Part shown: positions 1 to 46,598 of the stretch, piece by piece
How the letters are laid out: each line of letters opens with the position of its first letter
Position numbering within the stretch: the first letter of the stretch is position 1
NCBI RefSeq assembly: GCF_000711885.1
Contig: NZ_JONK01000035.1
Coordinates: forward strand, 1 to 46,598
Direction: 5' to 3'
Length of the DNA stretch: 46,598 bases
Origin: Chromobacterium haemolyticum DSM 19808
Lineage (GTDB): Bacteria > Pseudomonadota > Gammaproteobacteria > Burkholderiales > Chromobacteriaceae
Program-made: the position numbers and the translations under genes
The notes under the pieces: model-generated
Database searches by the model: none
What the model saw: the letters and a program-made list of their open reading frames with translations, nothing else
What the model was told of the DNA's origin: nothing

Positions 1-90
1 CTCGCTACTGGCTTGCTCGCTACTGGCTTGCTCGCTACTGGCTTGCTTGCTACTGGCTTGCTTGCTACGGGCTGACTCACCACTGGCTTC
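1..90. repeat. 15-bp tandem repeat coding for SKPVA units
   Basis: Unit ctcgctactggcttg occurs exactly at 1-15, 16-30 and 31-45, with one-base variants at 46-60 and more diverged units at 61-75 and 76-90. Read on the minus strand in the rnr frame, each unit gives Ser-Lys-Pro-Val-Ala. The array runs off the left edge, so its total copy number is unknown. It is in-frame coding repeat, not CRISPR, since there are no unique spacers. Confidence 0.9.
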
Positions 91-2423
91 GGCGCCGGCG
101 ATTGGACAGTCCCCCGGCTTCGTCCCTTGGGCGCAGCCGGCAATGCAGAAGGCTTCGCTTCCACGGGCTTGGACTCGGAGCCCCTACGCGGACCAGCTGG
201 GCGCGCCCCAACACTACGTGCGGGAACCGGCCTAGGAACCTGCAGGTCCCCCTCCTTGACCAGAGCGAAGTCGACTTGGGCACTTTCCAGGTTAGCGCTC
301 ATCACCTTCACAGTCAGAGTATCGCCCAAGCGGTATTGCATGCCGCTTTTCTCCCCTACGATCGCCTGGACGTCCTTCTTGAAGTGGAAGTAGTCCTTGC
401 CCAACTCCGAGATATGCACCAAACCCTCGACATACACATCATCCAACAACACGAATACGCCAAAGCTGGTCACCGCACAGATCTTGCCCTTGAAGATCTC
501 ACCCACCTTGTCTCGCATATAGTAGGTTTTCAGCCAGGACTCCACATCACGGCTGGCATCGTCGGCCCGGCGTTCGGTCATTGAACAATGCACGCCCAGT
601 TGCGCCCACTTGCCAGGCTTGTATTTACCGCCTTTAAGCACAGCCTTGATCGAGCGATGCACCAACAGGTCCGGGTAGCGGCGAATCGGAGAAGTGAAAT
701 GAGCGTAGGCCTCGTAAGCCAGACCAAAGTGGCCGTTATTGTCCGGGGTATAAACCGCTTGCTGCATGGAGCGCAGCAACATGGTCTGCAGCACCGGCGC
801 GTCGGGCCGTCCATGAATCTGCTCGGCCAATTTGGCATAGTCTTTAGCGGTGGGTTTTTCACCGCCGCCCAAGCTCAAGCCGACCAGGCGCAGATAGTTG
901 CGCAGATTCTCCAGCTTCTCTTCAGTCGGCCCTTCATGCACCCGATACAAGGCTTTGTGCCCGTTCTTCTCCAGGAAATCAGCGGCACAAACGTTGGCCG
1001 CCAGCATGCACTCTTCAATCAGGCGGTGCGCGTCGTTGCGCACAACGGGCACGATGCGTTCGATCTTGCCCGCGTCATTGAAGATCATCTGGGTTTCCAC
1101 CGAGTCGAACTCGATCGCCCCGCGCTGACTGCGCGCCGCAAGCAACACCTTGAACAACGAGTACAAGGTCTGGATCTGCGGCAACACCGGGCTGTCGCTT
1201 CCCTTCTGAATCCACTCCCAAACCTGGTTGTAGGTCAACCTCGCCTTGGACAGCATCACCGCCGGATAGAACTGATAGCGTTTGACCACGCCCTTGGCGT
1301 TGATCTGCATATCGCAGACCATACACATCCGCTCCACATCCGGATTCAGCGAGCAGATCCCGTTGGACAGGGCTTCCGGCAGCATCGGAATGACGCGGCG
1401 CGGAAAATAGACCGAAGTGCCACGGTTAAGCGCTTCCTGATCCAAAGCGTCACCGGGCTCTACGTAAAAGCTGACGTCGGCAATCGCCACGATCAAACGG
1501 AAGCCCTTGCCCTGCTTCTCGGCATATACGGCATCATCAAAGTCGCGCGCGGTTTCGCCGTCTATCGTCACCAAGGGCAGATCACGCAGGTCGACTCGAT
1601 CCTTGGTCCAATCTTTCTTGCGCACCTTTTTCGGTGTCGCCTTTGCTTGCGCCAGCGCTGCCTCAGGGAATTGATGAGGCAGATCGTGCTTGCGCAGCGC
1701 AATTTCGATTTCCATGCCTGGGTCGGCGTAGTTGCCCAGCACTTCCACTACTTGGCCAACAGGCTGACGGTAGGCATCCGGGTATTGAAGGATTTCCACC
1801 ATGACAACCTGGCCATCCTTGGCGCCCGCCTCTCCGCCCGGCTCAATCAGAATGTCGTGGTTGATGCGGCGGTCTTCCGCCGTCACCACCCACACGCCCC
1901 GGACGCGGTTGATGCGGCCGACCAGCCGCGTCACCACATGATCCAACACCTCGACGATCTTGCCTTCCTGCCGGCCTCGGCGATCAAGGCCCGACGGGCG
2001 GACCATCACCCGATCGCCATGCATCGCTTTTTTCATTTCCCGCTCGGGCAGGAAAATATCTCCGCCCTGGCCTTCGCTTTCATCCGGGATGGCAAAACCG
2101 TAGCCATCGCGGTGACCGGACACTTTGCACTTGATCAAGTCCAGCTTTTGAGCGACGCAGACTGCGCCTTTGCGATTGATGATGACTTCGCCGTCTCGCT
2201 CCATTGCCCGCAAGCGGCGTTCGAAATAAATAGATTCGGCTCGCGTAATCGACAACATGCGCGCCAATTCATCAGGAAATAGCGGCACCCCCTGCTCGGC
2301 CAAAATTTTTAAAACGAACTCTCGGCTCGGCAAGGGATTGGAATATTTAAGTTTTTCCCGTTCCAGGAAGGGGTCCTGTTCGCGGAGGGACAGGGTCTTT
2401 TGTTTTTTTTGTGTTCTAGCCAT
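1..2423 (-). CDS. rnr: Ribonuclease R, 3' end cut by window edge
   Basis: 3'-to-5' exoribonuclease of the RNase II/RNB family that degrades structured RNA in the cytoplasm. Translating from the ATG at 2423 (SD GAGGG, five bases upstream) gives an N-terminal winged-helix-like part, cold-shock/OB segments, an RNB domain with the DFDD metal motif near residues 294-297, and a C-terminal S1 domain (around positions 430-560) followed by a low-complexity basic tail. About 807 codons are visible, close to the usual full length of about 800, yet the frame stays open at base 1. The tail becomes a pentapeptide repeat (SKPVA) encoded by 15-bp direct repeats at the edge. The gene is divergent from tRNA-Leu and lies beyond purA in the reverse orientation seen for the whole hfl block. 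Identity is firm; the true C-terminus is outside the window. Confidence 0.95.
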   Translation of the reverse strand, partial: MARTQKKQKTLSLREQDPFLEREKLKYSNPLPSREFVLKILAEQGVPLFPDELARMLSITRAESIYFERRLRAMERDGEVIINRKGAVCVAQKLDLIKCKVSGHRDGYGFAIPDESEGQGGDIFLPEREMKKAMHGDRVMVRPSGLDRRGRQEGKIVEVLDHVVTRLVGRINRVRGVWVVTAEDRRINHDILIEPGGEAGAKDGQVVMVEILQYPDAYRQPVGQVVEVLGNYADPGMEIEIALRKHDLPHQFPEAALAQAKATPKKVRKKDWTKDRVDLRDLPLVTIDGETARDFDDAVYAEKQGKGFRLIVAIADVSFYVEPGDALDQEALNRGTSVYFPRRVIPMLPEALSNGICSLNPDVERMCMVCDMQINAKGVVKRYQFYPAVMLSKARLTYNQVWEWIQKGSDSPVLPQIQTLYSLFKVLLAARSQRGAIEFDSVETQMIFNDAGKIERIVPVVRNDAHRLIEECMLAANVCAADFLEKNGHKALYRVHEGPTEEKLENLRNYLRLVGLSLGGGEKPTAKDYAKLAEQIHGRPDAPVLQTMLLRSMQQAVYTPDNNGHFGLAYEAYAHFTSPIRRYPDLLVHRSIKAVLKGGKYKPGKWAQLGVHCSMTERRADDASRDVESWLKTYYMRDKVGEIFKGKICAVTSFGVFVLLDDVYVEGLVHISELGKDYFHFKKDVQAIVGEKSGMQYRLGDTLTVKVMSANLESAQVDFALVKEGDLQVPRPVPARSVGARPAGPRRGSESKPVEAKPSALPAAPKGRSRGTVQSPAPKPVVSQPVASKPVASKPVASKPVASKPVA

Positions 2424-2450
2424 TGACACCCTCAAGAATATGTCTATAAT
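2423..2450 (+). promoter_or_regulatory. Sigma-70 promoter of tRNA-Leu(CAG)
   Basis: Perfect -35 TTGACA at 2423-2428 and perfect -10 TATAAT at 2445-2450, spaced 16 bp. Predicted start is near 2457, leaving about 40 nt of 5' leader before the tRNA. The -35 box begins on the same base pair as the rnr start codon of the opposite strand, and the rnr Shine-Dalgarno sequence (complement of 2429-2433) lies in the spacer. Confidence 0.85.
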
Positions 2451-2496
2451 TCGCATCTCGTTGCAGAGATGCAGCGAAATAATACAGCAAAGCGAA

Positions 2497-2583
2497 GCCC
2501 AGGTGGCGGAATTGGTAGACGCACTAGGTTCAGGTCCTAGCGCCCGCAAGGGTGTGGAAGTTCGAGTCTTCTCCTGGGCACCA
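2497..2583 (+). tRNA. tRNA-Leu, anticodon CAG
   Basis: 87-nt class II tRNA with encoded CCA. The acceptor stem pairs GCCCAGG (2497-2503) with CCTGGGC (2573-2579), followed by discriminator A and CCA at 2581-2583. The anticodon stem CTAGG/CCTAG encloses the loop with CAG at 2531-2533. It has the long variable arm of leucine tRNAs and a TTCGAGT T-loop. It decodes CUG, the dominant Leu codon in this GC-rich genome. It is flanked by its own promoter and a strong terminator, so it is a monocistronic unit. Confidence 0.97.
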
Positions 2584-2586
2584 AAT

Positions 2587-2620
2587 AAAGCCCCGTTGAT
2601 CTATGATCAACGGGGCTTTT
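2587..2620 (+). terminator. Intrinsic terminator of tRNA-Leu
   Basis: The stem AAAGCCCCGTTGATC pairs with GATCAACGGGGCTTT around a TAT loop and ends in a T run. It lies four bases after the tRNA CCA. The A run on the other side means it could also stop the convergent MFS transcript arriving from the right. Confidence 0.9.
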
Positions 2621-2632
2621 GCATTTCTCTCC

Positions 2633-4024
2633 TCAGCGCGAGGCCAACTCTTCCCCGGCTCGCGGATCCAGCGTGGCAAACATCAGGCTGGACAACATGG
2701 TCAAGGCGCCCATAATGGCGAAAGTCCAGGCAAAATCGACCACGGTCAAGACCGCATGCCCCTGCATTCCGCTCACTCCCTGCAAGACAAAAGCCCCTGC
2801 CGTCACCCCGCAACCCGCAGCCAACTGCTGCGCCACCCCTGAAAGACTGGTGGCATGACTCATGCGTCCCGACTCAACCTCGGCAAAAGAAATCGCGTTC
2901 AGGCTGGTGAACTGCAAAGAGCGGAGACAACCTCCCAATACGAAGACCAGCAACATCCAAACATAACTCGGCGCCTCGTAGAACAAGGCGTACGCCGCGA
3001 TGGAAAGGCCCGCCAGCATGCTATTAACCATCAATACCCTGCGGAAGCCGTAACGCCGCAGTATGCGCATCACCAGCGTCTTCATGAAAATGGCGCCCAC
3101 CGCGGTAGAACAGGTCAACAAACCAGAGACAAAAGGATTGAGACCCAGGCCCAGTTGCAACATCAGCGGCAACAAGAAGGGCGTGACTCCAATGCCGACT
3201 CGGAACACGAAGCCGCCCACCACGCCTGCATGAAAAGTGGGCAAGCGCAACAAGGACAAGTCCAGCAAGGGATGAGCCGCGCGACGATAATGCAGCAGAT
3301 AAAGCCACAGCAAGCCGGCGCCAATCACCGCTAGCAGCGCCGACCATTGCACCGAGATCAAATGCTTGCCTTCGGAAGCCAGACCCAGCATCAACAAGGA
3401 CAAACCAACTCCGCTCAAGGCAAAGCCCAACCAGTCCAGCGGCGGCACTTGTTCGTCCTTCAAGTCTTCGATGTGACGCTTGGCAAGCACCCAGCCCAGC
3501 ACGCCAATAGGAATATTGATCAAGAATATCCAGCGCCAATGCAGATAGGTGCTGATGAAACCGCCCAAGGGCGGCCCGATGACCGGCCCCAGCAAAGCGG
3601 GAACCGTCAAATAACTGAGCGCCCGCACCAAATCCGCTTTCGCCGTGGTGCGTAAAATCACTAAACGCCCCACCGGCACCATCATTGCGCCGCCGATACC
3701 TTGCACAAAGCGCGCCAGCACAAAGCCGCCCAATGTATTGCCAAGCGCGCACAACACCGAACCCAATACAAAAACGCCGATGGCAGCGCGGAAAATACGC
3801 CGCGAGCCAAACCGGTCCGCCATCCAGCCGCTAATGGGGATAAACACGGCCAAGCTGACCAGATAAGACGTCAGCGCCAACTTCAAACCAATCGGCTCCA
3901 CCAACAGGTCGCGCGCGATAGCCGGCAAAGAGGTGGAGATCACTGTGGCGTCCATGTTCTCCATGAACAAGGCGGTGGCCACGATCAACGGGGTCACCAT
4001 GCCGGCGGCGAGCTTAAGCTGCAT
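2633..4024 (-). CDS. MFS exporter of the DHA2 (EmrB/QacA) family
   Basis: 463-residue inner-membrane proton antiporter of the 14-helix drug:H+ antiporter family; about 14 hydrophobic segments can be counted. Family marks are the N-terminal MENMDATVISTSLPAIA, the loop 2-3 motif GWMADRFGSRR, and WRWIFLINIPIG at the end of helix 6. The substrate cannot be read from sequence. The nearest characterised shape is a multidrug or small-molecule exporter such as MdtD/EmrB. No membrane-fusion or outer-membrane partner is adjacent. The ATG at 4024 has only a weak SD; an in-frame ATG at 4000 is an alternative. A promoter candidate lies 30-57 bp upstream. It is convergent with tRNA-Leu and in the same direction as the oxidoreductase gene upstream. 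Confidence 0.88.
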   Translation of the reverse strand: MQLKLAAGMVTPLIVATALFMENMDATVISTSLPAIARDLLVEPIGLKLALTSYLVSLAVFIPISGWMADRFGSRRIFRAAIGVFVLGSVLCALGNTLGGFVLARFVQGIGGAMMVPVGRLVILRTTAKADLVRALSYLTVPALLGPVIGPPLGGFISTYLHWRWIFLINIPIGVLGWVLAKRHIEDLKDEQVPPLDWLGFALSGVGLSLLMLGLASEGKHLISVQWSALLAVIGAGLLWLYLLHYRRAAHPLLDLSLLRLPTFHAGVVGGFVFRVGIGVTPFLLPLMLQLGLGLNPFVSGLLTCSTAVGAIFMKTLVMRILRRYGFRRVLMVNSMLAGLSIAAYALFYEAPSYVWMLLVFVLGGCLRSLQFTSLNAISFAEVESGRMSHATSLSGVAQQLAAGCGVTAGAFVLQGVSGMQGHAVLTVVDFAWTFAIMGALTMLSSLMFATLDPRAGEELASR

Positions 4025-4053
4025 GACGATAAAATTTCAGGAAAGGAAACGCC

Positions 4054-4081
4054 AGTGTAGCACCGGCTGCCGCTGGGACAA
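4054..4081 (-). promoter_or_regulatory. Promoter candidate of the MFS gene
   Basis: On the minus strand TTGTCC (4076-4081), 16-bp spacer, then extended -10 TGC-TACACT (4054-4062). The predicted start near 4047 gives a leader of about 23 nt. This suggests the exporter can be transcribed independently of the upstream oxidoreductase gene. Confidence 0.5.
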
Positions 4082-4136
4082 GGAGACAGGGCGGCGCAAA
4101 TGATGTCGAAACGTAAAGCGAAAGCCGGGGCCTCTC

Positions 4137-5186
4137 TCAAGCGACCGAGAGGCAAAACAGGCGTCGCCCTTCCCGCGCGCTCCGCTCTCCTTGTTCCAAC
4201 AAGGCTATCACCCTCCACGCGTCCCTCGCCGTCACCGGATTAGGCCCCAAGCCTTGCGCGGCGCGAGCCACCTCACAGTAGAAATCGCGATAATCCCCCA
4301 AAGGCGATGGCCGGGGCTCCCGTATTTCTCCGTCGTCCCGCAGACGGAACAAGATGCCCGGCTCAAGGTCCACGCCCCAGCCCGCTTCGCCAGGGCGGCC
4401 GCCACGCTTCAAATAGTCTTCCTGGCTATCCAGGCCGAACTTGACGTAACTGGCGAGCGCGCCGTGCAAACTAAAGCGCGGAACGCCGCCGCTGACCAAG
4501 CAGGAACCGTGCAGCACCGCCTGATACTCCGCATAGCCCAGCTGTACGTGAAAGTAGTCCGTCGCCTGCGCCCCTGCCCTTTGTTTGAACAAGCTTGCAT
4601 AAATCGTCTGCGGCCAGCCCAGCAACTGCAAGGCCTGATCGAGCAAGTGCGGTCCCAGGTCGTACCACAGCCCTGCTCCCGGTTGGTCCTGCTCGCGCCA
4701 ACGCGCGCGGACCTGCGGCCGATAACGGTTGAAATGGGACTCGAAATGGCTGAGCGCCCCCAGCTCACCGCCAGCCAACAAGGCCTTGAGCGCCAGAAAA
4801 TCAGCATCCCAACGTCGATTGTGAAACACCGATAACAGCGGGCTGCCCGGCCGCTCAGCCATCAAGCACAGCTCCCGCGCCTCCGCCTGCGTCACTGTGA
4901 ACGGCTTGTCCACCACCACGTGCTTACCTGACATCAAACCCGAGCGCGCCTGCGGATAATGCAATCGGTTGGGGCTGGCGATAACAAGCATATCGATGGC
5001 GGGGTCAAGCAAGGCCTGCTCTAAACCGGCCAGCACCGGCACCTGCGGCCAATCCGCCCTCACCCCGTCCGGCCGGCTGCTGACCACGGCGGCCAGCTTC
5101 AGCTCGGGCGTGGCGGAGATCAAGGGCGCGTGAAAAGTCTTGCCTGCATAGCCGTAGCCCACCAAGGCGACATTCAATGGCTGCAT
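4137..5186 (-). CDS. Gfo/Idh/MocA family oxidoreductase
   Basis: 349-residue cytosolic NAD(P)-dependent dehydrogenase. An N-terminal Rossmann fold begins VALVGYGYAGKTFH (residues 5-18), the sugar-binding half follows, and the family motif appears as VVVDKPFT (EKP in most members, DKP here). This family oxidises or reduces sugars, inositol and related polyols; YdgJ/YhhX-type proteins of E. coli have the same layout. The substrate is unknown and no sugar operon surrounds it. It lies downstream of purA after a strong terminator, so it probably has its own promoter. The C-terminal end is typical in length. Confidence 0.85.
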   Translation of the reverse strand: MQPLNVALVGYGYAGKTFHAPLISATPELKLAAVVSSRPDGVRADWPQVPVLAGLEQALLDPAIDMLVIASPNRLHYPQARSGLMSGKHVVVDKPFTVTQAEARELCLMAERPGSPLLSVFHNRRWDADFLALKALLAGGELGALSHFESHFNRYRPQVRARWREQDQPGAGLWYDLGPHLLDQALQLLGWPQTIYASLFKQRAGAQATDYFHVQLGYAEYQAVLHGSCLVSGGVPRFSLHGALASYVKFGLDSQEDYLKRGGRPGEAGWGVDLEPGILFRLRDDGEIREPRPSPLGDYRDFYCEVARAAQGLGPNPVTARDAWRVIALLEQGERSAREGRRLFCLSVA

Positions 5187-5240
5187 GTGTTTTGCTTTCG
5201 GAAACCAGAATCCAAACAGTCTACGCCCGCCGCGAGCATG

Positions 5241-5266
5241 AAAAAACCCGCCTGGCAGGCGGGTTT
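5241..5266 (-). terminator. Terminator after purA
   Basis: On the minus strand AAACCCGCC-TG-CCAGGCGGGTTT-like hairpin followed by TTTTTT (complement of 5241-5246). It sits 23 bp beyond the purA stop codon and isolates the hisZ-purA unit from the oxidoreductase gene. Confidence 0.85.
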
Positions 5267-5288
5267 CCGGCGATGAGCCAAATCGGAC

Positions 5289-6605
<1,317 letters not shown>

Positions 6606-6618
6606 TCAGATTCAAAAA

Positions 6619-7770
6619 TCAGTTAAATGAAACCACATGCCAATCCGAGCCGTCCGGGGTCAGCTCGCGATCACAATTCAAAGCCTGGGCGGACTCGCCC
6701 AGATAATCAATCACCACCATCTCGCCCGCCTCGCGCAGGCGAGCCACTTCGGCCCGCGCCTGGGGCCAGTACTTGCCGGCCAGGCGAATCCCCCTGACCG
6801 AGCCTTGCTCGGGCAGGATGCGGATCAAGTCGCGCAAATCCAGACTGAAGCCTGTCGCTGGTCGGGCGCGGCCAAAACGGCGGCCGACATTATCGTAGCG
6901 CCCGCCGCGCGCCAGCTCCTCGGCCCAGCCCTCAGCATAGGCTGCGAACAGCAGACCGTTGTGATACTGAGTGCCGCGCAATTCGGTCAGGTCGAAACTC
7001 AGGGCCACCCGGCCCTCCAGCGCCTTGGCTACCGCGGACAGCTGCATCAAGCCAAGTTCCACCTCGGGCAAGGACGGTAGACGGGAGCGCGCCCGGTCCA
7101 GCTCTTCGATCGGACCATACAATTCCGGCAAGGCCAGAAAAGCGCTGCGGTACGGTTCGGCGACATCGCGGACCAACTCGCGAATGCTGGCTAAGTCCTT
7201 GCTCTGCAGCTTGGCGAACAGCGCCCGGCTGGTCTCCCCCGACAAACCGGCGGTGGCGGCAATGCCGCGATAAATCGCCATATGCCCGATGTCCAGCCGC
7301 AGGCCGGACACGCCGGCGCGCTCCAAGGTGCCCAGCATCAATTCGATGATTTCCAGGTCAGCCTCGATGCCGGCGTAGCCGTACAACTCCGCCCCCACTT
7401 GCAGCGGCTCGCGGGAGCTGGCCAGGCCGTCCGGCCGGGTATGCACCACGCTGCCGGCGTAGCACAGCCGAGTGACGCCGGTGCGCTCGCCAAGCAGATG
7501 CGCATCAATGCGCGACACTTGGGGCGTGATGTCGGCGCGCAAGCCCATTTGCCGGCCGGACAACTGATCGTCCAGCTTGAAGGTTTTGAGCTCGAGCGAA
7601 GCGTCTTCCTCGCTGACCAGTGAATCGATGTACTCGATCAGCGGCGGCAGCACCAACTCGTAGCCCGCCACGCGAAAGCCTTCCAGCATCGCCGCCTTGG
7701 CGGACTCCACCTGGCGCGCGGTGGCGGGCAGAATATCCGCGATGTATTCCGGTAACAGCCAATTACGCAT
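6619..7770 (-). CDS. hisZ: ATP phosphoribosyltransferase regulatory subunit
   Basis: HisZ is a catalytically dead paralogue of histidyl-tRNA synthetase that forms a hetero-octamer with the short form of HisG and makes the first histidine enzyme active and feedback-sensitive. From the ATG at 7770 the protein is 383 residues and begins MRNWLLPEYIADILP, the usual HisZ start; a TTG four codons upstream is possible but has no better SD. The class II synthetase core is seen in LRADITPQVSRIDAH and the C-terminal part. It sits between hflC and purA, far from other his genes, as in related genomes. A terminator-like hairpin 14 bp upstream separates it from hflC. Confidence 0.93.
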   Translation of the reverse strand: MRNWLLPEYIADILPATARQVESAKAAMLEGFRVAGYELVLPPLIEYIDSLVSEEDASLELKTFKLDDQLSGRQMGLRADITPQVSRIDAHLLGERTGVTRLCYAGSVVHTRPDGLASSREPLQVGAELYGYAGIEADLEIIELMLGTLERAGVSGLRLDIGHMAIYRGIAATAGLSGETSRALFAKLQSKDLASIRELVRDVAEPYRSAFLALPELYGPIEELDRARSRLPSLPEVELGLMQLSAVAKALEGRVALSFDLTELRGTQYHNGLLFAAYAEGWAEELARGGRYDNVGRRFGRARPATGFSLDLRDLIRILPEQGSVRGIRLAGKYWPQARAEVARLREAGEMVVIDYLGESAQALNCDRELTPDGSDWHVVSFN

Positions 7771-7783
7771 GATTCTTTTCAAC

Positions 7784-7811
7784 AGAATAAAAGGCGGGAA
7801 GCCCCCGCCTT
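7784..7811 (-). terminator. Hairpin between hflC and hisZ
   Basis: On the minus strand AAGGCGGG, 5-nt loop, CCCGCCTT, followed by the T-rich TTATT. It lies 86 bp after the hflC stop and only 14 bp before the hisZ ATG. It likely ends or attenuates the hfq-hflXKC transcript, with hisZ-purA supplied by read-through or an unrecognised promoter. Confidence 0.7.
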
Positions 7812-7896
7812 GTTATCAGCAAACTGGCCAGGTCGCCCCGGCCAGTGTTCCATACTCCGATTGTTTTGCGCGGCGTCTTTCGCCAGCCTTGACCGT

Positions 7897-8778
7897 TTAC
7901 TTGGCCTTGGCCGCTCCAGACTGCGGGTTCTTGAAATACTTGAAGAACTCGCTGCTCGGCTCCAGCACCAACACGTCGCTCTTGTTCTTGAACGACTCCT
8001 TGTAGGCGTCCATGCTGCGCCAGAAGGCGTAGAAGTCCGGGTTCCTGCCGTAAGCCTCGGCGTAGATCGCCGCCGCCTTGGCATCGCCCTTGCCCTTCAA
8101 GTCCTGAGCTTGGCGATACGCTTCGGCCAGAACCACTTCGCGCTGCTTATCCGCTTCAGCCCGGATACGCTCTGCGTCCGCGGCGCCCTCGCTGCGCAAC
8201 TGGCTGGCTACGGTGCGGCGCTCGGACTGCATGCGATCGAAAACCGAACTGCTTATTTTATCCGGAAAATCGACTCGTTTTAAGCGCACGTCGAGAATTT
8301 GTACGCCTATTTTACGCGCATCCGCGTCAGCGCGCTTGCGAACCGTATCCATCACCTGGTCGCGCTTGCCGGAAATGACGTCGGCAACCATCTTTTGGCC
8401 GAATTCCGCGCGCAGGCCGTCATTGATGGTCTGTTTCAAACGCGCCACAGCGGCCGCCTCGGAGCCCACGCTCTTATAGAACTGCTCAACGTCCACCACG
8501 CGCCATTTGACGAAACTGTCCACCAACACGTTCTTTTTCTCGCGGGTATTGAACAATTCCGGCGCCTCGGCGTCGATGGTCTGCACGCGGCGGTCGAAAT
8601 AACGCACGTTCTGCAACAGCGGCACCTTGAACTGGATGCCCGGCTCCTTGATGATGCGCACCACTTCGCCAAACTGGAAAACCAACGCGTACTGGCGCTG
8701 ATCCACGGTGAACAGCGACAGGCTGGCAACAAATAGCACACCGGCTATGGCAACTACAGTCGGAATCAGTCTATCCAT
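7897..8778 (-). CDS. hflC: Modulator of FtsH protease HflC
   Basis: Inner-membrane SPFH/stomatin-family protein. With HflK it builds a large periplasmic cage around FtsH and limits degradation of membrane proteins. 293 residues, one N-terminal membrane anchor (about residues 7-24, VVAIAGVLFVASLSLFTV), the prohibitin domain starting QRQYALVFQFGE, and a long helical segment rich in Ala, Glu and Arg. It starts three bases after the hflK stop, so the two are translationally linked. Length and order (hflX-hflK-hflC) are standard. Confidence 0.97.
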   Translation of the reverse strand: MDRLIPTVVAIAGVLFVASLSLFTVDQRQYALVFQFGEVVRIIKEPGIQFKVPLLQNVRYFDRRVQTIDAEAPELFNTREKKNVLVDSFVKWRVVDVEQFYKSVGSEAAAVARLKQTINDGLRAEFGQKMVADVISGKRDQVMDTVRKRADADARKIGVQILDVRLKRVDFPDKISSSVFDRMQSERRTVASQLRSEGAADAERIRAEADKQREVVLAEAYRQAQDLKGKGDAKAAAIYAEAYGRNPDFYAFWRSMDAYKESFKNKSDVLVLEPSSEFFKYFKNPQSGAAKAK

Positions 8779-8781
8779 TGC

Positions 8782-9996
8782 TTATCGCTCCGCCCCAAAA
8801 AAATCACGACCGCGGGTCACGTCCCGCCCCCCTTTGCCACTGCCGGCCTGAGCGGCCGGCGGCGTAGGCTCCGGCGGCTGTGGCGCCGTGCCGGCGGCGG
8901 GGGCCGCGGCGCCGGAGGCTCCCGGACTGCTTTGCTGAATCAGTTTGTCCAAGGGCAAGTACAACAGATTATTGCCGCCCTTCTGATCCACCACCACCTT
9001 GGTGGTGCTGCTCATGATCTGCTGCATCATGTCCAGATACAGGCGATCGCGCATGACTTTGGGCGCCTTGTTGTATTCAGACAACACTTGCTTGAAGCGC
9101 GATGCGTCGCCTTCCGCGCGGGAGACGACTTTCTGCTCGTAGGCCTCGGCCTCCTGCTGCAGACGCGCGGCCAGGCCCTGGGCCTTGGGCAGCACCTCGT
9201 TGGCGTAAGCCAAGCCTTCGTTGCGCAGCTTGTCCTTGTCCTGACCCGCCTTCACCGCGTCGTCGAAGGCCGCCAACACTTGCTCGGGAGGCTGCACCGC
9301 ATTGATGTTGACTTTGGCGATGCGCACGCCCAGAGAGTAGCGATCCAGCACTTCCTGAATCAACTTCTGAGTTTCCACCGCGATCTGGGTTCGCCCTTCG
9401 TTCAGCACGAAATCGACCTTGTTGCGTCCCACCACTTCACGGATCGCGGTTTCGGTCGCTTGCTTGACGATGTCCTTCGCGTCGCGCTCGCGCGAGGCGT
9501 TGTTGAACAGGAAGGCGCGCGCGTCCTTGATGTCGTATTGCACCGACAGTTGGACATCGATGATGTTCTGGTCCGAGGTCAGCATCAGCGACTCTTCCGC
9601 AACCCGCGTTTGGGCGGTATTGCGGTAGCCGACTTCCACGCTGCGCACTTCGGTCAGGTTAACGATCTCCACCTTTTCAATCGGGAACGGCGCGTGCCAT
9701 TGCAGCCCCGGCTCTGTTACCCGGTTGAAGCTGCCCAGACGCAGCACCACGCCTTGCTCGCGCGCGTCCACCACGTAGAAACCGCTGGCCAGCCACAGCG
9801 CGGCCAATACACCGACCACGGCGACAGCGCCGCCTTTGAACGGCGGCTTGGCGCTGGACGCCGGGCCTCCGCCGGCGCCGCTGCCCTTGGCGCCCAGCAG
9901 CCTCGACAGCTTCTGATTTAGGTTGCGGAATACTTCATCGAGGTCCGGCGGCCCTTCATTGCCTCGGCGGCCTCGGTTAGGGTCATTCTGCGACAT
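8782..9996 (-). CDS. hflK: Modulator of FtsH protease HflK
   Basis: Partner of HflC in the SPFH cage that regulates FtsH. The start is set at the ATG at 9996 (MSQNDPNRGRRG); the frame is open 17 codons further upstream but that part lies inside hflX. The 404 residues contain a Gly-rich cytoplasmic head, a membrane segment at about 56-76, the prohibitin domain beginning VDAREQGVVLRLG, the coiled helical arm, and a C-terminal Pro/Ala/Gly tail ending RDFFGAER. It overlaps the end of hflX by 14 bp, which implies coupled translation. Confidence 0.96.
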   Translation of the reverse strand: MSQNDPNRGRRGNEGPPDLDEVFRNLNQKLSRLLGAKGSGAGGGPASSAKPPFKGGAVAVVGVLAALWLASGFYVVDAREQGVVLRLGSFNRVTEPGLQWHAPFPIEKVEIVNLTEVRSVEVGYRNTAQTRVAEESLMLTSDQNIIDVQLSVQYDIKDARAFLFNNASRERDAKDIVKQATETAIREVVGRNKVDFVLNEGRTQIAVETQKLIQEVLDRYSLGVRIAKVNINAVQPPEQVLAAFDDAVKAGQDKDKLRNEGLAYANEVLPKAQGLAARLQQEAEAYEQKVVSRAEGDASRFKQVLSEYNKAPKVMRDRLYLDMMQQIMSSTTKVVVDQKGGNNLLYLPLDKLIQQSSPGASGAAAPAAGTAPQPPEPTPPAAQAGSGKGGRDVTRGRDFFGAER

Positions 9997-11113
9997 GCTC
10001 GTAATAGTCTTTATGGTTGTTTTGGGAAGGATGCACGCATTCGGCAACCGCCGCGCGCAAGAGTTCCAGGCCGGCGCCGGTCAGGGCCGAAACCCGCACA
10101 GAAACCGGACGGCCCGTCGCGTCGCGCTCAATCTCCGGCTCCATTTCGCGCAGATCGCACTTGTTCCAGACCAGCAATTGCGGAATGCCGTCCGCGCCGA
10201 TCTCCGTCAACACTTTGTTGACTTCCTCGATCTGCACATCGCGCATATCGCTGGAGCAATCCACCACATGCAACAAGAGGTCCGCACGCACGGTTTCTTC
10301 CAGGGTCGCGCGGAACGCGGCCACCAGAGTGTGGGGCAGATCGCGGATAAAGCCCACCGTATCGGAAATCACGATGGATGTCTCGTGGTTAAGAAACAGC
10401 TTGCGACTGGTGGTGTCCAGCGTAGCGAACAGCTGGTCCGCGGCATAGATCCGCGCCTTGGTCAGCGCATTGAACAAAGTGGACTTGCCGGCGTTGGTGT
10501 AGCCGACGATGGACACCGAAGCAATGCCGGCTCGTCCGCGTCCTTTGCGCTGAGTATTGCGTTGTTTTTGCACTTGGGCCAGACGCTCTTTCAGCGCCTT
10601 GACGCGGATGCCCAGCAGCCGACGGTCGGTTTCAAGCTGGGTTTCACCGGGGCCGCGCAGGCCGATGCCGCCCTTTTGCCGCTCCAAGTGGGTCCAGCCG
10701 CGCACCAGGCGGGTAGACATATGGGACAGCTGGGCCAATTCGACTTGCAGCTTGCCCTCATGGCTGCGCGCGCGCTGCGCGAAAATATCCAGAATCAGAC
10801 TGTTGCGGTCGATAACGCGACACTGCAGCGCCCGCTCCAGATTGCGCTCCTGACCAGGCGCCAAGGCATGGTTGAATATCACTACATTGGCATCAGTGGC
10901 GCGCACCAGCAGGCCGATTTCCTCAACCTTGCCCTTGCCCGCGAACAACGCGGCGTCCGGGCGCTGCCGCTTGCCCTGCACCACGCCCATCACCTCGACG
11001 CCGGCGCTCTTGACCAGCTCGGCGCACTCGGCGATGTTTTCCTGGTAATCGGCATCTCCAAAATCCAGGCAGACCAGAACCGCCTGGTCGCCTAAGTCGG
11101 GACGATCAAACAC
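9983..11113 (-). CDS. hflX: GTPase HflX
   Basis: Ribosome-associated TRAFAC GTPase that splits stalled or heat-damaged 70S ribosomes. The HflX N-terminal nucleotide-binding domain is followed by the G domain with P-loop GYTNAGKSTLFN, switch DTVGF and NKCD. I place the start at the GTG at 11113, giving MFDRPDLGDQAVLVCL, which matches the family N-terminus; an open TTG at 11158 would add 15 residues but lies against a hairpin. It is downstream of hfq and overlaps hflK. Start choice is less certain than identity. Confidence 0.93.
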   Translation of the reverse strand: MFDRPDLGDQAVLVCLDFGDADYQENIAECAELVKSAGVEVMGVVQGKRQRPDAALFAGKGKVEEIGLLVRATDANVVIFNHALAPGQERNLERALQCRVIDRNSLILDIFAQRARSHEGKLQVELAQLSHMSTRLVRGWTHLERQKGGIGLRGPGETQLETDRRLLGIRVKALKERLAQVQKQRNTQRKGRGRAGIASVSIVGYTNAGKSTLFNALTKARIYAADQLFATLDTTSRKLFLNHETSIVISDTVGFIRDLPHTLVAAFRATLEETVRADLLLHVVDCSSDMRDVQIEEVNKVLTEIGADGIPQLLVWNKCDLREMEPEIERDATGRPVSVRVSALTGAGLELLRAAVAECVHPSQNNHKDYYEHVAE

Positions 11114-11158
11114 TATTCGGAAACCATAGTTGGGGCGCAAAAGATAAAAGGCCGACAA

Positions 11159-11179
11159 GCCGCGCCTGATTGGCGCGGC
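11159..11179 (-). terminator. Hairpin between hfq and hflX
   Basis: Perfect 8-bp stem GCCGCGCC/GGCGCGGC around a 5-nt loop, 32 bp after the hfq stop. The run of T that follows is poor (TTGTCGGCCTTTT), so this is more likely an attenuator or an RNA-stabilising 3' end for hfq mRNA than a full stop. Confidence 0.45.
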
Positions 11180-11210
11180 CGATCGGCCCGGTTACAAGCA
11201 CAGCAACGCT

Positions 11211-11468
11211 TTAGGCGTCTTGCTGCTCCTGCTTTTGCACCGGGTGTTCATGGGGAAGATTGACCGGACGGGCGGGCACAACGGTGGAAATGGCGTGTTT
11301 GTACACCATCTGGGTCACCGTGTTTTTCAACAGCACCACGTACTGGTCAAAGGATTCTACCTGACCCTGAAGTTTAATGCCGTTCACCAGGTAGATGGAC
11401 ACCGGCACATGTTCCTTACGCAGGATGTTCAGGAACGGGTCTTGTAACATTTGCCCTTTAGAGCTCAT
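11211..11468 (-). CDS. hfq: RNA chaperone Hfq
   Basis: 85-residue Sm-like protein that forms a hexameric ring and pairs small RNAs with mRNAs. Sm1 spans about residues 8-50 ([19 protein letters not shown]), and Sm2 contains the conserved YKHAIST. The short C-terminal tail is Gln/His-rich ([13 protein letters not shown]). The length fits betaproteobacterial Hfq. It sits between der and hflX; the 89 bp upstream would hold its promoter, but no convincing -35/-10 pair was found there. Confidence 0.98.
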
Positions 11469-11557
11469 TCGTTATTCTCCGAATCGTTGATTGTTGTATT
11501 AACTGAACCTTACAGCCCGGTTGTCTGCTTATTATTAGCAGAAAACATCCCGGCGTA

Positions 11558-12985
11558 CTATTTTTTACTGCTGCTGCCCTTGCCGTTCTTGCCGTAACGC
11601 ACTTCTTTTTCGCGTCCGCGCATTTTGGACATCGGCTTGGGCTTGGCTCGGGACTTCTCCTTGCCGTCGTCGGTGTCGAACGGATTTTCCGAAGACTTGT
11701 ACTGCACGCGCAACGGCGTGCCCTGCAGCTTGAACACTTTCCGGAAAGTATGTTCCAGATAGCGGGTATAACTGTTCGGCACCGCATCCAGCGCATTGCC
11801 GTGCACAACAATAATGGGCGGATTCTGCCCCCCCTGGTGCGCATAGCGCATCTTCGGGCGAATCAGGCCTGAGCGCGGAGGCTGCTGACGTTCCAGCGCC
11901 ACTTGCAGCACTCGGGTCAGCTTGGGCGTGGCCAGTTTGGCCATGGCCGCCTTGTAGGCCTCGTCGATGGACTTGAACAAGTCTGCCACGCCGCGGCCTT
12001 CAATGGCGGAGATGTAATGGAACTTTGCAAAATCCAGGAAGTTCAGTTTGCGCGCGATCTCGCGGCGCACTGTTTCCTTTTGCTCCCCGTCCAGGTTGTC
12101 CCATTTGTTCACCGCCACCACCAGTGCCCGGCCCGCTTCCAACGCAAAACCGGCGATGGTGGCATCCTGCTCGGAGATATCCAGTTGGGCATCCAGCACC
12201 AGCACCGCCACGTTGGCGTCTTCGATCGCCTTCATGGTCTTGATCACCGAGAACTTCTCCAGCATCTCGCTGACCTTGGCCCGACGACGCACGCCGGCGG
12301 TGTCAATGACGGTGTAGGTATGGCCATCTCGCTCAAAATCAATATATATACTGTCGCGAGTGGTGCCCGCCTGGTCAAAGGCGATGACGCGCTCTTCGCC
12401 CAAGATGGCGTTGACCAGGGTGGACTTGCCGACATTGGGCCGGCCGATCACCGCGAATTTGGGGTGGCGCGAGGCTTCTTCTTCCACTTCTTCGGGGAAG
12501 TCCGCCAGCACCAATTCCATCAATTCGCGCACGCCGTCGCCATGAGCGGCGGAGATCACCAACGGCTCGCCCAGCGCGAGCTCGTGGAATTCCGCGCCGG
12601 CGATGGCGTGGCGCATCCCTTCCGCCTTGTTGACGGCGAGGAAAACCGGACGCTGCAACTGGCGCAAACGGTTGGCGATGATTTTATCTTGCGGCGTCAG
12701 GCCGTTTCGACCATCCACCAGGAACACCACGGCATCGGCTTCGTCCACGGCCTGCAGCGTCTGCTTGGCCATCTCAAACAAGATGCCTTCGTCCACCACC
12801 GGCTCGAAGCCGCCGGTATCGACCACCAGATACGGCTTCTCGCCCACGCGGCCATGGCCATAGTGGCGATCGCGCGTCAGGCCGGGCTGGTCGGCGACCA
12901 GGGCGTCGCGGCTGCGGGTCAGCCGGTTGAATAAGGTCGACTTGCCCACATTGGGGCGGCCGACCAGAGCTACGGTAGGTTTCAT
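11558..12985 (-). CDS. der: Ribosome assembly GTPase Der (EngA)
   Basis: Essential GTPase for 50S subunit assembly. 475 residues with two G domains in tandem: first P-loop [13 protein letters not shown] (residues 8-20) and a second copy [13 protein letters not shown] near residue 180, each with its own DTAG/DTGG and NKxD motifs, then a KH-like domain and a basic, Ser/Lys-rich C-terminus (KGSSSKK). It starts 13 bp after the bamB stop, in the conserved hisS-yfgM-bamB-der order. Confidence 0.98.
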
Positions 12986-12998
12986 GAATACTGCTTTA

Positions 12999-14138
12999 TT
13001 ATCCCAAAGTCAGCATCGCCAGACGCCCGTCCTTGCCTTGCATCAAGGCGGACGAACCCAGCGACACCGGTTGATTGGCCAGGGCGGACCCGACCTTGAC
13101 TCGGCCTACGATGCTGCCGCTCTCATTGGATAGCAGATGGGCGTAACCTTCGCCATCGCCAACCAACACGAAGCGGCCCAACAACGCGGGGCCGGTGACG
13201 TCCCGATATTTCAGGTCGTCGGTTTTCCAAATATTGCGGCCGGTGCCGCGGTCAAACGCCCAGACAGAGCCGTCTTCCGCGGTCACGTAGACATTGCGTC
13301 CATCCACGGCCAGGCCACGGCTGGAGGAAATTTCACGCGCCCACAGCAAATTGCCGGAACGCGCCTCGAAGCAGGCCACTCGTCCCTGATAGGCCACCGC
13401 GCACACCTGGCCGGCGTCGAACACCGGCCGCGAAGTCACGTCGGTCATCCGTTCCAGTTCGGTGGCGCCGCGCGGATTGGCCACCGCGCCCTGCCACAAG
13501 GCGTTGCCGGTCTGCGGGTTGATGATGTCCAGGCGGCCGCCGGCTTGCCCCACCATCACCGCTTCCTTGCCCACCGCCTGCATCGAGCCGTTGTTGCGCA
13601 CGGTCAGCTGCGGCAGCACATTGCCGCTGGACCACAGCTGCTTGCCGCCGTCGCTCAGGGAGAACCCGGTCAGGCGCGCGTCGTTGGTGCGCACCAGCAC
13701 CATGTCTCCGGCCACCTGCGGAGCCTCCAGCATCAAGCTGGTCAGTGGCTGTTGCCACAGCACTTTGCCGCTGGCGCGCTCCACCGCCAACAACTTGGCG
13801 TCCTGAGTGCCCACCAGCACCATATCGCCAGCCACGGCGACTCCTGCGCTCAGCTTGCGCTTCAGGTCCACGTCCGCGCTAACGCGGCCGCTAAGGGCGT
13901 CGATGCTGCGCACGCGGCCGTCAGCGTCGGCGCTCACCACCAGGCCGTTGGCGTATACCGGCAGGAAGCCGGCAGCCGGCGCGGCCTGAGTCGCTGTCCA
14001 TTTAACGTCCAAACCCTGCAAGGGTTTGATCGCGGCAAGCGGAGTGGGCTTGAACTGGGTATTGCCTTCAAACCAGCTGGCGCAACCGGCCAGCAGCGAG
14101 GAGGACAGCACAGCGGTCAGCAACAATTGGCGGCGCAT
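12999..14138 (-). CDS. bamB: Outer membrane assembly lipoprotein BamB
   Basis: Lipoprotein subunit of the BAM complex that inserts beta-barrel proteins into the outer membrane. The start at 14138 has an SD GGGAGG inside the end of the upstream gene and gives [19 protein letters not shown], a signal peptide with lipobox and Cys19. The remaining roughly 360 residues show PQQ-type beta-propeller repeats (for example [19 protein letters not shown]). 379 residues, normal for BamB. It starts four bases after the stop of the YfgM-like gene. Confidence 0.95.
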
Positions 14139-14142
14139 GCGA

Positions 14143-14772
14143 TCAGCCTCCCAGCGCATCAAGTTTGGTCTGGATGAACTGGCGGTTGGGCGAATCGCCC
14201 ACCAACTTGGCCAGCGCCGATTTGTAGGCGTCGCGCGCGGCTGCGGCGTCGCCCTTGGCGACCAGCACATCGCCCTTCAAATCCAGGAACAACGCGTCGA
14301 AACCGGCGGGGTGTTCCTTGTTCAGTTCGGCGATCGCGGCGTCGTAAGTTTTCAGATCCAGCAGTAAGGAAGCCAGGCGCAGGCGGGCGATGGCGCTTAC
14401 CGATTCGTCCTTGCTATTGGCCAGCACCCACTCCAACTGACTCTTGGCCAACGCAAGGTCGCTCTTGTCGAAAGCGGCCTTGGCCAGAATCAGCGAGCCC
14501 CGCGTGGCATAGGCCGAGGAGCCGAAGTCGTTCTGCAACAGGGTTACCGCCGACTTCAACTTGGCGATGTCCTTGGCGGCTACCGCCGCGTCGATGTTCT
14601 CGTACGCGGCCGCCGCTTTTTGCGCCTGCTGCTCCTGATGATAGCGGTAGCCTTTGAAACCCAGATAGGCAATGGCGGACGCCGCCAGCACGCCGGCGAT
14701 CAGCTTGCCCCACTGCTGCCAGAAGGCCTTGATCGAATCAATCTGTTCTTGTTCCTGCAAGTCGAACGCCAT
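14143..14772 (-). CDS. YfgM-like ancillary SecYEG subunit
   Basis: 209-residue type II inner-membrane protein with one membrane segment (about 24-41, LIAGVLAASAIAYLGFKG) and a periplasmic TPR-like domain of Ala/Leu-rich helices. In E. coli YfgM binds the SecYEG translocon with PpiD and helps periplasmic folding. It lies between hisS (14-bp gap) and bamB (4-bp gap), the conserved position of yfgM. The start MAFDLQEQEQIDSIKAFW is typical of the family. Confidence 0.9.
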   Translation of the reverse strand: MAFDLQEQEQIDSIKAFWQQWGKLIAGVLAASAIAYLGFKGYRYHQEQQAQKAAAAYENIDAAVAAKDIAKLKSAVTLLQNDFGSSAYATRGSLILAKAAFDKSDLALAKSQLEWVLANSKDESVSAIARLRLASLLLDLKTYDAAIAELNKEHPAGFDALFLDLKGDVLVAKGDAAAARDAYKSALAKLVGDSPNRQFIQTKLDALGG

Positions 14773-14786
14773 TGCGCCCCTCTCCC

Positions 14787-16058
14787 TTAAGCTTTCAGTG
14801 AGATCAGCGTGGCGGCCACCGCTTCCGCCGCCACAGTTTGTTGGTCCATCTCGGCGCGCAGCGCCTTGATCACCGCCTGACCCGTCTTGATTTCATTTTC
14901 GCCGACGATGACGGCGAACTGCGCGCCGCTGCCGTCGGCTTTTTTCATTTGCGACTTGAAACTGCCTTCGCCCAAGTGCTGCACCACCGAAAGGCCGGCT
15001 GCGCGAAGGCTTTGCGCCAGCTTCATCGCATACAGCGCCGCGCCTTCGCCTTGGTTCACCAGATAAATGTCGACGCTGCGTTGCGCCGGCAGCAGTTGCT
15101 TGTCCTGCAGCAACAGCACCACGCGCTCCAAGCCCATGCCGAAACCAATGCCGGCGGCGGGCTTGCCGCCCAGTTGTTCGATCAGGCCGTCATAGCGGCC
15201 GCCGGCGCAAATCGTGCCTTGCGCGCCAAGCTCGCTGGTCACCCACTCAAACACCGACTGGTTGTAGTAATCCAGCCCACGCACCAGTCGCGGGTTTTCC
15301 ACGAAGTCGACGCCCAGCTCGCGGATCATCGCCTTCCAGCCTTCGTAATGCGCGCGGGACGCCTCGCCCAGATAGTCGGACAGCTTGGGAGCCTCGTTGG
15401 CCATCTGCTGCAAGGCAGGGTTTTTGGTGTCAAGCACGCGCAGGGGGTTGCTGTACATGCGACGCTTGCCGTCTTCGTCCAGAATATCCACGTGCTTTTC
15501 CAGATAGGCGATCAGCGCCTGACGATGCGCGGCGCGTTCCTCCTGGTTGCCCAGCGAATTGATTTCCAGGCGCACATACTGGGACAGGCCCAGGCGACGC
15601 CACAAATCGGCAGTCATCGCGATGATTTCGGCATCAATGTCCGGACCGCCAAAGCCCAACGCCTCCACGCCCATCTGGTGGAACTGGCGATAACGGCCTT
15701 TCTGCGGGCGTTCATGACGGAACATCGGCCCCATGTACCACAGCTTCTGGGTGGCATTGTACAGAAGGTTGTGCTCGACCACCGCGCGCAGGGTGCCCGC
15801 GGTGCCTTCGGGACGCAGCGTCAGGCTGTCGCCGTTCAGGCTGTCGATGAAGGTGTACATCTCCTTCTCCACCACGTCGGTGACTTCGCCGATGGCGCGA
15901 ACAAACAGCGGCGTGGTTTCGACGATGGGGGTGCGGATATTCTGGTAACCGTAGTCGGCCAGCAGCTCGCGGAGTTTGCCTTCAAAAAATTCCCACTGGT
16001 AGGACTCGGCCGGCAGCACGTCATTCATGCCTTTGACCGCTTGATATTTTTGAGCCAT
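14787..16058 (-). CDS. hisS: Histidyl-tRNA synthetase
   Basis: Class II aminoacyl-tRNA synthetase charging tRNA-His. 423 residues, starting [16 protein letters not shown]. Class II motif 2 appears around [17 protein letters not shown], the histidine-A motif as [15 protein letters not shown], and motif 3 as [12 protein letters not shown]; an anticodon-binding domain follows. It lies downstream of ispG with a 56-bp gap and is followed by yfgM. Confidence 0.98.
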
Positions 16059-16114
16059 TGCTTGTTTTCTTGTATATCGCTTGAATCAATGCCCGGTCAT
16101 TGCGCCAAACGCGC

Positions 16115-17398
16115 TCAAACGCCTACCGGACGAATCGGAATGGTGCGGCTGCCGCCCTCGCGGCGCTTAGCGCCGCCTTCGCCATAACGGCTTTGCACGT
16201 AGCGATCAACCAAGGCGGTGAACTCGGCGGCGATGTTGTCGCCCTTGAGGGTAACATCCTTTTGACCGTCGACGTAAACCGGCGCCACCGGCACCTCGCC
16301 GGTGCCGGGCAGCGAGATGCCGATATCGGCCAACTTGCTCTCTCCCGGGCCGTTGACAACGCAGCCCATCACCGCCACCTTCATGTCCTCTACGCCCGGG
16401 TACTGCAAACGCCATACCGGCATCTGGGTGCGCAGATAATTCTGGATCTGGTCCGCCAGCTCCTGGAAAAAGGTACTGGTGGTGCGGCCGCAACCCGGAC
16501 AAGCGGTCACCAACGGGGTGAAGCTGCGCAGACCCATGGTTTGCAGCAACTCTTGCGCCACCACCACTTCCTTGGTGCGCGCCTCGCCCGGCTGCGGCGT
16601 CAGCGAGATGCGAATAGTGTCGCCGATGCCTTGCTGCAGCAAGATCGCCAGCGCCGCGCTGGATGCGACGATGCCCTTGGAACCCATGCCGGCCTCGGTC
16701 AGCCCCAGGTGCAAGGGGAAGTTGCAGCGGCTGCCCAGATCGCGGTACACGGTGATCAGATCCTGAACATTGCTGACCTTGCAGGACAGCAGGATTTGCT
16801 CGGCCGGCAACCCCAGTTCCATCGCTTTGTCGGCGGACTCCAGCGCGGAAACGATCAACGCTTCGCGCATCAGTTGCTCCAGGGGCAGCGGCTGGGCGAC
16901 GCGGTTGTTGGCGTCCATCATTCTGGCCAGCAAAGCCTGATCCAGGCTGCCCCAGTTGACGCCGATGCGCACGGGCTTGCCGTACTCGATGGCGGTGCGG
17001 ATCATGAAGGCGAACTTGTCATCGCCCTTGGCGCCCTTGCCCACATTGCCCGGATTGATCCGGTACTTGGCCAAGGCCTGCGCGCAGTCGGGATATTCCC
17101 TAAGCAGGCGATCGCCATTGAAATGAAAATCGCCAACCAAGGGGACGGCACAGCCGGCGTCGTCCAGGCGCTGGCGGATTTCCGCCACCTTGGCCGCCGC
17201 CTCCGGGGAGTTGACGGTGATGCGCACCAGCTCGGATCCGGCTTCCGCCAGTTCCAGCACTTGCCGCACCGTGGCCGCGGCGTCGGCGGTATCGGTATTG
17301 GTCATGGACTGCACCACCACCGGAGCATCCGACCCTACAATGACATGCCCCACCCGAGCCTGCAGGGTGGGGCGTCGCGCGATGTTCACGCTATCCAT
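16115..17398 (-). CDS. ispG: 4-hydroxy-3-methylbut-2-enyl diphosphate synthase (flavodoxin)
   Basis: Penultimate enzyme of the MEP isoprenoid pathway, converting MEcPP to HMBPP. 427 residues: a TIM barrel with [11 protein letters not shown] near the start, then the [4Fe-4S] domain whose cysteines are visible in [11 protein letters not shown] and [12 protein letters not shown]. The two-domain length fits proteobacterial IspG. It sits between rodZ (13-bp gap) and hisS in the order also known from E. coli. Confidence 0.97.
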
Positions 17399-17411
17399 TC
17401 GCTACCTTGAA

Positions 17412-18344
17412 TTACTTGAGTTCCAGCTTTGCCGTGGTGCCGCGGATCTTGTCCGAGAGGTCCACCGCTTGGCCATTGAAATTCACTGCCACTTGCGAGG
17501 CGTTGCCGATCACCAGCTTGAACGGCGGCGTGCCGACCGCTTCCTGGGTACTGCCCGGCTGCAAGGTCTGGAATACCAGCTTCTTGCCCGTGGCGTCCAC
17601 CACGGACACCCAGGCTTCAGCCTCCTTGACCGTCAACACCAGCTTGCCGCTGGCGGCCGCCGCCGCGGCGGCGCTGGCCTGCGGCTTGGCAAGCGGCGGC
17701 GCCGACGGAAGCGGCGCGCTGGCCACGCTGGCCGCCTTGACCGGCTGCGGCGCGGAAGCCGGAGAAGGCGCGACGATGGCTGCCGGCGCCGAAGCCGGCG
17801 TCTCCACGGAGAATGCGGCGGGAGCGGAGGCTTCGTCCATCGGCGCTGAAGACAGCTCAGTCGCGATGGCGGAAGAAGCGTCTGCAGCCGGCCGGCTGTC
17901 GCCGCCGTGGTTGCTGGCCAGCCATGCGACGCCGCCGCCCAGGGCCGCCACCACCAGCAGGCCTACAATCCACTTGCCGGAAGAGCCGCCCTCCTCCAAC
18001 GCCGCTGGCTCGCCGACATGCCCCGGAGCCTCATGCGCGCCGTCGCGCACCAGATTGGCGACGTCGTTGACGGCGGAAGGAAACTGCCTGTCCAGCGCAT
18101 GCATCAACGGTTCGGGATCAATCTGCAAAAACCGGGCGTAATTACGCACAAAGCCGCGCACGAAGGTCGCGCCCGGCAAGATCGTGAAATCGTCGCGCTC
18201 TATCGCTTCCAACTGCCGCATCGACAGTTTCAGCCTATCCGCGACTTCCCCCAAACCCATGCCGGCCGCTTCGCGAGCGGCCTTCAGCCGGGCGCCGACG
18301 CTGGATTCCGTCGGTTGTCCCTGTTGTTCGAATTGTTGCTCCAT
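17412..18344 (-). CDS. rodZ: Cytoskeletal protein RodZ
   Basis: Bitopic membrane protein that links MreB to the elongasome and supports rod shape. From the ATG at 18344 it has 310 residues: a Cro/CI-type helix-turn-helix at about 15-80 (VGARLKAAREAAGMGLGEV), a membrane segment at about 147-168 (WIVGLLVVAALGGGVAWLAS), an Ala/Pro/Ser-rich periplasmic linker, and a C-terminal DUF4115 domain. Upstream in-frame codons overlap pilW and are not used. It starts two bases after the pilW stop. Confidence 0.92.
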   Translation of the reverse strand: MEQQFEQQGQPTESSVGARLKAAREAAGMGLGEVADRLKLSMRQLEAIERDDFTILPGATFVRGFVRNYARFLQIDPEPLMHALDRQFPSAVNDVANLVRDGAHEAPGHVGEPAALEEGGSSGKWIVGLLVVAALGGGVAWLASNHGGDSRPAADASSAIATELSSAPMDEASAPAAFSVETPASAPAAIVAPSPASAPQPVKAASVASAPLPSAPPLAKPQASAAAAAAASGKLVLTVKEAEAWVSVVDATGKKLVFQTLQPGSTQEAVGTPPFKLVIGNASQVAVNFNGQAVDLSDKIRGTTAKLELK

Positions 18345-18346
18345 CC

Positions 18347-19090
18347 TCAGCTTCCACTCAACAGCAGTTGTGTTTCTTTGGAATCCGGATAACGGTTCTT
18401 GAGCGCGGCGGAACATTCGCTTTCCAACGTCCTGTTGCCGCTCTTGCGCCCAATCTGCACGCCAAGCCACAGGTCGTCGGCTTGCAGCGCCGCGCTCTTG
18501 CCTATCCGTTCGAAATAGAAAGCAGCCAATTTGGCATTACCCAGCCCAAGATGCAACTGTGCTAATTCCCGCAGCGCGGGCGCGAAATTGGGCGCGGCGC
18601 GCAGCGCCGCCAGCAAGTAATCGTTGGCCTGCTCTTGATTGCCGGCCTTGGCGCTGCAATGCCCCAGGTTCAAATAAGCCGTCTGAGGCGAATCATACAG
18701 CGGGTTGGCCAGCGCTTTCTGAAAATAGGACAAAGAATCCTGCAGCCGGTTTCGATCGCACAAAAACAAACCGTAATTATTGTTGGCCTCGGGGTTGCTT
18801 GGATCCAGTTGCAGGGCCTTGCGGTAATTGGCTTCGGCGGGCCCGTCCTCGCGCAACTGGGTCAAAACATAAGCTCGGGACACATAGGCCGGGACATAGG
18901 CCGGGTCCGCGGCGACGGCCTGATCCGCCGTTTCGAGCGCCACTTTGTAATTGCCGATCTTGGCGTATTCAATCGCCAGCTGGCTGCGTATCGTCGCCAA
19001 CTCGCGCGACACCTCGGCATCGGCGGCAAATGCGGTTGAACTCACAGCCATCCATAAACAGGCCATCAACCCCATTTGCCGTATCGTCAT
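18347..19090 (-). CDS. pilW: Type IV pilus biogenesis protein PilW (PilF)
   Basis: 247-residue TPR protein. In Pseudomonas PilF is the outer-membrane pilotin that allows PilQ secretin assembly; in Neisseria PilW stabilises pili. Several TPR units are visible ([40 protein letters not shown]). The N-terminus is a cleavable signal peptide ending STAFA-ADAE; a Cys occurs at residue 11 but is too early for a normal lipobox. Its start overlaps the rlmN stop as ATGA, so translation is coupled. Confidence 0.85.
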
Positions 19091-20181
19091 TGCTTATTGT
19101 CCTCTACGAGCTGCATCCATTTGGCTTGACGGCGGGTTTTGTCCATCACTTGGCCTGCCAGCTGGCCACAGGCGGCGTCGATGTCGTCGCCGCGCGTTTT
19201 CCGCACCGTCACCACGTAACCGCGTTCCTGCAGAATTTCACGGAACGCGCGAATCGCATTGTTGCTGGAACGCTCATAACCCGAGTTCGGGAACGGATTG
19301 AACGGTATCAGATTGAACTTGCACGGCACGTCCCGCACCAGTTCCAGCAGTTGGCGAGCATGTTCCGGTCTATCGTTGACACCGTCAAGCATCACGTACT
19401 CGAAAGTGATGAAGTCGCGCGGCGCCTTTTCCAGATAGCGCTGACAGGCCGCCATCAACTGCGCCAACGGGTATTTCTTGTTTATAGGCACAATCACGTC
19501 GCGAATGGCGTCGTTGGGCGCGTGCAGCGACACCGCCAGCGCCACGGGGCACTCTTCGCGCAACCGGTCCATCTGCGGCACCAGGCCGGAAGTGGACAAG
19601 GTCACTCGCCTGCGGGACAGGCCGTAGCCATGATCGTCCAGCATGATCTGCATCGCGCTGACCACATTATCGAAATTGGCCAGCGGCTCGCCCATGCCCA
19701 TCATCACCACATTGGACACGACTCGCTCGTTCTTGGGCGTCACGCCCATCGCCTTATTGGCCCACCACAGCTGGCCGATGATCTCGGCGGTGGACAGATT
19801 GCGATTGAAGCCCTGGCGGCCGGTGGAGCAAAAAGTGCACTCCAGCGCGCAGCCCACTTGGGATGACACGCACAAGGTGCCGCGTTCATCCTCGGGGATG
19901 AAGACGGTTTCGACGCCGTTGCCGGTACCGACGTCGAGCAGCCACTTGCGGGTGCCATCACTGGACGCCTGCCCGGTCATCAGCGAGGGAACCTTTACTT
20001 CGGCGCGTTCATGCAGCTTGGCGCGCAAGCTTTTGGCCAGGTCTGTCATCGCGTCGAAGTCGGCTTCCGCCATCTGGTGCATCCAGCGCATCACTTGCTT
20101 GGCGCGAAACGGCTTCTCGCCCATTTCGGCGAAATGCCGGGTCAGCTGGTCCAGATTGAAGTCGAGCAGGTTGGTTTTCAT
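19087..20181 (-). CDS. rlmN: Dual-specificity 23S rRNA/tRNA methyltransferase RlmN
   Basis: Radical SAM enzyme that methylates C2 of A2503 in 23S rRNA and A37 in some tRNAs. The ATG at 20181 has SD GAGGAA and gives 364 residues; the ORF extends seven codons further without support. The radical SAM cluster motif is C111-x3-C115-x2-C118 (CALECTFCS), preceded by Cys104. The catalytic cysteine region appears near the end as [12 protein letters not shown]. It is first in the rlmN-pilW-rodZ-ispG run and lies behind the ndk terminator. Confidence 0.97.
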
Positions 20182-20194
20182 GCATTCCTCGGGA

Positions 20195-20225
20195 TAAAGC
20201 AAAGGCGGTGTGGACGACCGCCTTT
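20195..20225 (-). terminator. Terminator candidate after ndk
   Basis: On the minus strand AAAGGCGGT, 7-nt loop, ACCGCCTTT followed by GCTTT. The 9-bp stem is strong but the T tail is short. It lies 55 bp after the ndk stop and 14 bp before the rlmN start, so partial read-through into rlmN is likely. Confidence 0.6.
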
Positions 20226-20279
20226 TCGACGGAGCCCGTCCATGACGACAGGCTCCGCAAACAACGGAGTACTATGAGA

Positions 20280-20705
20280 TTAGCGGGCGCTGATCTCGGA
20301 TGCAGCAAAGAAATAAGCCACTTCGATCGCGGCGTTTTCCACGCTGTCGGAACCATGAACGGCGTTGGCGTCGATGGAGTCGGCGAAATCGGCGCGGATG
20401 GTGCCGGCTTCAGCCTTCTTCGGATCGGTCGCGCCCATCAGTTCGCGGTTTTTCAGCACGGCGTTTTCGCCTTGCAGCGCCTGGATCATCACCGGGCCGG
20501 ACACCATGAAATCAACCAGATCCTTGAAGAACGGACGGTCTTTGTGCACGGCGTAGAAGCCTTCGGCTTCGGCGCGGGACAGTTGCTTCATCTTGGCGGC
20601 CACGATTTTCAGGCCGGCGGATTCGAAACGATCGTAGATTTTGCCGATGACGTTTTTACCAACGGCGTCCGGCTTAACGATGGACAAGGTGCGTTCAATT
20701 GCCAT
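20280..20705 (-). CDS. ndk: Nucleoside diphosphate kinase
   Basis: Transfers the gamma-phosphate of ATP to nucleoside diphosphates through a phosphohistidine. 141 residues from the ATG at 20705 ([17 protein letters not shown]); the ORF is open seven codons upstream but the standard start fits. The active-site His117 is in the invariant NAVHGSDS. It precedes rlmN, as commonly seen in proteobacteria, and is divergent from the SPOR gene. Confidence 0.98.
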
Positions 20706-20841
20706 ATAAATTCTCCCAAACATCAAGACAAGTGGCTAAACTTGAGTATTATGCAGCCACTCGGGTTACCCAATTTTGACGAACCCGATATTTTAGCAGT
20801 GTTTTCAACCATGTGCTGCACATTTCTCAGTCTCACGGACC

Positions 20842-21648
20842 ATGCGCGAACAAAATCAACAAGACCCCGATAAGACCGGCGGCGAGGCCGACCTCAACAG
20901 CAAGCTGAAAAAGCGGTTGATGATCGCCGGCGGCCTGGTCGCCGTGGCGCTGGCCGCCATTCCGCTGACCGACAGCCTCAATAAACCCAAGGTGGAAATG
21001 ACCGCCAGCAGTCAGAGCCCCAGCTCCGGCAAAATCATCAAGCCCGCCTCCGCCCCGGCGGAAGCGGCGCCGGCGCCCGCTCCAGCCAGCGCGCCGGCAG
21101 CGGAAAGCAGCGCGCCCGCGACGGAAGCCGCCGGCGCGCCGCAAGCGCCCAGCGCCGCCAGCCCGGCCAGCCCGGCCAGCCCCGATCTAGACAAGACCCC
21201 TGCCGTGGTCAACAGCCGCCCGCCCGTCCACGCTGCGGCCCCAGCGCCGGCCCATGAGCGCGCGGCGGCGAAAGCGCCTCCCGCCCCTAGCCCGGCAGCG
21301 GCTCCGCCGCAGACGGCAGCCGCCAAAGCCTCGCCGGCCGAACCCGTCAAAGCCCCCCCGCCCGCCGCCGCCATCGCGACGGACAAGCCTGTTGCTCCAG
21401 CCAGGGAGGCCGCTGTCAAAGCCAAGCCGGCAGGCAGCTCTATCGGCTATCAAGTCCAGCTGGGCCTGTTCTCCAGCATCGGCAACGCCGAAAAACTGGT
21501 GAAGGAGCTGAAACAGCACGGCATCCCAGCCCATACCGTGACCCGCGTGCAGGTCGGCCCGTTCAAGAGCCGCGCCGAAGCAGACGAAACCATGGAGAAG
21601 TTGCGCGGCCTGGGTTATGCGCCGCTGCTGGCTCCCTCCGGACAATAA
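20842..21648 (+). CDS. SPOR-domain cell-division-type membrane protein
   Basis: 268-residue bitopic protein. A short charged cytoplasmic head, a membrane segment at about 29-45 (LMIAGGLVAVALAAIPL), a long Ala/Pro-rich periplasmic linker (about 55-190), and a C-terminal SPOR domain (about 195-268, IGYQVQLGLFSSIGNAEKL). SPOR domains bind denuded septal peptidoglycan, so a septal location is expected. The layout resembles FtsN/DedD but the gene cannot be named from sequence alone. It is divergent from ndk. A repeat element begins on the base after its stop codon. Confidence 0.82.
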   Translation: MREQNQQDPDKTGGEADLNSKLKKRLMIAGGLVAVALAAIPLTDSLNKPKVEMTASSQSPSSGKIIKPASAPAEAAPAPAPASAPAAESSAPATEAAGAPQAPSAASPASPASPDLDKTPAVVNSRPPVHAAAPAPAHERAAAKAPPAPSPAAAPPQTAAAKASPAEPVKAPPPAAAIATDKPVAPAREAAVKAKPAGSSIGYQVQLGLFSSIGNAEKLVKELKQHGIPAHTVTRVQVGPFKSRAEADETMEKLRGLGYAPLLAPSGQ

Positions 21649-21790
21649 GAACCTGTTTACGATCTGCCGCGCATCGTGCGCCGCACGGGAGCACAACTCC
21701 GGAATGCTCATTGACAATGTATAGGCTCCGCTTTACTCAGCGGTTGTCGCTTTGTCTCGCATTCTCTCGCGAGAGCGAGAACGCATTGGA
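21649..21790 (+). repeat. Degenerate copy of a 140-bp dispersed repeat
   Basis: Begins GAACCTGTTTACGATCTGC directly after a TAA stop, the same 19 bases that open the copy at 29187. Further shared blocks in the same order are AATGCTCAT, CGCTTT-TCAGC and TTGTCTCGC. The right end has lost the inverted terminal repeat. It is noncoding and lies in the 3' region before a bidirectional terminator. Confidence 0.7.
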
Positions 21791-21795
21791 CATAT

Positions 21796-21829
21796 AAAAA
21801 ACCCTCTTCGCCAGCGAAGAGGGTTTTTT
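21796..21829. terminator. Bidirectional terminator between SPOR gene and tdh
   Basis: AAAAAACCCTCTTCGC, CA loop, GCGAAGAGGGTTTTTT: a 16-bp perfect inverted repeat with A and T runs on both sides. It serves both the plus-strand SPOR gene and the minus-strand kbl-tdh operon. Confidence 0.93.
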
Positions 21830-21849
21830 CGTCAGGCCATTCCCTGCCA

Positions 21850-22875
21850 TCAGCTCCAGTCCAGAATCACCTTGCCGCTCTGGCCCGACAACATGGCTTC
21901 AAAACCTTGCTGGAATTCCGCCACGGGGAAATGATGAGTGATGATGGGGGTGATGTCCAAGCCTGACTGGATCAGCGCCACCATCTTGTACCAGGTCTCG
22001 AACATCTCCCGGCCGTAGATGCCCTTGATTTCCAGGCCCTTGAAAATGACATGGTTCCAATCGATGGCGGTATCGGCCGGCGGGATACCCAGCAGCGCCA
22101 CTTTGCCGCCATGATTCATGGTATCCAGCATCTGGCGGAAGGCCTGTGGATTGCCCGACATTTCCAGGCCGACATCAAAGCCCTCGGTCATATGCAGCTC
22201 GGCCATCACCTGCTTGAGGTCCTGCTTGGCCACGTTCACCGCGCGGGTGGCGCCCATCTTGCGCGCCAGCTCCAAACGGTATTCGTTCACGTCGGTGATC
22301 ACCACATGACGAGCGCCGACATGGCGCGCGATAGCCACCGCCATGATGCCGATCGGACCCGCGCCGGTGATCAGCACATCCTCGCCCACCAGGTTGAAGC
22401 TGAGCGCGGTGTGCACCGCATTGCCGAAGGGATCGAAGATGGACGCCAAGTCATCGGAGATGTCGTCCGGAATCGGGAAGGCGTTGAAGGCCGGGATCAC
22501 CAGATACTCGGCGAACGCGCCCTCGCGGTTGACGCCCACGCCGAAGGTGTTGCGGCATAGGTGACGGCGGCCGGCTCGACAGTTGCGACAGTGGCCACAG
22601 GTGATATGCCCTTCGCCCGATACACGCTGGCCGACGCTGAAGCCCTGCACTTCCGAGCCGATCGCTTCCACCACGCCGACGTATTCGTGGCCAACGTGCA
22701 TGGGCACCGGGATGGTCTTCTGAGCCCAGTCGTCCCAGTTCCAGATATGAATATCGGTACCGCAGATCGCGGTCTTGCGAATCCGGATCAATAGATCGTT
22801 ATGGCCGATTTCCGGCTTGGCCACATCGGTCATCCACAGGCCGCGCTCAGCCTTCAGTTTGGATAATGCTTTCAT
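21850..22875 (-). CDS. tdh: L-threonine 3-dehydrogenase
   Basis: Zinc-dependent medium-chain dehydrogenase converting threonine to 2-amino-3-ketobutyrate with NAD+. The 341 residues from the ATG at 22875 match the E. coli length. Catalytic zinc ligands Cys38 (AICGTD) and His63-Glu64 (GHEYVG) and the structural zinc cysteines around 93-107 (CGHCRNC) are all present; the NAD-binding loop is GAGPIG. It follows kbl by 49 bp; the two enzymes together turn threonine into glycine plus acetyl-CoA. Confidence 0.98.
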
Positions 22876-22924
22876 TGCTGTTCCTATCCGCCGCGGCGCC
22901 CTCATGGGCGCGCGGCGCTACGCC

Positions 22925-24124
22925 TCAGATCACGCCGAGTTCGCGGCCCACTTTGATGAAAGCCGCCACCGCCAGGCGAACCTGTTCTTCGCTGTGGCGC
23001 GCCGACATCTGAGTACGAATGCGCGCCTTGCCCTTGGGCACCACCGGGAAGGAGAAGCCGATCACGTACACGCCCTCCTCCAGCAGCTTGGCCGCCATCT
23101 CGCCCGCCAGCTTGGCATCGCCCAGCATCACAGGAACGATGGGGTGCTGACCCGGCACCAGGGTGAAGCCGGCCGCGCTCATTTCCTGACGAAACAGTTC
23201 GGCGTTGCGGCGCACTTTGGCGCGCAGTTCCGCGCCCTCTCCGCCCTTGAGGATGTTCAGCACTTCCAGGCTGGCGGCGGCGATGGCCGGAGCCAGAGTG
23301 TTGGAGAACAGGTACGGGCGCGAGCGCTGACGCAGCAGATCGATGATGGCTTTGCGGCCGGACACATAGCCGCCGGACGCGCCGCCCAGGGCTTTGCCCA
23401 AGGTGCCGGTGTAGATGTCGACGCGATCGGCAACCCCGCACAATTCCGGCGTGCCCGCGCCGCTATCGCCGATGAAGCCTACGGCGTGGGAATCATCCAC
23501 CATCACCAGCGCGCCATGACGTTCCGCCACTTCGCACAGAGTTTTCAGATCGGCGATGATGCCATCCATGGAGAACACGCCGTCGGTAACGATCAGCTTG
23601 AACCGCGCGCCGGCCTGTTCCGCGGCTATCAACTGCGCCTCCAGATCGGCCATATCGTTGTTCTTGTAACGGAAACGCTTGGCCTTGGACAAGCGCACGC
23701 CGTCTATGATGGAGGCGTGATTCAGCTCGTCGGAAATCACCGCGTCCTCTTCGCCCAGCAAGGTTTCGAACACGCCGCCGTTGGCGTCGAAGCAGCTGGA
23801 ATACAAAATAGTGTCATCAGTGCCCAAAAAGCCGGAAATCGCCTGCTCCAAATCCTTGTGCACTTGCTGGGTGCCGCAGATGAAGCGAACCGAGGCGCAG
23901 CCGTAGCCGAAGTCGTCCATGCCCTTCTTCGCCGCCTCGATCAAACGCGGGTCGTCGGCCAGGCCCAGGTAATTGTTGGCGCAAAAATTCAGCACATTGC
24001 TGCCGTTGCTCAAGGCGATGTCGGCGCGCTGCGGCGTGGCGATCACGCGCTCGGGCTTTTCAAAACCATCGGCGCGAATCTGCGCCAGCGTGGCTTCAAG
24101 ATGGGCTAAGTAGGTTCGGTTCAT
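22925..24124 (-). CDS. kbl: 2-amino-3-ketobutyrate CoA ligase
   Basis: PLP enzyme of the alpha-oxoamine synthase family that cleaves 2-amino-3-ketobutyrate with CoA to glycine and acetyl-CoA. 399 residues. The PLP lysine is K244 in [10 protein letters not shown], and the cofactor Asp/His pair lies in [11 protein letters not shown]. It is first gene of the kbl-tdh operon. A TAGAAT -10 (minus strand, 24200-24205) is the best promoter trace, with a poor -35. Confidence 0.97.
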
Positions 24125-24322
24125 GACTGTCCTTGTCCAGGGATGACAAAAGAATCACCATTGCGCCGCCAGATGCGTGGCGACCCAAAAACTGGCACCA
24201 TTCTAGCCCAGTCATTTCGCAGCCATCAGTGACAGTTCAACTTGTTTTTCCAAGATACTGTACCCTTGAAAAATTAATACGAGTAGACACTGTCACCATA
24301 AAATACTGCGTGCCGACAATCG

Positions 24323-25045
24323 TTACTTCATATATTTGGCGACAATTTTCTCCAGCTTTCCGCTTTCGCGCAGTTGTTGAAACGCTCTGCTCAACTTCAA
24401 CGCGGTCGCATCCGACATTTTCGGGCTGCAGGCCATATAGATGCTGGTGGTTTGGACCTGCAAGGCCTCACGGATATTATCGGTTGGCGTACCCACTTGT
24501 TTGATGGTGTAGTTGGCCACCACGTCATGCACCGCCCACACATCCGCCACGCCGGCAGCCAGTTCGCGCTCGGCTTCCTCTGGAGTGGGCCTGACGGAAT
24601 AGGCGATATTGTTCTTTTTCAAATAATCCGCCATCGACGACCCCAGCAACACCACAACACGCTTGCCCTTGGCGTCGTCCAGCGAATTCAAGACGACCGG
24701 GTGATGGCTGTTGATGAACAAGGATTGATTGCTTTCCATCACCAAGCCCACCCAGCGGTACATCTTCTCTCTCTCAAAGGAACGCGTAAAAGGCACCAAG
24801 CAACTGTCCGCGTCTTGCTGCACCTGCATTTGAGCCCGCTTCCAGGGGATCTCCGGCATGCGCACGCCCATGCCGGCCAATTGCACCGCCTGAGCCACCG
24901 CCTCCGCGGCGATGCCGCTCAATTTTCCGCCCTCCCCCTTCAACACCAGCGGCGGGTACTCCACGCTGTAGATGGAAAGCGTCGACGGTTCCGCCGCCAG
25001 CGCCGCCAGGCTCCACAAGCCAATCATCATCCACCCCAGTTTCAT
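24323..25045 (-). CDS. Periplasmic solute-binding protein (type 3 family), orphan
   Basis: 240 residues from the ATG at 25045, which has a good SD (GGAGG, seven bases away); an upstream TTG is not favoured. The signal peptide is MKLGWMMIGLWSLAALAA. The mature part reads as a PBPb/SBP_bac_3 amino-acid-type binding fold (YSVEYPPLV, ELAAGVADVWAVHDV). No permease or ATPase gene is nearby, so it may feed a transporter encoded elsewhere or act as a stand-alone binding protein. Ligand unknown. A similar protein is encoded about 1 kb away on the other strand. Confidence 0.78.
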   Translation of the reverse strand: MKLGWMMIGLWSLAALAAEPSTLSIYSVEYPPLVLKGEGGKLSGIAAEAVAQAVQLAGMGVRMPEIPWKRAQMQVQQDADSCLVPFTRSFEREKMYRWVGLVMESNQSLFINSHHPVVLNSLDDAKGKRVVVLLGSSMADYLKKNNIAYSVRPTPEEAERELAAGVADVWAVHDVVANYTIKQVGTPTDNIREALQVQTTSIYMACSPKMSDATALKLSRAFQQLRESGKLEKIVAKYMK

Positions 25046-25144
25046 CCCGTTGCCTCCGCCCAATGCCTATCACAGTCCTTAACATGATTTTTAGTCCAGC
25101 CGCCGGCGTTTGCGCATAGAAACCGCGCAGCCGCCGGCGGCGAT

Positions 25145-25159
25145 GCTAGAATCTGCGCC
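25145..25159 (+). promoter_or_regulatory. Extended -10 at the very start of the NlpD-like gene
   Basis: TGC-like extension then TAGAAT at 25147-25152, no clear -35. The usual start point six to eight bases downstream falls on 25158-25160, the A of the ATG being 25160. No Shine-Dalgarno sequence precedes this ATG. A leaderless transcript is possible. Confidence 0.4.
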
Positions 25160-25861
25160 ATGTCCTTGTCCGCCCGTCTTATTTCCGTTTCCCTGCCCCT
25201 GCTGCTTGCCGCCTGCGCCAGCACCTCGCAACCCGCCGCGGTGGAGTCCGCCGGCTTTTACCGCGTCAAGCCGGGAGACACCTTGTTCCGCATTGCCCAG
25301 AACCACCGGGTCAGCGTGGCGAACCTGGTGCGCTGGAACGGACTGAAAGACCCCGGCAGCATCAACGCCGGTCAGTTGCTGCGCGTCTCCCCGCCCGCCG
25401 GCGCCGCTCAAGCCCCCGCCAAGCGCCCACAGCCCAGCCGGCCCGCAACCAAGCCTTCCGCTTCGGAACCCAGCAAGCCCGCGGCTCGCCCGGTGGCCAA
25501 CATCAAGCTGGTCTGGCCGGCCAAAGGTCCCATCATTGCTAAATTCAACGGCCAGGGCAGCAAGGGCATAGACATCGCCGGCGAAGCTGGCTCCCCCGTC
25601 CGCGCGGCGGCCAACGGCAAGGTTACCTACGCCGGCAAGGGCATCCGCAGCTACGGCAATCTGTTGATCATCCAGCATGACAACGCCCACCTCACCGTCT
25701 ATGCTCACAATCAGTCATTGCTGGTCAAAGAGGGGCAGGCGGTCAAAGCCGGCGACGCCATCGCCACCATGGGCAGCTCCGGCACCACTCGGGTCAAGCT
25801 CCACTTTGAACTGCGCGTCCGCTCCTCGGCGGTCGACCCCATGCCTTATCTGACGGACTAA
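25160..25861 (+). CDS. NlpD-like lipoprotein with LysM and degenerate LytM domain
   Basis: 233-residue outer-membrane lipoprotein. Signal peptide with lipobox LLLAAC (Cys19), a LysM peptidoglycan-binding domain at about 33-77 (YRVKPGDTLFRIAQN), a Pro/Ala/Lys linker, and a C-terminal M23/LytM domain (about 113-233). The LytM domain lacks the first zinc histidine (KGIDIAG instead of H-x-G-x-D) and the HxH (VKLHFE), as in E. coli NlpD. Such domains do not cut peptidoglycan but activate the amidase AmiC at the septum. It stands alone between two binding-protein genes, not next to rpoS or surE as classical nlpD, so it may be a second paralogue. Confidence 0.83.
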   Translation: MSLSARLISVSLPLLLAACASTSQPAAVESAGFYRVKPGDTLFRIAQNHRVSVANLVRWNGLKDPGSINAGQLLRVSPPAGAAQAPAKRPQPSRPATKPSASEPSKPAARPVANIKLVWPAKGPIIAKFNGQGSKGIDIAGEAGSPVRAAANGKVTYAGKGIRSYGNLLIIQHDNAHLTVYAHNQSLLVKEGQAVKAGDAIATMGSSGTTRVKLHFELRVRSSAVDPMPYLTD

Positions 25862-25994
25862 GCCGCACGGCCGCTTGTCAGCGCCGGCGACGAACGCGCA
25901 AAATACATTTCATGCATCATGCGCAACTCTATCGCCCGGACAGCATGGTTTCCGCTGCGCGGGCCAGAAGCGAGGAAGTTGAAAAGGCAAGCCA

Positions 25995-26729
25995 ATGGGG
26001 AGATTACTGTTACTAGGCAGCTTGCTGCTGGCCCTCGGCGCCAACGCTCACGCACACAAGCTCGTCAAGGTGGCGTTTGGCGAATCGCTGGAGCCTTATG
26101 TGATGGAGAGCGGCCAAAACGGGCTGGAGCTTGAGATCGTGCGCGCAGCCCTGCAAGAACGCGGCTACCGGATTGAGCCGGTCTTCTTTTCCCAGCCCCG
26201 CCTGCCGATGGCGTTGAAGAACAAGGATATCGACGCGGTGGCCACCGTCGGCGAACAGGCCGGATTGCAAGCCGAGTATTCCGACATCTACATCAGTTAC
26301 GAGGATGTGGCCATCACCCTCAGCAGCCGTCGGATCCAATTGCACCAAACCAAGGAACTGGGCGCTTACCGGGTGCTGGCTTTTTCCCTGGCCAAGCAAT
26401 ATCTGGGCGAAGCTTTCAAGGACATGGCCAAAAACAACCCCAACTACGCCGAAACCGCCAACCAGGTGGATCAAAACCGGCTGCTGTTCCGCGGCTCCGT
26501 GGACGTGGTGGTGGCCGATCGCAACATCTTCGCTTGGATGAACCACAAGCTCGCCACCCAATTCAAGGAAAAAACCGCGCCGGTGGACATCCACCGGTTG
26601 TTCCCGCCCACCGTTTACCGGATGGCTTTCCGCAGCGCCCCTTTGAGGGACGAATTCAACCAGGGCCTGCGCGCGATTCAAAAAAGCGGGGTCTACAAAC
26701 AAATCGTGAATCGTTACCAGAACCTCTGA
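25995..26729 (+). CDS. Periplasmic solute-binding-like protein, orphan
   Basis: 244 residues with SD AAGG before the ATG. The signal peptide is about 1-20 (LLLLGSLLLALGANAHA). The mature part has the bilobed PBPb pattern (VKVAFGESLEPYVMESG, SVDVVVADRNIFAW). It is probably an amino-acid-type binding protein or a sensory relative; no transporter genes adjoin. It is related in layout to the protein encoded at 24323-25045 on the other strand. Confidence 0.75.
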   Translation: MGRLLLLGSLLLALGANAHAHKLVKVAFGESLEPYVMESGQNGLELEIVRAALQERGYRIEPVFFSQPRLPMALKNKDIDAVATVGEQAGLQAEYSDIYISYEDVAITLSSRRIQLHQTKELGAYRVLAFSLAKQYLGEAFKDMAKNNPNYAETANQVDQNRLLFRGSVDVVVADRNIFAWMNHKLATQFKEKTAPVDIHRLFPPTVYRMAFRSAPLRDEFNQGLRAIQKSGVYKQIVNRYQNL

Positions 26730-26796
26730 GCGCGATTGCCGATGACAGCAAGATAGCCTAACCTTCACGGTTTGATTCCGCATCCTCCCGCGCACC

Positions 26797-28005
26797 GTGA
26801 AACCGTCCCGCTTGCTGTTTGCCCTATTGCCCGCGCTGCTGAGCGCCTGCGCCAACGTCAGCCCCCCCGCGCCTGTCGCCGCGCCCGTTGTCGCCCCCGT
26901 CCCCGCCGAACCGGAAACCCAGCCGCCGGCGGTCGAAACGCCGCCCTCGCCCCCTCCCGTGACCGCGCCGCCGCTCAGGCCCGCCTACAACGACCCTCAA
27001 GCCGGCCGCCTGCTGCTCAACCGTCTGCTGCCGGCAAAAATCCGCGACCGCCAGGGCTGGAGCAACGACATGCTCGCAGCCTTCACTCACCTGAAGATTC
27101 CCTATACCGCGGAGAATTTCTGCGCGCTGGCGGCGGTGATCGAGCAAGAGTCCAGTTGGCAAGCCGACCCCACCGTGCCCAATCTGCCCGCCATCGTCTG
27201 GGACAAAATCGCCGAGCGGGCTCACGGCTACCTGATCCCGCTGCCGGTGGTCAAAGCCGGGTTGATGAAGACGTCGCCCAACGGAAAAAGCTATAAGGCG
27301 CGCATCGACAGCCTGCGCACTGAACGGGAAATGAACGATCTGTTCGAAGACATGGCCCGTGAAGCCGGCAAGCTGGGGCTGCCGATGAGCATGAAGAACC
27401 CGATACGCACCGGCGGACCGATGCAAGTCAGCGTCGAATTCGCCGAAGGGCATGTCAAAGTCTGGCCCTACCCCTACCCGCGCAGCGGCAGCATCCGCCA
27501 GGAAGTGTTCACCCGCCGCGGCGGCGTCTACTTCGGCGCGGCCATCCTGCTGCAATATCCTGCGCCATACAGCCAGATGCTGTACCGCTTCGCCGACTTC
27601 AACGCCGGCCGCTACAGCAGCCGCAACGCGGCTTTTCAAGCCGTCATGGAAAAACTCAGCGGCAAGGATTTGACGCTGGACGGCGACCTGCTCAGCTACA
27701 AGGACGGCAAGGCCTACGCCAGCGCCACCCAAAGCGCGGTCCTTAGCCAGGGCGGTAAATTGGGCATGGGCCAGGGCGAGATTCTGCGCGACCTGAAACT
27801 GGAGAAAAGCGCGGCGTTCGGCCAAAGCGAGCTCTACCGCAAAACCTACGCTCTGGCGGACCAGCGCTTCGGCAAACCCGCGGCGCGCGAGCTGCTGCCG
27901 CAAATCGACCTGAAAAGCCCCAAGATCACCCGCAAGCTGACCACAGAATGGTTCGCCAAGCGCGTCGACGGCCGCTATCAGAGTTGCCTGGCCCGCGCGC
28001 GTTGA
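26797..28005 (+). CDS. DUF1615-like lipoprotein
   Basis: 402 residues from a GTG at 26797. Lipobox LLSAC (Cys18) marks a lipoprotein; a Pro/Ala-rich linker (20-65) leads into a globular domain with CALAAVIEQESSWQADP and RTGGPMQVSVEFAE. I assign it to DUF1615 from memory of these segments. The E-S-x-W-x-A-D stretch recalls lytic transglycosylase-type catalytic regions (Glu followed by Ser), so a peptidoglycan role is conceivable but not shown. Followed by a strong hairpin. No SD is evident before the GTG. Confidence 0.68.
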   Translation: MKPSRLLFALLPALLSACANVSPPAPVAAPVVAPVPAEPETQPPAVETPPSPPPVTAPPLRPAYNDPQAGRLLLNRLLPAKIRDRQGWSNDMLAAFTHLKIPYTAENFCALAAVIEQESSWQADPTVPNLPAIVWDKIAERAHGYLIPLPVVKAGLMKTSPNGKSYKARIDSLRTEREMNDLFEDMAREAGKLGLPMSMKNPIRTGGPMQVSVEFAEGHVKVWPYPYPRSGSIRQEVFTRRGGVYFGAAILLQYPAPYSQMLYRFADFNAGRYSSRNAAFQAVMEKLSGKDLTLDGDLLSYKDGKAYASATQSAVLSQGGKLGMGQGEILRDLKLEKSAAFGQSELYRKTYALADQRFGKPAARELLPQIDLKSPKITRKLTTEWFAKRVDGRYQSCLARAR

Positions 28006-28013
28006 TCCAGCGG

Positions 28014-28036
28014 GCGGCGCTTCGCCAAAGCGCCGC
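28014..28036 (+). terminator. Hairpin after the DUF1615-like gene
   Basis: Perfect 9-bp stem GCGGCGCTT/AAGCGCCGC with a 5-nt loop, eight bases after the stop codon. There is no U run, but TTATAAT follows directly and may act as -10 for the next gene. A second perfect 9-bp hairpin (CCGCTCGCA/TGCGAGCGG, 28059-28083) sits in the leader of that gene. Confidence 0.5.
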
Positions 28037-28125
28037 GCTTATAATTCCACGTCATTCACCGCTCGCACTTCCGATGCGAGCGGCGGGCGGGCTAGGGCCC
28101 TCCGCACAATAAGGCAAATCCATTC

Positions 28126-29160
28126 ATGCGCACCACGCTCTCCTACTTTACCGGTTCGCTGCTGTTCAGCGCCGTCGTGCTGGCCGCCGCCGGCTGGTAC
28201 GGCTTCCAACTGGGCGGCCCCGCCATGGCCGGCTCTTTTCTGGTCACCGCCCTGGCGCTGGCGATTCTGGAAACCAGCGTGTCCTTCGACAACGCGGTCG
28301 TCAACGCCAGCGTGCTGCAGGCGATGAGCTCGCTGTGGCGCAAGCTTTTCATGACGGTGGGCGTCGCCGTCGCGGTGTTCGGCATGCGCATACTATTCCC
28401 GCTGCTCATCGTCGCCGTCGCCGGCGACACGCCCTTGCTTGAGGCCTTCTCCATCGCCACCCGCGAACCGCAGCGCTACCAGCGGATCATGCATGACTCG
28501 CACCTGATGATCATGGGCTTCGGGGCCACCTTCCTGCTGATGGTGGTGGTGGAATACTTCGTCAAAAAGGAAAAGGACGAACACTGGCTGCCGGCCATTG
28601 AGCCGCTGCTGGCCCGATTGGGCTCGGTTGAAAACGCCCAGTCGCTGATCGCCATCCTGCTGATTGCGCTGGTGGCCGCCGCCATTCCCGCCGGGCAAAA
28701 GATGGAGTTTCTCAGCAGTTGCTTCTGGGGTTACGTGGTATTCATGACGCTGCACGTGTTCAAGCAGCTGTTCGGCGGCATGGACATTCAAACCGCCGCC
28801 GCCAAGAACGGCCTGATCGGTTTCGTCTATTTGGAAACGCTGGACGCCAGCTTCTCCATGGACGGCGTGATCGCCGCCTTCGCCATCACCAACAATTTCT
28901 GGCTGATCGCCGCCGGGCTCGGCATCGGCGCAATGTTCGTCCGCTCGATGACCATCCTGCTGGTGGAGCGCAACATCATCGGCCAATTCAAATACCTGGA
29001 AACGTCCGCGTTCTGGGCCATCGGCGCCCTGGTGGCCATCATGTTCGCCGCAGCGCTCCACATCGAACTCGGAGAAGTGCTCACAGGCCTGATCAGCGTC
29101 GCCATCATCGGCTTGGGCATTGTCACCAGCTTGCCGGGGCGCAAACGCCATCGCGACTAA
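28126..29160 (+). CDS. DUF475 / TerC-like integral membrane protein
   Basis: 344 residues, about nine hydrophobic segments. The TerC-superfamily signature appears twice as acidic residues in membrane helices (LETSVSFDNAVVNAS near residue 48, LETLDASFSMDGVI near 237). DUF475/TerC proteins are linked to metal (Mn, tellurite) resistance or metal loading of exported enzymes; the exact role is unknown here. It is preceded by a 120-bp leader with two strong hairpins; I do not see a convincing yybP-ykoY riboswitch in it. A repeat element follows the stop codon. Confidence 0.85.
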   Translation: MRTTLSYFTGSLLFSAVVLAAAGWYGFQLGGPAMAGSFLVTALALAILETSVSFDNAVVNASVLQAMSSLWRKLFMTVGVAVAVFGMRILFPLLIVAVAGDTPLLEAFSIATREPQRYQRIMHDSHLMIMGFGATFLLMVVVEYFVKKEKDEHWLPAIEPLLARLGSVENAQSLIAILLIALVAAAIPAGQKMEFLSSCFWGYVVFMTLHVFKQLFGGMDIQTAAAKNGLIGFVYLETLDASFSMDGVIAAFAITNNFWLIAAGLGIGAMFVRSMTILLVERNIIGQFKYLETSAFWAIGALVAIMFAAALHIELGEVLTGLISVAIIGLGIVTSLPGRKRHRD

Positions 29161-29186
29161 ACCTGTTTTAGGAGCCGTTTCGCTTA

Positions 29187-29326
29187 GAACCTGTTTACGA
29201 TCTGCTGCGCGTCGGCGATGCGGCGTTAAAAACAAGCTCAAAATGCTCATGCACCACGCGTACATTTCGCTTTTTCAGCCGCTTTCGCCTTGTCTCGCTC
29301 TTGCTCGCTAGATCGTAATCAGGTTC
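29187..29326 (+). repeat. 140-bp repeat with 17-bp terminal inverted repeats
   Basis: Left end GAACCTGTTTACGATCT (29187-29203) and right end AGATCGTAATCAGGTTC (29310-29326) are inverted copies with one mismatch. The interior has no ORF and contains AATGCTCATGCACCACGCGTA. The same left end and several interior blocks recur at 21649. A partial start (AACCTGTTTTAGG) also sits at 29160. The form is that of a MITE or REP/BIME-type palindromic element; I see no certain target-site duplication. Confidence 0.8.
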
Positions 29327-29348
29327 CAAGAGGCCCGCGCCGAAATGC

Positions 29349-29381
29349 GAACAGGCCTGAAGTCCAGGCCTGTTCTTTTTT
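29349..29381 (+). terminator. Terminator between the repeat and coq7
   Basis: GAACAGGCCTG, 5-nt loop, CAGGCCTGTTC followed by six T. It ends the plus-strand transcript coming from the DUF475 gene; coq7 on the other strand ends 14 bp further right. Confidence 0.9.
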
Positions 29382-29394
29382 AAAGACCGCTCTG

Positions 29395-30015
29395 TCAAAG
29401 CCGGTAGCTGGCGCCCGTCATCACCTTGGCGGACAACTTCATCACGCCCTTCACCGGGGCCGGCAATTGCGCGGCGCCCAGGCCATGGGCCATGTCCGCA
29501 TGCTTCAACTCGTCGTCACGCATCTGCTGGACAATCGCGCGGCTCTTGACATCCGCCGCCGGCAAACGGCTCAGATGGCTGTCCAGATGCGCGCCCACCT
29601 GCTGCTCGGTTTCCTCCAGAAAACCCAGGTTCCATTTGTCGCCCAGCACCCCGGCGGCCACGCCTATCGCCAGCGAGCCGGTATACCACAGCGGATTGAA
29701 CACGCTGGGCCGGCCGCCCAATTCGCGGATGCGCCTCTCGGTCCAGGCCAGATGCTCCACCTCTTCCTGCGCCGCCTGGCGCAAGGCCTCGCGCGCCTGA
29801 GGCGTGCGCGCCGTCAGCGCCTGCCCCTGGTACAAAGCCTGAGCGCACACCTCGCCGCAATGGTTCACCCGCATCAGCCCCAGCGCGTGTTTCTTTTCCT
29901 CCGCCGCCAGCTCCGCCTCGTCCAGCGCCGCGTCCGGATGCGGCCTCAGGCTTTGCGCGGAAGCGAACAGGGTGCGCAGCCCCTTGTCGAACTCGACGAT
30001 CCATTTGTCCAGCAT
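29395..30015 (-). CDS. coq7: Demethoxyubiquinone hydroxylase Coq7
   Basis: Di-iron monooxygenase that hydroxylates 2-polyprenyl-3-methyl-6-methoxy-1,4-benzoquinone, the penultimate step in ubiquinone synthesis. 206 residues from the ATG at 30015; a TTG one codon upstream is the alternative. Ferritin-like iron ligands are visible as LMRVNHCGEVCAQ, QEEVEHLAW and MRDDELKHADMA. The C-terminus KVMTGASYRL is typical of the family. It is divergent from ppa and monocistronic. Confidence 0.96.
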   Translation of the reverse strand: MLDKWIVEFDKGLRTLFASAQSLRPHPDAALDEAELAAEEKKHALGLMRVNHCGEVCAQALYQGQALTARTPQAREALRQAAQEEVEHLAWTERRIRELGGRPSVFNPLWYTGSLAIGVAAGVLGDKWNLGFLEETEQQVGAHLDSHLSRLPAADVKSRAIVQQMRDDELKHADMAHGLGAAQLPAPVKGVMKLSAKVMTGASYRL

Positions 30016-30086
30016 CAATCCATTCTTTCTCGCGCTAACACAATCGCCGGCGATTATACCCGCCTGATACGCAGCGCGGCAGCTAC

Positions 30087-30095
30087 TGCTATAAT
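30087..30095 (+). promoter_or_regulatory. Extended -10 of ppa
   Basis: TGC-TATAAT with the hexamer at 30090-30095; no good -35, which fits an extended -10 promoter. The predicted start near 30102 leaves a leader of about 45 nt to the ppa ATG. Confidence 0.6.
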
Positions 30096-30146
30096 TGCGC
30101 GGTTTATCGAAACATTGTGTTCAACACGTTCAACAAGGATTCCCTG

Positions 30147-30674
30147 ATGGATCTCGCTAGCATCGGCCCGGGCAAAGACATGCCGGGCGACTTCAACGTC
30201 GTCATCGAAATCTCCGCCAACGCCGCCCCGATCAAGTACGAATTCGACAAAGACTGGAACGCGCTGGTGGTTGACCGCTTCATGGGCACGTCCATGATGT
30301 ATCCGGCCAACTACGGTTTCGTGCCGCAAACCCTGGCCGGCGACGGCGACCCGGTTGACGTGCTGGTGGTAACGCCGTTCCCGCTGCCGCCGGGCGTGGT
30401 GGTGCGCTGTCGCGCGCTGGGCCTGATCAAGATGGAAGACGAATCCGGCGTTGACGCCAAGCTGGTGGCCGTACCGGTGGAAAAACTGTGCCCGATGTAC
30501 AAGTCCATCCAGAAGCTGGAAGACCTGCCGGAACTGCTGCGCAACCAGATGGTTCACTTCTTCGAGCACTACAAAGACCTGGAAAAAGGCAAGTGGGTCA
30601 AGGTGCAAGGCTGGGGCACGCTGGACGACGCCAAGGCCGAACTGGTCGACGGCATCGCCCGCTTCGAAAAATAA
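30147..30674 (+). CDS. ppa: Inorganic pyrophosphatase
   Basis: Family I soluble pyrophosphatase. 175 residues from the ATG at 30147, supported by SD AAGGAT six bases upstream; the frame is open ten codons further but unsupported. The metal-site motif DGDPVDVLV is present, as are the EFDKD and YPANYG segments. A strong terminator follows. Confidence 0.97.
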   Translation: MDLASIGPGKDMPGDFNVVIEISANAAPIKYEFDKDWNALVVDRFMGTSMMYPANYGFVPQTLAGDGDPVDVLVVTPFPLPPGVVVRCRALGLIKMEDESGVDAKLVAVPVEKLCPMYKSIQKLEDLPELLRNQMVHFFEHYKDLEKGKWVKVQGWGTLDDAKAELVDGIARFEK

Positions 30675-30699
30675 GCGCGCGACGCTTGCCCTGAAAGAC

Positions 30700-30724
30700 A
30701 ACCGGCGCGGGTCGCCGGTTTTTT
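30700..30724 (+). terminator. Terminator of ppa
   Basis: AACCGGCG, 5-nt loop, CGCCGGTT followed by TTTT, 25 bp after the ppa stop codon. Confidence 0.9.
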
Positions 30725-30764
30725 CATGCCCGTTCTTCCCATCCGCGCACATTCGCCTACGCTG

Positions 30765-30802
30765 ATATTGCAACGCAATATGCCATTATTATTTGCTACA
30801 AT
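30765..30802 (+). promoter_or_regulatory. Palindromic operator plus extended -10 promoter
   Basis: ATATTGC-AAC-GCAATAT (30765-30781) is a perfect 7-bp-arm palindrome. It is followed by TGC-TACAAT (30794-30802), an extended -10. The palindrome covers the -35 region, the expected place for a repressor. The core TTGC-N3-GCAA is repeated at the phasin promoter (32422-32436, 32477-32490). The remaining 30803-31011 holds an untranslated leader of about 200 nt with no other feature I can support. Confidence 0.6.
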
Positions 30803-31011
30803 CGCTCAAGCTTGGACGCCTTTTCCGCATCCGGTTAGTAAAGCAAGTGATTGTTACTAAATACCATAAATAATTCTTTTACCCATCGCCGCATTGCAGG
30901 TATCGTTCAATGAGGAGCGCCGGGGCGCGCTCAGGACGGCGATGCCGCAGTCGCTCGCCCAACACCCCGCCGCCCGCCGTCATCGCGTCGGGCAGCCCAA
31001 CCGGAACCATA

Positions 31012-31740
31012 GTGACCTATATCGCCCAAGGCTCAGCACCGCAACTCCACTGGCTCCAGCAACGCCTGGCCAGCCGAGGAGTGTCCGCGACCGCGGACGC
31101 AAGCGGACTGCCGTCTTGGCTGCCTTCCGACTGGCAAGGGTTTTACCTGTCCTCCGGCTGCTGGATCAATATCGACCCCCTGCATCAAGCTCCCTTGCCA
31201 TCCCGGCTGCGGCTCTGTTTCGAACAAGGCATCTCCTTGCTGGAGCTGGATGGCGCCTGGCAGCCCCTGGGCGCCGACTTCGGCTTCATGCTTTTGCTGG
31301 GGGCCGAACCCGCTCCGCCGCCCGCCGCCCTGACCTTGCTGGACGCGCTGGCTCCGCTGCCGGCCGCCTGGCTGCGTTGTGGCCCGGCGGGCAGCGCGCG
31401 CTATACCCGTCAAGTCTGGGAGGCCTTGCTGTTCATGCTGAGACGACATGCACCGCCCAGCCCGGTGACTCAGCCCGTGCCGGACTGGGAAGCCTCGCTG
31501 CGAGAACAGTGGCAGCTATGGGAACAGCTGGTGCGCCTGTCTCAGCGCTATCTGACGGAACAAAACCTGACCGCGGACAGCGCGACGGCGCGTCAGGACT
31601 TCGCCGAGCCTCCTCGGCAGCAAAACCACTACGCCGCCAGCCTTGCCTCGCTGATTCTCCAGGCAAACGGCTGCCGACACGCCTGGGAGCGGCTGTGGAG
31701 CGACTTTGCGACCCAGTCGCCTCTGGCTCCCGAAAACTAA
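31012..31740 (+). CDS. Uncharacterised protein, probably PHA-linked
   Basis: I do not recognise this protein. From the GTG at 31012 (MTYIAQGSAPQLHWLQQRL) it has 242 residues, is Trp- and Leu-rich, and has no signal peptide or membrane segment; the C-terminal third is predicted helical (WEASLREQWQLWEQLVRLSQ, HAWERLWSDFATQ). The ORF is open back to an ATG at 30910, but that extension is Arg/Ser/Pro-rich with no SD, so I prefer the GTG, itself with only a weak GGA. It is convergent with the phasin gene and shares its operator motif and a bidirectional terminator. This suggests a granule-associated or PHA-regulation role. That is inference only. Confidence 0.65.
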   Translation: MTYIAQGSAPQLHWLQQRLASRGVSATADASGLPSWLPSDWQGFYLSSGCWINIDPLHQAPLPSRLRLCFEQGISLLELDGAWQPLGADFGFMLLLGAEPAPPPAALTLLDALAPLPAAWLRCGPAGSARYTRQVWEALLFMLRRHAPPSPVTQPVPDWEASLREQWQLWEQLVRLSQRYLTEQNLTADSATARQDFAEPPRQQNHYAASLASLILQANGCRHAWERLWSDFATQSPLAPEN

Positions 31741-31770
31741 AAAAGCCCGCACGAATGCGGGCTTTTTTTA
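31741..31770. terminator. Bidirectional terminator between convergent genes
   Basis: AAAGCCCGCA, 4-nt CGAA loop, TGCGGGCTTT followed by a T run, and preceded by an A run. It lies directly after the uncharacterised gene and 16 bp beyond the phasin stop. Confidence 0.93.
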
Positions 31771-31786
31771 ACGACAAGGGCCGGAA

Positions 31787-32353
31787 TCAGGCGGCGCTGG
31801 TCGCCTTCTTGCCGCGGGCAACAGCGGCGCTGGCGGCCTTGGCGGAGTTGGTGGCGGCTTCAACGCTGGCTTCGGCGATTTCCGCGCTGACTTTCTTGGC
31901 GGTCTTGGACACGCTTTCAAAAGCGGCGTTGGAAGTGTTCACCAGGCTTTTCAGAGCCGTCACCGCGGCATCGGAACCCGCCGGCGCGTTCTTGGACAAA
32001 CGATCCAGATTGCTCAGCAGGGTTTGGTTGCCTTCGGCGATCTGCTCTTCGACAAAAGCGGCCAGTTCATTCTGAGTGGCCAGCGCGGCGTCGTACACAT
32101 TGCGCGCCACGGAGAAAGCCTGGTCGATGGACGGCTGTGCCAGGCTGCTCTGCACTTCCGCGAAAGCCTTGGGATCCTTGGCTTCGCTCAGCGCCTTGAT
32201 TGCCTGGGCGTTGTCTGCCAGCAGCTTGCGCGACAGATCCAGTTGCAGCGCGGCCAAACGCTCAGCGCCGGCCAGCACGATGGAGGAGAAACGCACGGCC
32301 TTGTCGAACTGCGACTGGCCGAGAGCGGAGAATTCTTGAGTAGTGGTAAACAT
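31787..32353 (-). CDS. phaP: Phasin family protein
   Basis: 188-residue amphipathic helical protein that coats polyhydroxyalkanoate granules and controls their number and size. The N-terminus MFTTTQEFSALGQSQFDKAV and the Ala/Leu/Ser-rich coiled body followed by a Lys/Ala tail fit the PF09361 phasin family. SD AGGAG lies seven bases before the ATG. Its promoter is flanked by two palindromic boxes, which points to control by a PhaR-type repressor, known to release its DNA when PHA granules appear. Confidence 0.9.
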   Translation of the reverse strand: MFTTTQEFSALGQSQFDKAVRFSSIVLAGAERLAALQLDLSRKLLADNAQAIKALSEAKDPKAFAEVQSSLAQPSIDQAFSVARNVYDAALATQNELAAFVEEQIAEGNQTLLSNLDRLSKNAPAGSDAAVTALKSLVNTSNAAFESVSKTAKKVSAEIAEASVEAATNSAKAASAAVARGKKATSAA

Positions 32354-32421
32354 GACGACTCCTAAAAAATATCCAAAATTGACAGCTCAGCAACGACAGC
32401 GAACTTAACCTGCGCTCTTGA

Positions 32422-32490
32422 TGTTGCATCGCAACAATTGCCATTGTGGCGACTCGTCTTTCTCGAGTCAAGAAAATGTTGCAACGCACA
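32422..32490 (-). promoter_or_regulatory. Phasin promoter flanked by two TTGC-N3-GCAA boxes
   Basis: Minus-strand -35 TTGACT (32466-32471), 17-bp spacer, -10 CACAAT (32443-32448). Box 1, TGTTGC-ATC-GCAACA (32422-32436), is a perfect palindrome just downstream of the predicted start. Box 2, TGTTGC-AAC-GCACA (32477-32490), is a one-mismatch copy just upstream of the -35. This bracketed layout suits repression by one dimeric regulator. The rest of the 381-bp gap 32354-32735 holds the phasin leader and the minC promoter. Confidence 0.7.
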
Positions 32491-32666
32491 AGCCGCTAAA
32501 CCACTATTTTTCATGGATTTTTACAACACAAACATTCCAGGGACATGACAGCAAGGCCCTTCCCTCCCGCTTCTAGCAATGTTTCCCGCAATTGCAACAC
32601 TTGCCCGCGCCCAAGCCCGTTACGCTAGCCGATTTCCACCTTTTGGCCCCAAGCCGAGCAACGCCA

Positions 32667-32695
32667 TTGAAAGCCCGTCAGCAACCCAGTACACT
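32667..32695 (+). promoter_or_regulatory. Promoter of the minCDE operon
   Basis: TTGAAA (32667-32672), 17-bp spacer, TACACT (32690-32695). The predicted start near 32702 gives a leader of about 34 nt to the minC ATG. Confidence 0.55.
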
Positions 32696-32735
32696 CGCCC
32701 CATAGAATAAATCTATCTACATAAAGCCAAGTACA

Positions 32736-33452
32736 ATGAGCCCTGCGGCCAACGCATTCGACATAAAATCCGCCAGCCTGGATCTGCTGGCGCTCTTGCT
32801 GCGCACCGACGACCTGGATGAGCTGAGCCAGGCGCTGGATGCGCGCTTCGGCACCGGCCACGACGCGCCGGTAGAAGCCTTCGTCCTCGACGTGGAAGCC
32901 TTGCCCGCCCCGGCCGAACTGGATTACGGCCGCCTGCTGCCCATGCTGAGCCGCCGCGGCATCCGCGCGGTGGCCCTGCGCCACCCCAGCACCGCGCTGG
33001 CCGGCGTCGCCAGCCAGTTCGGCCTCGGCTACACCAGCAGCGCCACGCCGCCGCGCTCGGCGCAGAACGCGCCGGAGCCTGCCGACAAACCCGCCGCGCC
33101 GGAACCCGCCCAGGCGACCGGCGCCATGATCGTGGACCGTCCCGTGCGCGCCGGTCAGCAGATTTACGCCAAGGGCTGCGACCTGATCGTGCTGGCCATG
33201 GTCAGCGCCGGCGCTGAAGTCATCGCCGACGGCAACATCCATATCTACGCGCCCTTGCGCGGTCGCGCTCTCGCCGGCGCCCGCGGCAACGCCGGCGCCC
33301 GCATTTTCGCCCGCAGCATGGAAGCCGAACTGGTGTCCATCGCCGGGGTCTATCGAACTATCGAACAAGCCTTGCCCGACAGCATTCTGGGCAAGCCGAC
33401 TCAAATCTATCTCGAGAACGAGCGCCTGGTCATGTCCGCGCTCGGCGAGTAA
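32736..33452 (+). CDS. minC: Septum site-determining protein MinC
   Basis: Inhibitor of FtsZ polymerisation near the poles. 238 residues: an N-terminal FtsZ-binding domain (about 1-100), a Pro/Ala linker (about 104-126), and the beta-helix MinD-binding domain from about 130 with RAGQQIYAKGCDLIVLAMV and the Gly-rich ALAGARGNAGARIFAR turn. It is first in minCDE, 26 bp before minD. Confidence 0.97.
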   Translation: MSPAANAFDIKSASLDLLALLLRTDDLDELSQALDARFGTGHDAPVEAFVLDVEALPAPAELDYGRLLPMLSRRGIRAVALRHPSTALAGVASQFGLGYTSSATPPRSAQNAPEPADKPAAPEPAQATGAMIVDRPVRAGQQIYAKGCDLIVLAMVSAGAEVIADGNIHIYAPLRGRALAGARGNAGARIFARSMEAELVSIAGVYRTIEQALPDSILGKPTQIYLENERLVMSALGE

Positions 33453-33478
33453 CAAGCCATTATTCAAAGGGATCGACT

Positions 33479-34291
33479 GTGGCAAAAATCATCGTTGTGA
33501 CGTCCGGCAAGGGTGGCGTCGGTAAAACCACTACCAGTGCCAGCTTCTCCTCCGGCCTGGCGTTGCGCGGTCACAAAACCGTCGTCATCGACTTCGACGT
33601 CGGCCTGCGCAACCTGGACCTGATCATGGGTTGCGAACGCCGCGTGGTCTATGACCTGATCAATGTCGTCAACGGCGAAGCCAGCCTGAACCAGGCGCTG
33701 ATCAAGGACAAGAACTGCGACAACCTTTACATCATCCCCGCCTCGCAAACCCGCGACAAAGACGCGCTGACGCTGGACGGCGTGGAGAAGGTATTGAAGG
33801 ACCTGGCCGAAGCCGGCTTCGAATACATCGTCTGCGACTCTCCGGCCGGCATCGAAAAAGGCGCGCTGATGGCGCTGTACTTCGCCGACGAAGCGCTGAT
33901 CGTCACCAATCCGGAAGTCTCCTCTGTGCGCGACTCCGACCGCATCCTGGGCATTCTGTCCTCCAAGTCCAAGCGCGCGGAAGAAAGCCGCGAGCCGGTC
34001 AAGGAACACCTGCTCATCACCCGCTACTCCGCCGGCCGCGTCGACAAGGGCGAAATGCTGTCTGTGGACGATGTGAAGGAGATTCTGCGCGTGCCGCTGC
34101 TGGGCGTGATTCCGGAGTCGCAGACCGTTCTGCAAGCCTCCAACTCCGGCACCCCGGCCATCCACCTGAAAGGCTCGGACGTTGCCGACGCCTATTCCGA
34201 CGTGGTGGCCCGTTTCCTGGGCGAAGAGCGCCCGATGCGTTTCCTCGATGCCCCCAAGGTGGGCATTCTGAAACGCCTCTTTGGAGGTTAA
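33479..34291 (+). CDS. minD: Septum site-determining ATPase MinD
   Basis: Membrane-bound ParA/MinD-family ATPase that recruits MinC and oscillates with MinE. 270 residues from a GTG at 33479 with SD AAAGG. Deviant Walker A KGGVGKTT (11-18) with the signature Lys11, and the C-terminal amphipathic membrane-targeting helix ending ILKRLFGG. It is four bases ahead of minE. Confidence 0.98.
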   Translation: MAKIIVVTSGKGGVGKTTTSASFSSGLALRGHKTVVIDFDVGLRNLDLIMGCERRVVYDLINVVNGEASLNQALIKDKNCDNLYIIPASQTRDKDALTLDGVEKVLKDLAEAGFEYIVCDSPAGIEKGALMALYFADEALIVTNPEVSSVRDSDRILGILSSKSKRAEESREPVKEHLLITRYSAGRVDKGEMLSVDDVKEILRVPLLGVIPESQTVLQASNSGTPAIHLKGSDVADAYSDVVARFLGEERPMRFLDAPKVGILKRLFGG

Positions 34292-34294
34292 GTC

Positions 34295-34552
34295 ATGTCC
34301 CTGATCGAAATGATCTTTGGCAAGCGCCAGAAAACCGCGGCCATTGCCAGAGAACGGCTGCAAATCATCCTGGCCCACGAACGCAACGGCCGCAGCGCGC
34401 CCGACTATCTGCCGGCGCTGCAGCGCGAGCTGATGGAAGTGATCTCCAAATACGTCGCGGTCAATCTGGACGACATCAAAGTACAGGTGGAGCGTCAGGA
34501 CGATTTTGAAGTGCTGGAAGTCAATATCGTGCTGCCGGAGCACCAGCGCTGA
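34295..34552 (+). CDS. minE: Cell division topological specificity factor MinE
   Basis: 85-residue activator of MinD ATPase. The anti-MinCD region includes [15 protein letters not shown], and the C-terminal topological domain follows. SD GGAGG overlaps the minD end. The gene is three bases before the regulator gene, so translation of the whole block is probably coupled. Confidence 0.97.
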
Positions 34553-34555
34553 GCC

Positions 34556-35494
34556 ATGACGCTGACCGAACTTCGCTATATCGTCGCGGTGGCGCGGGAG
34601 CGCCACTTCGGCCGCGCCGCGCAAAGCTGCTTCGTCAGCCAGCCGACGTTGTCCATCGCCATCAAGAAGCTGGAGGACGAACTGGGCGTCACGCTGTTTG
34701 AGCGCGGCGGCCAGGAAGTCAGCGTCACCGAGATCGGCGAGCGCATCATCGAGCAATCGCAGCGCGTGCTGGAAGAAGCCGAAACCGTCAAACGCCTGGC
34801 CGGCGAGCATCAGAACGAGCTGGTGGGCCCGCTGAAGCTGGGGGTGATTTTCACCATCAGCCCCTATCTGCTTCCGCGCCTGATCCCGGCCTTGCGCATC
34901 CTGGCGCCTGACATGCCCTTGATCCTGGAGGAGAACTACACCTCACGGCTCTCGGAAATGCTCAAGCGGGGCGAGGTGGACGCCATCATCGTCGCCGATC
35001 CCTTCGACGAAGCCGGCACCGTGGCGAGCCCGTTGTACGACGAGCCCTTCGTCGTGGCCACGCCCAAGGGCCACCCCTGGGAAAAGCTGGGCGCCATCGC
35101 CGCCAATCAACTGGCAGACGAGAGCGTCTTGCTGCTGACCCAGGGCAATTGCTTCCGCGACCAGGTGCTGCAAGCCTGCAGCGACCTCGCCAGCCGGCAA
35201 AGCCATGGCGGCACGCTGGCGGCCAATCTGCAAGGCAGCTCGCTCAACACCATCCGCCACATGGTGGCCAGCGGCATGGGCGTCACGGTGATGCCGTCGA
35301 CCTCGATAGGCCCGACCGATGAGTCGCTGCTGTCGGTGGTGCCGTTCAAGACGCCGGCGCCGCAGCGCCGCGTGCTGTTGGTGACTCGCAAGCAGTTCTT
35401 CCGCAAGAAGGCGATCGACACCCTGCAACAGGCGGTGTTCCGCTCCGGGCTGGAAGGCGTTTCCATGCTGGAAGGCGCAACGCCAACGCCCTGA
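34556..35494 (+). CDS. oxyR: OxyR-type LysR regulator
   Basis: 312-residue LysR-family regulator. The N-terminal winged helix (FGRAAQSCFVSQPTLSIAIK) and co-inducer domain are complete. Redox cysteines fall at 199 and 208 (GNCFRDQVLQAC), exactly the E. coli OxyR positions that form the peroxide-sensing disulfide. Its ATG is three bases after minE, so it belongs to the min operon, an arrangement known from Neisseria. It is convergent with the dep operon and separated by a terminator. From memory, a regulator named depR was later added to the FK228 cluster and is OxyR-like; this gene is the candidate. Confidence 0.9.
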   Translation: MTLTELRYIVAVARERHFGRAAQSCFVSQPTLSIAIKKLEDELGVTLFERGGQEVSVTEIGERIIEQSQRVLEEAETVKRLAGEHQNELVGPLKLGVIFTISPYLLPRLIPALRILAPDMPLILEENYTSRLSEMLKRGEVDAIIVADPFDEAGTVASPLYDEPFVVATPKGHPWEKLGAIAANQLADESVLLLTQGNCFRDQVLQACSDLASRQSHGGTLAANLQGSSLNTIRHMVASGMGVTVMPSTSIGPTDESLLSVVPFKTPAPQRRVLLVTRKQFFRKKAIDTLQQAVFRSGLEGVSMLEGATPTP

Positions 35495-35514
35495 GCCGGT
35501 GCCCAAACCGCCCC

Positions 35515-35547
35515 AACCGCTGCGCCCCGTGCCTCAGCGGTTTTTTT
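35515..35547 (+). terminator. Terminator between the OxyR gene and depJ
   Basis: AACCGCTG, 12-nt loop, CAGCGGTT followed by a run of T, 20 bp after the stop codon. It marks the boundary between the conserved min block and the dep cluster. Confidence 0.8.
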
Positions 35548-35562
35548 CCGCCCAGCCACTGG

Positions 35563-36327
35563 TCACAAAAATCGGCCAAGCTCCTCGTTCAGTATCGCGA
35601 ACAAACTGTCCGGCCTCCCATTCAGAAAGAAGTGATCGCCGGGAAGGATCTCGCTGCGGAAGCCGCCGGTGGTGTAGCCTCGCCATGAAGCCGCCGCCTC
35701 CGCGCCCCGGACCTCTTCGCTGCCGCCAAGGGCAAGGATGCGGCAGCTCAGCGGAGGACGCGGCTCGGGATGGTAGGTCTCTATCGCCTCGAAATCGGCA
35801 TGCAGCACCGGCAGAATGATCTGAACCAGCTCCGGGTGCTCCAGCACTTCCGCCGGCGTGCCGTTCATCCTCATCACCTCGTCCAGAAACTGCTCGTCCG
35901 GCAAAGCGTGGATCGGCCGATCCCTCGCGGGCAAGTGCGGCGCTGCGCGACCGGAAACGATCAAACACGACGGCGACGGCAGGCCTCGCGCCAGCGCCCG
36001 TTGAGCCACTTCAAACGCCAGGCTCGCGCCCATGCTGTGCCCGAACAAGGCGTAAGGCCGGTCCAGAAACGGCGCAATCGCGTCCGTCGCCTCGTCGGCC
36101 AGCTGATCCAGCCGGTAGCGCAGCGCATCGTGAAACCGCCGCCCCCGCCCCGGCGGATGCATCGGACGGACATCCACCTCGGCCGGAAGCCGCTCCTCCC
36201 AGCCCCGGAACACCGCCGCGCCGCCGCCCGCATACGGAAAGCAAAACAGGCGCAGCGCCGCATGCCGGCCCGCCGGCGCGGCGTCCACCCACGCGCCGCC
36301 CGGCGCCGGCTTCCATTCGCGGTTCAT
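35563..36327 (-). CDS. depJ: Type II thioesterase DepJ
   Basis: 254-residue alpha/beta hydrolase that removes wrongly loaded acyl groups from NRPS/PKS carrier proteins. The ATG at 36327 overlaps the depI stop (ATGA); the larger open frame upstream is a shadow of depI. Family marks are CFPYAGGGAAVFRGWEERLP, the nucleophile Ser98 in GHSMG, and His232 in LPGDHFFL. Where TEII enzymes carry the catalytic Asp (GG-x-D-D), this protein has Glu204-Glu205. It is the last gene of the cluster. Confidence 0.92.
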   Translation of the reverse strand: MNREWKPAPGGAWVDAAPAGRHAALRLFCFPYAGGGAAVFRGWEERLPAEVDVRPMHPPGRGRRFHDALRYRLDQLADEATDAIAPFLDRPYALFGHSMGASLAFEVAQRALARGLPSPSCLIVSGRAAPHLPARDRPIHALPDEQFLDEVMRMNGTPAEVLEHPELVQIILPVLHADFEAIETYHPEPRPPLSCRILALGGSEEVRGAEAAASWRGYTTGGFRSEILPGDHFFLNGRPDSLFAILNEELGRFL

Positions 36328-37238
36328 GGCGCCACCTTGCGAACGAAACCGCCGGCCTCTTTGATCGCCGCCCTCGCCTCCGGCAGCATGGGCGCCAAGG
36401 TGGCCCATGCGTGCGGCAGCCGCCGCCACACCTTGAAGTCCACCGCGACGCCGGCCGCGCTCGCCTTGCGAGCCACGCGCGCGGCGTCGTCCAGCAGCAC
36501 CTCGGTGTCGCTGGCCTGGATGAACAAATCGGGCAGGCCAGCGTAATCGCCGTAGAGCGGCGAGGCGATGGGATGATCGGCCGCGGCGTCGCCAAGGTAG
36601 TAACGCGAGAAATTCCTCACCGCAACCGCGCTCAGCATCACGTCGGACGCATCGTTCGCTTCCAGTGACGCTCCGGTCGCCGCCAAATCCGTCCACGGCG
36701 AGAACAGCACCGCCCCGGCCGGCAAGGGCGCGCCCGCGTCGCGCAGCGACAGCAGCAAGGCGAGCGCCAGCCCGCCCCCCGACGAATCGCCGGCGATCAC
36801 GATCCGGTCCGCCGCCACGCCCTCGTCCAGCAGCGCCTGATACGCCGCCAGCGCGTCGTCGACGGCGGCGGGGAACGGATGTTCCGGCGCAAGCCGGTAA
36901 TCCAGCGAAAACGCCCGTGCGTCCGCTTCCCGCGCCAGCGCGGCGGCCACGCCCCGGTGCGTGACCGGGGAGCAGAAGCAATAGCCGCCGCCGTGCAGAT
37001 ACAGAATGACCCGCCCGGTCGCCTCGCGCCGCTCGGCGGCCTCCGGCTCTATCCACTCGCCTCGCAACGCCTGCGCGTCCAGCTTGCGCACCCGCCATCC
37101 GCGCGGCGGCTTTGCTTCGCCGCGAGCCCATTTCGCGCTGCGCTCGCGCATTTCCTGAGCGGTCAGGCCGGGTTTGCGGGTCAGAGATTTGGCCGTTCTG
37201 CGCAACAGCCACGAAAAACATAGGTTTTGCCAACTCAT
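36324..37238 (-). CDS. depI: HSL-family esterase/lipase DepI
   Basis: 304-residue alpha/beta hydrolase of the hormone-sensitive-lipase family. The oxyanion motif is HGGGYCF (82-88), the nucleophile Ser152 lies in GDSSGG, and the family segment SLDYRLAPEHPFPAAVDD is present; the C-terminal His is in LPHAW. The start at 37238 (MSWQNLCFSW) lies 55 bp after depH; the ORF is open 68 codons upstream inside depH. It overlaps depJ as ATGA. Its role in FK228 synthesis is unclear; hydrolytic editing or precursor trimming are possible. Confidence 0.9.
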   Translation of the reverse strand: MSWQNLCFSWLLRRTAKSLTRKPGLTAQEMRERSAKWARGEAKPPRGWRVRKLDAQALRGEWIEPEAAERREATGRVILYLHGGGYCFCSPVTHRGVAAALAREADARAFSLDYRLAPEHPFPAAVDDALAAYQALLDEGVAADRIVIAGDSSGGGLALALLLSLRDAGAPLPAGAVLFSPWTDLAATGASLEANDASDVMLSAVAVRNFSRYYLGDAAADHPIASPLYGDYAGLPDLFIQASDTEVLLDDAARVARKASAAGVAVDFKVWRRLPHAWATLAPMLPEARAAIKEAGGFVRKVAP

Positions 37239-37293
37239 TGATCTATTTCCGGTAGCTAGAAAGAGAAACGCGCCGCCACGCCCCGCGCGCGCC

Positions 37294-38199
37294 TCACCCG
37301 AACACCAACTTGCGATGCGCGGCGATGCCCGCCAGCGCGCCGTTGCCGATGGCCAGCGCCACGGTGCCGCCCCGATGCGTGATGTCGCCGCAAGCGAACA
37401 CGCCCGGCGTGGAAGTCTCCATTGCGTCGTCGGTCCGCACATACGGCCCCAGCGGCCCCTCCTCTATCGCGCAGCCCAGTTGTTCCGCGACGGGGCTGGA
37501 CAGGCGCATGCGGTTCATCGTGAACAGCCCGTCGAACGCGATCCGGCGCCCATCGGCAAGTTCGACGGTGGCGCGGTCGACAATGCGCGCGATCCGGTCG
37601 CGCACGATCTCAACGCCCCGCCGCGCCAGCGCCTCGCGCTGCTCCTCGTCCGGCTCGAAGCTAGCGTCGGTCAGAAAAACGGTCTGCCCCCACTCCGGCA
37701 TCAACATCGCCGACAAATAGGACAAGGGCCCGCCGCCGAGCACGCCGATGCGGCCCCCATCCAGTTCGTAGCCATGGCAGTAGGGGCAGTGGAACACGCT
37801 TTTCCCCCAGCGTTCCTCCAGGCCCTCCAGTTCCGGCAGCTCGTCCACCACGCCGAAGGCGAGCACCAGCTGGCGCGCTCTGTAGTGTTGCCCGGATGCG
37901 CAGATGAGCGTATAGCCGGCGTCGCTCCGCTCCGCCCGGACCACGCTGTCCTCCCGCCATTGCGCGTTAGGGTAAGCAAGTAGTTGCGCCTTGCCGTCCG
38001 CGGCGATCGCGTCCGGCGAACGTCCGTCCTGGCCGATCACGCCGTGAGATTGAGAGGCGAAGCGGTTGCGGCGCGCGCCGGCATCAATCACCAGCACGCG
38101 GCGGCGCGCGCGCGCGATCTGCAGCGCGGCGGATTGTCCGGCGTGACTGCCGCCGATCACGACGACGTCGAACAACATTGGGGAGGTTTCGGAATTCAT
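37294..38199 (-). CDS. depH: FAD-dependent disulfide oxidoreductase DepH
   Basis: 301-residue flavoprotein of the low-molecular-weight thioredoxin reductase fold. FAD motif VVVIGGSHAGQSAAL (12-26), redox centre C138-P-Y-C141, NAD(P) motif GVLGGGPLS (152-160), and C-terminal FAD motif GVFACGD. This is the group of dithiol oxidases (DepH, HlmI, GliT) that close the disulfide of natural products; DepH forms the FK228 disulfide from the dithiol. The start at 38199 has SD AAGGA; the longer ORF is a shadow of depG. It begins 50 bp after depG. Confidence 0.93.
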   Translation of the reverse strand: MNSETSPMLFDVVVIGGSHAGQSAALQIARARRRVLVIDAGARRNRFASQSHGVIGQDGRSPDAIAADGKAQLLAYPNAQWREDSVVRAERSDAGYTLICASGQHYRARQLVLAFGVVDELPELEGLEERWGKSVFHCPYCHGYELDGGRIGVLGGGPLSYLSAMLMPEWGQTVFLTDASFEPDEEQREALARRGVEIVRDRIARIVDRATVELADGRRIAFDGLFTMNRMRLSSPVAEQLGCAIEEGPLGPYVRTDDAMETSTPGVFACGDITHRGGTVALAIGNGALAGIAAHRKLVFG

Positions 38200-38249
38200 G
38201 GGTCGAGTGTCCTTGATTGGAAATGAATGGGATGGCGCGCGGGCGGCCT

Positions 38250-39215
38250 TCATAGGCGGCCGCCGCCGCATGCTTCCGCCGCGCGGTCCAGCAGCCAGCG
38301 CACGATCAGCTTGGCGCGCGGCACCCGCTGGCCTTCGTCCCGGCGCCGCAGCGCCAGTTGCTGCGTGATTACCGCCAAGCGCAGCAGGCCGTAGGCATAC
38401 CAATAGGCGGGAGCCGTCACCTCGCGTCCGGCCGCCGCCGCGTACAAATCGACCAGCGCCTCGCGCGTCGGCGCGCCCGGCGCGCAGCTCGGCCCGGGCG
38501 CGTCCAGCCGCAACAGCGACGAGTCCCGGCTCTCTATCCAGTAAGCGAGCGCGGCGCCAAGGTCGGCCAGCGGATGGCCGACTGCGGCCAGCTCCCAGTC
38601 GACGACGCCCACCACCCGCGCGGGGTCGCCCGGATCGACGAGGATGTTGTCCAGCTTGTAGTCGTTGTGCAGCCAGGCCGCGGGCGCGGTCTCGGGCATA
38701 CTCTCGGTCAGCCAGTCGGCCACGGCGCTGAAGTCGGCGTCTATCGCCCCGCCCGCCTCCTCCGCGTTCCAGCGCCGCCGCCACTCGCTCAGAATGCGAC
38801 GCAGATAGTCGGGGGGCCGATCGGCGGGCGCGACCTCCAGCGCATGCAGGCTCGCCAGCGTCCCGATGAAGTTTTCCGCGAGCCGGCGCACCGTGTCGGG
38901 AGCGAGCGGCCCGCAAGCCGCCGGCGCGACGCCCTCCAGTTTTTCGACCAGCAACAAGGCGGCGTCGCCGTCCTCATCAACCGCCAGCGGCCTGGGCGCG
39001 AGCCGGAACTGGCCAGCCATCCGCTCAAGGAGCGCGAAACGACGCCGCGCTTCCCGCGCGCCGCCCTCCGGCAGCCAGTAGGCGATGAGCTCGCTGTCGC
39101 CCCCCTGCACCAAAAACACTTCGCTGGCCCGGCCGCCGCCGACGTGCGTCGCGCGCGCGCCCATGCCGGAGCGGCCCAATGCCGCCATCGCCCGCTCCGC
39201 TATTCGCGCGCTCAT
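38250..39215 (-). CDS. depG: APH-fold phosphotransferase DepG
   Basis: 321-residue kinase of the aminoglycoside phosphotransferase fold. The catalytic loop is HNDYKLDN (183-190, Asp185), and the metal-binding Asp206 lies in VVDWELAAVGHPLADL. This layout is that of the APH domain found at the N-terminus of vertebrate ACAD10/ACAD11. Its ATG overlaps the depF stop as ATGA, linking it to the acyl-CoA dehydrogenase. In the dep cluster it is listed as a phosphotransferase; a hydroxyacyl thioester is the likely substrate by analogy. Confidence 0.92.
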   Translation of the reverse strand: MSARIAERAMAALGRSGMGARATHVGGGRASEVFLVQGGDSELIAYWLPEGGAREARRRFALLERMAGQFRLAPRPLAVDEDGDAALLLVEKLEGVAPAACGPLAPDTVRRLAENFIGTLASLHALEVAPADRPPDYLRRILSEWRRRWNAEEAGGAIDADFSAVADWLTESMPETAPAAWLHNDYKLDNILVDPGDPARVVGVVDWELAAVGHPLADLGAALAYWIESRDSSLLRLDAPGPSCAPGAPTREALVDLYAAAAGREVTAPAYWYAYGLLRLAVITQQLALRRRDEGQRVPRAKLIVRWLLDRAAEACGGGRL

Positions 39216-40384
39216 GTCAGCTCCCGGCGGAAGCCGGCCAGCGCATGGCGCGCCACCAGCGCTTTGTGGACTTCGTCCGGGCCGTCGTAAATCCGCCCCG
39301 CTCGTTCATGCCGCCACAACACGTTGAGAATCGTGTCGCCGCTGACGCCCAGCGCGCCTTGCACCTGCAGCGCGTGATCGAGCACGGTCTGCGTTGCGCC
39401 GGCCACGAAAAATTTCGCGATCGAGATGTCGATCTGCGCGCGCTCATGACGGTTTTGCAACCGCGTGGCCGCCTGAGTCACCAGCAGCCGCGCGGCGTCT
39501 ATCGACGCGCGGCTCTCGGCGATCCAGTTCTGCACGGTCTGGCGCGAGGACAACAGCTCTCCCGCCGCCAGCTCCCGACGGCATGCGCGCCTGCACATGA
39601 TGGCGAACGCGCGCTCGCACACGCCAATCCAGCGCGCGCAATGATGCAGCCGCCCGGTGGCGAGCCGGGCCTGCAACACGACGAAGCCCTCTCCCGGCTT
39701 GCCCAGCATCGCATCCTCACCCACCCGGCAATCGTCCAGCTCCAGTTCGCCGTGGCTGGCCCAGCCGCAGCCTTCGTCGCCCATCACGCGCAGATTGCGG
39801 ACATGGTGGAAGCCCGGCGCGTCGGTCGGCACAATGAAGGTGCTGGTGCGCGCGTGCAGCGGCGCGGCCTCGTCGGTGACGGCCAGCACGATGGCGAAGC
39901 CCGCGCCGTCGGCGCCGGACGCGAACCATTTGCGGCCGCTCAAGTGCCAGCCGCCGTCCTTGTACACCGCCGTCGTTTTCAGCGAGGAGGGGTTGGATCC
40001 GGCGGACTCGGGCTCCGTCGCCGCGAAGCAGCTGCGCAGCTCGCCGCGCAGCAGCGGCTCCAGCCAGCGCCGGCGCTGCGCGGGAGTCGCGTACTCCAGC
40101 AGCACGTCGATATTGCCGGCGTCGGGCGCCTGGTAGTTGACCGCGTAATGGCCCAGCGGCGAGGCGCCCAGCAGTTCGCCTACTTCCACCAGCTCAAGCA
40201 GGCTCAAGCCCAGGCCGCCGTCCGCGCGCGGCACCTGCGGCAGCCAGACGCCTTTCATCCGGTTGCTCTCGCGGATGCCGCTCATCAGCCGTTCAAGGGT
40301 TTCGAAATCGCCGTTGGCGAGCGCCGCCTCCGGTTCCGCCAGCGCCGCTTCAACGGCGGCGAATGCCTTCACTCGTGTATTCAT
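39212..40384 (-). CDS. depF: FadE2-like acyl-CoA dehydrogenase DepF
   Basis: 390-residue flavin enzyme of the acyl-CoA dehydrogenase family. FAD/substrate segment FAATEPESAGSNPSS (120-134), middle beta domain with GRKWFASGA, and C-terminal RIYDGPDEVHKALVARH (364-380). The catalytic position holds Asp367 in YDGPDEVH, the FadE2/ACAD10-11 subtype, instead of the Glu of ordinary beta-oxidation enzymes. It overlaps depE and depG by ATGA junctions. In FK228 synthesis it is thought to act on the cysteine-derived starter. Confidence 0.93.
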   Translation of the reverse strand: MNTRVKAFAAVEAALAEPEAALANGDFETLERLMSGIRESNRMKGVWLPQVPRADGGLGLSLLELVEVGELLGASPLGHYAVNYQAPDAGNIDVLLEYATPAQRRRWLEPLLRGELRSCFAATEPESAGSNPSSLKTTAVYKDGGWHLSGRKWFASGADGAGFAIVLAVTDEAAPLHARTSTFIVPTDAPGFHHVRNLRVMGDEGCGWASHGELELDDCRVGEDAMLGKPGEGFVVLQARLATGRLHHCARWIGVCERAFAIMCRRACRRELAAGELLSSRQTVQNWIAESRASIDAARLLVTQAATRLQNRHERAQIDISIAKFFVAGATQTVLDHALQVQGALGVSGDTILNVLWRHERAGRIYDGPDEVHKALVARHALAGFRRELT

Positions 40385-43300
40385 TGTTCTTCCTCGGTTT
40401 GCTTCACGGAAACGGATCGGCGCGCGGCGGCTTCCGCGGCGCGCAAAGCGGCGGCTAGCCCGTTGACGAACGGGCGGCGCATGATGCCGATATGGTCGCC
40501 GGCCAGGCGAACCACCGTCGCCGCGCCCGAAGCCGCCTGACGCCAGCCGTTGATGAGCGCTTCACCATCCCCGTCGGCGGCCACGATCACGTGCAAGGCT
40601 CCCGCATAAGGCGTCGCCGGTGTGTAATCGGTCAGCGAATGCACAATGAAGGCGCGCACGCGCGCCGCGAATTCGGGCAGGCCGAGCGCCTCCGGCACCG
40701 CGCCCGCCTCGACCAAGCGCTCGCGCAAATGTTCGACTCTCCGCGCATCGTCCAGCGCGTCGAATTCGCCTTCGTCGAACACCAGTTCGGCGTCGGCCAG
40801 GCGCGCGAAGCTGTTGCCGATCTCCGCGACCCAACGGCCGCCTTGCCAATCCTGTTTCCGCGACTGCGCCGCCGGCCCCGGCGGCAAACTGTCCACCACC
40901 GCGACCCAGTCCACCGCCTCGCCCTGTCCGGCCAATTGCCGGGCAACCTCAAAAGCGACCCAACCTCCAAAGGAATGACCGCCGAGACGATACGGGCCGT
41001 AAGGCTGCACCCGCCGGATGTCCGCGATCAGCGCCGTCGCCATCGCTTCCACGCTGCCGGCGTCGCCGGGCAGCGTCATGCCCCACACCGAGAAGGCATT
41101 CGGCAACTCGGCCGCGAGCGCGCGCAGATACGGCACATGGCCGCCCGCGCCAGGCGCGAAGAACAGCGGCGGCGCGTCGCCCTGCGAGGACAAGGCGACG
41201 AGCGAGCCGACCCGGGCGCCGTCTTCGCCCGCGCCGTCTGTCTCAATGACGCGGGCTTGCTCGGCCACCGTCTGTGCCGTCAGCAAGCGAGCCACCACCG
41301 CTGAGTTCAGCCCAAACGCCCGGCCGGCGCGGGAGCAGATCCGCAACATCAGCAGCGAGTCTCCGCCCAACGCCACAAAATCGCTGTCGTCGGACGGCGG
41401 TTCGCGCTTGAGCACGGCTGCCCATAGCGCCCTCAGCTCGCGTCGCAGGGCCGCGCCGCTAGGCCGCGCCGCCGCGGCCCTCCCGGCGGCGGCCGGCGTC
41501 GCGGCGGTAGAGGCCCCGCTCCGGCGCTCTCCGCCGTCCGCCCTTATCGCGCCGACGGCGCCTGCGCCCTCTGCCGCGGGCTCGCCTAGCAGCGTTCGCA
41601 AGGCGTCCGCGTAGAGAGCCGCGAAGCGGTTGACGGTCGCCGTAGAGAAATACCCGCGCGACGGGACCAGCGTGATCCGCAGTGCGCGCTGCCGGCCGTC
41701 GAAGCTGCTCTGCACCACCAGCGGCACATTAGTCATATCGCTCGCATAGCCGTCGGAAACCTCGATGTCGCGCACCGCTTCCTCCAGAGCGCGGAAATGC
41801 GTGAAGTTGAACAGCGCGTCGAACACCGTGCCGGCCTGTCGATGCAATTCGATCAAGGGATAGCGCCGGCGACTGAAGACTTCCAGCTCGGCCGACTGCA
41901 CCGCGCGCACCAACGCGACGGCGTCGAAGGCGCCGGCCGGAAAGTCGAAACCCAGCGGCAGACTGTTCAGGAACAGGCCCAGCACCCGATCGCCGTCAAC
42001 ACCCTCGCTGCGGCCGTTGAACACCACGCCGCTGGTCACCGAGGATGCGCCTGCGATGCGCGACAAGGCGAGCAGATGGGCTGTCAGCAGCACGCTTTTC
42101 ACTGATGCGCCCGCGCTCGCGGCAAGCGCTTCCAGGCCAGCCGACTGGGCCGCCGAAATGGGCACTTCGACCGGCTCCGCGTCGCCGCCCGGCTCCCGCG
42201 CCAGCCGTGTGACCGGCAAGGATTGCAGACGCGCGCGCCACCAATCGCGCAGCGATTCCGAACGCGCCGCCTCGCGCTCCCGCTCGACGAAATCGCGGAA
42301 CCGGCTCGCGGGCGCAGCCAGCGTCAGCGGCCGGCCGGCCAGCCGCGCCGAATAGTCGGAGATCAGCTCGGAGAGCAGCAGGTTGAAACTCCAGCCGTCC
42401 AGAATCGCGTGGTGCTTGGTCACGCCGATGTGCATCGCCTCTTCGCTCAAGCGGTACACGGCGAAGCGGATCAGCGGCGGACGCTCGACGTCGAAGCGCC
42501 GGCCCCGCTCGGCTTCGCGCCAATCTCGAATCCGCGCGTCCTGCCGCTCCGGGTCCAGGCCTCGCCAATCGCAGACCGTCAGCGGCAAAGGCACTTGACG
42601 ATGCACGTACTGCAGCGGCTCCTCGTCGGCCGCGAGGTCGAAAGCGGTGCGCAGCGCCGGATGGCGTTCAAAGGCGCCGCGGAGCGCCGCCTCTAGCGCG
42701 GCAGCGTCGAATGGCAGAGCCAGACGCTGGCCGTTGACGTTGTGGTAAGCCGAGTCCTGGCCGTGCCGCATCTCGTTGGCGAGCATCGCCATCTGCATTG
42801 CGCTGAGCGGATAGGCGTCCTCGTGGACGGCATCTAGCGGCGGTGCGCTCGCGGCCGGCGGCGCCGAGTCCGCCTGCCGGACGCGCGGCGCGAGCCGCTC
42901 TATGGTCAGCGAGCGCATCAAATCGTCCAGCGAAAAATCGATGTTGACCTTGTGCGCGGCGGACAGGATCTGAATGCTCAGGATGGAGTCGCCGCCCAGC
43001 TCGAAAAAGTTGTCGGTAACGCCGATAGGCGAGCGTTTGAGCACGGACTCGAACACACCGACCAGCGCCTGCTCCACCGCGTTGCGCGGCGCTATGCGCG
43101 GACGCGCCGCGTCGGCGTCCGCCGCCAGCGCGCCGGCCAGCCTGCGGCGATCCAGCTTGCCGTTGCTCGTCAGCGGAATCGCGTCCATCTCGACCACACG
43201 CGCCGGCACCGCGTGCGGCGGCAGGCGCTGGGCAAGCCAGTCCCGCAGCGCGGAACCGGACACGCGCGCCGAACCGCGCGCCACCACAAAACCCGCCAAT

Positions 43301-46059
43301 TGGGCGTGGCCGTCTATGGTCGCGTCGTCGACCATGACCGCCGCCGCGGCGACATCCGGATGCCCGGCCAGCGTCGCCTCCACTTCGCCCAGCTCGATGC
43401 GGAAACCGCGGATCTTGACCTGGTCGTCGATGCGGCCCAGATAGTCCAGCTCGCCGCGCGCGTCGAAGCGCCCTAGGTCTCCGCTGCGATAAAGCCGCTC
43501 GCCGGGCAGGAACGGGTCCGCGATGAAACGCTCGCGGTCGAGCTCGGGGCGATTGTGGTAACCGCGCGCCACGCCCTCCCCGCCCACGTGAATTTCGCCC
43601 GGCACGCCCGGCGGCACCGGATGCCCGGCGGCGTCAAGCAGGTAGACGCGGTAGCCCGGCAAGGGCCGGCCCACAGGGCTGCGCGACGACTGCGCGTCGC
43701 CCGGGCCCAATACGCGCTCGGTGACATGCACCGTGGTCTCGGTGATGCCGTAGAGATTGACCAGCGCCACCCCGCCCGCATCGTTCAGGCAGGCGGCGAA
43801 CTGGCTGGGAATCGTCGCCTCGCCGCCAAAGAACACATAGCGCAAGCCGGCCGGCAAAGGCCGCCGCGCGTCGTCCAGCGCGCGCAGCAGTTGCTTGAAA
43901 GCGCTGGGGGTCTGGCTCAGCATCGTGACGCCCTCGCGTTCCAGCAGCGCGAGAAATTCGTCCGGCGTGCGCGAGCAGCGGTAAGGCACGATTTCCAGCC
44001 GTCCGCCATGCAGCAAGGCGCCCCAGATTTCCCATACCGAGAAATCGAAGGCATAGGAATGGAACAAGGTCCATACGTCCGACGGTCCAATGCCGTAGCT
44101 CCGGCGCGTGGCCGCGAACAAATGGTCCGCGTTGCGGTGCTCCACGCACACGCCTTTAGGCTGCCCGGTCGAACCCGAGGTGTAGATCACATAGCATAGG
44201 TCCGCGGGCGAAGTGTCTCGCGGCGGCGGCGCGTCTTCGCGCTCGTCGGGCGCCGCCGCATCCCCCATCCCGATCAGAACCCCGCCGAAGTCCCCGAAGC
44301 GATCTCGCGCCTCCTCGCCGCAGATCAGCGCGCCGGCGCCGATATCGTCCAGCATCCATGCGAGGCGTTCCGAGGGATGGTCGAGATCCAGCGGCACGTA
44401 AAAGGCGCCCGCCTTCAGCACGGCCAGAATCGCGACGACGCTGTCCATGCCGCGCCCAAACGCCAGCGCGACAGGCGCGTTGCCGCGCACCCCGGCCGCG
44501 TCCAGCCGCCAGGCCAGCCGGTTGGCGCGGCGATCCAGTTCCGCGTAAGTGAGCGTCTCGCCGTCGCATTTCAGCGCGACGGCGTCCGGCCGCGAGCGCG
44601 CTTGCGCCTCAAAACGGCGATGCAGGCACTGGCGCTCCGCATCGTCCGCGCGACGGGCCGCCGCGTTCCAGCGCGCGGCCAGCGCGCCGCCAGCTTCGTC
44701 GCCCAACAGCGACACCCGCGCGACGCTCAGCGCCGGGCCGCCGCGTTCGAACTGGCCCAACACCCCCGCCAGCATCTCGACGACCCGCTCCGCCGACGCC
44801 GCCGAAATCCGCTGGCGGTCGAAATGCAGACGCAGGCTCAAACGCTCGCCGGGAATCGCCACCACGGTCAGCGGGTAATTGGTCTGCTCGACCACCTCGA
44901 CATCGCTCACGCCCAGTTGCTCGCGATAGCGTTTCGCATCCGCCCGCGCCGGGTAGTTCTCAAACACCACCAGGCTCTCGAACAAGGGCGCGCCGGGAGC
45001 GACTCCGCTCCAGCCCGGAATCGCGTGCAGCGGGGTATACGCATAGGCTTCGGTGTCGACGTGCTGGCGATGCAGCCGCCGCAGCCAGTCGCCCAGCGTC
45101 AGTTCAAGGTCGACGGACGCGCGCGTCGGCAGCGCGTTGACAAAGAGCCCCACCATCTGCTCGACGCCGCGCAGCGCCGCCGGCCGGCCGGACACGGTGG
45201 TGCCGAACACCACGTCGTCGCGGCCGCTCGCGCGCGCCAACAACAAGGCCCAGGCGGCCTGGATCACCGTGCTCTGCGTGAGCTCGCACTCTCGCGCCAA
45301 ACGCTGCAAACCCTCGCTCGTGCGCGCGTCGAGCTCGCGTTCTATCAGACCGTGGCCGGGCGCGCGGTCCGGACGCGCGTCGTCGGCGAACGGCAGGGGC
45401 GTGGCCGAGCACACATCGCCCAGCCGCGCTCGCCAGAAAGCCTCGGCCTCGGCGCCGTCCTGTTCGTCCAACCAGCGCAGGAAGGCGCTGTACGGCTGGG
45501 GCGGCGGCATAGCCGGAACGGCGCTGCGCCGGTAAGTGTCGTAAAAGGCGAGCGCCTCCCCCAGCACGATCTGCACCGACCAACCATCCAGCAGCAGATG
45601 GTGATAGCTCCACACGAACTCGTAGCGCTCCTCTCCGGTGCGGAATAAGGCGCAACGCATCAGCGGCGCGCGGCTCAGGTGAAAACCGGGACGCCGGTCC
45701 GCGTCCCGATAGGCGGCGAGACGGCGCTGCTGCTCCTCTTGGTCAAACGCCCGCCAGTCCTCCTCCACCCACGGCAGTTCGACGTCGCGGAAGACCACTT
45801 GCACCGGCTTGGACGGGCCGTCCCACAAAAAGCCGGTGCGCAGCACGCCGTGCCGCGCGACCACCGCCTCCAGCGCGCGCCGGTAATCGGCGGCGTTGAG
45901 CGCGGCGTGGAAGGAGCAAGCCACCTGTTCGTAATAGACTCCGGACTCCGGCGCCTTCAGCGTATGAAACAGCAGGCCCTGTTGCGTCGGCGTCAACGGC
46001 AGCATGGTCTCGACTTTCGAGCGGGCTTGCTGTGCGGTATTCGATAATGTTTGGTTCAT
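40381..46059 (-). CDS. depE: Terminal NRPS DepE (C-A-PCP-C-PCP-TE)
   Basis: 1892 residues from the ATG at 46059, which overlaps the depD stop. Domains: C1 about 18-450 (HHLLLDG 153-159, of the type that accepts a D-residue donor); A about 475-975 (YTSGSTGQPKG 626-636, YRSGDLGR 857-864, NGKLDRR 966-972); PCP1 with Ser1025 in LGGDS; C2 about 1082-1490 (HHAILDG 1216-1222); an Ala/Gly-rich linker (about 1491-1535) where an A domain would be; PCP2 with Ser1568 in LGGDS; TE about 1628-1875 with Ser1696 (GHSFG), Asp1723 and His1856. The readable selectivity residues are DFWSFGLVHK, close to threonine-type codes. In FK228 this protein adds dehydrobutyrine (from Thr) and L-Val, and the TE closes the ring. 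Confidence 0.95.
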   Translation of the reverse strand: MNQTLSNTAQQARSKVETMLPLTPTQQGLLFHTLKAPESGVYYEQVACSFHAALNAADYRRALEAVVARHGVLRTGFLWDGPSKPVQVVFRDVELPWVEEDWRAFDQEEQQRRLAAYRDADRRPGFHLSRAPLMRCALFRTGEERYEFVWSYHHLLLDGWSVQIVLGEALAFYDTYRRSAVPAMPPPQPYSAFLRWLDEQDGAEAEAFWRARLGDVCSATPLPFADDARPDRAPGHGLIERELDARTSEGLQRLARECELTQSTVIQAAWALLLARASGRDDVVFGTTVSGRPAALRGVEQMVGLFVNALPTRASVDLELTLGDWLRRLHRQHVDTEAYAYTPLHAIPGWSGVAPGAPLFESLVVFENYPARADAKRYREQLGVSDVEVVEQTNYPLTVVAIPGERLSLRLHFDRQRISAASAERVVEMLAGVLGQFERGGPALSVARVSLLGDEAGGALAARWNAAARRADDAERQCLHRRFEAQARSRPDAVALKCDGETLTYAELDRRANRLAWRLDAAGVRGNAPVALAFGRGMDSVVAILAVLKAGAFYVPLDLDHPSERLAWMLDDIGAGALICGEEARDRFGDFGGVLIGMGDAAAPDEREDAPPPRDTSPADLCYVIYTSGSTGQPKGVCVEHRNADHLFAATRRSYGIGPSDVWTLFHSYAFDFSVWEIWGALLHGGRLEIVPYRCSRTPDEFLALLEREGVTMLSQTPSAFKQLLRALDDARRPLPAGLRYVFFGGEATIPSQFAACLNDAGGVALVNLYGITETTVHVTERVLGPGDAQSSRSPVGRPLPGYRVYLLDAAGHPVPPGVPGEIHVGGEGVARGYHNRPELDRERFIADPFLPGERLYRSGDLGRFDARGELDYLGRIDDQVKIRGFRIELGEVEATLAGHPDVAAAAVMVDDATIDGHAQLAGFVVARGSARVSGSALRDWLAQRLPPHAVPARVVEMDAIPLTSNGKLDRRRLAGALAADADAARPRIAPRNAVEQALVGVFESVLKRSPIGVTDNFFELGGDSILSIQILSAAHKVNIDFSLDDLMRSLTIERLAPRVRQADSAPPAASAPPLDAVHEDAYPLSAMQMAMLANEMRHGQDSAYHNVNGQRLALPFDAAALEAALRGAFERHPALRTAFDLAADEEPLQYVHRQVPLPLTVCDWRGLDPERQDARIRDWREAERGRRFDVERPPLIRFAVYRLSEEAMHIGVTKHHAILDGWSFNLLLSELISDYSARLAGRPLTLAAPASRFRDFVEREREAARSESLRDWWRARLQSLPVTRLAREPGGDAEPVEVPISAAQSAGLEALAASAGASVKSVLLTAHLLALSRIAGASSVTSGVVFNGRSEGVDGDRVLGLFLNSLPLGFDFPAGAFDAVALVRAVQSAELEVFSRRRYPLIELHRQAGTVFDALFNFTHFRALEEAVRDIEVSDGYASDMTNVPLVVQSSFDGRQRALRITLVPSRGYFSTATVNRFAALYADALRTLLGEPAAEGAGAVGAIRADGGERRSGASTAATPAAAGRAAAARPSGAALRRELRALWAAVLKREPPSDDSDFVALGGDSLLMLRICSRAGRAFGLNSAVVARLLTAQTVAEQARVIETDGAGEDGARVGSLVALSSQGDAPPLFFAPGAGGHVPYLRALAAELPNAFSVWGMTLPGDAGSVEAMATALIADIRRVQPYGPYRLGGHSFGGWVAFEVARQLAGQGEAVDWVAVVDSLPPGPAAQSRKQDWQGGRWVAEIGNSFARLADAELVFDEGEFDALDDARRVEHLRERLVEAGAVPEALGLPEFAARVRAFIVHSLTDYTPATPYAGALHVIVAADGDGEALINGWRQAASGAATVVRLAGDHIGIMRRPFVNGLAAALRAAEAAARRSVSVKQTEEEQ

Positions 46060-46598
46060 AACTGTTCGTTCAGTAGCTGTAACACTTCGTCGATATCGTT
46101 CTGGTCCAGATGAGCAAGCGGCAGGTCCGACGGCGTCAGCCCTCCGGACTCCGGCGACTGGCAATGCGCCAGCACCGCGTCCAGTTCCGCGCGGAAACCC
46201 TCGGCCAGCGCCTTGATCGCGTCTTCCCGCTGTCGCGCCGCGCTATACAGCCAGTCCACCCGCAAGCGCCCTTCGTGCACCTGCGCCACCACGTCCAGCC
46301 CGTAGCGCCGCGTCATCCCCGCCCCGCGCGTCCCGCCCGGCGGCTCGCCCAACCACGTGGAGCGCGGCTCGCCGCCCTCCTCCAGCCGCCATTGGCCCAG
46401 GTAGTTGAAACACACCGTGCGCGCGTGACCGCCCAGCTCCGACCCGCGGCCGCCGTAACGCAGCGCGTGGTAAGCCAGGCCGCCGTCCGGCACGCTCCGC
46501 ATCCGCTCCTTCACCCGTTTCAGGTCTCCTGACAGCTCCCCGCTCAGCGGCAGCCGCAGCGGATACAGGCTGGTGAACCAGCCCACGGTGCGCGACAC
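46056..46598 (-). CDS. depD: NRPS DepD, C-terminal end only
   Basis: The last 180 codons of an NRPS running in from the right edge. Epimerization-domain motifs are visible: RTVGWFTSLYPLRL (E5-E6 region) and VCFNYLGQW (E7). It ends with a short acidic tail (LDQNDIDEVLQLLNEQL) that could be a docking helix for DepE. An E domain at the end of this protein fits the D-Cys residue that precedes dehydrobutyrine in FK228. The apparent Met at the edge is not a true start. Confidence 0.9.
   Translation of the reverse strand: MSRTVGWFTSLYPLRLPLSGELSGDLKRVKERMRSVPDGGLAYHALRYGGRGSELGGHARTVCFNYLGQWRLEEGGEPRSTWLGEPPGGTRGAGMTRRYGLDVVAQVHEGRLRVDWLYSAARQREDAIKALAEGFRAELDAVLAHCQSPESGGLTPSDLPLAHLDQNDIDEVLQLLNEQL

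Follow-up and report, generated by a model that had tools for sequence, protein, structure and literature searches.

A contig end in Chromobacterium very probably carrying the 3′ half of an FK228 (romidepsin) dep cluster

The stretch of DNA analysed here, referred to as the window, is the whole of contig C32 (G000:C32:1-46598; 46,598 nucleotides) from a 5.03-Mb genome in 63 contigs, and its right end is the right end of the contig at 46598. The minus strand of positions 35563-46598 carries seven consecutive genes that run into this end. This raises the question of which biosynthetic line these genes belong to, and where the part beyond the contig end is located. The favoured answer, given a probability of about 0.97, is that the FK228 (romidepsin) dep cluster is represented at the window end by its 3′ half, in a Chromobacterium near strain no. 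968 of C. violaceum and C. haemolyticum. As FK228 is approved as an anticancer drug that inhibits histone deacetylases, each producer strain is of practical use.

Gene content and flank of the window end

The run consists of the 3′ end of depD and complete copies of depE, depF, depG, depH, depI and depJ (Table 1). The order depD-E-F-G-H-I-J is that of C. violaceum no. 968, whose FK228 dep cluster is GenBank EF210776. The preliminary description had placed seven genes of one direction in this published order and had read them as an E-domain NRPS, a C-A-PCP-C-PCP-TE NRPS, a dehydrogenase, a phosphotransferase, a CxxC flavoprotein, an esterase/lipase and a thioesterase. Their coordinates are confirmed, and the functions are borne out by Pfam and by the CPYC motif of DepH. 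The frames submitted to Pfam for DepE, DepI and DepJ began from a few up to 18 codons upstream of the starts in Table 1. “FadE2-like” is the published label for the DepF product. Adjacent genes share 4-bp ATGA overlaps at five of the six junctions (D/E at 46056, E/F at 40381, F/G at 39212, G/H at 38250 and I/J at 36324), one more than the four counted earlier, and the sole junction with a spacer (55 bp) lies between depH and depI. The G+C content is 69-70% across 36001-46000, compared with 56-64% in the remaining window.

Table 1. Features of the dep gene run and of the adjoining flank in the window
Feature	Position	Strand	Description
depD 3′ end	46598-46056	-	180 aa, runs off contig; C-terminal part of second E domain (partial PF00668 match, profile positions 287-447); 81-95% identity with the end of DepD from four dep loci
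depE	46059-40381	-	1892 aa; NRPS, C-A-PCP-C-PCP-TE (Pfam, core motifs)
depF	40384-39212	-	390 aa; acyl-CoA dehydrogenase, PF00441/PF02770/PF02771; 93-98% identity in four dep loci
depG	39215-38250	-	321 aa; APH phosphotransferase, PF01636; 86-96% identity, full-length, in four dep loci
depH	38253-37294	-	319 aa; FAD-dependent disulfide-forming oxidoreductase, Pyr_redox_2, CPYC at residues 156-159
depI	37238-36324	-	304 aa; esterase/lipase, PF07859 (Abhydrolase_3)
depJ	36327-35563	-	254 aa; type II thioesterase, PF00975, GHSMG motif
depR	34556-35494	+	312 aa; LysR-type (OxyR-like) regulator, last gene of min operon; Pfam HTH_1/LysR_substrate
minE (orf19 of published map)	34295-34552	+	85 aa; PF03776
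minD (orf20 of published map)	33479-34291	+	270 aa; Pfam AAA_31, CbiA (CobQ/CobB/MinD/ParA), ParA
minC (orf21 of published map)	32736-33452	+	PF03775, PF05209
DepR-binding site core, predicted	32701-32717	+	17 bp, exact copy of published sequence
orf22, phasin gene	31787-32353	-	567 bp; PF09361

In strain 968, the right boundary of the dep genes is described as minCDE-depR (orf21-20-19-depR) with the phasin gene orf22 beyond it, and DepR is reported to repress this phasin gene (PMC5908139). This published flank is reproduced in the window. The range 35563-46598, assigned earlier to the cluster, holds all seven dep genes, whereas depR and the min operon fall outside it. The depR gene has the length and position of the published DepR, and three dep loci encode a protein that shares 99% of 310 residues with its product. 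The reading frame at 33479-34291 is called minD since it sits between minC and minE. Both the length of the phasin frame (567 bp) and the phasin-minC spacer (382 bp) equal the published figures. The sequence of the 17-bp DepR site, its place and a footprint of 36-2 nt come from the same account (PMC5908139). The predicted core occurs once in the window, with no mismatch, while none of 100 shuffles matched at up to 2 mismatches; it sits 35-19 nt ahead of the minC start, within the published footprint.

Likeness to other dep loci

Comparison with the proteins of strain 968 covered DepH, by way of the PDB. Entries 4jn9, 4jna and 4nte are taken to be DepH from C. violaceum no. 968, and the DepH of the window differs from the solved protein at 5 of 319 residues over its full length (98.4% identity, counted on the alignment). 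The second-best PDB match, 3fbs, has a bit score of 337 versus 706. The other six dep proteins of the window were matched by tblastn, in rows above 65% identity, at 74-98% identity in G015 (=L003), G011 (=L006), G022 and L004; DepE lies at 75-98% and falls into two pieces in G015. The orthologue-level identity to strain 968 that had been expected holds for DepH, and the figures for the other six refer to these four relative loci, not to strain 968.

A romidepsin cluster comprising depA-J, depM and depR has been described in three further strains, namely C. haemolyticum MDA0585, C. haemolyticum W10 and Chromobacterium sp. Panama; their average identities to strain 968 are 98.3%, 98.0% and 89.6%, respectively (PMC5906607). 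C. haemolyticum has also been reported to make romidepsin (PMC12077216). The DepH identity of 98.4% agrees with these published values for C. haemolyticum, and the window genome probably belongs to this species or to its closest kin, although a single protein is no proof of the species. Because of the published clusters and this agreement, the dep reading is regarded as correct and, at the same time, as already known: publications cover the cluster, its regulator and the fact that C. haemolyticum carries it. The value of the window is that of a further closely related dep copy, the other half of which can be placed on a second contig.

DepH at an identity of at least 85% occurs in five of 19 Chromobacterium genomes, the present one included (G000, G015, G011, G014 and G022). 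Among the 61 genomes of the family that were searched, the 42 outside the genus gave no DepH row above 48%. A similar step is seen among 80 of the 157 DepH relatives on GTDB contigs: four (L003-L006) reach at least 85%, and the other 76 at most 57%. Three of these four records are C. haemolyticum H4137, C. aquaticum DSM 19852 and C. alkanivorans IITR-71, and the fourth is titled Burkholderia multivorans WS-FJ9.

The last of these (L004, 1700-12700) holds a dep cluster with DepE at 75% and DepF at 93%, and an Imm11 immunity gene downstream; tblastn gave no depR match above 65% at this locus. FK228 from a Burkholderia is already on record (PMC3435793). In the record titled C. aquaticum DSM 19852 (L005, L104; G014:C4:1-12000), the end of depG and depH, depI and depJ are present at 85-100% identity, and G014:C192 holds a DepD piece at 88%; the stretch G014:C4:1-12000 gave no depR match above 65% (tblastn). 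As far as the published description goes, another assembly of C. aquaticum has an index of 27% for the romidepsin cluster, i.e., it is scored as absent (PMC5906607).

In G015 (L098, L099; G015:C7:46001-86000), six of ten dep proteins checked by tblastn (DepA, B, C, D, E and I) are split or shortened. As a control, 42 mechanically defined reading frames from the flanks, some of them antisense, were searched with rows above 85% identity retained; 34 gave rows, 33 of these as a single match and 29 with a coverage of at least 97%. The split genes may reflect either decay of the cluster or a sequence or assembly error in a G+C-rich stretch.

The missing half and the gap in depD

Genes of the depA-C type had been expected beyond the contig end. 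They are present on contig C21 of the same genome, where the minus strand from the left end to ~21 kb carries a DepM-like gene, DepA, DepB, DepC and most of DepD, in the proper order and direction and with DepD leading off the contig end. The DepM-like gene, upstream of DepA, encodes a class I/II aminotransferase. The DepA frame was taken from stop to stop (1768 aa; 1715 aa from the first ATG), and a Pfam scan of 1405 aa, the part on L001, shows two AMP-binding domains and two carrier domains. By Pfam, DepB is KS-DH-KR-ACP and DepC is KS-KR-ACP, with no AT domain found in either. The DepD front is arranged as docking domain-C-A-PCP-E-C-A over 2525 aa and is open at the contig end.

The FK228 dep line requires a trans-AT and an Sfp-type PPTase. 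Elsewhere the genome encodes two AT proteins that stand alone and have the size of FabD, and a PPTase frame of 236 aa lies beside one of 164 aa outside the cluster. Together with the AT-less DepB and DepC, these genes fit this requirement. A third AT belongs to a multidomain locus on C2 (G000:C2:180315-189582) that is PUFA-synthase-like; its open frames, of 2271 and 1478 codons, give three ketosynthase matches and one AT match. Nine matches to the Condensation family mark a large NRPS cluster at G000:C18:71345-97129, which is possibly the lipodepsipeptide line reported for the group.

G011 and G022 each have an unbroken depD on a single contig, and in both the distance between the last matched residue of the DepD front and the start of the window tail is 1104 nt. 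Subtracting the 49 nt that remain on C21 leaves a gap of ~1055 nt, which is in frame and equal from both genomes. DepD of G015 is shortened and therefore unusable for this measure. By this spacing, C21 and C32 appear to be adjacent, with an assembly gap of ~1.05 kb inside depD that would hold PCP2 and the front of E2. The E tail of the window also matches the first DepD E domain of G011 and G022, at 82-84%; such resemblance between the two DepD E domains would explain the break in the assembly.

The split depD, together with the broken dep genes of the sister genome G015, could be taken as signs of a decayed and non-producing copy. This is highly improbable, as no inner stop interrupts the open frames of DepA-C and DepE-J or those of the two DepD parts. 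The interruption of depD is explained by the assembly, given the equal in-frame spacing in two relatives. A decayed copy was rejected on account of the open frames.

The cap, its product and known systems

Outside the ~1.05-kb gap, the cap machinery is NRPS only. The A-domain codes, read by eye from the core sequences with positions 278-301 included and position 517 left out, are DAFWLGGTF for the first and DLFEMSLIW for the second module of DepD (DLYNLSLIW in DepA), and DFWSFGLVH for DepE. They are presumably of the Val type, of a Cys-like type off the textbook code and of the Thr type, in this order. The DepE code segments are identical in G011, G022 and G015, with two neighbouring residues differing in L004, and those of DepD module 1 are identical in G011, G022 and G015. 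Pfam finds no A domain in the second module of DepE, which is followed by the protein's own terminal TE and directly by depF. Loading of valine has been described on a DepD tetra-domain (PMC13324335).

A cluster of the spiruchostatin or thailandepsin (burkholdac) type, whose cap line includes a PKS module, would share the same pharmacophore machinery (PMC13324335). Ten ketosynthase matches were obtained in the genome, and only two of them, DepB and DepC, belong to the cluster; three lie at C2:180-190 kb, one of FabF size lies on C10, and the remaining four, in frames 398-449 codons long, are weak and partial. The profile search of the genome, to which the ~1.05-kb gap is external, gave no ketosynthase match on C32 and, on the dep part of C21, only those in DepB and DepC. 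A narrow pattern for the KS active-site motif gave no match; the KS domains of DepB and DepC were found by Pfam. The earlier statement that the cap lacks a PKS module is upheld by this result and by DepE closing with its own TE, with depF directly after it. The cap codes are of Val, Cys and Thr types. A spiruchostatin/thailandepsin cluster is thus barely conceivable and was rejected, no cap PKS module being found outside the gap.

The cap domains fit FK228 (D-Val, D-Cys, dehydrobutyrine, L-Val) and not spiruchostatin, thailandepsin or FR-901375. Since the last DepE module is devoid of an A domain, the last cap residue is not fixed by the sequence. This leaves room for an FK228-type cluster that makes a close congener, e.g., with another residue at this position, and the off-textbook, Cys-like code of DepD module 2 points the same way. 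Such a product is very unlikely, as romidepsin production is described for C. haemolyticum and for Chromobacterium sp. Panama, whose clusters have the same architecture (PMC5906607), and the code segments of DepE and of DepD module 1 are shared by relatives to the extent given above. That the product is FK228 itself is inferred from published work and general background. The proposal of FK228 or a very close analogue from a known system is supported by the DepH identity, by depA-C in the genome and by the cap without a PKS.

Gene content, order, domains, DepH identity and flanks are seen here; for the chemistry, published work and general background are the source. DepA would load and process a cysteine-derived starter, on which DepF, DepG and DepM most likely act. 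DepB and DepC, as PKS modules with no AT of their own, would convert the starter into the 3-hydroxy-7-mercapto-heptenoyl zinc-binding group. DepD may dock to DepC via its N-terminal TubC-type docking domain and add D-Val and D-Cys. Thr, which ends as dehydrobutyrine, would then be added by the DepE module C-A-PCP, and L-Val by the A-less C-PCP module, with valine provided from outside its own module, before the TE closes the depsipeptide ring. DepH would form the disulfide that yields the prodrug. DepJ is a putative editing thioesterase, and DepF, DepG, DepI and DepM are presumed accessory enzymes.

Of the known systems, the dep cluster of C. violaceum no. 968 is alike in the depD-E-F-G-H-I-J order, DepH, the minCDE-depR flank, the phasin gene and the DepR site core; the difference seen amounts to the five DepH residues, in a comparison by sequence limited to DepH. 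The clusters of MDA0585, W10 and Panama have the same architecture, as judged from their published description (PMC5906607). The spiruchostatin (spi) and burkholdac/thailandepsin (bhc/tdp) clusters are described as sharing the pharmacophore NRPS-PKS and its docking to a cap subunit, but their cap lines are NRPS-PKS (PMC13324335), whereas the window cluster has no cap PKS module. The FR-901375 (pcd) cluster of Pseudomonas chlororaphis subsp. piscium DSM 21509 is likewise described as having the pharmacophore genes, a DepH homologue and a tetrapeptide cap (PMC13324335). It was rejected as a match, since its cap is assigned to a single four-module protein, PcdK, with dual E/C domains and encoded at the flank (PMC13324335), whereas here the cap is divided between DepD, in which the E domains are separate, and a second protein, DepE.
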